The translations under genes were made by a program, and so were the position numbers. From assembly GCA_913056365.1 (NCBI GenBank), contig CAJXLT010000015.1, forward strand, positions 1 through 64,000: a stretch of DNA of 64,000 nucleotides, in the 5' to 3' direction. This DNA comes from an uncultured Paenibacillaceae bacterium. GTDB lineage: Bacteria > Bacillota > Bacilli > Paenibacillales > K13. The first letter of the stretch is position 1. Each line of letters begins with the position of its first letter. Below, one piece after another: positions 1 through 64,000 of this stretch. Under the pieces are notes generated by a model, which was given only the letters and a program-made list of their open reading frames with translations, was not told where the DNA came from and ran no database searches.

Positions 1-2040
1 GGGACGGGCGTTGGCGAAGCGCCAGCCAGTGCGCGCAGTACGCTGCAAAGTGCAATAGCTGTGGCGCAGACGGTGTATAACGATCGTGCGAACCAATCGC
101 AAACTGAATTGGATCATGCTACGAATACATTGAATGACGCTATTGCGGCGTTCAAAGCTTCTGTAACAGGCATTGCTCTGACAACATCATCTGATGGTTT
201 ATACGGTGCGGGTGAGACATTAGCCTTTAAAGTAACTTATGGGTACGGAGTGACGGTAAGCGGGACTCCGGAAATTCCGTTAGAAATTGGAAGTGGCACA
301 GTAACCCAGGTCGTCTATGCAGCTTATTCAGGTGATCAGGAAACGGAAATAACCGAGTTGAGTTTCCAGTATGAAACCCCTCAAGGTCTTGTCGATGTAG
401 ACGGCATTGCCATTTTGTCGCCTATTGTCCTTCCAGACGGTGCGAGCATTATGCGGACGTCCGGCGGCGCAGCTGATCTTGCCTATGAGTTGCCGGATAC
501 AAACGGAGTGCGCATTGTCTCGGTACCCCCTGATCTTGCTCTGAGCAGCTCACCTGATAATAGCGCGCCTACACGACAAGCCGTTGACATTACGGTGACG
601 GCAAGTGTGTATGGTGAGTTAGCGAGCAATACGTTAACAGAGCTTAGCTGGATGGATGGAAGCCGCAGTGTAGCTGAATTCAACGGCGGCACCGGCAACG
701 ACATATTGGGTGCGCAACAATTTGATGTCAGTGCCAATGGCACCTACAGCGTCTATGCCAAGGACGCGGCGGGAAATGAAGCCGTAATAGAAATAACGAT
801 TACCAATATTGTGACGACAACGGGGAACAATGGTAACGGTGGTGCGGATGAAAGTGAAGATGAAAGTAAGGATGACAGATTCATCATCACCCTGACAGCT
901 GATGGAGCAATGACGAGAACGTATCGGCTGACGACTGAAGAACTGGGAGCTAGTGATATTGAAATCGATGGCAATCTGCTGGTGCTATCAGATAACCCGC
1001 AGGAATGGGAACTGAAGCTGCCTGCAACAATGCTTCTGACATGGATGGAGACGAATCCCGAAGGACGGCTGATCCTGCGAACTGAACTTGTAGATTATGA
1101 GCTGCCTGCAGCCGCCTTGACAAGTCTACAAGAGGAAACGTTAGATGCGATCCTGTTACGGCTATCCAGAGTGTCCACCGACACATTGGCTGATCTGGAA
1201 AAAGCAGTGGAAGGAATCGGCGCCCAGCTTCATGGTGAGCCTGTCATGATCGGGCTCTTCACTGTAATCGATGGTCAAGAGCAGAAGGTAGCTGCTTATG
1301 AACAATATATCTCGGTTACGCAAAATTTCGGAACTGAGGTTCAACCGAACAATCGGCTAGTTGCGCGATATAATCCAGAGGACATTACATTCTCACCAGT
1401 GCCCGCCACGGTTGATCCAGAAACTGTGCATTGGAGCAGTCGATCCGGCGGTATCTATGCCGTATTGTCTAATGACAAGATATTTGCAGATGCTAGAGAT
1501 ACTTGGTTCGAGGAAGCGGTTAACCTGCTTGGCTCGAAACTGATTGTACAAGGCGTCGATGAGACGAATTATGCTCCGAATGAACTCGTTACTCGTGCGG
1601 AACTGGTGGCTATGCTGATCAGAGCACTCGGTCTGGAACCTGTGTCGGATGGAGCCAATGTCTTCACGGATGTTAGCAGCTACGCTTGGTATGCTGAGGC
1701 TGTGAATACGGCTACCAAGGAAGGGCTTGTCCACGGGTATGAGAATGGAAGCTTCCGACCGGACGAGCAGATCAGCCGCGAGGAAACCGCCGCGATTCTC
1801 ATGAATGCGATGCGCTATATCGGCATGACCTTCACTGATGCAGATCCAGCAGATCTGTCGGGATTTGTGGATGCGGCGCAGGTGTCAGACTGGGCAGTAG
1901 ACGAGATGGCTGTTGCCGTTCAATCGGGTATCTTACTAGGAGACGACACACAGTCGTTACATCCGCATAACGCAATCACTCGCGCGGAAGTTGCAGTGAT
2001 GCTGGAACGCATGCTGAGAATAGTAAATTTTATAGATTAA
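1..2040 (+). CDS. SLH-domain surface protein, 5' end outside the window
   Basis: The frame is open from base 1, so the N-terminus is missing. The first ~60 visible codons form an alpha-helical stretch of the FIVAR type found in Gram-positive surface proteins. They are followed by beta-rich Ig/cadherin-like segments and an acidic linker near codons 280-290. The last ~180 codons hold three SLH repeats; the second carries the typical GYENGSFRPDEQISREE core. SLH triplets bind pyruvylated secondary cell-wall polymer, so the protein should sit on the cell surface. No catalytic motif is visible in this part; an enzymatic domain could lie upstream of the window. The gene stands alone and is followed by a strong hairpin. 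Confidence 0.85.
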   Translation, partial: GTGVGEAPASARSTLQSAIAVAQTVYNDRANQSQTELDHATNTLNDAIAAFKASVTGIALTTSSDGLYGAGETLAFKVTYGYGVTVSGTPEIPLEIGSGTVTQVVYAAYSGDQETEITELSFQYETPQGLVDVDGIAILSPIVLPDGASIMRTSGGAADLAYELPDTNGVRIVSVPPDLALSSSPDNSAPTRQAVDITVTASVYGELASNTLTELSWMDGSRSVAEFNGGTGNDILGAQQFDVSANGTYSVYAKDAAGNEAVIEITITNIVTTTGNNGNGGADESEDESKDDRFIITLTADGAMTRTYRLTTEELGASDIEIDGNLLVLSDNPQEWELKLPATMLLTWMETNPEGRLILRTELVDYELPAAALTSLQEETLDAILLRLSRVSTDTLADLEKAVEGIGAQLHGEPVMIGLFTVIDGQEQKVAAYEQYISVTQNFGTEVQPNNRLVARYNPEDITFSPVPATVDPETVHWSSRSGGIYAVLSNDKIFADARDTWFEEAVNLLGSKLIVQGVDETNYAPNELVTRAELVAMLIRALGLEPVSDGANVFTDVSSYAWYAEAVNTATKEGLVHGYENGSFRPDEQISREETAAILMNAMRYIGMTFTDADPADLSGFVDAAQVSDWAVDEMAVAVQSGILLGDDTQSLHPHNAITRAEVAVMLERMLRIVNFID

Positions 2041-2053
2041 GACAGTTCTGTTT

Positions 2054-2094
2054 AACGGGCGTCTCAGGATGTTATCCTGACGACGCCCGTTTTA
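2054..2094 (+). terminator. Rho-independent terminator after the SLH gene
   Basis: Left arm 2054-2070 and right arm 2074-2091 form a long GC-rich stem with a 3-base loop and one bulge, ending in TTTT. It lies 14 bases after the stop codon. Confidence 0.85.
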
Positions 2095-2176
2095 AATTAG
2101 CAGCTTAGTCAAAGAATCAGGCCCGGCAATTCTGGAAGAGACCGATAAAATGTGAGTCAATAAAGAAGGGAAACGC

Positions 2177-4015
2177 ATGTCCGTGTGGAAAACGTTCAAC
2201 AATACCAATGAACGAGGTGTTCGAACGATGAAACTGCCACAGGCTTGGACGAAACGCCTTATGCATATCGCACCGAATGTAGTGATCGTGCTCACAGCGC
2301 TCTCACTTTCCTCGAATATGATTAGATCGGTAGACAGTACGCACGGGCTCATCATGGCTTTAACCTTCGTTGGCTTCATCTTCGCCTCCATTATTGTCAG
2401 GGCACATTCGCTTAAGTACGTGCTGGCGGTTGTCGCTTATCTGGCCTTCTTCGACGCGCTGCCTGAACTGGCGTTCGACAGGCTGGTCAGCGTCATGTAC
2501 TTATCGCTGGTCCTTCTCGCATTCCTGCTGCCATCGCCCCTGCCAACGTTCCTCGCTGCTGGGTATTATCTCTACTTCACGCCAATTCATTGGACCGAAG
2601 AACCGAGTGAGATGGTTCATACGATAATGATTGGCGTCGTCGTCAATACGATCCTCTATTCGCTGCTGGCCTTTTACTTCCGGAATTTGAAGAGGGAGAA
2701 CGCGCTCAATGTGAAGTTGAATGGACAGCTAAGGCAGATGGCTTACTATGACACGCTTACGAGATTGCCGAATCGGGAATTACTTAAGGAACGGATGGCG
2801 GAAGAGTTGTTCCAAGGGAAACCGCTGGCAGTTCTGTTCCTCGACCTGGATCACTTCAAGAACGTGAATGACATGATGGGTCACAATGCAGGGGATCAGA
2901 TGCTGCAGGCCGTCGCCTGCCATCTAGAGGACATGGTCGCGAGCTCTTGCTTCATTGCCCGCTATTCGGGAGATGAATTCGTACTCTTATTCCCCTATAA
3001 GCAGCAGGGAGAGATTGAGACGCTTGCGAATCAGCTTATTGACTCATTTCGCACACCATTCCAGATATATGATAAGCAAATCTTCACGACACCCAGTATT
3101 GGCATTAGCCTGTATCCCGAAGATGGTCGCGATGTCGAGACGTTAATCCAATGTGCCGACAAGGCGATGTACACTGTCAAGCAAGGCGAGAAGAATGGAT
3201 ATTGCTTCTTCTCTGTGAATATGAGCGAAGAGTTGCTGCGTCTAGTTAAGCTAGAGAATGATCTTCGGAATGCAGTGAGTAAAGGTGAGGTTGCTCTTCA
3301 CTATCAGCCGCTCGTGTCCTTGCATACGGGTGAAATTCGAGGTCTGGAGGCATTGCTGCGCTGGACGCACCCGGAGCTGGGGACGATCCCGCCATCTGTG
3401 TTCATTCCGCTGGCCGAGCAGTCGGGGTATATCGTCGAGTTGGGCGAGTGGGTCCTTGAAGAAGGTTGTAGACAGATGCGGCGATGGCAGGACGAAGGCA
3501 ATGCCCATAATCTGACGTTAGCTGTCAATATATCGATTCGCCAGTTCAAGTCGCCCCAGTTCGCTTCGAGAGTTATACAGATCCTAGAAGATACGGGCTT
3601 TGACCCTACTCTGCTGGAGCTGGAGGTGACGGAGAGTATGATGCAGAACCTGAGCGAATCGGTTCGGATTCTCGGCGAGCTCAAGCATCAAGGTGTGAAA
3701 ATATCGATAGACGACTTCGGAACAGGCTACTCTTCTCTCAGTGTATTGCGCCATCTTCCAGTTGATTTCCTTAAGATTGATCGATCGTTCATACAGGAAT
3801 TGAAGAATACGACACCCGCCGATTCGATCGTCAAGCTGATCATCGACATCGGCCACAGTATGGACCTGCAAGTCGTTAGCGAAGGCATCGAGAATGTGGA
3901 AGAGCAGCATATACTTCATCAGTACGGCTGCGATATCGGGCAGGGCTATTACTTCTACCGCCCTGCTCCTCCGGAAGAGATCGGGCTTCTACTTAGCGGT
4001 AGGACCCCTGTGTAA
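2177..4015 (+). CDS. Membrane GGDEF-EAL c-di-GMP turnover protein
   Basis: About 165 N-terminal residues hold some five or six hydrophobic segments, a membrane sensor region of MASE type. A GGDEF domain starts near residue 190 with LDLDHFKNVND; its active-site loop reads SGDEF at 264-268, a common variant that may or may not be cyclase-active. An EAL domain starts near residue 385 with EALLRW and keeps NIS, TES, IDDFGTGYSS, LKIDRSFI, EGIE and GQGYYF, so the metal and catalytic residues of an active phosphodiesterase are present. The protein likely hydrolyses c-di-GMP to pGpG and may also make it. The start uses GAAGGG six bases upstream; an ATG at 2228 behind GAGGTG is an alternative. Confidence 0.9.
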   Translation: MSVWKTFNNTNERGVRTMKLPQAWTKRLMHIAPNVVIVLTALSLSSNMIRSVDSTHGLIMALTFVGFIFASIIVRAHSLKYVLAVVAYLAFFDALPELAFDRLVSVMYLSLVLLAFLLPSPLPTFLAAGYYLYFTPIHWTEEPSEMVHTIMIGVVVNTILYSLLAFYFRNLKRENALNVKLNGQLRQMAYYDTLTRLPNRELLKERMAEELFQGKPLAVLFLDLDHFKNVNDMMGHNAGDQMLQAVACHLEDMVASSCFIARYSGDEFVLLFPYKQQGEIETLANQLIDSFRTPFQIYDKQIFTTPSIGISLYPEDGRDVETLIQCADKAMYTVKQGEKNGYCFFSVNMSEELLRLVKLENDLRNAVSKGEVALHYQPLVSLHTGEIRGLEALLRWTHPELGTIPPSVFIPLAEQSGYIVELGEWVLEEGCRQMRRWQDEGNAHNLTLAVNISIRQFKSPQFASRVIQILEDTGFDPTLLELEVTESMMQNLSESVRILGELKHQGVKISIDDFGTGYSSLSVLRHLPVDFLKIDRSFIQELKNTTPADSIVKLIIDIGHSMDLQVVSEGIENVEEQHILHQYGCDIGQGYYFYRPAPPEEIGLLLSGRTPV

Positions 4016-4061
4016 GAAGGGTTCCTGTACACTGATCCACTTTGTTGACGGTCCCTGTGTC

Positions 4062-5285
4062 TTATATATGCAATGTTTCTTCCATGAAATCGGGATGCAG
4101 CATGTATGTCTTAGGTCTCGACTTTTGCTGCATGACATAGCCTTCTTGTTCGAGTCTCTCAAGGAATTGATTCGTTTTATACCGAGAGAGGTCGAATACC
4201 TCCATCATATCCGTCACCATGATTTCAGTCTTCTCTGCAAATACAGTTATTAGGATCAAATAGTATAATAGTGCTCGTTCCTCTTTTCGTTGCTTCCATT
4301 CCTCTTTGTTTAAGAAATAATTAATCCGATCTAGCTTAGCTTCATTGATTTCAAGATCATCTATAATATCTTTCTGTCCGAATATTAGAATCTCCAGCAT
4401 ATGCTGGAGATAGAAAGTCAACTCTCCTTTGTTAAATGGAGATGGAACCTCCTCTAGCGCTTCATAATATTTTTTCTTGTTTTTGCTGACTGCATAAGAA
4501 AATGTAACAGCAGAGTATCGCTCGAGATATCTTGCTACATAACTGCCGACAAGCAGCCTGCCCGTTCTACCGTTCCCGTCATAAAACGGATGAATATATT
4601 CATAATAATAATGCGCAGTGAAATAACGATATAATGCCGGGTGATCCTCGTTGTCAAGAAAACGAATCAGTTCAAGCAGACCGGCATTAACCTGCTCTTC
4701 GCTCTCCACCCCAATATGTGTGACCTTCGCACCATCCGTAACTTCAACGCCATCTTTTCTAAACAATCGGCCATCAGGCACTTTGTTTGTCTCAATTTCA
4801 TCGGCAACAAGATCATCATAAAGCTGTCTAAAGTCCTCTAGTTTACGAAAGGGAGGGATATCTAATATATGCAGATACGTTTTCATCAATCCCTTAAATC
4901 GCTTATTGGTTGGTTCCTTCAGTCTGTTCAACACTTGTCTAAGTTGTTTCTTCGTGCTTCTTACCCCTTCTATTTCATTATTGCTCTGTGCTTCGTTGAC
5001 AATTAAACGGTGAAAGTATGGTTCTACTACGTATTCTGGCAGCTTGTTAATCAAAGCAAGGATTGTGCCACTGTTCAACAGCACTTTATTATGGAGCTTC
5101 ACTAAATCAGGTGTGTTGACATAAAACAATTCAAATTGTTCATGGTCAAGCCTCCCTTTTCTGAAACCCCGAATCTGAAGTGACGTAGGATAGCTCCCAT
5201 AGCTTTCTTTACGCTTTACATACTCTTTATCGAAGTCTTCTGCGTTCAAAGTATAAAAAAGCTTTGATAATTTTTCGTAATTCAT
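4062..5285 (-). CDS. Fic/DOC-family protein (predicted AMP transferase)
   Basis: Residues 232-243 read HPFYDGNGRTGR, the full HPFx(D/E)GNGRxxR Fic motif that positions ATP and uses the His as base to transfer AMP to a target hydroxyl. The Fic_N region near residues 100-110 contains NNEIEG, close to the (S/T)xxxE(G/N) inhibitory helix of class II Fic proteins, but with Asn in place of Ser/Thr. The last ~70 residues look like a winged-helix domain. Length (407 aa) is usual for this class. The ATG at 5285 was chosen over the upstream frame because a GGGGGG ribosome site precedes it. The target is unknown. Confidence 0.88.
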   Translation of the reverse strand: MNYEKLSKLFYTLNAEDFDKEYVKRKESYGSYPTSLQIRGFRKGRLDHEQFELFYVNTPDLVKLHNKVLLNSGTILALINKLPEYVVEPYFHRLIVNEAQSNNEIEGVRSTKKQLRQVLNRLKEPTNKRFKGLMKTYLHILDIPPFRKLEDFRQLYDDLVADEIETNKVPDGRLFRKDGVEVTDGAKVTHIGVESEEQVNAGLLELIRFLDNEDHPALYRYFTAHYYYEYIHPFYDGNGRTGRLLVGSYVARYLERYSAVTFSYAVSKNKKKYYEALEEVPSPFNKGELTFYLQHMLEILIFGQKDIIDDLEINEAKLDRINYFLNKEEWKQRKEERALLYYLILITVFAEKTEIMVTDMMEVFDLSRYKTNQFLERLEQEGYVMQQKSRPKTYMLHPDFMEETLHI

Positions 5286-5338
5286 AATCTGCACCCCCCT
5301 TATTTTAAATATACGCGATTTTTTGAAAAAGTAAACAT

Positions 5339-5377
5339 ACAACCGCAGAACCATATTGTATATGGCCCTGCGGTTGT
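5339..5377 (-). terminator. Hairpin between the SLH gene and the Fic gene
   Basis: Ten-base arms (ACAACCGCAG / CTGCGGTTGT) and an inner CCATAT/ATATGG stem surround a 3-base loop. It lies just past the stop of the minus-strand SLH gene; the following T-tract on that strand is imperfect. Confidence 0.6.
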
Positions 5378-5406
5378 ACACATATATTGCGTTGTAATCG
5401 TGTTGC

Positions 5407-6498
5407 TTAGAACGGTTCCGTTATTTCAGGGAGGTATTGAATCAGCTCCTCTTCCAGGCCTGATCTAGATGATTCGTGGGCAGTCATGGACGCTTCTTCG
5501 ATCCAATGGAACGCCCAGTGGTCTGTTGGGACGTCAGGAAAATGTTGTTCGACTGGAATTGCGCCGTCGACTAATTCCCCACGGAAGAAGGCAAGATTGA
5601 GTAGACGGGTGCTTTCATCTCGAGGAATAGAGGCGTCAGGCACAAAGCTGTCCATGTCCGCTTCAATATAGTTCAGCGCTTTCGCCGTTTCAATCATTGA
5701 ATCTGCCCAATGCTCTTCTGCATCTGTGAGTGTTGGCAGCTTCACAGGCTCAATACCTCGGATGTTCAGGACGATCGTAATGAATTCTGCGCGTGTAATG
5801 GGATCACTAGGGCGAAATTGTCCTTCATACCCCTGCATGTAGCCTGCATGGGTGACCTTCGCTATATATTCATGAGCCCAATGTGTCTCCTCAACGTCCA
5901 TATACGGTTCCTCTAGTGGAGTCGTATCTTCTAAATTCTCAATTCTAGCTACTACTGCAGCTGTTTCGGCTCTTGTTAAATCTGACGCAGGTCGGAAGGT
6001 GCCGTCGGGATAGCCAAGGAAGAAAGGCTGATGCTGTTCAGGCCCGACCTCAACGGTGACATCTGGTGTGGTGGTTAGTTCTCCATTCAACGAAGCCGTG
6101 GCAGCTAGGGCTAAGGAGGCTCCTTCTTCCAGCTCTTCAGCGGCATGCAAGGAGAAATTGATCACCCCGGCACCGCTTGCCATCTGATCAGAAGGAATCG
6201 TCCATGTTAGTAGTCTTGCCGTGCTATCCCAATCGACCTCAAGTGTAGAAGGTACTTCTATATGATCAGGGACTTGAACTTGAACATGGAGAGGGGCCAA
6301 TAGATCCGAGCCTGCATCATAGATGATATGATAGTCGATCTTGCCGCCGGCTTGAACAGATAACTGATCACTCACGAGCTGGAGATCTATCTGCCCGTCG
6401 CCGGTTAATTGTTCTGCACTTGAAGTCATAGGCTGTAGCGGTAGCGAGATGATGAGAGCAATGGCAGCAGTCAGCAGGATAACTTTGTTGATTCGCAT
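5407..6498 (-). CDS. Secreted SLH-domain protein with DUF11-like N-domain
   Basis: The 363-residue product begins with a clear signal peptide (MRINKVILLTAAIALIISL), with cleavage expected after the TSSA stretch. Residues ~35-165 form a beta-rich domain resembling the DUF11/conserved-repeat fold of surface proteins. Three SLH repeats follow, with cores GYPDGTFRPASDLTRAE and GYEGQFRPSDPITRAE and a degenerate third. SLH binding should hold it on the cell wall; no enzyme motif is seen. The ATG at 6498 is preferred because it opens the signal peptide, although the GGAG site is 12 bases upstream, which is rather long. Confidence 0.85.
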   Translation of the reverse strand: MRINKVILLTAAIALIISLPLQPMTSSAEQLTGDGQIDLQLVSDQLSVQAGGKIDYHIIYDAGSDLLAPLHVQVQVPDHIEVPSTLEVDWDSTARLLTWTIPSDQMASGAGVINFSLHAAEELEEGASLALAATASLNGELTTTPDVTVEVGPEQHQPFFLGYPDGTFRPASDLTRAETAAVVARIENLEDTTPLEEPYMDVEETHWAHEYIAKVTHAGYMQGYEGQFRPSDPITRAEFITIVLNIRGIEPVKLPTLTDAEEHWADSMIETAKALNYIEADMDSFVPDASIPRDESTRLLNLAFFRGELVDGAIPVEQHFPDVPTDHWAFHWIEEASMTAHESSRSGLEEELIQYLPEITEPF

Positions 6499-6591
6499 AG
6501 TTGATGAACACTCTCCTTTAACGTGATCTATTAAAGCATACGTACCAATCATAGCATTTCAGTCGGTAAGGGACGAATGTAGGTATATAAA

Positions 6592-6627
6592 TGTAAAAAA
6601 TACTTTACACAGTGTAAAAAATATAAT
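6592..6627 (+). promoter_or_regulatory. Operator-like repeats upstream of the 6.7 kb operon
   Basis: A direct repeat TGTAAAAAATA occurs at 6592-6602 and 6613-6623 (21 bp period). A perfect dyad TTTACAC-A-GTGTAAA lies at 6604-6618, next to a TATAAT at 6622-6627. This is a likely site for the XRE protein encoded in the same operon. Confidence 0.5.
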
Positions 6628-6673
6628 ACATTGAACATATAATGAGTGATATCCATAAGGAGGAGTGGTGGAT

Positions 6674-7180
6674 ATGTCGTACCAAGAGAAGAGAAGTATC
6701 GTTTCCATGTTGACTGCGGTCATCGTACTGGGAGCCTATTGGCTGTATGCTTATGGGAAGGTTCAGTCCAATGCAGTTGCCGCGGACGATATGAGATTTT
6801 GGGCAATTACTATGCTTGTGTTTATCGGTATTGGGATTGTTGTGGCTGTGGTCATTCAACTCTTGTTTCACATTCTGCTATCTATTGCGGTGGCAGTAAG
6901 GGAGAAGAGCAGAGAGGGAGATGGTGATGAACAAGAAAGGGGTAGCACGATTGAATCTGATATGGTGACTGATGAAAGGGATCAACTGATCGAACTCAAA
7001 TCAATGCGCGTGAGCTTCATCGTGGTAGTAATTGGCTTTGTCTCAGCCCTCGTGTTGCTAATAATTCATCCATCGATGGCCGTCATGCTGAACATTCTGT
7101 ATGGTTCATTCTATATAGGCTCGCTGGCGGGAAGCGTGATCCAACTGTTCTACTACAAAAGGGGAATCAGGTATGGCTAA
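6674..7180 (+). CDS. Small four-helix membrane protein, co-operonic with XRE regulator
   Basis: The 168-residue product has two pairs of hydrophobic helices (near residues 10-30, 45-70, 110-130 and 135-155) separated by a charged loop rich in Glu and Arg. Short membrane proteins of this layout (DUF2178 and related families) are often paired with a small XRE regulator, as here: the next gene overlaps by 8 bases. Function is unknown; by analogy with such pairs it may sense a membrane condition. ATG 6674 was chosen because AAGGAGG lies ten bases before it; the in-frame GTGs at 6665 and 6668 are too close to that site. Confidence 0.75.
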   Translation: MSYQEKRSIVSMLTAVIVLGAYWLYAYGKVQSNAVAADDMRFWAITMLVFIGIGIVVAVVIQLLFHILLSIAVAVREKSREGDGDEQERGSTIESDMVTDERDQLIELKSMRVSFIVVVIGFVSALVLLIIHPSMAVMLNILYGSFYIGSLAGSVIQLFYYKRGIRYG

Positions 7181-7403
7181 GAAGCTGCACATTACGAACA
7201 ACATTCGAAAGCTACGTTTCTCCGCCAATGAAATGACACAGCAGCAATTGGCCGACAAGGTAGGAGCTTCGAGGCAGACGATCATCGCTATTGAAGCGGG
7301 GAAATATGCCCCTTCCTTGGAATTGGCATTCAAAATCGCTGACGCATTTGATGTGCACATCGGGGACGTATTTGATTATGAAGGTAGAGCAGGAGGGAAG
7401 TAG
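7173..7403 (+). CDS. Small XRE-family regulator
   Basis: A 76-residue single-domain helix-turn-helix protein. TQQQLADKVGASRQTIIAIE forms the HTH and KYAPSLELAFKIADAF the following helices. It has no ligand domain, typical of the compact Cro-like regulators paired with a membrane protein. The ATG overlaps the stop region of the upstream gene, implying translational coupling. It is the natural candidate to bind the dyad at 6604-6618. Confidence 0.88.
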   Translation: MAKKLHITNNIRKLRFSANEMTQQQLADKVGASRQTIIAIEAGKYAPSLELAFKIADAFDVHIGDVFDYEGRAGGK

Positions 7404-7404
7404 T

Positions 7405-8097
7405 ATGGGAGCAAATAGAAGAACAGCCATGTTCATAGGGTTGCTGTTATTGCTTGGCTTAGGATGTGGCATCCTGAGCTCGGTCCCTGTGTTAGAACAA
7501 CCGGATTATCTTCAACGATTGGCTGAGATCGAGTGGCAAATGTTGGCTGCTACATGTTTCCAAGCAGCAATGGCTGTCACCTATGTCGGGATAGCGGTAT
7601 TATTTTATCCAATCCTTAGGACGTATAACAAGAGTCTCGCTGCGGGGTATCTAGGCTTCAGAATAATCGGAGCGACATTTCTCTTCGTCGGGATAGGCGC
7701 ACTGCTTCTATTATTATGGTTGAGCCAGAGCTTCGCACAGAATGGTCAGGCTGACTATTATTTCACATTAGCAGAATTGCTTAGACGGGGCCGGGACTTC
7801 GTGAATCATGTTGGCATGATACTGCCATGGAGTATCGGGGGGATATTGCTCTACTATGGCTTATATACGATCAGGATCATTCCGCAATGGCTGTCACTAT
7901 GGGGGCTGGCGGGTTCTGGATTGACGCTTGCAGCTACGATTCTATTGATGCTGAACATCGTCCCATTAGTGGACCCGGTTTATTTCCTCCTCAATACGCC
8001 AACTGCTTTATTTGAACTGAGTTTTGCCATTTATCTGATTGTTCGAGGGTTTAATCCTATAGGAATCACACCATCACTCAAGGGAGGTAGCTTATGA
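7405..8097 (+). CDS. DUF4386-type integral membrane protein
   Basis: A 230-residue protein with about six hydrophobic segments, starting with a RRTAMFIGLLLLLGLG helix. Spacing of the segments and the polar loops matches the DUF4386 family of uncharacterised membrane proteins. ATG 7405 follows an AGGAGGGA site, two bases after the XRE gene ends, so it is in the same operon. The last four bases overlap the next start (ATGA). No catalytic or transport motif is visible. Confidence 0.75.
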   Translation: MGANRRTAMFIGLLLLLGLGCGILSSVPVLEQPDYLQRLAEIEWQMLAATCFQAAMAVTYVGIAVLFYPILRTYNKSLAAGYLGFRIIGATFLFVGIGALLLLLWLSQSFAQNGQADYYFTLAELLRRGRDFVNHVGMILPWSIGGILLYYGLYTIRIIPQWLSLWGLAGSGLTLAATILLMLNIVPLVDPVYFLLNTPTALFELSFAIYLIVRGFNPIGITPSLKGGSL

Positions 8098-8810
8098 AAG
8101 TTCTGATATGCGGAGCAAGCGGTGCTACGGGCACACAAGTTGTGAGACAATTCATCCAGAGACAAGTTCATATTCGGATTCTGGTGAGGGAAAGTGCGAA
8201 TCTGCCCAAGGATATACAAGAAAATTATTTGGTGGAAATCGTCAGGGGCAATATCCATGAACTGCAAGATGCTGCATGGACGGATCTGCTGAGCGGTTGC
8301 GATGTTGTGGTCTCCTGTCTCGGTCATAACATGACATTTCGAGGAGTGTTCGGTCATCCTCGTAACTTAGTGTTCGAAGCGGTGCGAACCATTAGCGAGA
8401 CGGTCAAGTCGAAGAGTAACAACAAGGTGAAGCTGATCCTTATGAGTACAACGGGATATACCAATACGTTATCCGGAGAAAAAAACAAGCTGAGTGAAAC
8501 AATCGTATACACATTACTGGAGCTTCTGCTGCCTCCTCACCGTGATAATATGCGGGCTGGGCACTATTTGAATAATGAAATTGGTAATAAGGACGCTATG
8601 ATCGAATGGGTAGCTGTTCGACCGGATACACTGGTCAACAGCGATGAGGTAAGCCCCTATGAAGCATATGCAGCTCCGATAAGGAGTCCCCTCTTCAACG
8701 CTGGTAAAACTAGCAGAATCAATGTAGGTCATTTCATGGCGGAACTTGCGACAGATGAGAAGCTGTGGGAGCAATGGCGGGGTAAGACGCCGGTAGTTTA
8801 CAACAAGTAG
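8094..8810 (+). CDS. NAD(P)-binding atypical SDR
   Basis: Residues 7-13 read GASGATG, the GxxGxxG dinucleotide-binding turn of atypical short-chain dehydrogenases (NmrA/YwnB-like NAD(P)H-binding group). The rest keeps the SDR layout: VVSCLGHN after beta-4 and LILMSTTGYTN after beta-5. No YxxxK pair is evident, so it may be a redox sensor or reductase of unusual type. It is translationally coupled to the DUF4386 gene by ATGA and closes the operon. The substrate cannot be told. Confidence 0.8.
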   Translation: MKVLICGASGATGTQVVRQFIQRQVHIRILVRESANLPKDIQENYLVEIVRGNIHELQDAAWTDLLSGCDVVVSCLGHNMTFRGVFGHPRNLVFEAVRTISETVKSKSNNKVKLILMSTTGYTNTLSGEKNKLSETIVYTLLELLLPPHRDNMRAGHYLNNEIGNKDAMIEWVAVRPDTLVNSDEVSPYEAYAAPIRSPLFNAGKTSRINVGHFMAELATDEKLWEQWRGKTPVVYNK

Positions 8811-8905
8811 ACGGGTGGTAATCGAACTCGCTCACAGCGAGCAAGTAATGGTAAAGCTGCACGAACGATTCATGTAGCCCTATGCATGAGACCGGCGGAT
8901 AAGAG

Positions 8906-9094
8906 ATTAGTGACCAAATCTGGTCACTAATTCTCGAAATTTCCGTCCATTATGGAATTAGTGATCATTCTTGGTCACTAATCCGGCCGGATCTGGGCAT
9001 GTTGCGCAAAACTGCACGATTAAGATCACTTTCTATCACTAATCGTGAATGCCGAGGATGATATGCCGAATTAAGATCAGAAATTGTTACTAAT
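8906..9094. repeat. Dyad array A (four hairpin-type dyads, ~51/61/51 bp spacing)
   Basis: The 329-bp gap after 8810 holds four dyads: 8906-8931 (ATTAGTGACCA / TGGTCACTAAT, perfect, 4-base loop), 8957-8982 (one mismatch), 9019-9043 and 9070-9094 (both degenerate, ATTAAGATCA / ATCACTAAT type). Centres are 51, about 61 and 51 bp apart. The same spacing occurs in the array at 57785-57968. I see no open frame with a ribosome site here. Confidence 0.75.
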
Positions 9095-9139
9095 TGCAGA
9101 TGGAAAGAGTAAATCGTTGTTCGCGAGACAACTTAAAAG

Positions 9140-10114
9140 TTACCTCACGGCATGAGGAACGTATGGCTCTTCTAAGCTCGTGATTTCTTCAGGTGTTAAT
9201 GCAACAGACAGTGCCGCCACCGCATCTTCAATATGTCGGATCTTCGTCGATCCTACAATCGGTGCCGTGATCTCTTCCTTATGGAGTAGCCATGCAAGCG
9301 CAATCTGTGCTCGTGGTATGCCGCGGTTGGCAGCAAGTTCTGCCACTCGCTCCGTTACCTCGCGGTCAATGTCTTGTGTTCGGTCGAAGATGGCTTTCGA
9401 TATCTCGTCCTTCTCTGATCGCGCTGTCTGCTCATCCCAGTCTCGTGTTAACCGCCCGGATGCCAATGGGGAGTAAGGAATGACGCCGACGCCATCGTCC
9501 TTGCAATAGGGCAGCATCTCTCTTTCTTCTTCGCGATATAGTAAGTTGACAACATTCTGCATGGAGATGAACCGGGTCCAACCGTTCTTCTCAGCGACGT
9601 GCTGTGCTTTGGCGAATTGCCATGCAGACATCGTGGATGCACCGAGGTATCTTACCTTCCCAGCTTTGACCAAATCGTGAAGCGTCTCCATCGTTTCTTC
9701 AATCGGTGTATACGGATCCCAACGATGGATTTGGTACAAATCCACATAATCCGTGTCGAGCCGTCTCAGACTGTTATCGATCTCGGTCATGATGTGCTTG
9801 CGGGAAAGTCCGCCGCCGTTCGGGCCTTGACGCATCGGAACGAACACTTTGGTACCAATGACAACTTCATCGCGGCGAGCGAAATCCTTCAGGGCGCGGC
9901 CGATAATTTCTTCACTAGTTCCGTCGGAATACATATTTGCCGTATCAAAAAAGTTAATGCCCAACTCAAGCGCTTTGTGAATAAGAGGTCTGCTCTCTTC
10001 TTCATTCAACGTCCACGGGAAGTAAGCGCCGCGCTCAGGCACCCCGAAGCTCATACATCCAAGCCCGATTCTGGACACATCCAAACCCGATCGTCCAAGT
10101 TTCACAGTTTTCAT
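9140..10114 (-). CDS. Aldo/keto reductase
   Basis: A 324-residue NADPH-dependent (alpha/beta)8 oxidoreductase. The start MKTVKLGRSGLDVSRIGLGC is typical. The catalytic tetrad is visible as Asp and Tyr in FFDTANMYSDG, Lys in GTKVFV and His in YQIHRWDP. The C-terminal cofactor-binding run IVGSTKIRHIEDA is present. It belongs to the YqkF/Gcy1-like group that reduces aldehydes or ketones. It is divergent from a MarR gene across two perfect operators, which suggests induction by a reactive ligand of that MarR protein. ATG 10114 follows GGAG by ten bases. Confidence 0.92.
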   Translation of the reverse strand: MKTVKLGRSGLDVSRIGLGCMSFGVPERGAYFPWTLNEEESRPLIHKALELGINFFDTANMYSDGTSEEIIGRALKDFARRDEVVIGTKVFVPMRQGPNGGGLSRKHIMTEIDNSLRRLDTDYVDLYQIHRWDPYTPIEETMETLHDLVKAGKVRYLGASTMSAWQFAKAQHVAEKNGWTRFISMQNVVNLLYREEEREMLPYCKDDGVGVIPYSPLASGRLTRDWDEQTARSEKDEISKAIFDRTQDIDREVTERVAELAANRGIPRAQIALAWLLHKEEITAPIVGSTKIRHIEDAVAALSVALTPEEITSLEEPYVPHAVR

Positions 10115-10138
10115 ACGAATCACACTCCATCTCTATTT

Positions 10139-10203
10139 GGTTGACGTATCAACCTGGACACAACTTATCACAATTGCGGTTGACACGTCAACCATGATAT
10201 ACT
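10139..10203. promoter_or_regulatory. Two MarR-type operators between akr and marR
   Basis: GGTTGA-CGTA-TCAACC at 10139-10154 and GGTTGA-CACG-TCAACC at 10178-10193 are perfect 16-bp dyads with centres 39 bp apart. The second overlaps a rightward promoter (TTGCGG at 10174, 18-bp spacer, TATACT at 10198). Confidence 0.8.
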
Positions 10204-10209
10204 TTTTTT

Positions 10210-10656
10210 ATGAATAATCATGTGCTGAACGAGGAAGAACTGCGAATCTGGTATATGTGGAAAGGCACCTTTAGACGTATATGGGGCCGTATTGCCAAGG
10301 ACATGGCTGAGCAGACAGGGCTATCCGAGGGTGACTATGGCATCTTGGACCGGTTAGAACTCTTGGGTGATGGAAGTCTTCGCCAACAAGAGCTAGCCGA
10401 TTCGATGGAGTGGGATAAGAGTCGCTTATCCCATCATCTGAAGCGAATGGAGAAGCGTGGACTCGTCTTGAGGAAATCACTTGAGGAGGATCGCGGTGTA
10501 CAAGTTCTCATCACTCCGAACGGCTTATCCGCATTGGATGAGGCGCGTCCAGTCGTTTCAAGAGCGATACGCAAACATCTTCTCGATGAACTTACCGAGC
10601 CGGATATTGCGTTGATTAAGAAGTTGGCAGATCGAACCAAACAACAAGATAAGTAA
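10210..10656 (+). CDS. MarR-family transcription regulator
   Basis: A 148-residue winged-helix protein. The recognition region is LRQQELADSMEWDKSRLSHH, followed by the wing with LEEDRGVQVLITPNGLSAL. N- and C-terminal helices for dimerisation are present. It most likely represses itself and the divergent reductase through the dyads at 10139-10193. The ATG has no ribosome binding site and lies seven bases after a TATACT box, so the transcript may be leaderless. Confidence 0.9.
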   Translation: MNNHVLNEEELRIWYMWKGTFRRIWGRIAKDMAEQTGLSEGDYGILDRLELLGDGSLRQQELADSMEWDKSRLSHHLKRMEKRGLVLRKSLEEDRGVQVLITPNGLSALDEARPVVSRAIRKHLLDELTEPDIALIKKLADRTKQQDK

Positions 10657-10741
10657 GCTATGCGACGCCCTTCCTTGATTGATGCGAATGGGTGAGACAA
10701 CAGGAGAGAACAATACTTTATAGTGGGAGTGTGTTTGCTGT

Positions 10742-12241
10742 ATGCAAGCTCGTATCAACGTAAACGTCACGAAGAAGCAGAATATCATGCATCCTTTTAT
10801 GTATGGCCAGTTTATTGAATTTCTTGGAAGATGTATTGATCAGGGTATCTATCACCCTGATTCTCCGCTGTCCGATACAAATGGATTTCGTCAAGATGTA
10901 CTGGAGAAAGCAAAAGGGCTGCAGCCTCCGCTTCTTAGATTCCCCGGCGGAACTATGGTGAAATTGTACCACTGGATGGACGGCATCGGGGCTAAGGAGG
11001 AGCGCAAGCGTCAGAGCAATCGGATCTGGGGCGGGGTCATCGATCACGCATTTGGCACCAACGAATTCATTCAATATTGCCGGGAAATCGGAGCCGAACC
11101 GTTCATCATCGTCAACATGACGACAGGAACAGCCGAAGAAGCAGCGAATTGGGTGGAATATTGCAACGGAACAGACGACACGTACTATGCCAATCTGCGC
11201 AGAAGCCATGGCTTCGAGGAGCCGCATAATGTCAAGTACTGGGGACTTGGCAATGAGGAGGCTGCGGTCCCTGATATCGGCTTTCTTCATGATCCGCACG
11301 AATACATTAAAGCCTCTTGGGAGTTCGCCAAGCTGATGAAGCTGGCTGATCGTTCGATTAAGCTCGTCATGGTAGGGGAACAACCGGAGTGGAACCAAGC
11401 CATTCTGGATGAGCTCCATCCAATTTGTGATTACTTATCGCTTCATTACTATGCACGCTCGGAGAACGATGACTACGCCAACTTGTTCGATCATGCGGTC
11501 CGAATGGAGAACATGATCGTCGATACCACAACGCTTCTGGAGCGTTATCCTGCGAAGGTTGAGTCATTTGATCGCTGGTATCGCTTCCCGCCAAGAGAGC
11601 GGGAGATTCAGATTGCACTTGACGAATGGGGCATCTGGCAGCATCAGAGCTCGGATGATTACGCAGCAGATATGGAAGCAATCTTCAACTGGAGGGAAGC
11701 GCTGCTTGTCGCCAGTATGTTGAACGTCATACAGCGTCAGAGTAAACAAGTAACGATGGCGACTTTCGCGCAGATGGTCAACATTCTGGCGCCGATCCTT
11801 ACGAACGAGAATGGTTCGTTCTGTCAAACGATCTATCATCCACTGGAACTGTATCGCGAGCACTGCGGGAACTGGAGGCTGTCTTGCGAAGTAGAATCAA
11901 GGATGTTAGTAGACAGCGATGGTCAAGAAACGGCGAGTGCTTGTCTGGATGTATCGGCATCCTATGACGATGAGAAACGCGAGGTCATCATCGCTGTTGT
12001 CAACCGCCATCCCGAAGAGTCTGTGACTGCGGCTGTATCATTCGGCGGACCGGACAACTTGGAGATCATCGAGGCGATTGAATTAAATTGCCCATCCTGG
12101 GAGACGGTTAACGGTTTTGCAATCGAGGATCAAGTGGCGCGCATCGAACATACGAATGCTCGATATGACTCGGAGGGAAGGTATGTATTCCCTTCTCATT
12201 CGGTCACATTGCTCAAACATCGTCATTCCATAGATGATTGA
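10742..12241 (+). CDS. abfA: GH51 alpha-L-arabinofuranosidase
   Basis: A 499-residue cytoplasmic enzyme with no signal peptide, the usual length for GH51. The opening reads PFMYGQFIEFLGRCIDQGIY and LLRFPGGTMVKLYHW, as in the family. The acid/base Glu is E172 in LGNE and the nucleophile E295 in LDEWGIW. It releases terminal arabinose from arabino-oligosaccharides imported from xylan or arabinan, which fits the xylanase further along the window. It follows the MarR gene by 85 bases with a GGGAG site. Confidence 0.92.
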   Translation: MQARINVNVTKKQNIMHPFMYGQFIEFLGRCIDQGIYHPDSPLSDTNGFRQDVLEKAKGLQPPLLRFPGGTMVKLYHWMDGIGAKEERKRQSNRIWGGVIDHAFGTNEFIQYCREIGAEPFIIVNMTTGTAEEAANWVEYCNGTDDTYYANLRRSHGFEEPHNVKYWGLGNEEAAVPDIGFLHDPHEYIKASWEFAKLMKLADRSIKLVMVGEQPEWNQAILDELHPICDYLSLHYYARSENDDYANLFDHAVRMENMIVDTTTLLERYPAKVESFDRWYRFPPREREIQIALDEWGIWQHQSSDDYAADMEAIFNWREALLVASMLNVIQRQSKQVTMATFAQMVNILAPILTNENGSFCQTIYHPLELYREHCGNWRLSCEVESRMLVDSDGQETASACLDVSASYDDEKREVIIAVVNRHPEESVTAAVSFGGPDNLEIIEAIELNCPSWETVNGFAIEDQVARIEHTNARYDSEGRYVFPSHSVTLLKHRHSIDD

Positions 12242-12318
12242 TCACACTAAGTTGCAGTGTCCAATTTTAGAAACTTTTTAGATTTGCTTTCGAGGGAGTT
12301 TAGACTCCTCCTTTAGAC

Positions 12319-12354
12319 TAAGGTTGTAGGCAAGAGAGAAGCCATACAACCTTA
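12319..12354 (+). promoter_or_regulatory. Perfect inverted repeat next to a ribosome binding site
   Basis: TAAGGTTGTA (12319-12328) and TACAACCTTA (12345-12354) form perfect 10-bp arms around 16 bases. The AAGGAG site of the 12371 gene starts two bases later. It could be an operator or a leader hairpin that affects translation. Confidence 0.5.
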
Positions 12355-12370
12355 TAAGGAGCGAGTGGAT

Positions 12371-13348
12371 ATGAACAAGAAGAGTAAAGTAAGAGTGTTG
12401 ATGATTAGCGCCGCGTTAGTTGCAGTGAGTTTGTTCACGGTGACGGCGTTCGCGTCGACTCCGAATCACCCGGGTTATGCTGCGTTCAAGGAAGTGCTGA
12501 AGGCGGACCAGATGTCGGAGGAAGCGTTCGAGAGTGCAACGGTCAACGGCAATCTCGCGGTGACGGTGGACGATGAGAAGGTAGTAGAGCTGGAAGGTGC
12601 AACGAAGGTAGAGGAAGCGGGGGAGGAGCCGCGGATCAGCAGCGACTTCACGTTCACGCTCATGGGTGTCGAGCGAAGTGGCAGCCTGTATAACAGCGAA
12701 GATCAGTCGTCGGTTTATTTCGTAGACCGGACCCATGATCTGCACTATCAGGTGATGAACGTGGATGAGGAGCACGACAGCAAGCATCATAAGTGGGAAG
12801 AAGGCGACGCGGAGCATCGCTCGATGAACAAAGCAGAGGAAGCCCTGCTCGATTATGCGGTAGGCGATCTCAAGGATGATTTCAGCGTAGCAGAGCATAC
12901 GGACGGCACTAAGACGATCACAGTGGACATTAGCAAGGAAGAAGTTCCGCTTCCGGTACGCCTGCTGCTGGATGTAGTATCGTCACAGGATCATAACGAG
13001 CGTTCCCATGCACCGGAAGTATCAGCAGAGTGGGCGCCAGTGATGGAGATGCCATTCTTCCAAGAGCTTCTGCAGCTCGACCTGAATGAGCAATTACCGC
13101 AATTGACGGAAGAGCTGGCGATCGAGCATGTGCAGCTACAGCTGACTGTTGATGGGAACAATCAGGTGCAGCGTGTACAAGGCGGTATAGAGTGGAGCGG
13201 TAAGGACGAATCAGGTGTGACGCATCGTGTAGCCGTAGAAGGTGATGTTACATGCAGTGACATCAACACCACGACACCGGACGTGTATGATCCTGCCGGC
13301 AAGTCCATCAACATCATCGACGCGGCAACGTTCGATAAGCGCGGATAA
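12371..13348 (+). CDS. Secreted protein of unknown function, first gene of ABC/TCS operon
   Basis: A 325-residue product with a signal peptide (KVRVLMISAALVAVSLFTVT, cleavage after FAS). The mature part is hydrophilic, acidic and His-rich around residues 135-145, with alternating beta strands but no motif I recognise. It heads a run of five same-strand genes with an ABC ATPase, a permease, a histidine kinase and a response regulator. It may be the extracytoplasmic partner or target of that signalling and export module. ATG 12371 follows AAGGAG by nine bases. Confidence 0.8.
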   Translation: MNKKSKVRVLMISAALVAVSLFTVTAFASTPNHPGYAAFKEVLKADQMSEEAFESATVNGNLAVTVDDEKVVELEGATKVEEAGEEPRISSDFTFTLMGVERSGSLYNSEDQSSVYFVDRTHDLHYQVMNVDEEHDSKHHKWEEGDAEHRSMNKAEEALLDYAVGDLKDDFSVAEHTDGTKTITVDISKEEVPLPVRLLLDVVSSQDHNERSHAPEVSAEWAPVMEMPFFQELLQLDLNEQLPQLTEELAIEHVQLQLTVDGNNQVQRVQGGIEWSGKDESGVTHRVAVEGDVTCSDINTTTPDVYDPAGKSINIIDAATFDKRG

Positions 13349-13374
13349 CGCCACGACAAGGGGAGGGACCTTAC

Positions 13375-14097
13375 ATGCTAGAAGTGAACAATCTGACGAA
13401 GGTCTACCCCGGCGGCCGCGGCATCCAAGGGCTCAACCTCACTGTGAATGCCGGTGAGGTTGTCGCCTTGTTGGGACCGAACGGTGCCGGGAAGACAACA
13501 GCGCTGCAAGCAATCGCAGGGTGGCTAACGGCCGATCATGGGGAAGCGCACTGGAATGGTGCATCTATTACAGATCACCCCGATCTGACGAAGCGGCATA
13601 TGGGGCTGATGATCGGTGAGCCAGCCCCATACGCTTACCTTACAGGCTACCGTTATCTGAAGCTGTACGCTAAGCTATATCCAGACATAGACGAAGCGCA
13701 TATCCAGCAGACATTGGACCTCGTAGGGATGTCCGAGCACCAGCGGCTTGCAATCAAGAAGTACTCGACGGGTATGAAGCAGCGGATCGAGCTTGCCAAA
13801 GCGCTGTTACATCGGCCGCAGCTTCTATTGCTGGATGAGCCGTTCTCGGGCATGGATATCGAAGGCCGGCGGGAGATGACAGCCGTATTGCGCGGTCTCA
13901 TAGCGGAATCAGGAACGAGCATCGTCGTCTCCTCGCATCAAGTCCACGACATCGAAGACTGGATGACACAGGCGTGCATTATTTACGAAGGCAAGCATGT
14001 CGATACCGCTGCCATGGAACAGATCAGACAGTTGCACGCAAGCGTAGAGGATTACTATATGAGCTGCGTTGCCATGGAGAGGGGCGGAGCTGCATGA
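13375..14097 (+). CDS. ABC transporter ATP-binding protein
   Basis: A 240-residue nucleotide-binding protein. Walker A is GPNGAGKT, the signature YSTGMKQR, Walker B LLLLDEPFSGMD, and the H-loop SSHQVHD. It resembles the single-domain ATPases of ABC-2 exporters (CcmA/YtrB/BcrA type). The stop overlaps the start of the permease gene (ATGA), so the two form one exporter. Such exporters next to a two-component system often handle antimicrobial peptides or envelope stress; the substrate is not visible. Confidence 0.93.
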   Translation: MLEVNNLTKVYPGGRGIQGLNLTVNAGEVVALLGPNGAGKTTALQAIAGWLTADHGEAHWNGASITDHPDLTKRHMGLMIGEPAPYAYLTGYRYLKLYAKLYPDIDEAHIQQTLDLVGMSEHQRLAIKKYSTGMKQRIELAKALLHRPQLLLLDEPFSGMDIEGRREMTAVLRGLIAESGTSIVVSSHQVHDIEDWMTQACIIYEGKHVDTAAMEQIRQLHASVEDYYMSCVAMERGGAA

Positions 14098-14819
14098 GCA
14101 CACAATTCGTATACTTCACCGGAGAAGAGCTGCGCAAGCTGTTCCATAGAGGCAAGCTGAAGGTGCTCATGCTGCTGTCCTTCCTGATCGGAACGGTGTT
14201 CGTCTTCGCAGGTAGTCGCATCGGATTAACCGGTGATCTCTCCGTGATTGCGCTGGAGCTGCTGCTTGTTACCGTGGTTCCGCTCTTGATGGCGTCGCTT
14301 GGTAGTGATCTCATGGTAACGGAATTCAGAGATGGGACAATGAAGAATGCGCTGAAGCTGCCGCTTAGTAGAGAGACCATCTTCTTGGGGAAGATGCTTG
14401 CGGGCTGGATAGCGGGCGCCTTGCTCATCGTCAGTATGTACGTGCCAGCGTCGATAGGAAGCCTCATACTAACAGGTGTACCGGAGTGGTCTGTGGTTGG
14501 GGCAAGCATCGCTGAGGTCATAGGCGCGATTGTGTTCTGCGGTCTGTTAGTCGTACTGGCCAATACAGTGGCCTTATGGATGGGGAGCAGCGGGATCGGT
14601 CTCGTGGTCAGTGTCGTACTGTGGATGGCGATGGGCGTCATCGGCGTGCTCGAACCGCAGCTGAACCGATTCTTCGTCACCGACTTCGCTGATTGGATGC
14701 AGCCGCTCTTGTACGAGGGTCAAGTGAGCGCTTCGATTACGGCGTTGCTATTCATGATCGGTTACTATATGATTGGCACTATATTCGGCTTATGGGCCTT
14801 CCAAAGGAAAGAAGTCTAA
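14094..14819 (+). CDS. ABC-2 type permease
   Basis: A 241-residue membrane protein with six hydrophobic segments and a large first cytoplasmic turn containing EFRDGTMKNALKLPLSRE, typical of ABC-2 permeases. It is coupled to the ATPase gene by a 4-base overlap. It ends three bases before the kinase gene. Confidence 0.88.
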   Translation: MSTQFVYFTGEELRKLFHRGKLKVLMLLSFLIGTVFVFAGSRIGLTGDLSVIALELLLVTVVPLLMASLGSDLMVTEFRDGTMKNALKLPLSRETIFLGKMLAGWIAGALLIVSMYVPASIGSLILTGVPEWSVVGASIAEVIGAIVFCGLLVVLANTVALWMGSSGIGLVVSVVLWMAMGVIGVLEPQLNRFFVTDFADWMQPLLYEGQVSASITALLFMIGYYMIGTIFGLWAFQRKEV

Positions 14820-14822
14820 CCT

Positions 14823-16289
14823 ATGTCTATTCGCTTGAAACTGATCTTAACGTATTTGTTCGGCATCCTATTAACTGCGATTATCGTCACGGTGCTGGGC
14901 ATTGGGCTCGTCACGGCAGTCATTTCATATATTGGCAGTGGCATTGTGAAGGAGCAGGCCCCGGAAGAGGCGTTCCATCGGGGTGTTGATCTGATCGTCG
15001 ATCTGCGCTATGCAGAGCGGCATACACCGGAGAAGCTGACGTCACCGGCATTCGCGAATTCGCTCGGGAATCAGCTAGAGCCGTTCGGGGGCTTCATTGT
15101 CGTTCAGCAAGGGGAACGATGGGAGAGCTACGGTGCACTAAGAGAGGGAGAGCCATTCCTTGCGCAGCTGAAGCGGGATATAGCGACCTCCGAGCCGCAT
15201 AAGAATGAAGCGATCGTGATGAGTACGTGGGAGGAGCGAGAGTGGCTTGCTCTGCGTTATGATTTTCCCGAAATCGATGCGCCGTTGTCGTATTATCTCG
15301 TTGTAGACGTGACGGACTCGGGGGAGAAGGGTCATCAATTTCAGTTCTTCTTCCTTTTATTTATTGTAATTATTGTGAGTATCATTCTCGTTCCGTTGCT
15401 ATGGATTACGACGAAGGATATTGTGCGGCCATTGCGGCAGCTTGAATACGGTTCCCGCCGTATTGCCGAAGGGGATCTGAACTTCCATCTGCACTCGAAG
15501 GTGCGCAATGAAGTGGGCAGCGTCATCCGTTCCTATGAGAAGATGCGCAGCGAGCTGCAACGATCCATTAGCGCACAGCTGGCCCTAGAGGAAAATCGCA
15601 ATCAGCTCATCTCCAACATTTCGCATGACTTGAAGACACCGCTGACCTCGATCAAGGGATATGTAGAAGGGATTCGGGAAGGAATTGCGAACGATCCAGA
15701 GAAGCTGAAGAAGTATATGGACGTCATCCATGCGAAGACGCAAGATATGGACCGCATGATCGACGATTTGTTCCTGTTCTCTAAGCTGGATATGAAGCAA
15801 GAGAGATTTCATCTGGCAGCAGTGCCGCTCGAAGCGTTCTACGAGCAGACGATGAACGAGCTGCACATGGAATATGACAGTGCGGGCGTGCGGTTGACGA
15901 GTGAGTACGAGGCGGGAACGGGTGCTGTCGCGATGATGGATGCCTCCATGATCAAGCGTGTCATTCTGAACATCGTCGGCAACTCGGTGAAATTCATGAA
16001 CAATGACGATCCTCATATTCATGTGCATGTTGGTCGACAAGCAGAGGAATTCGTGATTGGAGTGACAGATAACGGACCTGGTATGCAGCCGGATGAGCTG
16101 GAGCAGATCTTCGACCGGTTCTACCGCGGGGATGCGAATCGGAATCAGAATGTGGCTGGATCGGGATTAGGTCTTGCAATTGCGAAGCAAATTGTTGCCC
16201 ATCACGGCGGTATCATTCACGCAAGAAGTGAGCCGGGGCAATCCATGACGGTGATGTTCACCATCCCGATGAACCAGGATAGAACGTAA
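14823..16289 (+). CDS. Sensor histidine kinase
   Basis: A 488-residue kinase. Two transmembrane helices (about residues 10-35 and 175-200) frame an extracellular sensor of ~140 residues. A HAMP domain follows, then the HisKA box SNISHDLKTPLTSIKGY with phospho-His 268, and the HATPase boxes NIVGNSVKFM, VTDNGPGM and GSGLGLAIAK. All catalytic motifs are intact. It partners the response regulator 15 bases downstream and shares the operon with the ABC exporter, so a detoxification or envelope-stress circuit is likely. Confidence 0.93.
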   Translation: MSIRLKLILTYLFGILLTAIIVTVLGIGLVTAVISYIGSGIVKEQAPEEAFHRGVDLIVDLRYAERHTPEKLTSPAFANSLGNQLEPFGGFIVVQQGERWESYGALREGEPFLAQLKRDIATSEPHKNEAIVMSTWEEREWLALRYDFPEIDAPLSYYLVVDVTDSGEKGHQFQFFFLLFIVIIVSIILVPLLWITTKDIVRPLRQLEYGSRRIAEGDLNFHLHSKVRNEVGSVIRSYEKMRSELQRSISAQLALEENRNQLISNISHDLKTPLTSIKGYVEGIREGIANDPEKLKKYMDVIHAKTQDMDRMIDDLFLFSKLDMKQERFHLAAVPLEAFYEQTMNELHMEYDSAGVRLTSEYEAGTGAVAMMDASMIKRVILNIVGNSVKFMNNDDPHIHVHVGRQAEEFVIGVTDNGPGMQPDELEQIFDRFYRGDANRNQNVAGSGLGLAIAKQIVAHHGGIIHARSEPGQSMTVMFTIPMNQDRT

Positions 16290-16304
16290 CGGGAGTGTGG
16301 GGAA

Positions 16305-17021
16305 ATGGCGAAGCGTAAAGTGTTAATCGTCGAGGATGATCAGGCAATCGCCGAGCTGGAGCGGGACTATCTCGAAGTTCATGGCTATGCCGTTACCATT
16401 CGGGCAGATGGCAAGCAGGCGCTAGAGGAAGCGCTGGCACAAGAATACGACCTCATCATTCTGGACGTCATGCTGCCGGGCATGGACGGCTTCGACATTC
16501 TGCGTCGGCTGCGGGAGACGAAGTTTATTCCGGTGCTGATGGTGTCCGCCCGCAAGGAGGATATCGACAAGATCAGAGGGCTCGGTCTTGGCGCGGACGA
16601 TTATGTGACGAAGCCGTTCAGCCCGTCGGAGCTTGTAGCGCGGGTGAAGGCCCACCTCGAACGGTATGACCGATTGACCGGTGCCGCAGCGGACACCGGC
16701 TCTTCGCCTGCTCGGAAGTCACGCGAGCTGAACATTCGCGGATTATCGATACAGATTGACGCTAGACGGGTGACACTGCACGGGGAAGAAGTCGTGATGA
16801 CTGCGAAAGAGTTCGACCTGCTGCTATTCCTTGCGGAGAATCCCGACCGGGTATATGCCAAGGAAGCGCTGCTGGATAAGGTGTGGGGGATCGATCACTT
16901 CGGCGATTCCGCCACGGTCACGGTCCATGTCGGCAAGATTCGTGACAAGATCCAGAAGAACCCGGCACAGCACCAATTTATTGAAACGGTGTGGGGGGCC
17001 GGTTATCGGTTCAAGGTTTGA
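16305..17021 (+). CDS. OmpR/PhoB-family response regulator
   Basis: A 238-residue regulator. The receiver has the acidic pocket VEDD, phospho-Asp 54 in LDVMLPG, a Ser in MVSA and Lys in YVTKPF. The C-terminal winged helix shows TAKEFDLLLFLAENPDRVYA and VHVGKIRDKI. It is the last gene of the 12371-17021 operon and meets the opposite-strand hydrolase gene seven bases later, with no obvious terminator between them. Confidence 0.93.
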   Translation: MAKRKVLIVEDDQAIAELERDYLEVHGYAVTIRADGKQALEEALAQEYDLIILDVMLPGMDGFDILRRLRETKFIPVLMVSARKEDIDKIRGLGLGADDYVTKPFSPSELVARVKAHLERYDRLTGAAADTGSSPARKSRELNIRGLSIQIDARRVTLHGEEVVMTAKEFDLLLFLAENPDRVYAKEALLDKVWGIDHFGDSATVTVHVGKIRDKIQKNPAQHQFIETVWGAGYRFKV

Positions 17022-17028
17022 GGGGAGC

Positions 17029-17955
17029 CTACATCTGTCGTGAGCGTGACTGTAGACATTGTAGCAGTGTCGTGTTGAATGCGATTTGGTCCTCCTTGTA
17101 CTTGTCCGTATATCGATTCAACATCCTTACTCCGACAGCATTGTATGCCGGTAATACGACACAGTGACAGCCCGCCGCTCCGGTAGCGTAGAACCATTGT
17201 TCTTGATGGTACCAGCCGAAGAGACGTTTGTTACTATCTTCTGATGATTGGACGTCAGCATAGAGATCGAATACTTCTTGTGGTATTATTCGTCGTCCAT
17301 TTACAAGCCCGCTCTTGAGATGCAAGTATCCCCATAGTGCAAGGTCAAGTGAGCGAGTATACAGATTCCGTTCGTGTCCTTCGTTAGATTCGATTCGCAC
17401 AGAAGCATAATGACCATCTGCTTGGAAATCACATACCAGATTCTCACTGGGCGAAGTGACCCATTCGGTGTGATGGAGTTGAAGTGGACCGAATACACGG
17501 GAAGCAAGCAGCTCTGCAATGTTCATACCTGTAACCGTCTCAATGACTTTCCCTGCTAGTTCTTCTCTCTCCATACGATCAGCTCCGAAGTACTTCTCGC
17601 TAGCCTTGGTCACCAAGTCGCGAATTGTGGTGCCGCCAAGCTCGTCCTTCGACATGTCACCAATCAGCTTGTGCACAGGTGTCTCAAGGGGGATCTGTCC
17701 TTCCACGATTGCAAGCGCTGTTGCTAATCCTACATAAGTCTTTCTAGCTGAATAAATATTAAACATAGAATCTGCGGTAACTTGTTGGGCTCCCTTCTTC
17801 AAGTGATGGTAGCCGTCATACCACTCCAGTACAATCTGATCATCTTGAATCACTACTAATGAAGCAGCAGAAGAGTTGAGCTCGTGCATGGTCTTCTGCG
17901 TGAGGGCTAGTAAAGGGCTAAAGTGTGCAGAACGATTTACTTGCATCATATTCAT
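17029..17955 (-). CDS. Serine hydrolase of the beta-lactamase/PBP-like family
   Basis: A 308-residue protein of the class C beta-lactamase superfamily. SARK in FNIYSARKTYVG matches the SxxK nucleophile motif, followed by the family-typical LATALAIVEGQIPLETPV. No signal peptide is visible, so it may be a cytoplasmic esterase or peptidase. The ATG at 17955 sits six bases after GGAGGT; the upstream extension of the frame has no such site. The transcript converges with the response regulator gene. Confidence 0.82.
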   Translation of the reverse strand: MNMMQVNRSAHFSPLLALTQKTMHELNSSAASLVVIQDDQIVLEWYDGYHHLKKGAQQVTADSMFNIYSARKTYVGLATALAIVEGQIPLETPVHKLIGDMSKDELGGTTIRDLVTKASEKYFGADRMEREELAGKVIETVTGMNIAELLASRVFGPLQLHHTEWVTSPSENLVCDFQADGHYASVRIESNEGHERNLYTRSLDLALWGYLHLKSGLVNGRRIIPQEVFDLYADVQSSEDSNKRLFGWYHQEQWFYATGAAGCHCVVLPAYNAVGVRMLNRYTDKYKEDQIAFNTTLLQCLQSRSRQM

Positions 17956-18259
17956 CGGCGCACCTCCACATTGATGGTGATAGAACCGCTTATATCGTAC
18001 TAACGGAAGGGAGCAAGGAGCAAGTAGTAAAAACAAGCGTTCGCATAATTGGGAAATAGTGAGGTTCCAGTGTGCAGTGGCTTTGCGGCATTGTACTAGA
18101 GAAAGGAACTTTTAAATGCTGCTGATTTCTCCTTAATGCACTATTTTTTAACTTGCTACTTAGCGCATGATGCCAATGGATGCGAGCAAGCCAGTATCCG
18201 GGGCGGAAAGAGTAGCGCTGATGAGCGGGTAGAATGACTGGATCAGCCAGTAGAAACTG

Positions 18260-18588
18260 TAACGGACACTCGTGAGGCTGTCGATTCATTGTGAATATAC
18301 GACACTTGTATGAAACATCGTACAAATATGTTCGCAACAGATCTCGACGTGCAGGTATTGAACGATTTATCGTACAAATTTCCGTAATAGTCATGGAGAT
18401 ACGTTGATTTTGTATGAAGGATCGTATAAAAATGGTCCATATACACCGTCATGGCTAGATTTTGTATGACAAATCGTACAAATTGAACACACGACGATCC
18501 GTCCACAACGAATAGACAGCCTCATCCGTGACCGTTACATTGGCAAAACACGCTCCATACGCCCTGTAACAATCAGTGATGTTCATTA
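18260..18588. repeat. Dyad array B (four 20-bp dyads at exact 52-bp period, flanked by three more)
   Basis: Within the 839-bp gap 17956-18794, 20-bp dyads of the type TTGTATGA-NNNN-TCGTACAA begin at 18306, 18358, 18410 and 18462, exactly 52 bp apart. Spacers of 32 bp differ. Outer dyads of another type (TAACGG...) lie at 18260-18281, 18516-18537 and 18567-18588. The outer parts match array C at 57.8 kb: the stretch before 18270 and the segment 18525-18590 are closely similar to 57768-57797 and 57904-57970. I see nothing else in the gap. Confidence 0.8.
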
Positions 18589-18794
18589 CAGTTATTTCCA
18601 ATCTACTCAGTATAGAGCCGTTATCACCGGCAAGCTCGATCAGCAGTAACCAAGCGGCAATCTCGGGCTAAGTCGTAACCTTTTTTCTTATTTTTTTATA
18701 GCACTATAACTTTCGTCAGATGGCATATGTGTACGTGTAGGCTAGGATTAGCATAATAGCAAGCGAACAAAATTCATATTTAGGAGACGGTACA

Positions 18795-20786
18795 TTGAAA
18801 AAACTTACAGTACAAGTATGGATTAGTTTGATGAGTATCATCTTGCTGGCAGTGCAACCGGTTTATGCAAATGAGCTGTCAGATGTGACGGGAACCTCGT
18901 ACGAATCAGCCATCGAAGAGCTTGTGTCCTTAGGGGTGCTTAGCGGGTATCCAGATGGGACGTTTCGTCCGGATAACACCATCACTCGCGCAGAATTCGC
19001 CAAGATTATCGTCGTAGCGACAGGAAATGAGAATTCGGTATCCTTATTCAACGGAATGCCCTCGCAGTTTACTGATGTTGAATCGAACGGCTGGTACAAT
19101 GGGTATGTGAATGTTGCAGCCGCTAAAGGCTACATAAAGGGTGATCCTGATGGAACATTTAGACCCACTGATGAAATATCGTATGCGGAAGTATTAACGG
19201 TACTGGTTCGTGCACTGGGTTATCAAGATGAGAAGTTGGAAGGATCATGGCCGTACAGTCATGTGACAAAAGCGAATGAAGTTGGTTTGACTGATAATCT
19301 TCCTGATTTTAACTATAGTGGTTCAATCAATCGAGGCGAGGTGTCTATTCTATCAACCGAAACGATCAACACGCCTACAGTCACTTATGATATTAACGGC
19401 AATGAGACCATTCAATCAACAACCTTAAAAGAAGTATTGCAAAATAATCAGTCGGAACCGGAGCAGACAGAGAAAGAGGGGCTCCCTGAGGAAGAATCTC
19501 CAGAGGAGGAGCTTTCTGAGGAAGAACCTTCAGAGGAGGAGCAGCCTGTAGACACCAGCCCTCCAAGCAGTGGGGGGAGCAGTCGCAACCACGCGCCACA
19601 AGTGGACACGTCCATTCCTGCACTTACCTTAGAAGCAGGCGAAGAGACCTCCTATGAACTCAACGATAGCTTCACAGATTCGGACAGAGATACACTGACC
19701 TATACCGCTGTGTCTAGTGAGGAATCTGTGGTAACGGTGAGTGTTGATGGGTCCAGCTTGTCCCTGACTGCTGTATCGGCAGGCAGCAGTACAATTACGG
19801 TCACTGCAGAAGATCGTAGAGCAGCTCAAGCATCGCTGAGCTTTGATGTGACAGTGGAAGCTGGGAATGCGGCTCCTGCGACGTTGGATAGCATTTCAGA
19901 CCTTACACTGGAAGCTAGCTTAGACGAAACTTACGAACTTGGGAACTACTTCACGGATGCGGACGGAGATACATTGACTTATACTGCGGTATCCAGTGAG
20001 GAGGCATCTGTTACGGCAAGTGTGTATGAGACAACACTAGTCATTGCAGCGCAATCAATAGGGAGCAGTACGATTACGGTCACGGCATCTGATGCGGAAG
20101 AGGAAGCTTCACAGTCATTTGATGTGACGGTGGTGGCTTCGACGAATCAGTCGCCTGAACTTACGAGTCCATTCTACGCTGTGCTTAGTATGGATGGAGC
20201 CGAAGTATCCGAGTCGTATACTTTCAATCTAAGCTGGTACATGGAAGATCCAGATGGGGATGGATTGACGTATACGGTAGAATCCAGTAATCCAGAATCA
20301 GCGACGGTAAGAGTCGATGATCCTCATACACTGGTCGTCACAGCAGTTGCCGATGGCAGCGGTGAGATTACGGTAACAGCTACAGATCCGCGAGGGGCTT
20401 CCGTACAACTCTCTTTTGACTTTACCGTAGTCATCGAAGAACCTATTGACCCGGACCCGGGCACATGTGATCCACTCCTTGATCCGATGTGTGGAGACGA
20501 CCCAGGCGCATGTGACCCAATTCTCGACCCCATGTGCGGATACGATCCAGGCGGATGTGATCCGATTCTCGATCCTATGTGCGGATACGACCCGGGCGGA
20601 TGTGATCCAATTTTCGATCCGACGTGTGGATTCGATCCTGGTGCATGTGATCCCATCATTGATCCTGCATGTGAGTTTATCTACTCGGAATCCATGCGGG
20701 GGGACTGGGAATCGGCTGATTCTCAGCATGTGCTGAGGGAAGGTGCTTCACTCGACCTCGTAACCAATAGAAGTAAGTTTCTATAG
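18795..20786 (+). CDS. SLH protein with cadherin-like domains and Cys-rich 15-residue repeats
   Basis: A 663-residue surface protein starting at TTG, eight bases after TAGGAG. It has a signal peptide (residues 1-25), two clear N-terminal SLH repeats (GYPDGTFRPDNTITRAE and GDPDGTFRPTDEISYAE) and a degenerate third. A Glu/Pro linker near 225-255 follows, then three Ig/cadherin-like domains with D(A/R)DGDTLTYTAVSSEE-type cores. Residues ~558-632 are five copies of a 15-residue repeat, CDPxxDPxCGxDPGx, each with two Cys. Cys-dense repeats are unusual in Firmicute surface proteins; they could form disulfides or bind metal. The final ~30 residues resemble nothing I know. Confidence 0.85.
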   Translation: MKKLTVQVWISLMSIILLAVQPVYANELSDVTGTSYESAIEELVSLGVLSGYPDGTFRPDNTITRAEFAKIIVVATGNENSVSLFNGMPSQFTDVESNGWYNGYVNVAAAKGYIKGDPDGTFRPTDEISYAEVLTVLVRALGYQDEKLEGSWPYSHVTKANEVGLTDNLPDFNYSGSINRGEVSILSTETINTPTVTYDINGNETIQSTTLKEVLQNNQSEPEQTEKEGLPEEESPEEELSEEEPSEEEQPVDTSPPSSGGSSRNHAPQVDTSIPALTLEAGEETSYELNDSFTDSDRDTLTYTAVSSEESVVTVSVDGSSLSLTAVSAGSSTITVTAEDRRAAQASLSFDVTVEAGNAAPATLDSISDLTLEASLDETYELGNYFTDADGDTLTYTAVSSEEASVTASVYETTLVIAAQSIGSSTITVTASDAEEEASQSFDVTVVASTNQSPELTSPFYAVLSMDGAEVSESYTFNLSWYMEDPDGDGLTYTVESSNPESATVRVDDPHTLVVTAVADGSGEITVTATDPRGASVQLSFDFTVVIEEPIDPDPGTCDPLLDPMCGDDPGACDPILDPMCGYDPGGCDPILDPMCGYDPGGCDPIFDPTCGFDPGACDPIIDPACEFIYSESMRGDWESADSQHVLREGASLDLVTNRSKFL

Positions 20787-20802
20787 AAGCAGTTCTTTGT
20801 TC

Positions 20803-20852
20803 GAGAAGCTTGTGTTCGGTTTTGATATGCGAACACAAGCTTCTCTTTTTTT
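20803..20852 (+). terminator. Rho-independent terminator
   Basis: Perfect 16-bp arms GAGAAGCTTGTGTTCG (20803-20818) and its complement (20830-20845) are followed by seven T. Confidence 0.92.
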
Positions 20853-20890
20853 CATTGATAGGCTATGCCTAAGGCAGTATAATCAATACC

Positions 20891-23800
20891 ATGAATAATC
20901 ACACCATGACTTTGAACGCATATATGACCGACAATCTTATAGATATTCACCAATTTATGGAGCTTTCCATGGCTATAGCGGAATGGGTTGGCAACCAACA
21001 TCAGCAAGGTTTTGTTGGGAATTTAATAGATCCGGCATTTATCTTCGTTCAAGTGAAGAACAGCGGAGTAAAGTTCCTTAGCATGCACGAAACGGAATCC
21101 AACTATGACGGGTCTGCTCTGCATTATGCTTACCTGTCACCGGAACAAACCGGTCGCATGAAGTGGATGATCGATGAACGCAGCGATCTATATGTGTTAG
21201 GGATTTTGTTCTATGAGTTGCTATCTGGCAGCTTGCCTTATGAAGCGCATTCTGTGGATCAATGGATGCATGCTCACATGGCATTACGACCAACTCCCTT
21301 ATACGAACGCAATCCTGAAGTGCCTCCCGTACTCCATGACATGGGCATGAAGCTGCTTTCCAAAATTCCTCAATACCGGTATCAAAGTATCCAAGGCCTT
21401 ATGCATGATCTACGCATCTGTAGAAACCAGATAACTACACAGGGATTTGTAGAGAGATTTCCGATCGGAGAAGCGGATGCCAAGAGCCAGATCCGGTTTC
21501 CTCGCAAACTATATAACAGAGATAAAGAAATAGAGATGCTGGATGATGTGCTCGAACAAACTTGCTCCGGATCGTCAGCTTGTCTGTTGATCGGCGGACA
21601 TGCGGGCAGCGGCAAATCGAGCTTGGTTCAGGCTTTGCGTCAGCAGGTGGTGCAGAAGAAGGGTACTCTAATCAGCGGCACATGTGATCACATTCATCCG
21701 TCCGCACCCTACGCCCCGTTTATTGACGCCTTACAAGATATGGTGCAACAAATTTTGTCTCAGGATGAGCAGCACATGATGCAATGGAGACACAAGCTTC
21801 TAGACGCCATCGGGCACAATGGGCGCCTCCTTACCGATGTCATTCCTGAGATGACCTTGATTATTGGCGAGCAAGAGTCCGTGGAAGAGCTTCCTCCCGC
21901 TGAAGCGACCTATCGCTTTCAAAAGCTGGTCAGCAATGTATTGAGAAGCTTGTCTTCTGAGAACAGTCCGTTGGTTCTATGGATAGATAATGTGCAGTGG
22001 GCGGATTCGGCCACATTCGATTTGCTGGATGTGATCGTGCATGATGCTGCCTTCGCGTACACTTGCCTGATTGGGACTTACCGGAACAATGTGTGTGAGG
22101 ATGGTGGCTTCGTAAAGACACGGCTGCAGGAGGTTGAGCCCGGAGAAGGCTTCCAGGTTTATAACCTGACCTTGTCAGCATTGGATTATGAGAACGTCCT
22201 GCAATATGTGGCCGATGTTGTTCACGACGAGCCGAGCCGTGTTCATTCGCTTGCCGAAGCATTGTATCAACAAACGGCAGGGAATCCTTTTTACATGAAA
22301 GAAATGCTGCAGTTTTTGCACGACAAAGAGCAGCTTTATTTTAATTGGGATACGTTGAACTGGAACTGGAAGATGGATTGGCTGGAGGTGCACGAAGGTT
22401 TCCAGGATGTTGTCGGGTTGATTCAAGATAAGTTTGATCATCTTCCGGAACAGACGAGGCAACTGATAAGCTTGGCAAGCTGTATCGGTCATCGCTTTGA
22501 GCTTCAGATGGTTGCCATGCTAAGTGAGGCAAGCATCGATGATACACGTCAATATTTGATGCCCGCAGTTAGAGAAGGACTAGTCATGCAGCGAGAGGAG
22601 GAAACCTATACCTTCCTCCATGATCAGGTGCACGAAGCTGCCTATGCTTTGATCCACTCGGATCAAAAGCGGACCCTCCATTTGCAAATCGGTCGTTCCA
22701 TGGTGCGGCATATGCAATCGGGACAGAGAGAGAACTACTTGTTCGAGATCGTGCATCATCTCAATAGGGGCAATGCGCTCGTGACGGAACCGGAGGAATT
22801 GGAGCAACTGGCCCAATTGAATCTCCAGGCAGGACAAAAGGCCAAAGCTTCAGCAGCATATGGACAAGCACTGGAATGGCTTAAGCAGGGAGCCCGACTT
22901 GTTGAGGGAATGCCCCAGTTCGATACTCTCTACTATGAACTCTTGTTCGAGAGCGCGGAGTGTGAGTATGTGTGTGGCAATTTCCAGCAGGCTGAGGTGG
23001 TCATGCAGCAGCTGCTGCAGCAGGCAGAACAGTTGGTAGATCGCATGAAGGTGTATGTAATGCAGATCACGATGTACGGCTACCGAAATCAAGAGGACGA
23101 AGCCAGCACAATCGCACAAACAGCATTTGCCGAGCTCGGGCTATCCATCCCCAAGGACCCTTCGGGCATAAGGGTAGTAACCGAGATGGCTCGCACACAA
23201 CTATGGCTCGCTAGGAACAAGCGCACCTTGCATCGTATGCCGGTGAATAGAAGTCCGCTATACCGCGTCACTGGGGAGTTGTTTAACGCTGCATCTTCCA
23301 TATTATTCATTGCGAATGAACGGGCTTCGATGGTCTTGATTTGTAAATATATTCGTATGGTCATGCGGCAAGGACATACAGAGGGATTGTCCTTTGCACT
23401 TGGCTCTTATGCAATAGCTATCAGTGCAGGGTTTCATCAATACAAGTGGGCTACACAATTAGCGGAGATTGCCCTGTTCAATGCGGAGAAGGAAGAACGG
23501 ACCTTGTTGAAGGGCAAGCTCTATTTTTCACTTGGGCTGGTCCTGCAGTATCAGCGTCCTCAAGCAGGGATGCATTACTTTCAGGAAGCTGCCAAGTTAA
23601 GCTTGGAAAGCGGTGATAGACTGTATGCAGGTTATGCTGTTTCCTCCTTATTGATTATTGGCAGTCATGATCTGAGACAGTTGCAAGCATGGTGTGATCA
23701 TTACCATGCATCCATGAAGCAGACGCTGGACGCTATGACATCACGGGTGCTGTTGATCACGATGCGATATGTGTCTTTGTTGCAAGCTCGCCCTGTCTCA

Positions 23801-24268
23801 GGAATGACCTTTAATCACGGGCAACTCACAGAAGCAAATCTCTTTCATGATAAGAGTGCGACCCATAGTCACAACAGTAACCGGTACTATTACTATACAA
23901 GTCAGCTGGAAATCTATTATGTATACGGTTACTATGATGAAGCGTTAGCTGCTGCTCAGACATCGATGCACCTGGAATCGAAGCCAACGCTGACTTTCAA
24001 GCACCGGCACTATTTCTACCATGCCTTGTCCCTGCTGGCGCTATATCCTGGCGCTGATGCGGTCACGCAGAAGCGTTATTCCCAGACGCTGAAGGCTTTA
24101 GTGACCCGGATGAAGCAATGGGCGAAGACCGCTCCGGGAAAGCATGTCAGCCAAAGCAAGCTTGGTTCAGGCAGAATGGGCCCGTATCACGGGCAATGCA
24201 ATGAAGGCGGAGCGATTGTATGCGCAAGCGATAGAACAAGCGAGAGAGATCGGTTATCCGCAGGATGA
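20891..24268 (+). CDS. AAA ATPase/TPR signalling regulator, 5' part of a frameshifted gene
   Basis: The 1125-residue frame carries a degenerate protein-kinase C-lobe (residues ~25-180): SPEQTGRMKWMIDERSDLYVLG and a G-helix are kept, but the ATP-binding N-lobe, HRD and DFG motifs are absent. A P-loop GGHAGSGKSS lies near 235 and a Walker B-like LVLWIDNVQWAD near 365, then a long TPR-like helical region. This layout is that of the large kinase-AAA-GAF-LuxR regulators found in Paenibacillus and cyanobacteria. At ~24150 the family-like sequence leaves this frame and continues in the next one; the last ~40 residues here look random. The complete gene would span 20891-25262. Confidence 0.8.
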   Translation: MNNHTMTLNAYMTDNLIDIHQFMELSMAIAEWVGNQHQQGFVGNLIDPAFIFVQVKNSGVKFLSMHETESNYDGSALHYAYLSPEQTGRMKWMIDERSDLYVLGILFYELLSGSLPYEAHSVDQWMHAHMALRPTPLYERNPEVPPVLHDMGMKLLSKIPQYRYQSIQGLMHDLRICRNQITTQGFVERFPIGEADAKSQIRFPRKLYNRDKEIEMLDDVLEQTCSGSSACLLIGGHAGSGKSSLVQALRQQVVQKKGTLISGTCDHIHPSAPYAPFIDALQDMVQQILSQDEQHMMQWRHKLLDAIGHNGRLLTDVIPEMTLIIGEQESVEELPPAEATYRFQKLVSNVLRSLSSENSPLVLWIDNVQWADSATFDLLDVIVHDAAFAYTCLIGTYRNNVCEDGGFVKTRLQEVEPGEGFQVYNLTLSALDYENVLQYVADVVHDEPSRVHSLAEALYQQTAGNPFYMKEMLQFLHDKEQLYFNWDTLNWNWKMDWLEVHEGFQDVVGLIQDKFDHLPEQTRQLISLASCIGHRFELQMVAMLSEASIDDTRQYLMPAVREGLVMQREEETYTFLHDQVHEAAYALIHSDQKRTLHLQIGRSMVRHMQSGQRENYLFEIVHHLNRGNALVTEPEELEQLAQLNLQAGQKAKASAAYGQALEWLKQGARLVEGMPQFDTLYYELLFESAECEYVCGNFQQAEVVMQQLLQQAEQLVDRMKVYVMQITMYGYRNQEDEASTIAQTAFAELGLSIPKDPSGIRVVTEMARTQLWLARNKRTLHRMPVNRSPLYRVTGELFNAASSILFIANERASMVLICKYIRMVMRQGHTEGLSFALGSYAIAISAGFHQYKWATQLAEIALFNAEKEERTLLKGKLYFSLGLVLQYQRPQAGMHYFQEAAKLSLESGDRLYAGYAVSSLLIIGSHDLRQLQAWCDHYHASMKQTLDAMTSRVLLITMRYVSLLQARPVSGMTFNHGQLTEANLFHDKSATHSHNSNRYYYYTSQLEIYYVYGYYDEALAAAQTSMHLESKPTLTFKHRHYFYHALSLLALYPGADAVTQKRYSQTLKALVTRMKQWAKTAPGKHVSQSKLGSGRMGPYHGQCNEGGAIVCASDRTSERDRLSAG

Positions 24269-25262
24269 AGCGATTGCCTGTGAGCTTGCAGCGAAGTTGT
24301 ATGTCTCTATTAACAAGCGGCAATTGTCAGAGACATACCTGCTTCATGCTTGTGAGGCCTATGACAAATGGGGGGCTATCGGAAAGATAAAATACTTACA
24401 GGAGAAGTATCCATTTCTTGCTGAAACGTTTGCAATAGAGGAGAAAACACCTGACACGGAGGAGGAATCTGTTCAGCAAGGCACGATTCAGGTGAATAAC
24501 CGGTTGAGTGAAGAACTGGATAAGGCATTAGATATGGATATGCTCAAGCAAGCTTCCAAGCTGGGCTGGGAAGAGAAGAAGGAGTCCCAGTGGTTGGAAG
24601 ACATTCTGGAATTAGCTGTCCGGAACGCTGGCGCAGAAAAGGGGCTTATCCTCTTAAGAAAAGAAGGGCAATGGTTTATAGAAGCGGAGAAGCACTTCAA
24701 TAACAGTTACGCGGATGACTCTCAACAGCGTGATTCACATTCCTCTTCTATTGTTCAATATGTGATACGTACGGGTGAAGCCGTAGTGATTGGCGACGCG
24801 CGACAAAGTTTGTTTTCCTCTGATCCTTATATCAGACAGCGTGGGCTCAAATCGGTTATATGTATGCCTATTCGATATCCTGATCACCAAGACGGAGTAT
24901 TGTATATGGAGAACAACTTGACTTCCGAAGCGTTCGCCGCAGATCGCTTGGAAGTATTGGACATGATAGTGTCACGCATCACCTATGTGAAGTTATGGCA
25001 ATCCGCAAGTCATGCTGATGAAGCTGCTGCCAAGCAAGTCAAAGGGAAGGCAATCACTTCTCTGATTGAACCTCTTTCAAAGCGCGAAGTAGAAATCCTG
25101 CATCTCATAGCAGAGGGGCTATCGAACAAAGAAGTTGCTGTGCGGCTAGGCATAACAGAAGGAACCGTCAAAATTCACACCTCTAACATGTATGGGAAGC
25201 TGCAAGTCAAGAGAAGGGGGCAGGCGGTTTCCAAAGCGAGAGCATTGCAGCTATTAGACTAA
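24144..25262 (+). CDS. GAF-LuxR C-terminal part of the same frameshifted regulator
   Basis: This frame begins inside the previous one and continues its TPR helices (SLVQAEWARITGNAMKAERL). A GAF domain follows at residues ~150-290, and a C-terminal LuxR HTH reads LSKREVEILHLIAEGLSNKE and GITEGTVKIHTSNMYGKL. There is only a weak ribosome site before the ATG at 24144, so it is better read as the 3' half of one gene split by a +1 change near the AGCC at 24149-24152 than as an independent gene. Removing one C there gives a continuous HVSKASLVQAEW junction. A sequencing or assembly error would look the same. Confidence 0.75.
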   Translation: MSAKASLVQAEWARITGNAMKAERLYAQAIEQAREIGYPQDEAIACELAAKLYVSINKRQLSETYLLHACEAYDKWGAIGKIKYLQEKYPFLAETFAIEEKTPDTEEESVQQGTIQVNNRLSEELDKALDMDMLKQASKLGWEEKKESQWLEDILELAVRNAGAEKGLILLRKEGQWFIEAEKHFNNSYADDSQQRDSHSSSIVQYVIRTGEAVVIGDARQSLFSSDPYIRQRGLKSVICMPIRYPDHQDGVLYMENNLTSEAFAADRLEVLDMIVSRITYVKLWQSASHADEAAAKQVKGKAITSLIEPLSKREVEILHLIAEGLSNKEVAVRLGITEGTVKIHTSNMYGKLQVKRRGQAVSKARALQLLD

Positions 25263-25343
25263 TGCATCGGATACATTGTGCACAAGGCAGGCCAGACGAG
25301 ACACGCGAGATCTAACCATTTCCTGTAGGTTCTGCTTTCAGTA

Positions 25344-25357
25344 CGAACGAATGTTTG
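25344..25357 (+). promoter_or_regulatory. LexA (SOS) box-like site in a promoter
   Basis: CGAACGAATGTTTG matches the Bacillus LexA box CGAACRNRYGTTYC at 13 of 14 positions. It lies between a TTTCAG (25336) and TATACT (25359) promoter pair with 17-bp spacing, placed to block it. Confidence 0.6.
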
Positions 25358-25395
25358 GTATACTGGAATCAAATATCCGTTCGGGAGTGGTTGGA

Positions 25396-26601
25396 TTGGC
25401 TAAGCAGCAACCTGCGCAAATCATGAAGTTAACGAACCGTCAGGCACGGCAATTTATGTTATTGAAGCACGGACTATTAGGTGAATACAAATTTGCAGGC
25501 AAACAAGGTGTATTGGATTTTGTTCGGCAGGTGGGCTGTTTGCAATTTGATCCTATTGATGTGTGCGGGAAGAACGCTGAGCTGGTGCTGCAGTCGCGAA
25601 TCAACGGATTTACCAAGGAACTGCTCGACGAGCTGTTGTATACAGAGAGAAGCTTGGTCGATTATCCCGATAAGAATCTGGCGATTATCCCTGTCGAAGA
25701 CTGGCCGTATTTCGAGAGATACAGGCAAGCCGCTCGCCAACACGCCGAACATTATCCAGAGATGCAAGCATTGACAGAGCAAGTACGGACGCATATCCAG
25801 CAACAAGGTGCGTTAAGCTCGGATGAGTTGAAATTGGACGGAGATTTCACATGGCAATCGGCTATCCACTGGAGCGGCGGCAACAATGCATCCCGTTCGG
25901 TACTGGAACAGATGTATTCGACAGGCGAGCTGATTATCCATCACAAGAAAGGCACGCGCAAATACTACGATATCGCCGAGAAGCACGTAGACCCCGTGTA
26001 CCTGCATGCTGAGGATCCGCTCCCCGATGAGTTAGCACATTACAAGTGGCGGGTACTGCGCCGGATTGGGGCTGTTGGCCTGTTATGGAATCGCGCATCT
26101 GATGCCTTGCTGAACATATGGGGGCTGAAGGCAAAGCAGCGCAACGAGGCTTTCTCCCAGCTCTTGCAAGAATCGCACATACTGGCTGTCGAAGTGGAGC
26201 ATATGAAGGATACGCTGTACTGCCGCGCAGAGGACCTGCCACTAATCGAAGCCGTCTTGGATAATCCAGAGCCGAAGCTTCGATGCGAGCTGATCGCTCC
26301 GCTGGATAACTTCATATGGGATCGGAAGCTCATTCACGCACTGTTCGGCTTTGATTATACGTGGGAGATTTACACACCAGCAAGCAAGCGGAAATTCGGT
26401 CACTATGTGCTGCCTCTCTTATACGGTGAGAGCTTCATCGGGCGTGTCGAGGTTATCGCGGAGCGCAAGGAGAAGAGACTTATCGTGAAGAACATCTGGT
26501 ATGAGAAGGGCGTGAAGCCAACCAAGCGATTGCGAACAGCCTTGGATGCTTGTTTCAGACAATTTGCGCGATTTAATGGGTGTGAGACGATCGTTGAATG
26601 A
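25396..26601 (+). CDS. YcaQ/AlkZ-like winged-helix DNA glycosylase family protein
   Basis: About 401 residues. The family pattern is clear: QARQFMLLKHGLLG at the start, then VRQVGCLQFDPIDVCGKNAE, DYPDKNLAIIPVEDW, and a C-terminal winged-helix region LIAPLDNFIWDRKLIHALFG. The QFD triad fits the Q-hydrophobic-D catalytic motif of YcaQ-like glycosylases, which unhook DNA interstrand crosslinks; AlkZ has Q-hydrophobic-Q. The TTG at 25396 is preferred because GGGAG precedes it by eight bases; ATG 25423 is an alternative. The LexA-like box upstream supports a DNA-repair role. Confidence 0.82.
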   Translation: MAKQQPAQIMKLTNRQARQFMLLKHGLLGEYKFAGKQGVLDFVRQVGCLQFDPIDVCGKNAELVLQSRINGFTKELLDELLYTERSLVDYPDKNLAIIPVEDWPYFERYRQAARQHAEHYPEMQALTEQVRTHIQQQGALSSDELKLDGDFTWQSAIHWSGGNNASRSVLEQMYSTGELIIHHKKGTRKYYDIAEKHVDPVYLHAEDPLPDELAHYKWRVLRRIGAVGLLWNRASDALLNIWGLKAKQRNEAFSQLLQESHILAVEVEHMKDTLYCRAEDLPLIEAVLDNPEPKLRCELIAPLDNFIWDRKLIHALFGFDYTWEIYTPASKRKFGHYVLPLLYGESFIGRVEVIAERKEKRLIVKNIWYEKGVKPTKRLRTALDACFRQFARFNGCETIVE

Positions 26602-26631
26602 TAAGTAAGCATGCAGAGGAGGGATGGATGT

Positions 26632-27120
26632 ATGAAAAACCTGCGATACCTATATATTTTACTCCTCACGATTGCCGTATCAGTTACTATATTTGGTTGC
26701 CATTCAAGTAACTCATCCCACCAATGGTTTAGGACAATTGATGATGCAATCGCATTTGGAATGGAACAAGAGGAATCGGAGATGCTCATTGAATTAGACT
26801 ATGATCGTCATCGTTTCATCCTATTTCATTCGAATGACGACCCAGGCATCATTGGTGTTGGGAATGTAGTTGTTGATCCTGAACAGGGTTATAGGTGGAA
26901 TAAAGGTGCGGCATCTTTTGATCACCACATGGCAATGTTTGAATATACTCTGGCTAATGGCAAGGTGTTCAATATCGTAGCCGGTCGAGTTTCGGATAGT
27001 AGTATCAATCAGGTTCGGCTCCAAAGTCTTCGTGCCAATTATACGGTTGATGTACACAAAGGACATTTTATAAAAATTGATATTCCATCAGAAAACTATC
27101 AAGTGATACCTATAAAATAA
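26632..27120 (+). CDS. Small putative lipoprotein of unknown function
   Basis: A 162-residue protein with a 20-residue hydrophobic signal ending in TIFGC, a plausible lipobox (Phe at -2 is unusual). The mature part is ~140 residues, mixed alpha/beta, with no motif I recognise. ATG 26632 lies seven bases after GAGGAGGGA. It starts 30 bases after the YcaQ-like gene and may be co-transcribed with it. Confidence 0.75.
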   Translation: MKNLRYLYILLLTIAVSVTIFGCHSSNSSHQWFRTIDDAIAFGMEQEESEMLIELDYDRHRFILFHSNDDPGIIGVGNVVVDPEQGYRWNKGAASFDHHMAMFEYTLANGKVFNIVAGRVSDSSINQVRLQSLRANYTVDVHKGHFIKIDIPSENYQVIPIK

Positions 27121-27252
27121 CCATGTGCGAATGAGAATGAGACGATCGGTACAACTGGACAATTGTAAAAAATAGATTAAATTTTAACATCCGCCTCTAA
27201 TTTACCTTCGTTGTATGTCATATTAATAGTAAGGATGTACAAAGGGGGATGA

Positions 27253-28545
27253 ATGGTGAAGAGGTTTACCAAACAAGAGAACAGCTGGATGTTCTATGAC
27301 TGGGCCAACTCCGCGTATTCCATTATTATCACAACTGCTGTTTTTCCATTGTTTTATAAGGCAGCAGCGTCGAATGCAGGAGTGAGTGGTGCCGATTCTA
27401 CGGCTTATTTGGGGTACACCATTGCGATTGCTACCTTCCTACTGGCTATGCTGGCACCGATCCTAGGGACCATTGCTGATTACAAGGGGGTTAAGAAGCG
27501 GTTCTTCACCGTGTTCTTCTTGGTTGGGGTGATCTCCACAGCTGTGCTAGCCTTTATCCCCTCTGATCATTGGCTCTTATTATTAATCTGTTACACCTTC
27601 ACCGTGATCGGATCTGCAGGAGCGAATGTGTTCTATGATGCGTTCCTGGTAGATGTCACGAGCGATGAGAGAATGGATACCGTATCCGCCCGTGGCTTTG
27701 GTCTGGGGTATATCGGGAGCACGATTCCTTTTCTCCTTAGTATTGTCATCATCATCCTGGCTCAACAGGAGGTGTTGCCTCTCTCTACTACCTTCGCAAG
27801 TAAGATCGCCTTCCTCATTACCGCCGCATGGTGGGGGTTGTTCACGATATCTCTCCTCAAGCATGTTCGCCAACGCTATTATATCGAACCTGACAAGCAT
27901 CCGGTGATCAACAGCTTCAGACGCCTTGGCACAACCTTCCTTCATATCAAGCAGTATCGCAGCGCATTCATGTTCCTCGTTGCCTACTTCTTCTATATTG
28001 ACGGTGTAGGCACGATTATTACGATGTCCACAGCCTACGGAACGGACCTCGGCATTAGCTCGACCAATCTATTGGTCATTCTCTTCGTCACCCAAGTTGT
28101 TGCTGCGCCGTTTGCCATGCTGTACGGCAAGCTGTCGAACAAGTTCACGGGAAAAAAGATGCTCTACGTAGGGATTGCCGTGTATATGATCGTCTGTATC
28201 TATGCATTCTTCATGAAGACAGTGCTCGACTTTTGGATTCTGGCGATGCTCGTTGCTACTTCTCAGGGAGGCATTCAATCGTTAAGCCGTTCTTACTTTG
28301 CCAAATTAATTCCGAAAGAGAATGCCAATGAGTTCTTCGGATTTTATAATATCTTCGGGAAATTCGCATCGATTATGGGACCGCTCTTAGTCGGGGTGAC
28401 TGCACAGATTACGGGACATTCCAATATGGGTGTGTTTAGTCTGGTTATTTTATTCGTCATTGGCATGCTTGTCTTGGCTCGTGTACCTGAACCAACAGCG
28501 TCTGGACATGCAAAGCCGTTGCGTAATGAATCGATACATAGCTAA
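27253..28545 (+). CDS. MFS transporter of the UMF1/Atg22-like family
   Basis: A 430-residue protein with about twelve hydrophobic helices. The start NSWMFYDWANSAYSIIITT is diagnostic of the UMF1 (Atg22/YxiO-like) branch of the major facilitator superfamily. The MFS loop 2-3 motif appears as GTIADYKGVKKRFF, and the mid-protein GGIQSLSRSYFAKLIPK is also family-typical. The substrate is unknown; amino-acid efflux has been suggested for related proteins. The gene stands alone, with AAAGGGGG before the ATG. Confidence 0.88.
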   Translation: MVKRFTKQENSWMFYDWANSAYSIIITTAVFPLFYKAAASNAGVSGADSTAYLGYTIAIATFLLAMLAPILGTIADYKGVKKRFFTVFFLVGVISTAVLAFIPSDHWLLLLICYTFTVIGSAGANVFYDAFLVDVTSDERMDTVSARGFGLGYIGSTIPFLLSIVIIILAQQEVLPLSTTFASKIAFLITAAWWGLFTISLLKHVRQRYYIEPDKHPVINSFRRLGTTFLHIKQYRSAFMFLVAYFFYIDGVGTIITMSTAYGTDLGISSTNLLVILFVTQVVAAPFAMLYGKLSNKFTGKKMLYVGIAVYMIVCIYAFFMKTVLDFWILAMLVATSQGGIQSLSRSYFAKLIPKENANEFFGFYNIFGKFASIMGPLLVGVTAQITGHSNMGVFSLVILFVIGMLVLARVPEPTASGHAKPLRNESIHS

Positions 28546-28571
28546 GCTGGACGGGGAATGTTCGAGGTGTG

Positions 28572-28913
28572 TTAATCTTCATCTGCCATTTCATCAATAT
28601 GTGCAAAGGTCAGCTTGATCAGATCTAGCGCCATTCGCTTCTCTTTGGCGGATCGGTTCAGCATGAGTTGTTTGATTTGATCGATGGACTGGTCATCCTG
28701 CAATTGGACAGAATCCATTAACAAATAATCCACGGTAATCCCCAACTGACTAGCCACTTTCACAAGCGTATCAAGTGAGAGTTTCCGCTCTCCTCTCTCA
28801 ATCTGTCCAATGAACGCTACGGATACGCCGACTTTCTCGGACAGATTCTCTTGTGTCAGATGCAGCTTCTGGCGTTCCTCACGAATGCGCTTGCCTAGTA
28901 AACCATAATCCAT
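28572..28913 (-). CDS. XRE-family regulator (SinR-like layout)
   Basis: A 113-residue protein. The N-terminal HTH reads LGKRIREERQKLHLTQENLS and VAFIGQIERGERKLS, followed by a ~45-residue C-terminal helical part that may dimerise. ATG 28913 has a GGGGGT site. It is divergent from a small membrane-protein gene (29078), with a tandem AT-rich repeat between them that looks like its operator. Confidence 0.88.
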   Translation of the reverse strand: MDYGLLGKRIREERQKLHLTQENLSEKVGVSVAFIGQIERGERKLSLDTLVKVASQLGITVDYLLMDSVQLQDDQSIDQIKQLMLNRSAKEKRMALDLIKLTFAHIDEMADED

Positions 28914-28962
28914 GATTGTTACCCCCTTCTCAACTAACGATAGGGAATGAAGGGAAGAAAGG

Positions 28963-29006
28963 TAATAAACTATTAGCTTTATTACTATTTACTATTAGCT
29001 TTATTA
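28963..29006. promoter_or_regulatory. Tandem operator-like repeat
   Basis: ACTATTAGCTTTATTA occurs at 28969-28984 and again at 28991-29006 (22 bp period). The first is also the right part of a dyad (TAATAAA...TTTATTA, 28963-28984). It lies between the XRE gene and the small gene at 29078. Confidence 0.6.
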
Positions 29007-29077
29007 TAGGTATAATAGCGATGAATTATTCATAACTTTACCAATCCTCCACAAAAACTCTTTAAGGAGATGATTCG

Positions 29078-29254
29078 GTGCTCAAATATATGATTCATTC
29101 GTGGCTCTTACTCTTAGGCATACCTATCCTTGTTCTTTGCTTTTATTTTGAGTGGCGATTCAGACAATTCAAGTTTTCGGCTGATAAGGTCGTAAGGTCT
29201 TCATCGAAGAACGAAGGTAAGGCACTTATATCCAGAAAAGTGAAGGAGAAATGA
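29078..29254 (+). CDS. Small single-pass membrane protein, 58 aa
   Basis: A GTG codon lies eight bases after AAGGAG and opens a 58-residue frame: a hydrophobic helix at residues ~6-25 (MIHSWLLLLGIPILVLCFYF), then a basic cytoplasmic tail rich in Lys, Arg and Ser. It is divergent from the XRE gene and shares its operator region, so the pair may form a repressor/membrane-peptide switch. No family is recognised. Confidence 0.55.
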   Translation: MLKYMIHSWLLLLGIPILVLCFYFEWRFRQFKFSADKVVRSSSKNEGKALISRKVKEK

Positions 29255-29409
29255 AGTGCTGCTCGACCTTACTGTTGCTATTCCGCAACCGTATCCGTGG
29301 ATCTATGTTGTAACTGTGACGGATATGGGTGATACGGACTGAAAGACATCTATAAATGAATAGTAAAATCATTATAGGACATACTTCTACATAAGTTAGA
29401 TTTAAGAAC

Positions 29410-29450
29410 GGGTTTAACTTTTGTTGATGTTTGGGTTTAACTTTGTTAAA
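29410..29450 (+). promoter_or_regulatory. Direct-repeat operator before the HTH gene
   Basis: GGGTTTAACTTT occurs at 29410 and 29433 (23 bp apart). The second copy contains the perfect dyad TTTAAC-TTT-GTTAAA (29436-29450), just upstream of the GGAGGTGA ribosome site. It is a likely autoregulatory site. Confidence 0.55.
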
Positions 29451-29466
29451 ATGGAGGTGAGAGGTG

Positions 29467-30105
29467 ATGTTCATGTCTACAATACAAGAGCGGAAGTTGG
29501 TTGTTGAGAAGAGCGAACAGTTACTAGAGGGTACGATGAAGCAAACCGATCCGGAGTTTTATCGAGCGTTCAGTAACATGCTGCATGATTATATTTTACT
29601 TACTAGCCCCCGTAAGAATATTGAAAACTTAAGAGATCTGCGTGATTTGATCCACCTAATGGCGGAAATTGTAAACCATGCTCAGCCGATTAAATCGTAC
29701 ACGACGGGTGAGTTGGCACGAATTTTTGGTGTCTCTATTCAGGCTGTTAACAAGTGGATCAAGGAAGGGCGGTTTATTGGTTATAAACGCGAGGGAAAAA
29801 ATCGACATAATCGGATTCCAGAAACGCTATCTTTTACAATGAGAACTGGTGAAGTCATGATGGTTCGTGAGGTTGTTGCCATGTACAATCATCAAAATTC
29901 AAAACATGATGGGGTCAAACTAAATTCAGATGAGCATCGAGATGCGATACTAAATGAGATTTCTAGGTTTATGAAGAAATACGGCGGCACTTATGAAATG
30001 GTTCTAGAAAATAAAAAAAATCGGACGATGGAAGAGGATCGTGATGCATCGATTTGGCTTGCACTGCTTGATGAATTGAGAGATATCCATGAAGCGAAGA
30101 AGTGA
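29467..30105 (+). CDS. HTH (MerR/excisionase-like) DNA-binding protein
   Basis: About 212 residues. A helical N-terminal half precedes a central HTH (TTGELARIFGVSIQAVNKWI, residues ~80-100) followed by a wing with KREGKNRHNRIPE, as in MerR or excisionase-type domains. The C-terminal ~80 residues are charged and helical. The next small gene overlaps by 17 bases, an antitoxin-toxin-like arrangement, but neither product matches a toxin family I know. It opens the AT-rich accessory island. Confidence 0.75.
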   Translation: MFMSTIQERKLVVEKSEQLLEGTMKQTDPEFYRAFSNMLHDYILLTSPRKNIENLRDLRDLIHLMAEIVNHAQPIKSYTTGELARIFGVSIQAVNKWIKEGRFIGYKREGKNRHNRIPETLSFTMRTGEVMMVREVVAMYNHQNSKHDGVKLNSDEHRDAILNEISRFMKKYGGTYEMVLENKKNRTMEEDRDASIWLALLDELRDIHEAKK

Positions 30106-30307
30106 GGAGCTGTATGGAACTAATTTTGAGTTCTTAAGACGTGCTTTTCCTGACCTCATTGATTCCATTGAGGATGGATTTTTCGGTGATGAACCGAGCA
30201 AGGGGCCGCGAAGATATCCGAACTTTGTACATCATGATCTTTACTCGATTCTAGAAGCGATATTTATTTTTATGGAAATTGACAAGCAGAGAGACTTAGA
30301 TAAGTGA
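30089..30307 (+). CDS. Small acidic protein of unknown function, coupled to the HTH gene
   Basis: A 72-residue protein containing a FLRRAFPDLIDSIEDGFFGD helix and a C-terminal LYSILEAIFIFMEID helix. Its start lies inside the end of the preceding gene, which indicates coupled translation and joint function. No catalytic motif is seen. A toxin or an accessory partner of the HTH protein are both possible. Confidence 0.6.
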   Translation: MKRRSEELYGTNFEFLRRAFPDLIDSIEDGFFGDEPSKGPRRYPNFVHHDLYSILEAIFIFMEIDKQRDLDK

Positions 30308-30472
30308 TAATTAATCCAAGTAGACCGTTATATTCGCTGTTTGAGGGGTTAAGGTGAACCTTATCATAAGTGAATGCGAAAAAAAATGGGGGGATACTCC
30401 CAACCTGTGTCATATAAATGATTTCAAATATGTTATTATAGAGTGAATTACGATAAAGGGAATGGTCTGAAG

Positions 30473-32518
30473 ATGATATTGGGCGTATTTATTAATGGAT
30501 TCAAATCTTATGCTCAAACAGCATATATTCACCTTTGTATAAATGAAAATTATAAATTCACAACCATTGTTGGAAAAAATGGAACAGGCAAGAGTGCAAT
30601 ATTGGAGGCTTTAAACTACTATTTTAAGCAGGGAACATGGAATGTCAATAGAGAAAGTAAAAACAGAGAGGATTTATTTATATCCCCTGTATTTCTCATA
30701 GAAAAAAAACCATTAGAACAATGGTTGGAAAATTCCGATTTTAAACCAAAAGCTTCGGAAATTAAGACTGCTTTAGAACGTGTGAGTAATTATCTTTGGG
30801 ATGAAGCCAATAATTCTTTTAAAGGCGCTACTCGGAGAGCTAATATGGTTGAGTTTTTTAATCAAATTGAAAAACTTAAAATCGACTATTCGAAATCCCA
30901 CTATTTGTTGGTCGCAGGACGGGATATTGATTCTAAAAGTACCAGCAAACCCTTTTCAAATATAGCTAAGGATTTAGGATCTGTGTCGTTAGATCAGGTT
31001 AATAATCTCATTGATGGGTACTATACCTATATTTATATTCCCGTAGAACAGCAAGCAAATTCAACGCTACGAATTGAGAATATACAAATGCAAAAAATAA
31101 TGAATCAAAATGTTATTCTGAAAATCGAACAACTCCTAAGAGGAAAACAGAATGTAGACGATAAAAATCAATCTTTAATCGATCATATAAATGGCCAGTT
31201 GTCGGTGTTCATTACTGATATTAACAGTGTTATAAAGTCCGTAAACCCTGACTATGAATTTAAAGCAATAAGAAATAGGAAGCAAAATTTAACACCTTCA
31301 GATATTGTTGATAATATTTTAGAAGGGTACTTCTCAAAAAGAACACTAAAAAGTTCTCAAAAAGAAATTGAAGAGTTGAGTTCAGGAGAACAACGGAGAG
31401 CACTTATTGATGTAATATATGCATTTTTAAGAGATAGAGGGAAAGAAGAAGAATCAAAGGGTAGGAATGTAATTCTAGCTATTGATGAACCAGAGGTTTC
31501 ACAAGACCTCACTCACTGTTTTGAACAATTTGAAAGGCTAGAAAAGCTTTCTAACATATATGGGAATCAAGTTTTGGTTACAACCCATTGGTATGGTGTG
31601 CTACCAGTAATAGAGAATGGGACTTTATTACATTTGTCTGATGTTGAGGAATCAAAATATGAGGGGAAGTTTTCAATTTTTGACTTTTATAATTATCTTG
31701 ATAATCAAGAAGACTTCCCCGATGAGATAAAATTAAAAAGCGTGTATGATTTGGCAATAAGTCTTTCAGCATATATCAGAAAAGAGTCTTCAAAACATTT
31801 AATTTTGTGTGAAGGTGGAACAGATAAAAGGTATTTGGAAACATTTCTTAACGTAGAAAAGGTAAGGGTCTTGCCGGTCGGGGGATTTAATAATGTACGT
31901 AATCTTTATAATCTATTGGTAATGCCGTTGAAAATAGATAAGAGAGTAAATAGTGTGAAGAGGGTTCTTTGTCTAACTGATACTGATCCCAATCTTACGG
32001 ACAGCACTGGCTTTAGTAAGGACCCCTCTGGAAAAATACAGTTGAAACGTATTCAAATAAATCATGAGTATAATAAAGTCGATTTAGTTAGCTTCGATAG
32101 CTATAATCCTAGTGCAGTTTATACTGTCACAAGAATTGAAGATGTGCTAGTCCCAAAACTATACAAGAAAGTAATTGAACGTATCATAGATAAGTACAGA
32201 GGGGAGCATGAAGACATATTATTTGATGAATACGAACTTTTAGAAACATCTACATTTACCAATCTTCGTGGAGAAACAAAGTTCTTATTTTGTAAATCAC
32301 ATGTAGCTAGCGAAAGGAAAAATAATTTCGTGTCATTTATTGAATCGAGAAAATCAGAGATATCTTATATATATGTGGAAGTGTTTAATACTTCAATGTC
32401 TAACGAAATAATTCAGCCGCCACCCCCTGTTTTTGAAAGTCTTAATGACTTTTTCAAAGAAGATGTGATAAAGGAATTAACCCCAACAATCGAGGCATCT
32501 GTAGGTGTTGATAATTAG
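30473..32518 (+). CDS. OLD-like AAA ATPase with TOPRIM domain (putative defence nuclease)
   Basis: About 681 residues. An ABC-type ATPase occupies residues ~1-430: Walker A GKNGTGKSAILEAL near 33, signature LSSGEQRRALID, Walker B NVILAIDEPEVSQD, H-loop VTTHWYG. A TOPRIM domain follows: LCEGGTDKRYLE gives the metal-binding Glu (~446) and LTDTDPN the DxD (~502). This is the OLD-family layout, ATP-regulated DNA nucleases often involved in phage defence. No UvrD-like helicase adjoins it, so it is not a Gabija pair; it resembles solitary OLD proteins. ATG 30473 or an upstream GTG (30443) could start it. Base composition is AT-rich relative to the window's core genes. Confidence 0.85.
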   Translation: MILGVFINGFKSYAQTAYIHLCINENYKFTTIVGKNGTGKSAILEALNYYFKQGTWNVNRESKNREDLFISPVFLIEKKPLEQWLENSDFKPKASEIKTALERVSNYLWDEANNSFKGATRRANMVEFFNQIEKLKIDYSKSHYLLVAGRDIDSKSTSKPFSNIAKDLGSVSLDQVNNLIDGYYTYIYIPVEQQANSTLRIENIQMQKIMNQNVILKIEQLLRGKQNVDDKNQSLIDHINGQLSVFITDINSVIKSVNPDYEFKAIRNRKQNLTPSDIVDNILEGYFSKRTLKSSQKEIEELSSGEQRRALIDVIYAFLRDRGKEEESKGRNVILAIDEPEVSQDLTHCFEQFERLEKLSNIYGNQVLVTTHWYGVLPVIENGTLLHLSDVEESKYEGKFSIFDFYNYLDNQEDFPDEIKLKSVYDLAISLSAYIRKESSKHLILCEGGTDKRYLETFLNVEKVRVLPVGGFNNVRNLYNLLVMPLKIDKRVNSVKRVLCLTDTDPNLTDSTGFSKDPSGKIQLKRIQINHEYNKVDLVSFDSYNPSAVYTVTRIEDVLVPKLYKKVIERIIDKYRGEHEDILFDEYELLETSTFTNLRGETKFLFCKSHVASERKNNFVSFIESRKSEISYIYVEVFNTSMSNEIIQPPPPVFESLNDFFKEDVIKELTPTIEASVGVDN

Positions 32519-32565
32519 TGGAAGATTCCACCACAGTCTCCGACACACACTTTACCAAGTCATCC

Positions 32566-32597
32566 AAGGGAGAACGTCTCACAGGCGTTTTCCTTTT
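32566..32597 (+). terminator. Likely terminator after the OLD-like gene
   Basis: AAGGGAGAACG (32566-32576) pairs, with G-U pairs, to CGTTTTCCTTT (32586-32596) around a 9-base loop; the 3' arm itself is T-rich. Confidence 0.55.
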
Positions 32598-32678
32598 ACC
32601 ACGAACGTTCTACCATTGCCTCTCTTGCCACTTGCTGTGCATAGGATTCACCTAACCCGACGGATTCGTAATACTCCC
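32596..32678 (-). pseudogene. C-terminal gene fragment cut off by the IS21 insertion
   Basis: An open minus-strand frame runs from the IS boundary to a stop at 32596 and ends in LGESYAQQVAREAMVERSW. Joined across the 8-bp target duplication it continues in frame from the fragment at 35170-35325 (RVKCVTCNKVTREY | YESVGLGES). I do not recognise this tail. Confidence 0.45.
32671..32678. repeat. Target-site duplication, left copy (ATACTCCC)
   Basis: The 8-mer ATACTCCC at 32671-32678 recurs at 35170-35177, immediately outside the two IS21 ends. Eight bases fits the 4-8 bp duplications known for the IS21 family. Confidence 0.75.
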
Positions 32679-32796
32679 TGTATTTCGTCAAGCTAAATTC
32701 CCCAAAAAAATCGTGTATTTTTCCCCATCGTTGTCATGGGTATTTTTCGTAGCGTCAACAGCATCATCGGCGGCTTGGTAAGCGCATACCCATCTC

Positions 32797-33549
32797 CTAT
32801 CGTGCCTTCATCAGTGCATGCTTCATCCGGTAGCTTTCGCCTTCAAATACAAGCAAGTGACCGTGATGCGCCAGCCGATCAATCATGGCTGCCGCCATTT
32901 GGTCATCGGTGAAGACCGTTCCCCATTTGGAAAACTCCAGGTTCGTCGTTATGATCAAACTTCTACTCTCATAACTGTCTGCAATGACGCGAAACAATAG
33001 CTGCGAACCTTCTTTGTCTACAGGGATGTAGCCCCACTCGTCCAGAATAAGCAGCTGGCATCGTTGAATTTCATTCATGAGCTTCTCCAACGTTCCCCCT
33101 CGTTTCGCTTCTGCCAGACGCATCACCAGTTCTGCCACGGTATAGAACTTCACGGCCATCCCTAGTTCACAGGCGCGAAGCCCGGTTGCAATCGCCAAAT
33201 GCGTCTTGCCGGTACCAACTGGACCATAGAGCACAAGGTTGCGGCGCCCCTGAATAAAAGTCCCTTCTGTCAAATCGCTCCATTGCAACGAGGTCGGCAG
33301 CTTGACGCCCTGTTGTTCATAGCCCTCCAGTGTCTTGTACACGGGAAAGCCGGCTCGATTCAGGAGGCGGCTTCGACGGCTTCGCTCCCGGTTTTCCATT
33401 TCCTCTGCCAGCACGCGGTGGAGAAACGCCTCTTGCTTCGGGGTGGCTTCCGTCTCGCACAGTGCCACTGCACGCTGGCTCAGCACGAGCTTCTTGCAGA
33501 AAGCGGAAATCTCACTGCGAAGAGCTTCGCGTTCACGGATCACGCTCAT
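32797..33549 (-). CDS. istB: IS21 helper ATPase IstB
   Basis: A 250-residue AAA+ protein that controls target choice and IstA activity. Walker A is GPVGTGKTHLA, Walker B LLILDEWGY, sensor 1 IITTNLEFSKWG, and the arginine region DRLAHHGHLLVFEGESYR. It overlaps the end of istA by four bases (ATGA), as in other IS21 elements. The upstream part of the frame beyond ATG 33549 is the shadow of istA. Confidence 0.95.
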   Translation of the reverse strand: MSVIREREALRSEISAFCKKLVLSQRAVALCETEATPKQEAFLHRVLAEEMENRERSRRSRLLNRAGFPVYKTLEGYEQQGVKLPTSLQWSDLTEGTFIQGRRNLVLYGPVGTGKTHLAIATGLRACELGMAVKFYTVAELVMRLAEAKRGGTLEKLMNEIQRCQLLILDEWGYIPVDKEGSQLLFRVIADSYESRSLIITTNLEFSKWGTVFTDDQMAAAMIDRLAHHGHLLVFEGESYRMKHALMKAR

Positions 33550-35012
33550 ACCTGCGCACCCCCAATCGGCTCCAGCATCTGGTCGTATACGCCGAGATCC
33601 ACAACGCTGCAAGGTTCAGGTTCAAAGGTCGCCAGCCTTGCGGCCAGTACGATGCTGTTCGCACTCGTGAGCCGTCCGAGTTCGGCTGCTTGCTCCATCG
33701 CCTGCAGCGCGGTATCAAAGTCATAGCGGCCCGTCAGCTCTTGGATGGTGCGAAGCGCTTCTTTAAGCGCGGGACGCTCAAGAGCATCCATCTCTTCGCG
33801 CAAGCGGTCCGGAAGAGCTTTGCGGATGAGGCTGTTCCGCCATGCCCCCGGGCTATGAAGCAAGCGACTGAGTGTCGTCCGTACATCGACGCTGTCGGTT
33901 CGCTGCTTGCCGAACATGCGGATATGGGTGCTGATCGGATCACCGGTTGGCGCAAGCGGTTCAACAGTGTGCGCCCCGATTCGTACGACGAGTTCTCGAC
34001 CTGCCCACTCCGGTGCGGACGAGTAGAAGTGCTTGCCGTCTACAAGGAACTTCCCATAGCCGTCGGTCTTCACGCGTGTGTAGCGACAAGCGGCGAATGG
34101 AGATGTAGGCAGGTACAGCATCGCCTTCTTGTCATCTTCAAATAGCAGATGAATGGGCACGCCTTTCTTGTAATGCTCACGCTGCCAGTCCGTTTCACAG
34201 CGATCCAGCAATTCTTGGTTGAAGGCTTGTACATCGGTTACGCTCGGGAGAGGGACGAACAGATTGCGCCGCATATAACCTACCTTGTTCTCCACATTCC
34301 CTTTCTCGTGTCCAGCGTAAGGGTTGCAGAACGTAATCTGGAAGCCATAGTGCGCCTTGAAGCGCAGAAATACTTCCGCCATCCTGACGTTGTCACTGAC
34401 ACGACGATCGACGCCGCTGGCGTTGTCGAAGATGAGTCGAGTCGGCACACCACCAATCCGATGGAACAGGTCCTGGAGTCCATGTGCCACGCACTCTGCG
34501 GTCTCTCCACCAAAGAGCTGAACGTAACCGGCGTTACTGTAGGGGAAGCTGACGCACAGAAATTTGTACATACGCTTCTCGCCTCCCGCATCCAAGAAGT
34601 CCGCTTCCCCGAAGTCCACCTGAGCTTCGCCGGGCTGCCAGTCTAGTTCTAATGTGCCTTCTTGGTGATGGTAGTCACGCAAACTCTTCACATAGCGTTG
34701 CACCAGCGGGTAGGAAGCATCGTAGTCTTCGCATTCGGCGATCAAGCGCTTGTGAATGCGCATGGCTGTATGCCGCTGCTTATACCGGTTCTTGCGGTCT
34801 TCTTCGAGCCACTGCTGAATGAGCGGCTTAAACGGATCTAGCTTGGAAGGTAGTACTGCCTTGCGAACGGGCTTTTGCTGTACGAACGTTTCATTGGCCA
34901 TGTATTTGCTCACCGTCTTTCGATCGATCCGCAACCGCTCGGCTATAGCCACAGGACCCAACCCCTTGCTCTGCAGATCTTTGATCATTTCCACCTGACT
35001 CATCTTCAACAT
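33546..35012 (-). CDS. istA: IS21 transposase IstA
   Basis: A 488-residue DDE transposase. The N-terminal HTH reads VEMIKDLQSKGLGPVAIAER and RKTVSKYM. The catalytic residues appear in QVDFGEAD (D), RLIFDNASG (D) and HEKGNVENKVGY (E). Full length for the family, with no internal stop. Confidence 0.95.
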   Translation of the reverse strand: MLKMSQVEMIKDLQSKGLGPVAIAERLRIDRKTVSKYMANETFVQQKPVRKAVLPSKLDPFKPLIQQWLEEDRKNRYKQRHTAMRIHKRLIAECEDYDASYPLVQRYVKSLRDYHHQEGTLELDWQPGEAQVDFGEADFLDAGGEKRMYKFLCVSFPYSNAGYVQLFGGETAECVAHGLQDLFHRIGGVPTRLIFDNASGVDRRVSDNVRMAEVFLRFKAHYGFQITFCNPYAGHEKGNVENKVGYMRRNLFVPLPSVTDVQAFNQELLDRCETDWQREHYKKGVPIHLLFEDDKKAMLYLPTSPFAACRYTRVKTDGYGKFLVDGKHFYSSAPEWAGRELVVRIGAHTVEPLAPTGDPISTHIRMFGKQRTDSVDVRTTLSRLLHSPGAWRNSLIRKALPDRLREEMDALERPALKEALRTIQELTGRYDFDTALQAMEQAAELGRLTSANSIVLAARLATFEPEPCSVVDLGVYDQMLEPIGGAQV

Positions 35013-35169
35013 CTCCCATCACCGAACCTCTCGTCGTTCACCTCTTACGAAAGGTATCGGTTCGTTGTGATCGAACAGTTTGTCCCCCACGATCATGATG
35101 GGGAATTTTGCACGATTTTTTCGGGGAAATGACTTTGATCATTCGGGGTATTTTTAGTTTACATTACAC

Positions 35170-35325
35170 ATACTCCCGCGTAACCTTATTGCACGTCACA
35201 CACTTCACCCGTGAAACACGTGCAAGTATATATGTATTCCAATTCCAGAAGTCAAGGTGCAATATCATGTGATTTGCAGCTCTTGCCGCAGATTGGGCAT
35301 GCAAACTCTGATCCTCGTTCAAAGT
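35170..35325 (-). pseudogene. N-terminal remnant of an ISL3-family transposase
   Basis: On the minus strand, CPICGKSCKSHD (around 35270-35300) and, in a second frame, HLDFWNWNTYILARVSRVKC (35195-35260) are the zinc-binding start and the following strand of ISL3 transposases. The two parts are out of frame and the catalytic domain is absent. The IS21 element cut this remnant. Confidence 0.6.
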
Positions 35326-35329
35326 CAAG

Positions 35330-35484
35330 AAACAAATGAATTGTTGGGCGATCCGGCCATCACGACGGCTATTCTGGACCGAATCCTGCATAAGAGCGAG
35401 GTGATTAAACTAAGCGGAGACAGCTTCCGACTCAAGCATCGAGAGACCATATTTGGTGATTTCTGGGTTTTGAGAGTTATTTAG
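35330..35484 (+). pseudogene. C-terminal remnant of a second IstB
   Basis: The plus-strand frame ELLGDPAITTAILDRILHKS, VIKLSGDSFRLKHRE is the C-terminal end of an IS21-type IstB with no ATPase domain. It is on the opposite strand to the intact istB and diverged from it, so it comes from a different, older element. Confidence 0.65.
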
Positions 35485-35629
35485 CGGAATCTGCCCAAAA
35501 GTAGTTGATGGTTACACCATCGCCCTAGTAATGGTTTTACTGGTCAGTACTTATAATTTAGCATAGTGTCAGACATTAACCATTAGGTATAGCTAGCGAG
35601 GAAGCTAAAATTTAAATATCTACAAAAAA

Positions 35630-35686
35630 TATTTACAACGTCAATAGCGTGTGTTATTATAGAAAAAACTATTGACAATGTAAATA
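35630..35686 (+). promoter_or_regulatory. Promoter framed by an 18-bp inverted operator pair
   Basis: TATTTACA-AC-GTCAATAG (35630-35647) and its inverted partner (35669-35686) match at 16 of 18 positions. A promoter TTTACA (35632) - 17 bp - TATTAT (35655) lies between, so one operator covers the -35 box and the other the start region of the HTH gene at 35699. Confidence 0.7.
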
Positions 35687-35698
35687 GGGGGCGTTGAA

Positions 35699-36397
35699 AT
35701 GAAAGATATAGGCAAAAAGCAGACGGCTAATAAACGTATTGATCTCGCGAAACTTGTTGAGTACATTTCCAATGACCCAGAAAGTGATTTAGTCGTGCAG
35801 GATGCGGAGGAGTTGTTGAGACGCATCGTTGACCAGTATACCATGACAACTGGAGAGGTAATGCATTGGTTTGAAGTGAGCCGGCAAAGGTTACTAGGGC
35901 TGAAGAACCAAGGATATTTGGATGAGCTCAAAGGAGGGTTGTACAGTCGATCCAATGTTGAGGCCATGCGCTGGCAGCAGATAAAAGGGGGACGACTTCG
36001 TTATGAGTTGTACCCGGTATTTCGTGTTATTGAGTGCTGCCTGATAATAGACAATAGGAGATACTTTGATTGTCAAAATATGGTTAAAATGGAATCTAAA
36101 GAAAAAAACTATGACCCGGCAAACCATCCGTATAAACAGGCACTAGAAGAGATGCTTTCTGCAGCTGTTGAAACTTACAAGAAAAATCAAACAGTTGTCT
36201 ATTTGATGCAAAAGGGATTTGATGAAGTTTATGATTTAAATGATCTTAAGCGCGTAGAAAAAAAAGGAAGATGGTTTGTAGGAGAGCATACGAAAGATGA
36301 ATTTTTGGAAATGCTCGAGAGAACCAGTAAAACCGAAACTGGACTTGAAAAAGCAGATAATTTCCAAGCAACGATAAGTGAACTTGCATCGATGTGA
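35699..36397 (+). CDS. HTH DNA-binding protein of the accessory island
   Basis: A 232-residue protein. An HTH near residues 48-85 reads TTGEVMHWFEVSRQRLLGLK followed by a short wing (GYLDELKGGLYSRSNVEAM), the same general plan as the 29467 product (helical N-part, MerR-like HTH, charged helical C-part). It likely represses its own promoter at the 35630-35686 dyad. It precedes the GHKL-ATPase gene by ~260 bases and may control it. No family name can be given. Confidence 0.7.
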   Translation: MKDIGKKQTANKRIDLAKLVEYISNDPESDLVVQDAEELLRRIVDQYTMTTGEVMHWFEVSRQRLLGLKNQGYLDELKGGLYSRSNVEAMRWQQIKGGRLRYELYPVFRVIECCLIIDNRRYFDCQNMVKMESKEKNYDPANHPYKQALEEMLSAAVETYKKNQTVVYLMQKGFDEVYDLNDLKRVEKKGRWFVGEHTKDEFLEMLERTSKTETGLEKADNFQATISELASM

Positions 36398-36592
36398 TTT
36401 CCGGTTTTCTTGTAACAATTAAAAAATGGATGAATGATTAAATAATGCAACATATGTGGCGGTCATACTTGGGCTGTGCTGAATGGCTAAACACGAGCAG
36501 TCTTTCAGCAAGCCCGAAGCAGCCCTACAGTCATGGTAAATCTAATTGAATATGCACCATACTTGTGGTAAGGTCTGGAATATAGGACTTTG

Positions 36593-36616
36593 TAGATTAA
36601 TAATCTAGTCTATAAT
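36593..36616 (+). promoter_or_regulatory. Dyad overlapping the promoter of the GHKL-ATPase gene
   Basis: TAGATTA-A-TAATCTA (36593-36607) is a perfect dyad directly before a TATAAT box (36611-36616). The -35 region is weak, which fits a regulated promoter. Confidence 0.5.
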
Positions 36617-36655
36617 ATGTAGGACATATAAATGAAAATCGAAGGGATGATTATT

Positions 36656-38620
36656 GTGTCTCTGCTCGATCAATTAGAAGTAAAAGTAACGAACGACTAT
36701 TTAAATAAACTATTAAGAATAACACCATTGAAAGCATTATCTGAGCTAATTTGGAATGCACTTGACGCTGATGCCACTGAGGTTTGTGTAGAATTTGAGA
36801 GAAATTTACTTGGTGGCATAGAGCATATTTATCTCGCCGATAATGGTCATGGGATAAATTATGATGAGATTACACAACAATTTGGTAAATTGGGGGAATC
36901 ACATAAGGTAAAGCAAAAGCATAGTCCATCTGGGAGAAGGTATCACGGTAAGCATGGTCAAGGGAGATTCGGAGGATTTGTTTTAGGGAATAGGGTGGAA
37001 TGGGTGAGTGTATCCAAATCAACTCAGGGGTTTGTTGAATTTAATATACAGGGGCATACTTCTGAACTGAAGGTTTTCAAAACTTCATCACCAATAGGCA
37101 CTTTGGCGTCACATACAGGTGTAAATGTCCAAATTACTGAATTGTTAAATGATAAAGTGGATGATATTAGTGATAAGTTAAAACTTGTTCAAGACTTAAC
37201 TACTATATTTGCACCTTATTTACTTGCGTATAAAGATGTGAATATTATCATTGATGGTTTGAAGATTGAACCACAAAATCATATTCAACATATTATAGAC
37301 TATGATATCTGTGAAGTTGATAATGATAACAATAGCGTAGATGGTAAGTTAAAAGTGATTGAGTGGAAAAAGGGCAGTTATAAAAACCTTTATCTATGTA
37401 ACAGAACAGGCGTTGCATATGAAGAAGAGAACTCTGGAATTAAATCAGTCTCCTTTTCACATACGGCATATTTACAAAGCGAAATAATTGACCGGTTATG
37501 GGATGAAAATGAAATTGAATTTAGAGAACTTAGAGCAGATTATAATGTACTAAGAGAAGCCGCTGAAAAGAAGCTAAGAGAGCTTCAACGCGAACGCTTA
37601 GCGGCAGAAGCTTCAAAAGAAGTGAGGAAGCTAAAGGAGGAAAAGATATATCCTTATCAGGGTTCCCCTAAAACTGCAATTGAAGAAGCAGAACGACAAG
37701 TTTTCGATATTTGTGCTGTGAAAATTAATCAGTATTTACCGGAATTCAGTAAGTCAGCTAAGGGTTCAAAAGAGATGACATATAGACTATTAAAGGAAGC
37801 ACTACAAACCAATCCTGATAGTCTAAGATTTATATTAAAGGAAGTATTGAAACTTCCAGCAGAACAACAGGATGAATTAGCATCAATATTAGAGAGGACA
37901 AGTCTCAAATCAATTATCAACACAACAAAGTTAATTACAGACCGAATAATGTTTCTTACAGGACTTGAAGAGGTTCTCTACGGAGATGATTTTCATAAAC
38001 GCTTGAAAGAGAGAAGCCAGTTACATAAAATATTGTTGGGCGAGTTATGGCTCTTCGGTGAGCAGTATGTTTATGGATATGATGATATTTCGTTGAAAAA
38101 CGTACTTAAAAAACATCTTCAATTACTTGGAAGGGATGAAATAGCAAAAACCATCGATTTCAGTTCCATAAAGTCACTTAATGATATCCCGGATATTGGG
38201 CTACACCAGCAATATAATTTTGGCCAGGCAGACCACTTTGAAAATTTGGTTATCGAACTTAAGAGACCAAGTTGTGTGATTGGTCAGGAAGAGATATCTC
38301 AAATCGAAAGATATGCATTTGCAATTGAAGATAACGAATATTTTGATAAGGAAAAGACAAAGTGGAAAATTGTTTTGCTTGGAATCAAACTGGATAGATT
38401 TGTGCTAAAAAAGGCGATGCAAGATGGCCGAGCAAATGGATTAATATATAAGAATCAAGACGGTAATATGGAAGTTTGGGTAAAAGAATGGAATCAAGTT
38501 ATTCAAGAAGCAAAAGGTAAACACAGATTCTTGAAAGAAAGACTTGAGCTGCAAGTAAAGGACAATGAAGAAGGCCTCGAATACCTTAGAAATAAGTATA
38601 TAGAGTATCTACCAGATTAG
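36656..38620 (+). CDS. GHKL (HSP90/MutL-like) ATPase fused to a PD-(D/E)XK-like nuclease domain
   Basis: About 654 residues. The N-terminal Bergerat fold is clear: N-box ALSELIWNALDADATE (Asn ~33), G1 DNGHGI (Asp ~62), G2 GKHGQGRFGG (~98). A long coiled-coil-rich middle follows (REAAEKKLRELQRERLAAEA). Near residue 533 the sequence NLVIELKRP, preceded by an Asp in DIPDIGL and followed by QIERYAFAI, fits the D...ExK core and trailing Gln of a PD-(D/E)XK nuclease. ATP-gated DNA cleavage is my inference. GTG 36656 follows AAGGGA by eight bases; ATG 36632 is possible. The AT-rich composition and the neighbours suggest phage defence. Confidence 0.75.
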   Translation: MSLLDQLEVKVTNDYLNKLLRITPLKALSELIWNALDADATEVCVEFERNLLGGIEHIYLADNGHGINYDEITQQFGKLGESHKVKQKHSPSGRRYHGKHGQGRFGGFVLGNRVEWVSVSKSTQGFVEFNIQGHTSELKVFKTSSPIGTLASHTGVNVQITELLNDKVDDISDKLKLVQDLTTIFAPYLLAYKDVNIIIDGLKIEPQNHIQHIIDYDICEVDNDNNSVDGKLKVIEWKKGSYKNLYLCNRTGVAYEEENSGIKSVSFSHTAYLQSEIIDRLWDENEIEFRELRADYNVLREAAEKKLRELQRERLAAEASKEVRKLKEEKIYPYQGSPKTAIEEAERQVFDICAVKINQYLPEFSKSAKGSKEMTYRLLKEALQTNPDSLRFILKEVLKLPAEQQDELASILERTSLKSIINTTKLITDRIMFLTGLEEVLYGDDFHKRLKERSQLHKILLGELWLFGEQYVYGYDDISLKNVLKKHLQLLGRDEIAKTIDFSSIKSLNDIPDIGLHQQYNFGQADHFENLVIELKRPSCVIGQEEISQIERYAFAIEDNEYFDKEKTKWKIVLLGIKLDRFVLKKAMQDGRANGLIYKNQDGNMEVWVKEWNQVIQEAKGKHRFLKERLELQVKDNEEGLEYLRNKYIEYLPD

Positions 38621-38621
38621 A

Positions 38622-38671
38622 AAACCTAATGCCGATTCAGTTTATTTTATCCGTGAGAGGGAATTAGGTTT
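38622..38671 (+). terminator. Hairpin after the GHKL-ATPase gene
   Basis: AAACCTAAT (38622-38630) and ATTAGGTTT (38663-38671) are perfect arms around a 32-base loop, followed by a T-rich run. The rest of the 38621-38957 gap shows small dyads (GTAAC...GTTAC, GTTTCA...TGAAAC) but no supported gene. Confidence 0.45.
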
Positions 38672-38957
38672 CATTTATTTAGTGTACCCTATAATACATA
38701 AGGGGAGAGGGAATTGTATAATAAGTAACGTCAAGTTACCCCCATGAACATCGCGGTTGAGTTTCACTAATTAAATGAAACGGAGCACCTATATATGTGA
38801 AGAAAACGAAGCCACTTCGGTAAACATCCGCATGGATATTATTTCAGCTGTGATTGAAGTGTTGCAGAAACGGGATATTCTCGTGCGACTGAACTCGCCT
38901 CTTCTGTACCCTCCAAGCCTGCACTTTCGCAGCAATCCCCACTTTCCTCGCTTTATT

Positions 38958-39839
38958 TCAAATATCCGCCACACTACCAGACACATGGAGATGCTTAGGT
39001 TTGAATAGTCTCGTATATTCCCATGCCCCTCTTCCGCCAATGTGGAAGTTGATATGGGTATGCTTCCTTGCAAGCTGATCCAGATTGGCAAGAAGTTGCT
39101 CGTCTTCTTGGAATGGAATCGTTGTCGTCGCAGATAGCAGCACTACGTGAGGTTGTATCTGTGAGACCAATGTCTCAATGGACGTGTACTTGGGCGATGC
39201 ACCGATCATCGTAGTGCGCCAGCCTTTCATCTTCAACCGCAGTAATAAAATTAGAAGCGGGATTTCGTGCCGTTCATACGGAAGGCAAAAGCCCAGGACA
39301 TGCCGTGCATGAGGGCCATTATTGTAATTCCGTGTAATGTGCGTTAAGTAGTCTTTCACCACTAAGCTAGACACGGTCTCCTGACTCTCATCCCATTCTC
39401 CAGCTTCCCATAGATCCCCTATTTTTTGTAGAAAAGGTTGAACCGTATTCTGCAGGAATAGGTCCAAGCCGTACTCATGATTCGATTTTTTCAGTAAAAA
39501 AGAAAGCTTCTCCTCGTTGTATACAGCACCGCTTGCAATCAATTGCTCCACATATGGACTGGGCTCTATCTCAGCTGACGGCTGGAAGAAGCTTGCATCA
39601 GGCTGCTGGCGTGCTAACTGTTGAATCGCTTGCTTCATCGACTGGCCTTCATCCCTGTAAGCTTTCAGAAGCTTCAGCGTTAGTAGATCATCATGCGTAT
39701 AGATTCTGTAGCCATTGTCCAAGCGTCTCGGTTCAATGATCTGATATCTGCTTTCCCACTTGCGAATGTTTTGCTCCGTTAGACCAGTCCACTCAGCGGC
39801 TTCCCTAATGAAATAATACGGCTTGTTCTCTTCACTCAT
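38958..39839 (-). CDS. MerR-type regulator with B12-binding-like domain (CarH/LitR-like)
   Basis: A 293-residue protein. The N-terminal MerR HTH reads FIREAAEWTGLTEQNIRKWE and RRLDNGYRIYTHDDL. The C-terminal ~190 residues follow the CarH/LitR photoreceptor plan: a four-helix bundle with GDLWEAGEWD and a Rossmann-like B12 domain. The cobalt-ligand motif, normally DxHxxG, reads ERHEIP here and the preceding Glu-His pair is not kept, so B12 binding may be altered or lost. It is divergent from the carotenoid operon with shared dyads between, as in light-controlled carotenogenesis. ATG 39839 was chosen; an upstream in-frame ATG exists. Confidence 0.85.
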   Translation of the reverse strand: MSEENKPYYFIREAAEWTGLTEQNIRKWESRYQIIEPRRLDNGYRIYTHDDLLTLKLLKAYRDEGQSMKQAIQQLARQQPDASFFQPSAEIEPSPYVEQLIASGAVYNEEKLSFLLKKSNHEYGLDLFLQNTVQPFLQKIGDLWEAGEWDESQETVSSLVVKDYLTHITRNYNNGPHARHVLGFCLPYERHEIPLLILLLRLKMKGWRTTMIGASPKYTSIETLVSQIQPHVVLLSATTTIPFQEDEQLLANLDQLARKHTHINFHIGGRGAWEYTRLFKPKHLHVSGSVADI

Positions 39840-39863
39840 TATATATCCAACCTTCATCTGTAT

Positions 39864-39897
39864 TTTGTATAATGTTAATGCGCTAACATTGTACAAA
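39864..39897. promoter_or_regulatory. 34-bp dyad over the regulator promoter
   Basis: TTTGTATAATGTTA and TAACATTGTACAAA are 14-bp arms (two mismatches) around ATGCGC. On the minus strand the dyad spans TTGTAC - 18 bp - TTATAC, so a bound protein would block the regulator's own promoter. Confidence 0.7.
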
Positions 39898-39972
39898 TAT
39901 GTGGTTCTAATTATATATTACAGCTGATATAAAGGCAAATCGCTTATAACTATATACAGAATGATTGTATCA

Positions 39973-39997
39973 TGTATAATGTTCATAGATCATACAT
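39973..39997 (+). promoter_or_regulatory. Second regulator site at the crt promoter
   Basis: TGTATAATGTT (39973-39983) repeats the core of the 39866-39876 site exactly and contains a TATAAT box (39975-39980), followed by ATACAT (39992-39997) in inverted sense. It is placed to control crtN. Confidence 0.55.
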
Positions 39998-40055
39998 TCT
40001 CCTAATCCATATTATATAATACCGACCCAAATTCAAACATGCGAGGATTAATGCC

Positions 40056-41558
40056 ATGAACAAGAGAGTAATCGTAATCGGAGCAGGCGTTGCCGGCTTG
40101 GCTAGTGCGATTCGTCTTCGACAGGAAGGTTATGAAGTAGAGCTGCATGAGAAGGAATCGATGGCAGGCGGTAAGATGCATCGCATTGAATTGGAAGGGT
40201 ATCGCTTCGATCTCGGACCAACCATTGTGATGATGCCAGAGCTGTACCGAGAAATCTTCGAGCTATGTGGTCGGAATCCAGATGATTACATCCCTATGCA
40301 AAGGTTAGATCCTATGTATCGGGTATATTTCGGCGATGATCCGGATCATCCCTATGATATTTCCTCTGAATTAACATCCCTCATGAAGACGATCGAAAGC
40401 ATAAGTGAGGAGGATGCTGGAGGGTTCCTCGAGTATCTTCAAGAAATTTACAAGCGCTTTATAGTAGCCAAGAACCATTTTATTCAAAAACCATTTCGCC
40501 AACCGAAGGACTTCTACAATCCAGCTACGCTTAAGCAAGCTATGAAGCTCAAAACCTTGGACAGTGCCGATCAATTCATCAGCAAGTATATCAAGAATGA
40601 ACGACTGAAGCAGATGATTAGCTTCCAAACCTTATACATCGGGATTTCCCCCTATAAGGGTCCATCCTTGTACACGATGATTCCTATGATTGAGTTTTTT
40701 TATGGGGTGTGGTTTATCCAGGGCGGCATGTACACGATGGCTTCTGCGATGGAGAGGCTGTTCCTGGAGATAGGGGGAACGATTCATTACAACAGTCCGG
40801 TGGAAGAAATATGCATCGAGCAAGGAAGGGCTACCGGCATTCGTGTCGCGGATCGAACGATCAAGGCAGATTATGTAGTCTGCAATGCGGATTTTCCTTA
40901 TGCTATGAAGCATCTTGTGCAGGACGTCAAGGCGAAGGGAAAGTATACAGATGCTAAGATTGACAGCATGAAATATTCTTGCTCCTGCTTCCTGCTATAT
41001 CTAGGCATGGATCGCAAGTATGAGGAAGTCGAGCATGTGCATAATTTCATATTCAATGACAATCTGGAGCAAAACTTGTCGGATATATTCGAAGGGAATC
41101 TAGTGGAAGACGGCTCCTTCTACGTCTACATGGCATCCAAGCTGGATCCATCGTTAGCGCCGGAAGGAAAGGATGGGCTGTACATTCTGATGCCAGTCTC
41201 TGACTTATCTACGGCGAATTACGAGTGGACAGAGGAAACGATCGCCTACTATCGCCATTATATCTTGCAATCTCTTAAGAAGATCAAGGGATTTGAACAG
41301 ATTGAAAGTGAAATTGTGACGGAAACCTGTATGACGCCAGTAGAGTTCGAATCTAAGTTTCATGCTTACAACGGTGCCTGCTTCGGATTACAGCCCACCT
41401 TATCGCAGAGCAATCATATGCGCCCTCAGAGTAAGGCGACGCATTGTGAAGGGTTGTATTTCACAGGGAGCAGTACCCATCCAGGGGCAGGTGTGCCGAT
41501 TGTGTTGTTATCTGCCAAGATTGCCGTTCAGGAATTGTTATTGGATGACCGCGAGTGA
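40056..41558 (+). CDS. crtN: Dehydrosqualene (diapophytoene) desaturase CrtN
   Basis: A 500-residue FAD enzyme. The N-terminal dinucleotide fold is VIVIGAGVAGLASAIRL. FDLGPTIVMMPELY, FQTLYIGISPYKGPSLYTMI and the C-terminal TGSSTHPGAGVPIVLLSAK closely follow Staphylococcus aureus CrtN as I know it. It desaturates the C30 dehydrosqualene to 4,4'-diaponeurosporene at the membrane. It is the first gene of a six-gene operon (crtN-M-P-aldH-Q-O) behind a site shared with the divergent MerR/B12 regulator. Confidence 0.93.
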   Translation: MNKRVIVIGAGVAGLASAIRLRQEGYEVELHEKESMAGGKMHRIELEGYRFDLGPTIVMMPELYREIFELCGRNPDDYIPMQRLDPMYRVYFGDDPDHPYDISSELTSLMKTIESISEEDAGGFLEYLQEIYKRFIVAKNHFIQKPFRQPKDFYNPATLKQAMKLKTLDSADQFISKYIKNERLKQMISFQTLYIGISPYKGPSLYTMIPMIEFFYGVWFIQGGMYTMASAMERLFLEIGGTIHYNSPVEEICIEQGRATGIRVADRTIKADYVVCNADFPYAMKHLVQDVKAKGKYTDAKIDSMKYSCSCFLLYLGMDRKYEEVEHVHNFIFNDNLEQNLSDIFEGNLVEDGSFYVYMASKLDPSLAPEGKDGLYILMPVSDLSTANYEWTEETIAYYRHYILQSLKKIKGFEQIESEIVTETCMTPVEFESKFHAYNGACFGLQPTLSQSNHMRPQSKATHCEGLYFTGSSTHPGAGVPIVLLSAKIAVQELLLDDRE

Positions 41559-41598
41559 GCATTGTGTACGACTACCTGATGTGAAGGAGGAAGGCAAC

Positions 41599-42459
41599 AT
41601 GACGAATAGGGCTAAGGAATCTGACTTCCAGTATTGTGAGGACATTATTCAAAGGCATTCAACAAGCTTTTATTATGTATTCTCGCAGCTCCCTCGTGAT
41701 AAGGCGAATGCTGTATTCGCGATCTATGCCTTCTGCAGAATTGCGGATGATTGTATGGATGAGAACCAGTCAACGGTTGCCAAGAAGCGTGCATTAGACA
41801 ATTTGGAGATGGAATTGAAGTTATTTCAATTGGGTCGTGAACGAGATATTCCGTTGTGGAGAGCTTTGCGCGCGGTGTTCGACAACTACGAGATGTCCTT
41901 CGAGCCATTCTACGATCAACTCAAGGGGCAGCGAATGGATCTGTACTTCTCCGCGCCTATGACGATGCAGGACTTGGAGGAATACAGCTATTACGTGGCC
42001 GGCTCTGTAGGGCGGATGCTGCTTCCTATTATCGCTTCGCATGCTCCTCGTGATGGCAGCGACACTGCAGTAGACTTGGGCGTTGCCATGCAAATTACGA
42101 ACATTCTAAGAGATGTGGGAGAAGATTACTACGAGAAGCAGCGCATCTACTTGCCTATGGAAGAGATGAAGCAGTATCAATACACCGTTACGGATTTGCA
42201 CAATGGTGTCATTAACTTGAACTTCATTCAACTGTGGGAGAAGCTGGCCCGTCGAGCGGAGGAGCTCTATGATCGCTTCTTCGAGCAGATTGCGCTATTC
42301 GATCCGGACAGTCAGTTGCCTGTCTCTCTATCTGCACAAGTATATAGAGAGATTCTGAACGCCGTGCGTGCGAATCAATACAATTGCTTATCACACAGAA
42401 ATTACGTAGCCAAGGAAACGATGGATGCCATGAACAAGGCAGTCAGCCAGTCCATCTAG
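41599..42459 (+). CDS. crtM: Dehydrosqualene synthase CrtM
   Basis: A 286-residue head-to-head prenyl synthase. The first Asp-rich motif is ADDCMDE (~49-55) and the second NILRDVGED (~168-176), both binding the Mg-diphosphate of farnesyl diphosphate. HSTSFYYVFSQLPRDKANAV is the usual N-terminal signature. It joins two FPP into dehydrosqualene, the committed step of C30 carotenoids. The ATG at 41599 follows AAGGAGGAAGG; the longer upstream frame only overlaps crtN. Confidence 0.93.
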   Translation: MTNRAKESDFQYCEDIIQRHSTSFYYVFSQLPRDKANAVFAIYAFCRIADDCMDENQSTVAKKRALDNLEMELKLFQLGRERDIPLWRALRAVFDNYEMSFEPFYDQLKGQRMDLYFSAPMTMQDLEEYSYYVAGSVGRMLLPIIASHAPRDGSDTAVDLGVAMQITNILRDVGEDYYEKQRIYLPMEEMKQYQYTVTDLHNGVINLNFIQLWEKLARRAEELYDRFFEQIALFDPDSQLPVSLSAQVYREILNAVRANQYNCLSHRNYVAKETMDAMNKAVSQSI

Positions 42460-42488
42460 CAAGCAATCGAGAAGGCGGGGTAAGCACA

Positions 42489-43988
42489 TTGAGTGAGAAA
42501 AAAACAGTGATCGTCATAGGTGGTGGATTGGGCGGATTATCCGCAGCGATCTCGCTAGCGCAAAGCGGGTATGCCGTTTCCTTATATGAGCGGAACAGCC
42601 ACTTAGGCGGCAAGCTGAATCGGCTTGAGCAGGATGGATTCGGTTTCGATCTGGGGCCATCGATTTTGACGATGCCCCATATCTTCGACAGACTATTCGC
42701 TGCAAGCGGCAAATCGTTAGCGGACTATGTTCCAATCGTGCGCTTGAAGCATCAGTGGCGTTCGTTCTTTCCGAATGGCCATGTGTTGGATCTGTATGAG
42801 GATGTTCATGACATGCTGAATAACAATGAGCATCTTACATCCCAAGATATGGATGAATACAAGCAATTGCTCGCATACGCTAAGCAGCTCTACGATATGA
42901 CGGAGGAAGGCTACTTTCAGCAGGGGTTGGATCGTACGCGGGAGGTCATGGGCTATCATGGGCTATTCCAGTCAATCAAGGGCTTTGATTTAGGTTCGAC
43001 GATGTACGCAGGTATTGCGAAGCGGATCAGTAACCCACAATTTCGTGATATGCTCTCCTATTTTATCAAGTATGTAGGTTCTTCCTCCTATGATGCTCCA
43101 GCTGTATTGAATATGCTCATCTATATGCAGCATGCTCAGGGATTATGGTATGTGCCGGGAGGCATGCATCTGCTCGCCCGCGGTCTTGTTCAATTGGCAG
43201 AAGAAGTCGGCGTTCAACTGTATACGAATCAGGGGATTGTTCAATTGCAGAAGGAGAAGGGGAACATTACGGGCGCTATGCTTGCGAGTGGAGAGAAGTT
43301 GGTAGCAGATTATTATATCGCGAATATGGAAGTCATTCCGGTCTATGAGCAATTGCTGCGAGAGAAACCGTCCTTTACTCGGAAATTAAGAAGAAAATTT
43401 GAACCGGCAAGCTCCGGCTTGGTCATCCATGTAGGGGTGAGCAAACAGTATCCGCAGCTGAGCCACCACAATTTTTTCTTCGCAGAGAATATGAAGCAGC
43501 AGATGGACACAATCTTTCACAAGCACGCATTGCCGGATGACCCCGTTATCTATCTGGTCAATGTGAATAAGACGGATCCGTCTCAGACGAGGCCGGGTTA
43601 TGAAAACTTGAAGATTCTACCGCATATCCCCTATATACAAAAGAACGCCTATAGCCAGGAAGATTATGAGGCCTTTGCCGATAAAGTGCTGATGAAGCTG
43701 GAGCGGATGGGGCTGGAGCAGTTACGAGAACATATCGTTACGCGAGACATCTGGACACCTGAGGATATACAGCGTGCCTATGCCTCTGATCGGGGCGCTA
43801 TATATGGGACAGTATCGGACAGAAGGCGGAACCGCGGCTTCAAGCATCCGAAGCAGAGCGAACGGTATTCGAATTTGTATTTTGTCGGCGGGACGGTCAA
43901 TCCAGGTGCGGGTATGCCGATGGTGACGTTAAGCGGGCAACAGGTGCGAGATAAAATCGTGGAGCGGGATCAGCGCAATGGAGCTTGA
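42489..43988 (+). CDS. crtP: 4,4'-diaponeurosporene oxidase CrtP
   Basis: A 499-residue FAD oxidase related to CrtN. The fold starts VIVIGGGLGGLSAAISLAQS. FDLGPSILTMPHIFDRLF, YFIKYVGSSSYDAPAVLNML and FVGGTVNPGAGMPMVTLSGQ match the CrtP rather than the CrtN pattern. It oxidises the terminal methyl of diaponeurosporene to the aldehyde. The start is a TTG at 42489 with only a weak GGCGGGG site; the C-terminal end overlaps aldH by 11 bases. Confidence 0.9.
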   Translation: MSEKKTVIVIGGGLGGLSAAISLAQSGYAVSLYERNSHLGGKLNRLEQDGFGFDLGPSILTMPHIFDRLFAASGKSLADYVPIVRLKHQWRSFFPNGHVLDLYEDVHDMLNNNEHLTSQDMDEYKQLLAYAKQLYDMTEEGYFQQGLDRTREVMGYHGLFQSIKGFDLGSTMYAGIAKRISNPQFRDMLSYFIKYVGSSSYDAPAVLNMLIYMQHAQGLWYVPGGMHLLARGLVQLAEEVGVQLYTNQGIVQLQKEKGNITGAMLASGEKLVADYYIANMEVIPVYEQLLREKPSFTRKLRRKFEPASSGLVIHVGVSKQYPQLSHHNFFFAENMKQQMDTIFHKHALPDDPVIYLVNVNKTDPSQTRPGYENLKILPHIPYIQKNAYSQEDYEAFADKVLMKLERMGLEQLREHIVTRDIWTPEDIQRAYASDRGAIYGTVSDRRRNRGFKHPKQSERYSNLYFVGGTVNPGAGMPMVTLSGQQVRDKIVERDQRNGA

Positions 43989-45354
43989 GGACATCCAACA
44001 CATTGTAGCGAAGCAGCAAGCAGCGCCTGTACCGTCCATCGAACAACGAATCGACCTGTTGAGGCGCTTGAAGTCTATGCTCATAGATCATGAGCAGGCA
44101 TGGCTTGAAGCGTTGCAAGAGGATCTCGGTAAGCCGATGTTCGAAGCATTCACGACGGAAATAGCTGTGCTGTTGAACGAAATTGACCATGTGATTAGGC
44201 AACTGCCAAGCTGGAGCAAGTCCCGTTCGTCCCGTCATCTGAAGCTCGGTTATATCGAGCGGATTAGGAAAACCAGGGAGCCTTATGGAAGTGTGCTCAT
44301 TATTAGTCCATGGAACTATCCGCTGCAGCTAGCATTAATGCCGGCTATTAATGCGATTGCAGCGGGGAATCGCTGTGTAATCAAGCCTTCAGAATATACA
44401 CCATCCACAGGCCGTCTATTAGAGACGATGATGAATCAGTATGTGGACCACGATCTTATCGCCATCGTGAATGGTGGAGCAAAGCTTGCTAAGCAACTGA
44501 CCTCCATGTCGTTCGATTGTATCTTCTTCACAGGCAGCGGGGAGGTGGGCAAGGCGGTACTTCGACAGGCAGCGAACCAGCTGACCCCTGTTCTTCTGGA
44601 GCTTGGAGGGAAAAACCCTTGTCTGATCGATGAAACAGGTTTCTCTAAAGCGGCTCTCCAGCACATCGTCTGGGGGAAGTTCCTGAATGCGGGTCAAACC
44701 TGCATTGCGCCAGATACGTTGTTCGTTCATGCGTCGGTCTATGAGCAGGTGTTGCGGGAAATCCCGTCTATATTGAAGGCGTATTATGGGGTGGATGCAA
44801 GCTGCTCACAGGACTACGGTCGCATTGGCCATCCTGCCCATTATCGCAAGCTATGCGGGTATCTCTCGCAAGGGAAGGTTTGGCATGGGGGTCAAGCAAG
44901 CGAGAAGGACCTGTATATCGAACCGACGGTGCTCATTAACCTTGAACCCGGTGCTGCTATATGGCAAGAGGAGATATTCGGCCCTATTCTCCCAGTTGTC
45001 CCGTACAGCAGTTTCGAGCAAGTAGTCGCTGAAGGCTGGCTTCAACGCGATGCGTTAGTCGCCTACTTATTCAGCCGCTCCAAGTCCAATCAAGCTCGCT
45101 TGCAAGAATACGTGAAGTCTACCGTTCTAAGTGTCAATCAAGTGCTTCATCATGCCACCCATCCAGCGATCTCCTTCGGAGGAATCGGGAGCAGCGGACT
45201 CGGAGCTTATCATGGGAAGGCTGGCTTCGATTCATTCAGCTATGAGCAAGCAACCTATGAGGCCAAGCATTACTTGCCTATCAGCAAGAAATTCCCGCCT
45301 TATGCTGAGAAGGATAGGCTGCTGCTTAAGAAGTGGAGGAAATGGTTGCTGTAG
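43978..45354 (+). CDS. aldH: 4,4'-diaponeurosporenal dehydrogenase (AldH-like)
   Basis: A 458-residue aldehyde dehydrogenase. The general-base Glu lies in LLELGGKNP (~208) and the catalytic Cys in NAGQTCIAPD (~242); VLIISPWNYPLQLALMPA is the substrate/NAD channel signature of the class 3-like group. Within the operon it should oxidise the carotenoid aldehyde to 4,4'-diaponeurosporenoate. In S. aureus this gene lies away from crtOPQMN; here it is inside the operon. Translational coupling with crtP is likely from the 11-base overlap. Confidence 0.88.
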   Translation: MELEDIQHIVAKQQAAPVPSIEQRIDLLRRLKSMLIDHEQAWLEALQEDLGKPMFEAFTTEIAVLLNEIDHVIRQLPSWSKSRSSRHLKLGYIERIRKTREPYGSVLIISPWNYPLQLALMPAINAIAAGNRCVIKPSEYTPSTGRLLETMMNQYVDHDLIAIVNGGAKLAKQLTSMSFDCIFFTGSGEVGKAVLRQAANQLTPVLLELGGKNPCLIDETGFSKAALQHIVWGKFLNAGQTCIAPDTLFVHASVYEQVLREIPSILKAYYGVDASCSQDYGRIGHPAHYRKLCGYLSQGKVWHGGQASEKDLYIEPTVLINLEPGAAIWQEEIFGPILPVVPYSSFEQVVAEGWLQRDALVAYLFSRSKSNQARLQEYVKSTVLSVNQVLHHATHPAISFGGIGSSGLGAYHGKAGFDSFSYEQATYEAKHYLPISKKFPPYAEKDRLLLKKWRKWLL

Positions 45355-45369
45355 AGAGGGAGGGAAGGC

Positions 45370-46491
45370 ATGTCTATCTTATTGATGATCGGTTGGGTAG
45401 TCATCATAGTTGGCTTGATTGGCGGAGCGCTCATGTATGGGGCGTCATCGATGCTCCCAGCGCCGCAGCATAGACGGCAGCCGCTGCCGAGGATATCGAT
45501 TATTGTACCGGCTCGCAATGAAGAAGGCAGAATAGAGGCCTTGTTGCAGTCGTTAGAGCGGCAAAGCTATCAGCAATTCGAACTTATTGTCGTCGATGAT
45601 GGCTCGACAGACCGCACCGTCATCGTAGCGGAACGGTACCGTGCAGTTGTCCTGCACAATGACGCTATTGAACATAATGGTTCAGGTAAATCCTATGCAT
45701 GCTGGACGGGAGCGAAGAGGGCAAGAGGAAAATGGTTATTGTTCTTGGACGCGGATACTCAATTCGATCATAACACCAGTCTGGAGACCTTGTTGGCATC
45801 CTATGCGGAACATGGCGCTACAGGCATACTGTCGGTACAACCGTATCACAGGATGAAGCGGATCTATGAGAACTTCTCCGCTATATTCAACATCATGGTC
45901 ATGGTCGGCATCAATGTATTCACCCCATGGAAGGGGAAGCTGCCAGCAGCAGGCGCCTTCGGTCCTTGTCTATTGTGCGACAGAGAGGAATACTTCGCAG
46001 CGGGCGGTCATCAGCAAGCGACAGATGCGATCATGGATGACTTTGCTCTTGCAGATACGTTCCGCGACAAGCAGCTTCCGTTATATTGTTATGGGGGCAT
46101 GGGGATTATATCGTTCCGCATGTATCCAGAAGGTTGGCGTCAGTTAATAGAAGGCTGGACGAAGAACTTCGCCACAGCATCGGAATCGACGCATAGGGTC
46201 GTCATGCTTCTCATTAACCTTTGGATGTGTGGCGGTATGGCAGCGACTACGGGGCTTGTCCTCTCCCTATATCAATCGAACCTGTTCGCGTTAGGGATCA
46301 GCATGATTGCTTATTTGCTCTATGCTGGACAGACCCTGTACCTTGCTAGGAAGACAGGTCAATTTCATGGATGGATGTTTCTTTTCTTTCCTCTATTCTT
46401 ATTGTTCTTTACCAGTGTCTTCGTCTACTCCCTGTACAGGACGAAGATCATGCGCAGCGTAACCTGGAAGGGAAGGAAGATTAAAGTGTAA
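45370..46491 (+). CDS. crtQ: 4,4'-diaponeurosporenoate glycosyltransferase CrtQ
   Basis: A 373-residue family 2 glycosyltransferase with one N-terminal and about three C-terminal membrane helices. The GT-A core shows SIIVPARNEEGRIEALLQSL, LIVVDDGSTDRT, the DXD in FLDADTQF, and a later MDDFALAD. It adds glucose to the carotenoid carboxylate at the membrane. It is one ribosome-site length after aldH. Confidence 0.9.
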   Translation: MSILLMIGWVVIIVGLIGGALMYGASSMLPAPQHRRQPLPRISIIVPARNEEGRIEALLQSLERQSYQQFELIVVDDGSTDRTVIVAERYRAVVLHNDAIEHNGSGKSYACWTGAKRARGKWLLFLDADTQFDHNTSLETLLASYAEHGATGILSVQPYHRMKRIYENFSAIFNIMVMVGINVFTPWKGKLPAAGAFGPCLLCDREEYFAAGGHQQATDAIMDDFALADTFRDKQLPLYCYGGMGIISFRMYPEGWRQLIEGWTKNFATASESTHRVVMLLINLWMCGGMAATTGLVLSLYQSNLFALGISMIAYLLYAGQTLYLARKTGQFHGWMFLFFPLFLLFFTSVFVYSLYRTKIMRSVTWKGRKIKV

Positions 46492-46512
46492 AGAGGGAAG
46501 GCGGTCGCTGCT

Positions 46513-47004
46513 ATGCCAATCGTATCCTTGCCCGTCATGTGGATCGTTATTCTCGATGTGGCAGCATGGGGCTTGTTTCATATGGTGATTTCTATTCTTT
46601 GTTATAGAATTCCGATACGGTTCTTCCAACGGGATTCCGCGTGGTTTGCCATTGCAGCATGGGAAAGATCGGGTCAACTATGGCAGCAGCTGGTAGCGGT
46701 GAAGAAGTGGAAGGCGCATATACCGGATGGCGCAAGCTTATTTAAGTTCGGCTATAAGAAAACAACGTTGCCTGCACTGGATCAAGACAATCTTCGACTG
46801 TTCGCTGATGAGACCAAGAGAGCCGAGCTAACGCATTGGTTGTCCATACTGCCAGCCCCGCTCTTCTTCATATGGAACCCGATCTGGGCGGGGTGGGTCA
46901 TGATTGGCTATGCATTGGCTTTCAACCTCCCCTTTATTATCGTGCAACGGTACAATCGGGCAAGATTGGAAGTGCTGTTGGATCGACGGGGTTCTCGCGT
47001 GTGA
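46513..47004 (+). CDS. crtO: Glycosyl-4,4'-diaponeurosporenoate acyltransferase CrtO
   Basis: A 163-residue membrane protein of the CrtO family: hydrophobic helices at both ends and a conserved middle with WERSGQLWQQLVAVKKWKAH, FKFGYKKTTL and WLSILPAPLFFIWNP. It acylates the sugar to finish a staphyloxanthin-type pigment. It is the last gene of the operon and the length matches known CrtO. Confidence 0.9.
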   Translation: MPIVSLPVMWIVILDVAAWGLFHMVISILCYRIPIRFFQRDSAWFAIAAWERSGQLWQQLVAVKKWKAHIPDGASLFKFGYKKTTLPALDQDNLRLFADETKRAELTHWLSILPAPLFFIWNPIWAGWVMIGYALAFNLPFIIVQRYNRARLEVLLDRRGSRV

Positions 47005-47020
47005 ACGTCGTAGGAAGGGC

Positions 47021-47109
47021 AGTATGGGATTTATTTGCGACAGACCGATGAATATATAGCGGTTGAATCGTCTATATCTATGAGACGTAATAAGTTTCAA
47101 TCCCATACT
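47021..47109. promoter_or_regulatory. Perfect 11-bp inverted repeat enclosing a 67-bp leader
   Basis: AGTATGGGATT (47021-47031) and AATCCCATACT (47099-47109) are perfect arms. The right arm ends two bases before the GAGGAGG ribosome site of the next gene. It could be a leader RNA stem or the end of the crt transcript; there is no T-tract. Confidence 0.4.
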
Positions 47110-47125
47110 CGAGGAGGAACAAGTC

Positions 47126-47545
47126 ATGACAGTTAAAGTAACCCCTTATATCACTTTAGAGGGACGCGCGAAGGAAGCGATTCAGTTCTACGGAGATGTA
47201 TTGAACGGAGAAGTCCTCTCCATGATGACTTATGGCGACATGCCGGAGATGCCCAATACGTTCACGGACGAATTGAAGAATCTTGTGGCGCATGCCAAGT
47301 TGAGAATCGGTGACACCGAGCTCATGCTATCAGATTCGCCAGTCGGTACGCCGGTTGAAAGTGGGAAGAGGGTCACGATTTGCATCACAACGAACGATGT
47401 GGAGCATGGCAGACAAATTTTCGAGGCGTTGCGGCAAGGCGGACAAGTGAATATGCCTTTTCAAGAAGCACCATTCAGCCCAGGATTCGGCGATGTCACG
47501 GATCAATTCGGCGTGACGTTCCAAGTCTACTCAGAGATTGACTAG
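47126..47545 (+). CDS. VOC-superfamily (PhnB-like) protein
   Basis: A 139-residue protein of the glyoxalase/bleomycin-resistance fold. VTPYITLEGRAKEAIQFYGD starts the first half-module, and FGDVTDQFGVTFQVYSE ends the second, both as in the PhnB/YjdN group. Members have diverse or unknown substrates, so no reaction is assigned. It has a strong GAGGAGG site and its own terminator. Confidence 0.85.
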   Translation: MTVKVTPYITLEGRAKEAIQFYGDVLNGEVLSMMTYGDMPEMPNTFTDELKNLVAHAKLRIGDTELMLSDSPVGTPVESGKRVTICITTNDVEHGRQIFEALRQGGQVNMPFQEAPFSPGFGDVTDQFGVTFQVYSEID

Positions 47546-47561
47546 GTATAGAATGAACAGG

Positions 47562-47594
47562 AGGAGTCGTCCCTTAGCGGGTGCGACTCCTTAT
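47562..47594 (+). terminator. Terminator after the VOC gene
   Basis: AGGAGTCG (47562-47569) pairs with CGACTCCT (47584-47591), followed by a short T-rich run. Confidence 0.6.
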
Positions 47595-47720
47595 TTGTAT
47601 GTTATCCATTCCTCCGCTACTTATTGGCTGTTCTATGCCCTTCTTCATGAATAACTTGTTCGACTATCCGCAGGCATTCACAACTTCAGGGTACGTTCGG
47701 GAGGAAAAGCCTGCATAATT

Positions 47721-47767
47721 GAGTTAATTTCATCATAATGCACAAGTTGTAATTATGAAATTAACTC
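47721..47767. repeat. Perfect 13-bp AT-rich inverted repeat
   Basis: GAGTTAATTTCAT (47721-47733) and ATGAAATTAACTC (47755-47767) surround 21 bases, ~100 bp upstream of the XRE gene at 47864. A further partial ATAAT/ATTAT pairing extends the stem. It is a candidate operator or leader hairpin; the rest of the 47595-47863 gap holds nothing I can name. Confidence 0.5.
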
Positions 47768-47863
47768 GGATCGCAGGAATTTTTTTGAAAGCCATACAAC
47801 TAAGGGATGATTGGAAACATCGAAACTATGATTTCAATTAACAATGAGGAAGGAGGACCCACG

Positions 47864-48151
47864 ATGAAACTTGACGATTTTATGCAAGAGATCGGCGAAA
47901 ATACTATTGAAACAGAAACAATCCGGCAAATTGCACGAATGGTTTCTGAAATGGTAAAGCGTCGAAAATTACTTGGACTCATTCAAGAAGAAGTTTCCAA
48001 GAGAGCGGGTCTGTCTCAAGCGCAGATTGCACGATTAGAGAACAGTTCACAAGTTCCTCGGGTAGATACATTGATGAAAGTAGCCATAGCCCTTGGCATG
48101 AACATTGAATTGAAAGAAATGGATGAACAAGCAGCTGCTGTTAATCGTTGA
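47864..48151 (+). CDS. XRE-family regulator (HigA-like)
   Basis: A 95-residue protein. The HTH reads LLGLIQEEVSKRAGLSQAQI ARLENSS, followed by VPRVDTLMKVAIALG and a short acidic tail, as in HigA-type antitoxins. ATG 47864 has AAGGAGGA six bases before it. No toxin gene adjoins it: the only upstream coding-like stretch is a 28-codon frame (47755-47841) that I cannot identify. It may be a solitary regulator or the survivor of a toxin-antitoxin pair. Confidence 0.8.
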   Translation: MKLDDFMQEIGENTIETETIRQIARMVSEMVKRRKLLGLIQEEVSKRAGLSQAQIARLENSSQVPRVDTLMKVAIALGMNIELKEMDEQAAAVNR

Positions 48152-48183
48152 ATGGGGTCGTCCGAATTCGGACGACCCCATTC
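48150..48183. terminator. Bidirectional hairpin between convergent genes
   Basis: A perfect 34-bp palindrome with arms GAATGGGGTCGTCCGAA / TTCGGACGACCCCATTC. T-tracts are short on both sides. Confidence 0.65.
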
Positions 48184-48210
48184 TCACACACCGTGACAGG
48201 CAGGTATAAA

Positions 48211-48294
48211 CTACACGACCGGTCGAACAACAAGTTCATTCACATCGACATTGGCTGGTTGCCCGACGGCATAAGCAATTGAACGGGCAATTGC
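48211..48294 (-). pseudogene. Detached C-terminal coding tail of the SDR gene
   Basis: Twenty-eight codons including TAG continue the SDR frame after the internal TAA. They encode AIARSIAYAVGQPANVDVNE and LVVRPVV, matching the family's C-terminal helix and strand. No separate start or ribosome site is seen. Confidence 0.75.
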
Positions 48295-48301
48295 TTATGC
48301 C
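48268..48301. repeat. Perfect 14-bp inverted repeat containing the premature stop of the SDR gene
   Basis: GGCATAAGCAATTG (48268-48281) and CAATTGCTTATGCC (48288-48301) surround AACGGG. The minus-strand TAA that ends the SDR frame (48295-48297) lies inside one arm. Confidence 0.8.
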
Positions 48302-48942
48302 GGCAATGCGATGCGCCGATACTCTTTCATGAATTCCTTCGCTTCCTTATCTGTGATTGTCTCGGCCAGCTCGGACTCTGTTACGCCTGGTGACACTAGG
48401 GACACACGGATATTATGACCTGCAACTTCTTGCCGCAGTCCGTCCGTTATCGCCCGTACTGCGTATTTGGTTGCGCAGTATATTGCTGCGGTGGGAGACA
48501 CTTCATATGCGCCGATCGAGGCGACATTGACGAATTGCCCGAAGCCTTGTTCCTTCATGACCGGGAGTCCGGCGGCAATACCGTGTAGAACACCGCGAAT
48601 ATTGACATCAATCATGCGGTTCCACTCCTCAATCTTCAATGCTCCCAAAGGCGAGAGCGGCATGATGCCAGCATTGTTCACGATAGCGTCCAATCGCCCG
48701 AACTGGTTGATCGCCAATTCGACGATTGATTGCATCTGCTGGAGTTCAGTGACGTCAAGCTGTTGAACGGCAACGGAACCGCCTTCCTTACGAATGGTTG
48801 ATGCAAGAGTCTCAAGCTTCTCTATCCGTCGTGCGCCGATAACTACATGAGCCCCTTCAAGGGCTAGCAAACTGGCCGTTGCTTCGCCAATTCCGCTGCT
48901 AGCGCCTGTAATGAGAATCGATTTACCCTCGAGCGCCGTCAT
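48295..48942 (-). CDS. Short-chain dehydrogenase truncated by a nonsense codon
   Basis: A classical SDR: TGASSGIG cofactor turn near residue 11, NNAG near 85, catalytic Ser in NVASIGAYE and YxxxK in YCATK. The frame stops with TAA after RIALPA, where the family normally continues with Glu and ~25 more residues. The same frame is open beyond the stop to 48211 (AIARSIAYAVGQPANVDVNE), exactly the usual SDR ending. The full gene would be 48211-48942 (243 codons). The missing C-terminus normally lines the dimer face, so function is doubtful without readthrough. ATG 48942 follows AAGGAG by nine bases. Confidence 0.85.
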   Translation of the reverse strand: MTALEGKSILITGASSGIGEATASLLALEGAHVVIGARRIEKLETLASTIRKEGGSVAVQQLDVTELQQMQSIVELAINQFGRLDAIVNNAGIMPLSPLGALKIEEWNRMIDVNIRGVLHGIAAGLPVMKEQGFGQFVNVASIGAYEVSPTAAIYCATKYAVRAITDGLRQEVAGHNIRVSLVSPGVTESELAETITDKEAKEFMKEYRRIALPA

Positions 48943-48968
48943 AATATCTCGCTCCTTTTTTTCATCCA

Positions 48969-49343
48969 TTATTGTTCCCGATAGAGAATCATACCCGCAT
49001 GATATAGCACCCCGTCGATGAAATCGCCGTCGGCTGTGAAGCCGGTGTCATCTACATACTCGATATGATCGCCATCGATGGTATAGCTGCCTTGATAAGC
49101 GCTTTGCCGGTCGCCGCGTGCTTCGTCGTACCGTCCGTTCGGCAGCAGCTCGTGTCGGATATAGCCGTCTTCGGTCACCCACATGCCGACATAAGGGTGC
49201 TCGTGTTCCATCTCGGCATTCATGCCGTTCTCTCCCTCCTTATCCGAGTGCCCGATCGTGTTCGAATCTTGGCAGGACGGAATAGTCAAAGTGCTGAACA
49301 GAAGAGTAAGTAACAGGAGCTTAGTTATCGCCCTCACCTCCAA
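48969..49343 (-). CDS. Atu4866-domain putative lipoprotein
   Basis: About 124 residues. A hydrophobic N-terminus (LLLLTLLFSTLTIPSC) ends in a possible lipobox Cys. The mature part GMWVTEDGYIRHELLPNGRY and IEYVDDTGFTADGDF follows the Atu4866 family, small proteins often beside SDR genes in AraC-controlled clusters, as here. Function is unknown. The TTG at 49343 is the longest start; a GTG six bases inside is also possible because the GGAGGTGAGG stretch could serve either. Confidence 0.7.
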   Translation of the reverse strand: MEVRAITKLLLLTLLFSTLTIPSCQDSNTIGHSDKEGENGMNAEMEHEHPYVGMWVTEDGYIRHELLPNGRYDEARGDRQSAYQGSYTIDGDHIEYVDDTGFTADGDFIDGVLYHAGMILYREQ

Positions 49344-49478
49344 TCCATTGCTTACTCCCCTTCATTATGACGCGATTCGATTATTAGGCGGTAGCGGGAA
49401 GATACGAGGCGCTTGCCTAATCCTACAAAAAATCATACAGTAAAAAGCAAGATACTATGAATGTGGGGGCGCAAGAGT

Positions 49479-50411
49479 ATGGAAATTCGATCCACTTACC
49501 GAAGCGGTGAATTGGCTGAGAGGATAGGACGGTATGTCACAACAGATGGTACACATGAAATGTCGATTCCAGGCTTGCGCTTTATTCGCGCCTCGCGGAT
49601 TTCTGAGCCGGTTCATGCTGTCTACGAACCGTCGCTATGTGTGGTGGCTCAAGGATCGAAAGTAGTTTCACTAGGGGGCAGGAGCTATACGTACGATCCG
49701 GCTAGTTATTTGACGGCATCCGTCCATTTGCCTATTACAGGTCAAGTAGTAGAGGCTTCGCCGGAAGCACCTTATTTATGTGTACAATTGCAGCTAGATA
49801 TGAATCAGGTTCTTGAAGTGATAGAACGTTCGAATCAAGTGCGGAAGCCAGCGCGTAAGCTTGGAAGCGGCTTGGTCGTAAGTCGGCTAACCGAATCGCT
49901 CCTGGACGCAGTTCTAAGGCTTGTCCGGATGCTGGATGCGCCGCAAGATATTCCCGTGCTTGCCTCCGGCGTCATCCGTGAGATCGTATACCGCTTGCTT
50001 CAGGATGAACAGAATGCAGCGATCAAGCAGTTCGCGCTACTGGGCAGTCAGGCTCAGCGGATTGCGAAGGTGATTGAGCGGCTGAACCGAGAATTTACAC
50101 AATCCATACGTGTAGAAGCGCTTGCGGAGGAAGCCCGTATGAGTGTATCGTCTTTGTACAATTGTTTCAAGGAAGTCACGGGCATGAGTCCGATTCAATA
50201 TCAAAAGCAACTTCGTCTTCAAGAAGCGCGTCGGCTGCTCTTCACGGAAAACCTAGAAGCGGCAGAGGCGGCTTTTCAAGTCGGCTACGAAAGTCCCTCG
50301 CACTTCAGCCGGGAATATACGCGCAAATTTGGCTTGCCCCCGATGAAAGATCTTCTGCGTCTGCGCGAAACGTTAAATGGAAGAAATCAGACATTTTCTA
50401 AATACAAATGA
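49479..50411 (+). CDS. AraC-family regulator with AraC_N (cupin) domain
   Basis: A 310-residue regulator. The N-terminal AraC_N domain shows SEPVHAVYEPSLCVVAQGSK and GQVVEASPEAPYLCVQLQLD. The C-terminal double HTH reads VEALAEEARMSVSSLYNCFK and AAFQVGYESPSHFSREYTRK. It is divergent from the Atu4866/SDR genes, a common pairing in which the regulator controls them in response to an unknown ligand. Confidence 0.88.
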   Translation: MEIRSTYRSGELAERIGRYVTTDGTHEMSIPGLRFIRASRISEPVHAVYEPSLCVVAQGSKVVSLGGRSYTYDPASYLTASVHLPITGQVVEASPEAPYLCVQLQLDMNQVLEVIERSNQVRKPARKLGSGLVVSRLTESLLDAVLRLVRMLDAPQDIPVLASGVIREIVYRLLQDEQNAAIKQFALLGSQAQRIAKVIERLNREFTQSIRVEALAEEARMSVSSLYNCFKEVTGMSPIQYQKQLRLQEARRLLFTENLEAAEAAFQVGYESPSHFSREYTRKFGLPPMKDLLRLRETLNGRNQTFSKYK

Positions 50412-50492
50412 ATTTCCGCTTGCACCTTACGTAACGTCATCTTTTATACTACAATTACCGGTAAACAGTTAGCGCTAACGAAGGAGTTTCGT

Positions 50493-50999
50493 ATGACACG
50501 ACATTGGAAGGTGGGGGACCTTGCCAAGCTAACGGGTCTCACCGTGCGAACGTTGCGATTTTACGATCAGACAGGCTTGTTCTCGCCATCTAGCCAGACG
50601 GAATCCGGTCACAGGCTGTACGATGAATCGGATCTGTCGCGTCTGCAGCAGATCGTATCGCTCAAGGAATTGGGTTTATCTCTGGAGGAAATCAAGTCTG
50701 TTCTGAACGATGAGCAATTCAGCCCGCTAGAGATTGTCAACCTGCAGATGGCCCGGATCAAGGATCACATGAAGCGTCAGCAGCAGATCCTTGAGCAGCT
50801 CCAGCATGTATCCAAGTCGATGCAGAGGAATGTGCCTGTAACGGTGGAAGACTTCACCGAGCTGTTGCAGGCGATGAAGAAGAGTCATGAGAAGTTAGTT
50901 GTCGAGCGGCGCATGAGCTGGGAGCATCGTCTGAATATACTTGGGCAATTCATTGTGCAAGAGGAACAACAATCGAAAGACGAGGAGGACTTACAATGA
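50493..50999 (+). CDS. MerR-family regulator
   Basis: A 168-residue protein. The HTH WKVGDLAKLTGLTVRTLRFY and wing SGHRLYDESDLSRLQQI are typical, followed by a coiled-coil dimerisation helix (EIVNLQMARIKDHMKRQQQI). No effector-binding domain or metal-binding Cys is seen. Its stop overlaps the next start (ATGA), so it is translated with two SRPBCC genes and probably regulates them. Confidence 0.88.
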   Translation: MTRHWKVGDLAKLTGLTVRTLRFYDQTGLFSPSSQTESGHRLYDESDLSRLQQIVSLKELGLSLEEIKSVLNDEQFSPLEIVNLQMARIKDHMKRQQQILEQLQHVSKSMQRNVPVTVEDFTELLQAMKKSHEKLVVERRMSWEHRLNILGQFIVQEEQQSKDEEDLQ

Positions 51000-51427
51000 G
51001 CGAAAGATTTGTCAAACACGCGACCTTCGTAGTGGAGCGGACGTACGAAGCCTCACCTGCGAAGGTATATGAAGCATGGGCTGACCCAGATGCCAAGGTG
51101 AAATGGTTCTCGAAGCCTGACATCTTCGAATTTCGAGTAGGGGGGCGCGAATACAGCAGTGGCGGACCGCCAGAAGGACCCGTCTTTACTTATGACGCCT
51201 GCTATCAGGAGATTGTGCCGGAGCAGCGCATCGTCTACAGCTATTCCTTGGATTCAGGGGATACGCGCATCTCTGTATCGCTGACCACAGTCGAGCTTAT
51301 CCCGGTCGAGCAGGGGACGAAGCTGATCTTCACCGAGCAAGGGACGTTCTTCGACGGGCACGATACGCCAGAAGTGCGTGAGCATGGCACGAATGAGTTG
51401 TTGGATGCACTGGGCAAGTCACTTTAA
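50996..51427 (+). CDS. SRPBCC (AHSA1-like) protein 1
   Basis: A 143-residue protein of the Aha1-C/START-like fold. VVERTYEASPAKVYEAWADP and VKWFSKPDIFEFRVGGREYS are family hallmarks. Such proteins bind hydrophobic ligands; the ligand is unknown. It lies between the MerR gene and a second SRPBCC gene in one operon. Confidence 0.87.
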   Translation: MSERFVKHATFVVERTYEASPAKVYEAWADPDAKVKWFSKPDIFEFRVGGREYSSGGPPEGPVFTYDACYQEIVPEQRIVYSYSLDSGDTRISVSLTTVELIPVEQGTKLIFTEQGTFFDGHDTPEVREHGTNELLDALGKSL

Positions 51428-51442
51428 TAGGGAGGAATGACG

Positions 51443-51895
51443 ATGACAGCTATTCTTGGTGAGAATGAAATCATATCTTCACGTGAATTCGACTTTCCCC
51501 GGGAGCAGGTGTATGAAGCGTGGACCAATCCTGACCTGTTGGCACGCTGGTGGGGGCCGAAGGGATTCACGAATACGTTCCACGAATTTGATTGCAAGCC
51601 GGGCGGCACATGGCGATTCGTCATGCACGGACCGGATGGCGTGGACTATCCGAATCACAGCGTATTTGAAGAAGTTGTGCCGGTGGAGCGTATCGTACTC
51701 AGGCATTTGTCCGACCACGAATTTCTAGTGAGAGCTACATTCGAGGATCTGGGCGGTCGAACCAAGCTGACATTCCGTCAGAAATTTATGAACGAGGCAG
51801 ATTTCGAGCAAGCCAAGCCGTATTGTATCGAAGGCAATGAACAAAATTTCGATCGGCTGAATGCACTGTTAAATGAAGTGAATGGTAAGATGTAA
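51443..51895 (+). CDS. SRPBCC (AHSA1-like) protein 2
   Basis: A 150-residue paralogue of the previous product: REFDFPREQVYEAWTNPDLL, ARWWGPKGFTNTFHEFDCKP and RWVx-type turns. ATG 51443 has GGGAGGA at six bases; ATG 51437 is too close to that site. The two paralogues may form a heterodimer or act in sequence. Confidence 0.87.
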   Translation: MTAILGENEIISSREFDFPREQVYEAWTNPDLLARWWGPKGFTNTFHEFDCKPGGTWRFVMHGPDGVDYPNHSVFEEVVPVERIVLRHLSDHEFLVRATFEDLGGRTKLTFRQKFMNEADFEQAKPYCIEGNEQNFDRLNALLNEVNGKM

Positions 51896-51900
51896 GTGGG

Positions 51901-51924
51901 AGGGTACCGGAAGGTACCCTTTTC
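51901..51924 (+). terminator. Terminator of the MerR-SRPBCC operon
   Basis: AGGGTACC (51901-51908) - GGAA - GGTACCCT (51913-51920), then TTT. The following 350-bp gap holds an 8-bp dyad (GCAATGTC at 51985, GACATTGC at 52016) and the cre-like site, otherwise nothing clear. Confidence 0.75.
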
Positions 51925-52216
51925 CGCTTTCCTATGATGGAACGGAAGGGATAATAGGCTTGTATAAGAGAGGCACTCCTAGCCGCAATGTCGTTAAGTT
52001 AACGCTTGACTTCATGACATTGCGCCTGAGCGAGTGTCTTTTTGCTGTGTCGAAGGAGGTTCTTGGAAAAGTCGATTTTTACTGTTTTTGGTCGAACTTC
52101 ATTTTCGCAGAAATAAGATATTTAAAAAGCACACTAGATTCTATAGTTATCCAAGTAAAACGCAAGTGTAGCATACGATAGAATGAAAGGTACGTGAGAA
52201 AGGGTATGCGTACAAT

Positions 52217-52230
52217 TGTAAGCGCTTCAC
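52217..52230 (+). promoter_or_regulatory. cre-like (CcpA) site upstream of the xylanase
   Basis: TGTAAGCGCTTCAC matches the first eleven positions of the Gram-positive cre consensus TGWAANCGNTNWCA and has the palindromic AAGCGCTT core. Catabolite repression of a xylanase would be expected. Confidence 0.5.
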
Positions 52231-52276
52231 TTGCTCCGTGACATATCCAAAAATCACTTAAGGGGGAATGCAACAA

Positions 52277-55200
52277 ATGCGTGCAAAGCTTCAACGAATT
52301 GTATCGATGATCCTCGTGGTCGCTGTGCTTATCCCGTCCGGCTGGCTCTTGCCAGCAGTGGGGGCGGCGGATGCTGAGACTGTCGTACTGGAGCAGAGCT
52401 TCGAGGATGGACTAACTGGAGGCTGGTACAGCTTTAATTGTGATGAGACGGCGCAAACCGTTGTATCATCCGTCTATGACACGCAAGCACTACATCTCAA
52501 GGATCGCGATTCTACTAGCTGTAGTCCAGCGATAGACTTGGAGCTAGAAGAAGGTCATACTTATGACATTATACTGAAGGTACGTTCCGCAAGTGCGGAT
52601 CAAGGTCATGTTACGATGAAGACCACATTCGCGGATCAAGAAGACAGCTATGTGTGGATCAGTTCAGAAGATTGGGAGAATGATCCGATCATTTCTGCTG
52701 ACTGGACAACCTTCACCATTCAGTCTTACGCTGTGCCAGGAGGTGCAACATCCCAAACCATGTATATTGAAACTACTGAAACAACAGGGGATATATATGT
52801 AGACGATGTACGCATTGTTGACACGACTGATACAGGTCCATCCGAAATCCCGGTAGTGTTGTACCACAAAATCGTTGAAACCCCGTCCAATGAATGGACA
52901 GACACAAGCATCGAAGACTTCCAGAAGCATATGGCGTACCTGGATGAGCACGGATATACGACTTTGACGGCTGACCAGTATGTCCAGATTCTAGAGGGGG
53001 AAGTAGATGCCCCTGAGAACCCGATCTTGCTTACATTCGACGATGCGACACCAGATTTCATCACAGAAGTAATACCTGTGCTGAACGAATACAGCATGAA
53101 CGCTGTGCTGTTCGTCGTCTCGGATTGGATCGGCGGGGACTACAGCATGACGGAAGCGCAGCTGCAAGAGGTTGCGGAGCTATCCAATATTAGCATTGAG
53201 AATCATTCCAAGACGCATGATAAAGAGATGTGGGAAGACGTGAATATGAGCAAGGCTGATGCTGTTGCTGAGATTACTGCAGCCAATGCGTATATTCATG
53301 GCATTACAGGCAAAGACCCAAGTCTGCTTGCATACCCGTACGGTGCATATAATGCGAATGCCATTGCTGCAGCAGAGGAGAACGGCATTAAGTATGCATT
53401 CAAGGTAGGGTATCCGAATGGCGAGGGTAACTATGAAATGGCTCGCTACTATGTTAGAGATACATCACTATCCCAATTCGCTGCATTAATCGGCGGACCG
53501 GAAGTGCCAGTCGATGGTACTTGGGAGCAAGTGGCTCTTTATGATTTTGAAGACGATTCTACTGGCTGGGGACCTCATGGAGAGTCGACGGTATCTATGT
53601 CCGACGATGCTTATGAAGGCGCGCAAGCGCTGCTTGTGTCCGAACGGACGGCGGATTGGCATGGTGCCAATCTCGGAGGGTTGAAGTCGGGTTCGAAGCA
53701 TAGAATTACCGCGTATGTGAAGCTGGCTGCTGGTGAAGCAGCATCCACAATCAAGGTGACAGAGAACAATGACTCCTACACGACTGTTGTAGGCGCTACA
53801 GCCATAACAGATGCTGAGTGGGTCAAGCTGGAGAGCGAATATAATGCCACGGCTTCACAAATTTACTTCGAAGTAGCCGAACCAACGGCATCATTCCTCA
53901 TTGACAGTGTGAAGCTGGAGCAATATGTGGCCTCGACGCATGATCCAGCTGATCCGTATAGGTATGACTTCGATGACGAAAGCGCGCAAGGATGGGGCGT
54001 TCGCGGTGACGGGGAATTATCCTTCGTCACAGATGACGTGAAGTCCGAACCTTATGCACTGCAGCATAGCGGACGCACAGATACTTGGAATGGACCGAGC
54101 TTGGATGTGCTGGATATTATGCAAATTCAAGACGGGACGTACAGCATCAAGGGCTTCGCCCGATTGCCGGACAAGACGGGTGAAGCTAGCACGGTGAAGC
54201 TCTCCTTGGAATACAAGGTCGCAGGTGCGGATACGAAATGGCACACGATTAGCCAGGCAGAAGTTTCCGACAGCGACTGGTTCGAGCTTTCCGGGGAATA
54301 CGTATTACCAGAGGACATGGAAGCACTGACCTTGTATATCGAATCATCAGATGTCAATGATGTGATTGTCATCGACGACTTCGAGATCAAGCTGGCGAAG
54401 GCTCCGCAGATTGATGATCTGTATGATTATGAAACCGGTCTGCAAGGCTGGGTCGCTAGAAGCGGGGTAGAAACCTTACAGCTGACCGCTGAAGCGAATC
54501 AGACGGAGGGTGGCACACAAGGCTTGGCCGTTACGGTACCGGAACAGTACAATGCGGCATTGCTCGATATAACGGGGCAGATGTACAAGCATCATGAGTA
54601 TGAGCTGTCGGTATGGGTCAAGATGGCTCCAGGCGAGGAAGCGAGCCGCTTGCGAATCAGTATCGAGAACGACGACACTTACCCGAATGTGTCGGACACA
54701 TTGACGATTAACGATGAGGAATGGGTGCAGCTGACAGGCACCTTCCAGCTTCGCAATACGCCAGCCTCATTGCTGACCTATGTGGAAATTGCCGACAGCT
54801 ACGGGGAAGACAGAACGTTCTACATGGATGATTTCAGCATCAAGTATGTAGGGCCATTGGAAGGTCCGTTGCCCGTTCAGACAGATCTCGCACCGATCCG
54901 AGATGTGTATCAAGATTACTTCTTAATTGGTAACATCGTATCCGCTAGAGATTTCGACGGGGACAGACTGACCTTGCTGAAGCATCATCACAACGTTGTA
55001 ACAGCGGAGAATGCGATGAAGCCGGATTATGCGTATGATGCGGACAGGGAATTTGACCTTGCAGATGAGAATGCGCTAGTCGATCAAGCCCTAGCCGAAG
55101 GACTCCCGATGCACGGTCATGTGTTAGTTTGGCACCAACAGATGCCGACATGGCTCAGTACAGCAGAGGACGGATCGCCTCTAGCCGAAGAGGAAGCGCT

Positions 55201-57670
55201 CGCCAACCTGAGAACGCATATTACTACCGTTATGGAGAGTTACGGCGACAAGGTGATCTCTTGGGACGTTGTCAATGAAGCGATGAGTGACAACCCGCCT
55301 AACCCGACGGATTGGAAAGCTTCGCTTCGCACCTCTCCTTGGAAATCTGCGCTAGGCGATGATTACGTAGAGCAATCCTTCCGCATCGCAAGAGAAGTGT
55401 TGGACGCTCACCCAGAGTGGAAGGACATCAAGCTGTACTACAATGATTATAACGATGACAACCAGAATAAGGCCGAAGCGATTTACCAGATGGTGAAGGA
55501 GATTAACGAGTCATATGCGGAGGAGCATCCTGGTGAATTGCTTATTGACGGTATCGGCATGCAAGCCCATTACAATCTCAACACGAAACCGGAGAATGTG
55601 AAGAGCTCACTGGAGAAATTCACTTCCCTAGGCGTTGAAGTTAGTGTAACTGAACTCGATATTACAGCAGGTGGGAACAATGAAATCTCTGAACAAGAAG
55701 CAATTAGACAAGGCTATCTGTACGCGCAGCTGTTCAAGCTCTACAAGGAGCATGCGGACACACATGGCAATCTCGCGCGTGTGACCTTCTGGGGACTCGA
55801 TGACAGCACGAGCTGGCGGAGTGAGACGCCGCCGTTGCTGTTCGACAGTCAGCTGCAGGCGAAGCCGGCCTATTACGCGGTGATCGACCCGGATAAGTTC
55901 CTGGCAGAGAATGAGCCAGAAGAGATTGAGGCTAAACATGCTACAGCAGTGTTCGGCACACCTACGATTGATGGTGTTATCGATGGAGTCTGGAGCAAGA
56001 CACCAGCACTTCCGATTGATTCCTATCAGCTCGCATGGCAAGGCGCGAGCGGAACAGCCAAAGTGCTGTGGGATGCGCAGAATTTGTACGTACTCATGCA
56101 AGTGAACGATGCGCAGCTGGACAAATCGAGTGTCAATGCGCATGAACAAGATTCTGTCGAAGTATTCCTCGATGAGAATAATGCCAAGCTGTTCTCCTAT
56201 GATGAGGATGACGGACAATACCGCGTCAACTTCGACAATGAAACTTCATTCAATCCGCCTAGCTTAGCGGACGGCTTCGAGTCGGCAACGGTCGTGAGCG
56301 GAACGAATTATGTGGTGGAGATGAAGCTGCCATTCAAGACGATTACACCGAGTAACAATATGCAGATCGGATTCGACGCACAGATCAATGACGCCAAGGA
56401 CGGCGGTCGGCAAAGTGTCGCAACATGGAATGACACGACGGGACAGGGCTACCAAGACCCATCCGTATTCGGCGTGTTGACCTTATCTGAGAAGCCGCCG
56501 AGAAGAGGCGGCGGAGGAGGCGGACCTGGCGGCGCACCTGGTGGTGTGACAGTGGACGCTGACGGGAATGCTACAGCCGAAGTGGACGAGGCAGATTTCC
56601 AGGAAGCACTGGACCAAGCACAGGGAAGCCGCCTGAAGATCAACATCGCAGGCACCGAAGATGCTGCGACTGTATCGGTTAAGCTGCCGCTCGACTCCTT
56701 ACAGTCTGCAGCAGAATCCGGTATTCAGCGAGTAGAGGTGGATACAGGTATTGCTGCGGTTGAACTTCCGTTATCCTTGTTTACTGGATTGAGCGATGCA
56801 TCACAAGTAGAGTTGAACGTAAGTAAGGTAGACCCGGCTGACCTGCCTGAAGAAGTTCGGGAGAAGGTAGGCGATAATCCTGTCTTCGACTTCACGCTTC
56901 AAGCGGGAGAGCAAGTGATTAGCGAGTTCGCACCGAACCAGAAGGTTCGTGTCTCCTATCCGTATGAGCTGCAGGAAGGCGAGAAGCCCGGACGTGTAGT
57001 TGTGTACTACATTGCAGAGGACGGCAGACTCGAGGTCATCAAGAACGGCCATTACAATCCGGCAACGGGTCAGGTTCACTTCAAGACACAGCACTTCAGC
57101 CAGTATACAGCGCTGCATGTGGAGGCTAGCTTCGATGACTTGGCGCAAGCAGCATGGGCGCAAGACAGCATCGAAGCATTGGCAGCCCGTGAGATTGTTC
57201 ACGGCGTCACATCGGATTCCTTCATGCCAGGCAAGGAAATGACGAGAGCCCAATATGTGCAAATGCTGGTGCAAGCCTTCGATCTTGCAGCAGAAGGGGC
57301 AGATGCTTCCTTCAGTGATGTGGATGAAGAAGCTTGGTATTACGAATCTATCGCCATTGCGCATGAGCTGGGCGTCGTATACGGCAAGGATGACGGTTCC
57401 TTCGGCGTGCATGACAGCATTAGCCGTCAAGATATGGCTGTCATGACATTCCGTGTGATCGAGGCATTGGAGCTGTCCTTGCCAAGTGTGAATGAAGCAG
57501 TCGATTTCACAGATCAAGTGAGCATTGCCGATTATGCGCAAGCAGCGGTAACTGCCATGCAGCAGGCAGCCATCATCACCGGTATGGATGATGGCGAATT
57601 CGCACCGAAGGCTTCGGCCAATCGGGCGCAAGCAGCCGTCATACTGTATCAGCTATTAAGCGAACTTTAA
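52277..57670 (+). CDS. Multimodular SLH-anchored xylanase: CE4 - CBM22 (x3) - GH10 - CBM9 - SLH (x3)
   Basis: A 1797-residue cell-wall enzyme. Signal peptide 1-32; CBM-like module ~35-185; CE4 deacetylase ~190-400 with TFDDA (253-257), HSKTH (H310, H314) and AYPYGAYN; three CBM22-like modules ~410-860; GH10 xylanase ~863-1210 with acid/base E1001 (WDVVNEAM) and nucleophile E1126 (TELDI); CBM9 ~1221-1404; a Gly/Pro linker; a beta-rich module; three SLH repeats ~1618-1797. It should bind xylan and cut the backbone, and may remove acetyl groups through CE4, while held on the S-layer polymer. The third CE4 motif has Ala where Arg is usual. ATG 52277 follows GGGGGA by nine bases. A cre-like site precedes it. 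Confidence 0.92.
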   Translation: MRAKLQRIVSMILVVAVLIPSGWLLPAVGAADAETVVLEQSFEDGLTGGWYSFNCDETAQTVVSSVYDTQALHLKDRDSTSCSPAIDLELEEGHTYDIILKVRSASADQGHVTMKTTFADQEDSYVWISSEDWENDPIISADWTTFTIQSYAVPGGATSQTMYIETTETTGDIYVDDVRIVDTTDTGPSEIPVVLYHKIVETPSNEWTDTSIEDFQKHMAYLDEHGYTTLTADQYVQILEGEVDAPENPILLTFDDATPDFITEVIPVLNEYSMNAVLFVVSDWIGGDYSMTEAQLQEVAELSNISIENHSKTHDKEMWEDVNMSKADAVAEITAANAYIHGITGKDPSLLAYPYGAYNANAIAAAEENGIKYAFKVGYPNGEGNYEMARYYVRDTSLSQFAALIGGPEVPVDGTWEQVALYDFEDDSTGWGPHGESTVSMSDDAYEGAQALLVSERTADWHGANLGGLKSGSKHRITAYVKLAAGEAASTIKVTENNDSYTTVVGATAITDAEWVKLESEYNATASQIYFEVAEPTASFLIDSVKLEQYVASTHDPADPYRYDFDDESAQGWGVRGDGELSFVTDDVKSEPYALQHSGRTDTWNGPSLDVLDIMQIQDGTYSIKGFARLPDKTGEASTVKLSLEYKVAGADTKWHTISQAEVSDSDWFELSGEYVLPEDMEALTLYIESSDVNDVIVIDDFEIKLAKAPQIDDLYDYETGLQGWVARSGVETLQLTAEANQTEGGTQGLAVTVPEQYNAALLDITGQMYKHHEYELSVWVKMAPGEEASRLRISIENDDTYPNVSDTLTINDEEWVQLTGTFQLRNTPASLLTYVEIADSYGEDRTFYMDDFSIKYVGPLEGPLPVQTDLAPIRDVYQDYFLIGNIVSARDFDGDRLTLLKHHHNVVTAENAMKPDYAYDADREFDLADENALVDQALAEGLPMHGHVLVWHQQMPTWLSTAEDGSPLAEEEALANLRTHITTVMESYGDKVISWDVVNEAMSDNPPNPTDWKASLRTSPWKSALGDDYVEQSFRIAREVLDAHPEWKDIKLYYNDYNDDNQNKAEAIYQMVKEINESYAEEHPGELLIDGIGMQAHYNLNTKPENVKSSLEKFTSLGVEVSVTELDITAGGNNEISEQEAIRQGYLYAQLFKLYKEHADTHGNLARVTFWGLDDSTSWRSETPPLLFDSQLQAKPAYYAVIDPDKFLAENEPEEIEAKHATAVFGTPTIDGVIDGVWSKTPALPIDSYQLAWQGASGTAKVLWDAQNLYVLMQVNDAQLDKSSVNAHEQDSVEVFLDENNAKLFSYDEDDGQYRVNFDNETSFNPPSLADGFESATVVSGTNYVVEMKLPFKTITPSNNMQIGFDAQINDAKDGGRQSVATWNDTTGQGYQDPSVFGVLTLSEKPPRRGGGGGGPGGAPGGVTVDADGNATAEVDEADFQEALDQAQGSRLKINIAGTEDAATVSVKLPLDSLQSAAESGIQRVEVDTGIAAVELPLSLFTGLSDASQVELNVSKVDPADLPEEVREKVGDNPVFDFTLQAGEQVISEFAPNQKVRVSYPYELQEGEKPGRVVVYYIAEDGRLEVIKNGHYNPATGQVHFKTQHFSQYTALHVEASFDDLAQAAWAQDSIEALAAREIVHGVTSDSFMPGKEMTRAQYVQMLVQAFDLAAEGADASFSDVDEEAWYYESIAIAHELGVVYGKDDGSFGVHDSISRQDMAVMTFRVIEALELSLPSVNEAVDFTDQVSIADYAQAAVTAMQQAAIITGMDDGEFAPKASANRAQAAVILYQLLSEL

Positions 57671-57682
57671 TAGACATTACCG

Positions 57683-57714
57683 CGAAGGGAGCCACAATAC
57701 TGTGGCTCCCTTCG
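57683..57714 (+). terminator. Hairpin after the xylanase gene
   Basis: CGAAGGGAGCCACA (57683-57696) - ATAC - TGTGGCTCCCTTCG (57701-57714), perfect arms, no T-tract. Confidence 0.65.
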
Positions 57715-57784
57715 TCGTGCTGATCAACAGGCGAGAAGACTGTGGTGAGCGGAAAAATATGACGGGACCAGCCAGTTGAAACTG

Positions 57785-57968
57785 TAACGGTCACTCAAGT
57801 CCATTAGAGCGAAAAAAACCGCATTTTTGAATTTTAACGGTCGCTGATGACCATTAGTGGCAAAAAAGCGCCGATTTGACCGGCCCATTCAGCGCTTACG
57901 GACATCCGTGACCGTTATATTGTCACAACACGCCTCATACGCCCTGTAACGGTCACCGATGTCCGTTG
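57785..57968. repeat. Dyad array C (four 22-bp dyads, 50/61/51 bp spacing)
   Basis: Dyads of the type TAACGGTC-NNNNNN-GTCCATTA begin at 57785, 57835, 57896 and 57947. Stem sequence is nearly the same in all four (TAACGGTCRC / GACCATTA or GTCCGTTG). Spacing equals that of array A. The outer flanks match array B at 18.2-18.6 kb. The remaining gap up to 58156 shows no frame with a ribosome site. Confidence 0.8.
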
Positions 57969-58156
57969 AAGTTATTCCAAACGGCTCATTGAGAGCAGCA
58001 TTACTACCGGTGAGGTCGATCGGCAGTAACTGCAACCGAAAAATCGCGATGCAACGCAAAATAAGAGTAAATGCAACCGTAAAATGGCAAGGTTGCAACC
58101 TCTGGTAGGTAGAAGGATAGCGGCAGTCGGTTTATGATGAAGGGGAGGTGAAGAGA

Positions 58157-59065
58157 ATGGAATTTTATCAAAAACTAAAAAAACTAAGAGCACAAAAAGG
58201 ATGGTCTCAAGAGGAATTTGCCGAGAAGCTGCAAGTTTCCAGACAAGCGATAAGTAAATGGGAGAACGGTCAAGGCTTCCCGGAAACAGACAAACTGGTG
58301 AAGATGAGCAGGCTATTCCAGGTTTCGCTCGATTACCTATTGAAGAATGAGGAACAGCCCTCTGGAGAACATGGAACGTCTGAGGAAGGCTACTATGCCA
58401 GTCAGGAAGTTGTGGAAGCCTATCTTCTGAATAAGAAGCAGGGCGCACACAAGATCGCAGCAGGCGTGGCTATTCTTATAGCCTCGATCTTATTGCCTAT
58501 GACTTTTCAAGAAACGTTCAGCTATGTGTTGTTTATGATGGTGATTGCGGTTGGCGTGGCCATCTTGGTGTGGCAAGGCTTAAGCGTACAAGCGTACAAG
58601 GAGCTTGAAACACAACCATTAGTGTTTGATGATTCGTTTATCCAAGATTTTAGACAGAAGAGCTTGGTCAATCGCAAAAGGTATGGACTATTAATCGTCA
58701 CCGGCATTGTAATCATTATAGTTAGTTTTGGAATCCCTTTTTTGACTGCCGACAACGTTCATGCAGACAGTGATTTCCTCCTAGCGCTAATGCCGCTGAT
58801 ATGGGCATTTGCTGTGTACTTGTTCATCATTGCAGGGTCGGCAATGGAGGGCGAACGATTGGTTGCCAACAATGAAGAATATGTAAAGGAAAATGAGAAA
58901 TCGAGCAAACACAGTTGGATTCATGCGTTAATTTGGCCATTGGCGACAGTTGTTTTTCTGGCAACCGGGTTAATGTGGGATGCTTGGCATCCTGGGTGGT
59001 TAGTGTTTCTTGTTGGCACCGCGATTATAATCGCTTATACGACCTGGAAAAGCGGCAAAGATTGA
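58157..59065 (+). CDS. XRE regulator fused to a membrane domain
   Basis: A 302-residue protein. The N-terminal HTH (LKKLRAQKGWSQEEFAEKLQ, SRQAISKWENGQGFPETDKL) is followed by a linker and about six membrane helices from residue ~100 on. Membrane-tethered XRE proteins of this type are common and uncharacterised in Paenibacillus and Bacillus. ATG 58157 is chosen because GGGAGGTG precedes it; GTG 58148 overlaps that site. Confidence 0.85.
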   Translation: MEFYQKLKKLRAQKGWSQEEFAEKLQVSRQAISKWENGQGFPETDKLVKMSRLFQVSLDYLLKNEEQPSGEHGTSEEGYYASQEVVEAYLLNKKQGAHKIAAGVAILIASILLPMTFQETFSYVLFMMVIAVGVAILVWQGLSVQAYKELETQPLVFDDSFIQDFRQKSLVNRKRYGLLIVTGIVIIIVSFGIPFLTADNVHADSDFLLALMPLIWAFAVYLFIIAGSAMEGERLVANNEEYVKENEKSSKHSWIHALIWPLATVVFLATGLMWDAWHPGWLVFLVGTAIIIAYTTWKSGKD

Positions 59066-59136
59066 AAAATGATGATGGCTTCTGTCATTCTTCTCCATGT
59101 GTATGACAGTTAAGCAGTGTTCTCACTCTTTTGCAT

Positions 59137-59165
59137 AAGAAAAAGCCACTTGTGTGAGTGACTTT
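59137..59165 (-). terminator. Minus-strand terminator facing the toxin-like gene
   Basis: On the minus strand AAGTCACT - loop - AGTGGCTT is followed by TTTTTC. No minus-strand protein gene lies upstream of it, so it would end an antisense transcript running through the 59232 gene. Confidence 0.5.
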
Positions 59166-59231
59166 ATGGTAAAATATACTTGTACATCACAACTTGAGTG
59201 GGTTGCACCCCTCCGGAGAGGAGGTGGTGCT

Positions 59232-59312
59232 ATGGACATTTCCCTTCGCGATTTGTTTATGTTCGGCATGCTGATTTTAGCGTTGCTCACATATATCGAG
59301 AAACGGAAATAG
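59232..59312 (+). CDS. Holin-like small toxin candidate, 26 aa
   Basis: ATG 59232 lies five bases after a very strong GAGGAGGTG site and encodes MDISLRDLFMFGMLILALLT plus YIEKRK: a short N-terminus, one hydrophobic helix and a basic end. This matches the pattern of the short holin-like type I toxins of Firmicutes (TxpA/BsrG-like group). A promoter-like TATACT lies at 59175. Antisense signals on both sides support a type I system. It is too short to be proven from sequence alone. Confidence 0.6.
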   Translation: MDISLRDLFMFGMLILALLTYIEKRK

Positions 59313-59414
59313 CCCACTCGGTTGACAGGCCGTAACGTGGGCTATTCGTACTCTTGGAGGGAATCCCACCAAGTTTGATGTGCCGGGGAGATGTTGGCCG
59401 CATCTCCCTTGTTT
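59308..59414 (-). ncRNA. Candidate antisense RNA to the toxin mRNA
   Basis: On the minus strand, TTGCAT (59449-59444) - 17 bp - TATCAT (59426-59421) is a good promoter, with a start expected near 59414. The transcript would cover the 3' part of the toxin mRNA and could end at the 10-bp perfect hairpin 59308-59346 or run on to the terminator at 59137-59165. Confidence 0.4.
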
Positions 59415-59419
59415 ATCTT
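59386..59419 (+). terminator. Terminator of the toxin mRNA
   Basis: GGGAGATG (59386-59393) - 7 bases - CATCTCCC (59401-59408), then TTGTTTATCTTT. Confidence 0.6.
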
Positions 59420-59501
59420 TATGATAAACCACGCGTTTCATACATGCAAGGTTATTGTTGTTCCAGTGCTGCCTTTTCGGCAAGAAAGGGGAGAATGTTC
59501 C

Positions 59502-59741
59502 GTGTCAACGACCGTGGAAAAATGGGGAAATAGTCTAGTTATTCACATTCCAAGCCAAATTGCTGAAAGGATTGGGATTCAACAAGGAACAGAAGTCGAT
59601 TTGATTGTAAGCGATGATCATAAGCTCTCCGTGATACCCACAAAGAGAAAACCGACATTGGAAGAGCTCTTAGAGCAATGTAACCCAGAGAATCGCCACG
59701 ACGAAATCGATTTCGGCATAGAAGGGAAGGAATTGTTGTAA
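59502..59741 (+). CDS. AbrB/MazE-like DNA-binding protein
   Basis: A 79-residue swapped-hairpin protein: STTVEKWGNSLVIHIPSQIA and GIQQGTEVDLIVSDDHKLSV is the AbrB/MazE fold, and the acidic C-terminal tail (LEELLEQCNPENRHDEIDFG) is the part that wraps a MazF toxin in classical pairs. No MazF frame follows: the next ~430 bases hold no toxin-like gene. The GTG start has AAAGGGGAG eight bases upstream. Confidence 0.85.
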   Translation: MSTTVEKWGNSLVIHIPSQIAERIGIQQGTEVDLIVSDDHKLSVIPTKRKPTLEELLEQCNPENRHDEIDFGIEGKELL

Positions 59742-59902
59742 ATTGTTCCTTTAGAACGGAGGTTGTAAGGCTGGTTCTACATTTGAATCGGACACCGGAG
59801 TCTTATCAGCGGAGATTCGGTTATTTTTTGGTTTTTACTACTGTTTTGACGATAAATTGAATAATGCTGTAACGTCTAGCATCTTGTTTCTCCTTAATAA
59901 GA

Positions 59903-60037
59903 TAAAAGCCCAGATGTGTCTACATCAGGGCAAGTGCAAGTGTGATAAGACGACAAAAGTCTCCGTGACTTATTTAACGTCCCCACGGCGTGGAATCGAG
60001 GGTCGCCTCCCCGATGACCAAGAGGTCCTTTATTTCT
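59903..60037 (-). ncRNA. Candidate small minus-strand transcript
   Basis: On the minus strand TTGTAA (60073-60068) - 18 bp - TATAAT (60049-60044) would start an RNA near 60037. It would end at the hairpin GCCC-T-GATGT / ACATC-T-GGGC (59931-59908) followed by TTTT. No coding frame with a proper ribosome site lies inside. The rest of the 59742-60180 gap shows nothing firm. Confidence 0.35.
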
Positions 60038-60180
60038 ATTCCCATTATACGTGAGTGCAACTGTCCGTTACAAGAATGCAGATATACATATTCTTGAGCT
60101 CATGCTCACCAGCTGGAAGCAACCCGAGCGATCTGCTAAAGTTAGATAGGTCATGCAATGAGAAGGAGGTCGATGATGTC

Positions 60181-60858
60181 ATGGATACATCCGCTGCCAA
60201 GAAGGCGGTACTGCTCGGGGCTACCGGCTTGATCGGGAAGGAACTGCTGGAGCTGCTTCTAAGTTCAGAAGACTACAGGGAAGTTCTGGCCATTGTCAGA
60301 AGGCGGCTTCCGGAGCGGGACAAGCTGAAGCAAGTCGTGGTGAACGATTGGGATACGCTCGAGGAGCATGCCGATTCGTTCACAGGTGCAGTCGATGTGT
60401 TCTGCTGCCTAGGAACAACGATGAAGAAGGCAGGGTCGCAAGATCAGTTCCGCAAGGTGGATGTTGACTATCCCTTGGTGGCTGCCCGATTGGCACAGGC
60501 TGCAGAAGCCGAGCGCTTCCTAGTTATTACGGCGATGGGGGCAGATGCTGGATCGCGGATATTCTACAACCGTGTGAAGGGTGAATTGGAAGCATCGATT
60601 CGCGCATTGCGTCTTCCTTCGGCGGCGATCTTGCGTCCTTCGCTTCTACTAGGGGAACGTCATGAATTTCGCTTCGGCGAGCGGTCGGCTGCTTGGTTGA
60701 GTCAATGGTTCTCCTTCCTATTCCGAGGCTCTTTGTTCCAATACAAGCCTATTCATGCCCGAACGGTTGCAGTGGTTATGCTTCGCGTGGCACAAATGTA
60801 TTTGCCAGGTACACATGTGTTCGAGAATGCGCAATTGCACCGGATGAATGAGGGATAG
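60181..60858 (+). CDS. NAD(P)-binding atypical SDR (YwnB/HTATIP2-like)
   Basis: A 225-residue Rossmann protein: GATGLIGKELLELLL is the cofactor turn, VFCCLGTTMKKAGSQDQFRK and FLVITAMGADAGSRIFYNRV (with YNRVK as the YxxxK) are family-typical, and AILRPSLLLGER follows. It is probably an NAD(P)H-dependent reductase or redox-linked regulator; the substrate is unknown. ATG 60181 follows AAGGAGGT by ten bases. Confidence 0.85.
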   Translation: MDTSAAKKAVLLGATGLIGKELLELLLSSEDYREVLAIVRRRLPERDKLKQVVVNDWDTLEEHADSFTGAVDVFCCLGTTMKKAGSQDQFRKVDVDYPLVAARLAQAAEAERFLVITAMGADAGSRIFYNRVKGELEASIRALRLPSAAILRPSLLLGERHEFRFGERSAAWLSQWFSFLFRGSLFQYKPIHARTVAVVMLRVAQMYLPGTHVFENAQLHRMNEG

Positions 60859-60942
60859 CATTATCCGCTGGAATGTTATAAAATAGTCGTATTGCGCTCA
60901 GAAGTGCATGCCAAATTTCAATATAGAAAGGCGATCATAAAA

Positions 60943-62178
60943 TTGAATTCATCATCTAAGAGTAAACGATTACAGCTGGCTTTTCTGTTAGGACTTCTTT
61001 CGCTTCTAGGTCCATTTACCATCGACACGTACTTGCCTGCATTTCCTACGATTGTGACGGACTATCATACGACCGCTTCTCTGGTGCAGATTAGCTTGAC
61101 CACTTGCTTGCTGGGGCTTGCGATAGGTCAGTTGATTATAGGACCGATGAGTGATGTGCAAGGACGGCGTAAGCCGTTGTTGATTTTTCTCAGCTTGTAT
61201 TTCCTCTCCTCGCTAACCTGTGCCATCGCCCCGAATATTTATGTGTTGATCGTATCCCGGTTTATCCAAGGCTTCGCAGCAGCTGGAGGGCTCGTCATAT
61301 CCAGAGCGATTGTTCGGGATATCTACAGCGGCAGGGAGTTGACCAAGTTCTTCGCCTTATTGATGCTGGTCGGGAATCTCGGTCCGATCGTGGCTCCGGT
61401 CTTGGGCGGGGCGATACTCGCTTTTGCCGATTGGAAGGTAGTGTTCCTAGTATTGACTGGTATTGGCGTGCTGTTGACGTTCATCGTTGCTGTGAGGCTG
61501 GAAGAGTCCTTGCCTGTGGAGAGACGTATTCCTAGTAACTTAACTCAGGTGGTCAAGAACTTCGGTTCCTTGTTGAAGGATCGGGAGTTCGCAGGGTATG
61601 CGTTCGCGCAAGGGTTCGTGATTGGCGGAATCTTCGCCTATGTGTCCGGGATCTCGTTCGTCTATCAGAATATATACGGGGTGTCGCCGCAAGTGTTCAG
61701 CTTGTTGTTCGGCGTCAACGGATTAGGTCTCATTATGGGGACGCAGCTGGTAGGCCGCTACTCGGAGCAGGTGTCGGAGAAGGCCTTCTTGAAGATCGGC
61801 TTGCTGATAGCGAATGTATCTTCGATTCTATTGCTTATTGCGATTCTGGCGAAGGCGCCGTTGCTAGCTGTGGCCATTCCGATATTCTGTTTCGTGTCGT
61901 CGATTAGTATTATTGCGACCTCGTCTTTTTCCCTGGCGATGGAAACGAAGGGACATGTGGCAGGGAGCGCATCGGCGTTGCTCGGCGTGTTGCCGTTCTT
62001 GATCGGCTCGTTAGCCGCTCCGCTTGTAGGTGTAGCAGGAGAGTATACCGCCGTTCCTATGGGTATTCTCATTTTCGCCGCAAGTGTGTTGGCTTTTCTA
62101 TCCTATTATGTGTTAGTTCGTAAAGGTTCTGTGAAAGTCAGTGACGCGAAGCCCGTTGTCCACGATCATCATGTATAA
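60943..62178 (+). CDS. Bcr/CflA-family drug-resistance MFS transporter
   Basis: About 411 residues with twelve hydrophobic helices. LGPFTIDTYLPAFPTI is the Bcr/CflA signature in the first helix; motif A is GPMSDVQGRRKPL, and RFIQGFAAAGGLVISRAIVRD is the fourth-helix region. It should export drugs such as bicyclomycin or sulfonamide-like compounds by proton antiport. The start is uncertain: TTG 60943 has a loose AAAGG site, TTG 60892 has none. A strong terminator follows. Confidence 0.88.
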   Translation: MNSSSKSKRLQLAFLLGLLSLLGPFTIDTYLPAFPTIVTDYHTTASLVQISLTTCLLGLAIGQLIIGPMSDVQGRRKPLLIFLSLYFLSSLTCAIAPNIYVLIVSRFIQGFAAAGGLVISRAIVRDIYSGRELTKFFALLMLVGNLGPIVAPVLGGAILAFADWKVVFLVLTGIGVLLTFIVAVRLEESLPVERRIPSNLTQVVKNFGSLLKDREFAGYAFAQGFVIGGIFAYVSGISFVYQNIYGVSPQVFSLLFGVNGLGLIMGTQLVGRYSEQVSEKAFLKIGLLIANVSSILLLIAILAKAPLLAVAIPIFCFVSSISIIATSSFSLAMETKGHVAGSASALLGVLPFLIGSLAAPLVGVAGEYTAVPMGILIFAASVLAFLSYYVLVRKGSVKVSDAKPVVHDHHV

Positions 62179-62183
62179 ATGAA

Positions 62184-62252
62184 AAACCCCCTATCCAGGC
62201 AATGTCATTAAGATGATTTAACTAATGACATTGCCTATTTGGGGGATTTTTT
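62184..62252 (+). terminator. Long-stem terminator after the MFS gene
   Basis: A stem of more than 20 paired bases: AACCCCC and AGGCAATGTCATTA on the left, TAATGACATTGCCT and GGGGG on the right, 12-base loop, then TTTTTT. Confidence 0.9.
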
Positions 62253-62353
62253 ATTTCAGAATGTTGCATTACAATATACAATATATGGCGTGGCACCTAA
62301 TTTGGGCGCTTATAAATTGAACGTTTGATCGACTAATGAGGAGGAGCTATCTT

Positions 62354-63139
62354 ATGGCATTTTTCAAAAAAATGATGGCAAGTATCGGGATCGGCGGAGC
62401 GAAGGTGGAGACCATTCTGGATATTGACGGGGGTGGTGTTCCTGCGGGTGAAGTCATTCAGGGCACGTTCCGGATCGAGGGTGGTAAAGTCGAGCAGCGA
62501 ATTGATGATGTGGAGCTGCAGCTATGCTGTAATTACTTCGTGGAAGTAGAGCGGGGAGAGGAAACGGTAATAGAAGAGAGAACGTACATATTGACGGAGC
62601 ATGAGCTGGATATCGACTCCAACATTCAGCCTGGCGAGAAGAGAGAAATTGACTTCTCCATGAAGCTTCCTGCGTATACACCGGAAACCTTCGGCAAGCA
62701 TAAGGTGTGGATTAGAACAAATTTGGATATTGACAACGCCGTCGACGCCTCGGACAAAGATTATATCAAGGTATTACCTCATCCTGTCACAGCTGCTGGC
62801 TTCGCAGCGCTCGAGCATCTCGGCTTCAGATTGAAGGAAGTCATGCAGTTGGTTGGATCTATAAAAGACTGGCCACTTCCGTTCGTGATGGAATACGAAT
62901 ATCTACCCGGAAGAGATTTCTCTAACTTGGACGAGATTGAAGTCATGTTCTTCGCAGGAGAATATGAAACCCGTGTGCATCTGGAAGTTGACAAAAAAAC
63001 ACGGGGACTCGGCGGATGGTTAGCTGATGCGTTAGATCTGGACGAAACGAAACTTTCATTCACAATCACGGAGGAAGATGCAGAGGATGTAGATGCTCTT
63101 GCAGCAACTTTCGCCGGGATCATCGAGGAAGCTATGTAA
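62354..63139 (+). CDS. spo0M: Sporulation-control protein Spo0M
   Basis: A 261-residue arrestin-like protein. FFKKMMASIGIGGAKVETIL and GGVPAGEVIQGTFRIEGGKV are the Spo0M family start. LPAYTPETFGKHKVWIRTNL and the later ALEHLGFRLKEV also match. In Bacillus it affects the phosphorelay step of sporulation. This supports an endospore-forming host. ATG 62354 follows GAGGAGG; the longer frame upstream is noncoding. Confidence 0.92.
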   Translation: MAFFKKMMASIGIGGAKVETILDIDGGGVPAGEVIQGTFRIEGGKVEQRIDDVELQLCCNYFVEVERGEETVIEERTYILTEHELDIDSNIQPGEKREIDFSMKLPAYTPETFGKHKVWIRTNLDIDNAVDASDKDYIKVLPHPVTAAGFAALEHLGFRLKEVMQLVGSIKDWPLPFVMEYEYLPGRDFSNLDEIEVMFFAGEYETRVHLEVDKKTRGLGGWLADALDLDETKLSFTITEEDAEDVDALAATFAGIIEEAM

Positions 63140-63170
63140 TAAGCGTCTGAAAATGGGACATGACATGTAT

Positions 63171-63199
63171 AGGAGGAGGCTATTAGAGCCCCTCCTTTT
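63171..63199 (+). terminator. Terminator after spo0M
   Basis: AGGAGG-A-GGCT (63171-63181) pairs with AGCC-CCTCCT (63187-63196) with one bulge, then TTTT. Confidence 0.75.
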
Positions 63200-63361
63200 G
63201 TGTTTCCTTGCGAGAAGTGAGCGGTAACGTCGGAAATTAGTAAAAATATTTTGAATATTGAAGGGATTTACGTCAATGTGTTGAAGTAACATATGGAAAC
63301 TTTTTAAATCTGAATTGGAATTAAAAGAAAAAATTAAGAAAAGACAGGAGAAGCTAGCGAA

Positions 63362-63817
63362 ATGAATGAGACGAATCAAGCAGAAGTAATCTTGGAACAG
63401 AAGAAAGGAATGCAAGCGAAGAAGAAAGGTAAGCCGACACCTGCGTTTATTGCCGCATCATGGGTTGCTTTGCTTTTGGGGTGTGTAGCCTACTTGATCG
63501 GCTTATGGAATGCGGATATGATGTTGAATGAGAAGGGATATTATTTAACTTTATTGCTATTCGGGTTGTTCGCGGCTGTATCGCTGCAAAAGTCCGTTAG
63601 AGATAAGGAAGAGGGTATTCCCGTTACAGTCATATACTACAGCCTAAGTTGGATAGCGATCGGATCAGCGTTAATCCTTCTGGCGGTAGGCTTATGGAAT
63701 GCAGATTTGCTTCGAAGTGAGAAGGGCTTCTATAGTATGGCCTATGTATTAAGTATATTCGCAGCCATATCGGTGCAAAAAAATATACGGGATATGAAAA
63801 GTAACGATAAGGAATAG
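63362..63817 (+). CDS. YiaA/YiaB-type inner-membrane protein
   Basis: A 151-residue protein made of two repeats of a two-helix unit: ASWVALLLGCVAYLIGLWNA with EKGYYLTLLLFGLFAAVSLQ, and LSWIAIGSALILLAVGLWNA with EKGFYSMAYVLSIFAAISVQ. This internal duplication is the YiaA/B two-helix domain. Function is unknown. ATG 63362 follows GGAGA by about ten bases. Confidence 0.85.
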   Translation: MNETNQAEVILEQKKGMQAKKKGKPTPAFIAASWVALLLGCVAYLIGLWNADMMLNEKGYYLTLLLFGLFAAVSLQKSVRDKEEGIPVTVIYYSLSWIAIGSALILLAVGLWNADLLRSEKGFYSMAYVLSIFAAISVQKNIRDMKSNDKE

Positions 63818-63827
63818 CGCATACATA

Positions 63828-63858
63828 CAAAACACTGACCGTAATGGTCAGTGTTTTG
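63828..63858. terminator. Bidirectional terminator
   Basis: CAAAACACTGACC (63828-63840) and GGTCAGTGTTTTG (63846-63858) are perfect 13-bp arms around 5 bases; each strand ends its stem in TTTTG. It separates two convergent genes. Confidence 0.85.
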
Positions 63859-63920
63859 TGCTAATCGTGGGATTATATACATGCATGGCGGCTATACGCA
63901 TTGCCTTAGCAGACGGTCAA

Positions 63921-64000
63921 TCAGATGAAGCCGCCATTGACGCGCAAGGTCTGTCCTGTCACCCACCCGGATTGCTCGCTGGCGAGGAATTGGACAACAG
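63921..64000 (-). CDS. C-terminal end of a short-chain dehydrogenase, runs out of the window
   Basis: The minus-strand frame entering from the right edge reads VVQFLASEQSGWVTGQTLRV then NGGFI and stops at 63921. This is the standard C-terminal ending of FabG-like SDRs (ASEQSGWVTGQ followed by NGG). The catalytic part lies outside the window. Confidence 0.85.
   Translation of the reverse strand, partial: VVQFLASEQSGWVTGQTLRVNGGFI

Follow-up and report, generated by a model that had tools for sequence, protein, structure and literature searches.

RAYTs (TnpA-REP) are tyrosine enzymes of the IS200/IS605 type, with a His-hydrophobic-His motif and a tyrosine, that act on stem-loops, and the REPs they accompany mostly bear a GTAG-type tag (PMC2817692). 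The EDxHD/PD-(D/E)XK homing endonuclease I-Bth0305I occupies, as a dimer, a target almost 60 bp long (PMC3943268). The window analysed here, a stretch of 64,000 nucleotides from an uncultured Paenibacillaceae bacterium (contig CAJXLT010000015.1, assembly GCA_913056365.1), carries an array of palindromic dyads in an intergenic region between two divergent genes. We conclude that this feature is an orphan copy, the cis half, of a nuclease-array system that is apparently undescribed; a literature search within a limited open-access set found no paper on these arrays or on the associated protein family. Our preferred explanation, to which we assign a probability of roughly three in four from sequence comparisons, is that the array would serve as a platform of duplex DNA on which dimers of a nuclease-winged helix-turn-helix (HTH) protein of an unnamed family assemble, and that the window copy would be a relic or titration site displaced from its gene.

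The preliminary description of this DNA had reported four 20-bp dyads at an exact 52-bp period with unrelated spacers between them, and both points hold (Table 1). With at most three mismatches allowed, TTGTAYGA-N4-TCGTACAA occurs nine times in the window against 0.84 expected, a count of at least nine arising in 0 of 100 shuffles; the nine matches are the four dyads read on both strands plus one stray. The three flanking dyads of another type that were also reported do exist as sequences but do not belong to the array system: a single 36-bp inverted repeat accounts for both 18258-18293 and 18504-18539, one in each arm, and its outer parts, with a palindrome at 18565-18590, are pieces of a dispersed MITE-like repeat. 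The array recurs at several other places in the same genome with a 51-52 bp period and a similarity of 69-95%, in part intact and in part interrupted; a copy of the array insert at 95% lies at G000:C3:147157-147423.

Table 1. Positions of the array and its surroundings in the window.
Feature	Position	Strand	Sequence or remark
Dyad 1	18306..18325	.	TTGTATGA-AACA-TCGTACAA
Dyad 2	18358..18377	.	TTGAACGA-TTTA-TCGTACAA; one base altered (TTGAACGA)
Dyad 3	18410..18429	.	TTGTATGA-AGGA-TCGTATAA; variant end TCGTATAA
Dyad 4	18462..18481	.	TTGTATGA-CAAA-TCGTACAA
Three 32-bp spacers (18326-18357, 18378-18409, 18430-18461)	18326..18461	.	Mutually unrelated
Array insert, ~246 bp	18276..18521	.	Short inverted repeats GAGGCTGTCGATTCATTGTG / CACAACGAATAGACAGCCTC at bounds
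Left module of the MITE-like, dispersed repeat that carries the array	18150..18275	.	
Right module of the same MITE-like repeat	18522..18680	.	>20 genome copies

Other copies of the MITE-like repeat end in TTACTACTTA/TAAGTAGTAA and have a core of ~104 bp where the window copy has the array. The features by which a MITE is recognized (short non-coding sequence, terminal inverted repeats, many copies) are those of the surrounding repeat and not of the dyad array itself. MITEs clearly carry some arrays, that of the window included, and much of the dispersal of arrays may have occurred through them rather than through the nuclease. A second copy of the repeat in the window (57743-58030) has no dyad array. 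The repeat is often inserted inside dyads, as noted for the two window modules and for L005, L010, L012, L020, and L069; because a target duplication of 10-12 bp (CGATTTTTCG) stands at both MITE junctions of L069, we take the dyads to be a preferred MITE target.

We scanned 84,980 species genomes (genome_contigs) for pairs of dyads separated by a gap of 17-47 bp (37-67 bp start to start). At least 115 stretches matched, containing at least 123 arrays and at least 777 dyads; among the matches listed, all were from Paenibacillus or Cohnella to judge by their titles, 629 of 654 dyad steps measured 51, 52, or 53 bp, and four dyads per array was by far the commonest number, with a maximum of thirty. 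The recurrence of this spacing in related genomes, proposed earlier as a check, is thus borne out. Across Paenibacillales, a strict form of the pattern was found in 19 of 395 genomes and a control pattern in none, and lone perfect 22-mers picked up in further genomes lay mostly within four-dyad arrays spaced at 51-52 bp. Copy numbers range from one to hundreds, and a genome may hold tens of orphan arrays away from the gene. Their spacers are near copies of one another in some arrays (identity up to 96%), and unrelated (within-array identity 26-35%) in others, nearly all of which have exactly four dyads. A single 63-bp step, about one helical turn above 52, was noted at L262 2555-2618 (G366:C1:503655). 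A viral origin of the array was considered and rejected, a search of IMG/VR returning 0 matches.

The consensus of 223 dyads with non-redundant flanks is T-TTGTACGA-WWWW-TCGTACAA-A, the T/A preference being confined to the first outer base. Among these dyads, Watson-Crick pairs between the arms numbered 1603 as compared to 1604.6 ± 5.8 after shuffling, and double arm changes 12 as compared to 12.8. Because both values match those of shuffled arms, we regard the arms as independent half-sites and not as the sides of an RNA hairpin; the compensatory stem changes looked for are absent, and the RNA-stem function offered earlier as one alternative is unsupported. The spacers show an A+T period of 10.4-10.5 bp in phase with the dyads (amplitude 0.12; shuffle maximum 0.05), with peaks at about 0, 10.5, 20.5, 31.5, 41.5, and 52 bp from the dyad centre, and the same phasing recurs in other clades of paralogues (amplitude 0.161, null sd 0.023, 0 of 1000). 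Because of this phasing, 52 bp can be read as five turns of 10.4 bp, and the pattern is the signature expected for DNA bent toward one face. The other alternative offered at the outset, binding of protein to one face of the DNA, is supported by this phasing, by the 51-53 bp spacing that returns in hundreds of places, often between unrelated spacers, and by the winged HTH gene family that adjoins the arrays.

That family was found by clustering open reading frames near arrays in search of a partner: a single family of ~227 residues adjoins arrays in at least 11 species. It has no above-cut-off match in Pfam, NCBIfam, PHROGs, PADLOC, or PDB sequences, and no match to a transposase in the first three. 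Its N-terminal part is predicted to be a nuclease domain and its C-terminal part a winged HTH, for which sequence matches are weak. A structure model of low confidence (pLDDT 58.7) matches PD-(D/E)XK nucleases. Its two best matches, clearly ahead of other structures, are the catalytic domain of I-Bth0305I (Z 12.1, rmsd 2.8, 97 residues) and NGO0050 (Z 12.0), and on a model of that quality the predicted catalytic fold is Vsr-like, of the I-Bth0305I type. D70, E83 (96%), and H90 are conserved among 48 members and are candidates for the catalytic E, D, H, and D residues of that type. In the alignment of these members, the deep clades have E-x-K (EIKGYGPH), and the clades with TTGTACGA, CTATATGA, and GTATGCGA dyads have methionine for lysine (EIMDYGSH), which may mean altered catalysis. 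Because methionine replaces the E-x-K lysine there, catalysis is uncertain in the clade that matches the window dyads.

The family is present in 287 of 395 Paenibacillales genomes, in up to eight copies, and in 4 of 299 genomes of a phylum sample, one of them outside Paenibacillales. Genes of the TTGTACGA type are broken by a frameshift in P. senegalensis and by in-frame stops in J5C2022, G128, and G196. Broken nuclease genes (L083, L163, L285, and L296) occur in genomes that retain TTGTACGA-type arrays, and in P. senegalensis ~80 perfect dyads accompany broken nuclease gene content. The window genome has seven paralogues, all distant; its cognate (TTGTACGA-type) gene was searched for there and not found, and because only distant paralogues are present we consider the window array an orphan. 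One of these paralogues (L309 2645-2828; G000:C5, near 37998-38639) has dyads AGTGATCA-N4-TGATCACT at steps of 51, 61, and 51 bp, the middle step being about one helical turn longer than its neighbours. A c-di-GMP-I riboswitch near another family member (L327 2427-2513) is probably unrelated.

A partnership of gene and array predicts that paralogues have arrays of their own, and this prediction was examined. Arrays of at least three dyads at 51-53 bp were present at 30 of the 30 closest loci, within 500 bp of the gene in 29; the controls gave 0 among 268 shuffled loci and 2 among 155 pieces of real sequence. By a looser array score, 50 of 67 gene rows (some representing one gene twice) exceeded the 97.5% control level; the 17 below it were mostly distant paralogues. 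Some distant paralogues have array-like repeats with periods of 34-40 bp nearby; these looked unrelated and were set aside. Each clade has its own dyad (TTGTACGA, CTATATGA, GTATGCGA, AAACATGA, CTACGGGA, GGTGCA, CAAGTAGC, and others), and a candidate recognition helix varies in step with it (HKQT, HTMT, YAAT, DLRT, NRRT, HEKT), while the spacing stays at 51-52 bp throughout. Protein and dyad distances are correlated (r 0.85-0.87; 0 of 2000 permutations), common descent contributing to this value, and TTGTACGA-type arrays tend to occur in the genomes that have the gene type matching them (11/8/4/372; Fisher 1.2e-13). The array code, its phasing, the independence of the arms, the association and correlation just described, and the dispersal of the arrays are computed results.

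Upstream of nearly every nuclease gene, at ~30-100 bp (L277-L343; alignment A3), is a leader hairpin with an AAGMA loop that overlaps the Rho-independent terminator following it. All 4 of its 4 stem pairs are changed on both sides (covariation score reached in 0 of 500 shuffles), and a search of Rfam with this leader gave no match; from its sequence, the leader is likely an attenuator. Leader, gene, and array form a cassette (about 1266-2316 in L317) that has matches at non-orthologous sites with differing flanks, and cassette-bearing genomes contain lone arrays elsewhere. A gene flanking the L317 cassette is present without it in other species, too diverged to define the exact junction. Target-site duplications were looked for at the flanks of this cassette and not found, and direct repeats of that kind are clear for only a few G128/G138 copies. 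The terminator hairpin is duplicated over 23 bp at L241, with a shorter duplication at L240, and most of the elements that bear arrays in another genus lie directly beside terminators. Array-carrying elements were seen at Rho-independent terminators at L239, L240, L241, and L243 and at L356-L364, with the hairpin sometimes duplicated on both sides.

Other explanations of the array must be weighed against these observations. Were the array a functionless satellite, decayed from tandem copies of one 52-bp unit, near-identical spacers would be unsurprising, and this is what the long arrays of P. nanensis, P. oryzae, and J5C2022 have. However, free decay would add indels, and the four-dyad arrays with unrelated spacers keep both the 51-53 bp spacing and recognizable dyads; the different dyads of other clades share the spacing and the phasing as well. 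We thus consider this origin very improbable as a general account, although the earlier claim that the array is not a simple tandem duplication stands for the window and for the other unrelated-spacer arrays and not for many of the longer arrays, which are plainly tandem expansions. Of all the readings, we give least credence to an array of RNA or single-stranded hairpins (a non-coding RNA or REP-like hairpins). The region is predicted to fold strongly (z -5.1 and -6.2), mostly owing to the outer inverted repeat, but the arms vary independently, dyads changed in a single arm lie in both orientations with respect to G-U wobble within one array, the A+T content is phased helically, and Rfam covariance models run on 17900-18900 at E up to 1 gave 0 matches.

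An autoregulatory or effector operator, at which binding of the protein would regulate either its own gene or some host function without any role in mobility, is better placed than these but in our judgement still unlikely. It would suit the clade with TTGTACGA dyads, where most arrays precede the start codon by 80-200 bp, and expression of the gene does seem to be controlled, given the conserved leader hairpin and terminator. In most other clades, however, the array lies on the 3' side of the gene, often somewhere between 3 bp ahead of the stop codon and ~50 bp past it, and up to 30 units per array with tens of orphans per genome are not operator-like. The phased bent arrays and same-face sites also resemble DNA-wrapping systems, as would be expected of chromosome-organising or partition sites bound by a host protein of the nucleoid-associated or centromere-binding kind; the patchy presence and widely varying copy number of the arrays, together with an associated gene family that is multi-copy and accessory rather than a conserved host gene, make this slightly less credible even than the satellite.

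Under the explanation we prefer, a platform for nuclease-winged HTH dimers, a pair of winged helices would recognize each dyad (T-TTGTAYGA-WWWW-TCRTACAA-A, 22 bp), a run of at least four dyads at five-turn intervals would set the dimers on one face, and the A+T-phased spacers would bend the DNA toward them, allowing a multi-dimer complex. Protein, dyad, and recognition helix change jointly among paralogues at a fixed spacing of 51-52 bp, and gene and array, with the conserved attenuator-like leader, form a cassette present at varied genomic sites, the arrays also standing alone or within MITEs; the whole would be a nuclease-array system that is mobile. Binding, dimerisation, DNA cleavage, and the mode of movement are what we infer, as is nuclease activity as the driver of spread. 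A further step, which we take only tentatively and think somewhat more probably wrong than right, would make this a new class of mobile element: dimers of a Vsr/EDxHD-type nuclease-winged-helix protein on a phased bent array would cut and enter intergenic sites near terminators, spreading both the cassette and the bare array, the latter as a selfish unit of replication. A family found in most sampled Paenibacillales genomes seems to come with a target code that can be read, in which several different 8-bp half-sites are tied to recognition helices with one shared five-turn spacing. Its protein-DNA specificity is thereby open to test by helix swaps, and the family supplies a natural set of variants for the study of phased multi-dimer assembly on DNA.

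As compared to known systems, the array resembles CRISPR arrays in that palindromic repeats alternate with ~32-bp spacers; however, the repeats are not identical nor the spacers uniformly unique, since dyads and their 4-nt centres vary and the spacers of long arrays are near copies of one another, and the neighbouring gene has no match among known defence families. In TnsA of Tn7, too, a winged-helix domain comes after a PD-(D/E)XK nuclease domain, although TnsA is a weaker structural match to the model (Z about 7), the arrays are unlike Tn7 ends, and no TnsB/TnsC partner is prominent among recurrent neighbours. I-Bth0305I is the nearest solved fold to the modelled nuclease domain, and the stop codons and frameshifts in some family genes recall the homing life cycle, but here the gene is freestanding with an adjoining site array that is itself dispersed, and no intron or intein was seen. 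The likeness to REP/BIME and RAYT is in organization: regularly spaced groups of short palindromes between genes, an adjoining enzyme gene, covariation of enzyme and palindrome, and many non-autonomous copies. In place of a tyrosine HUH transposase, however, the family beside the palindromes has a predicted PD-(D/E)XK, Vsr/I-Bth0305I-like fold and a winged HTH; no GTAG-type tag is seen in the flank consensus of the 223 non-redundant dyads; and instead of the conserved pairing of single-strand stem-loop recognition there are duplex half-sites, without covariation between arms, at a fixed 51-52 bp spacing. The system thus works like REP/RAYT without being a member of it, which suggests that the same logic, an enzyme together with palindromes scattered through the genome, has also evolved around a nuclease of unrelated origin.
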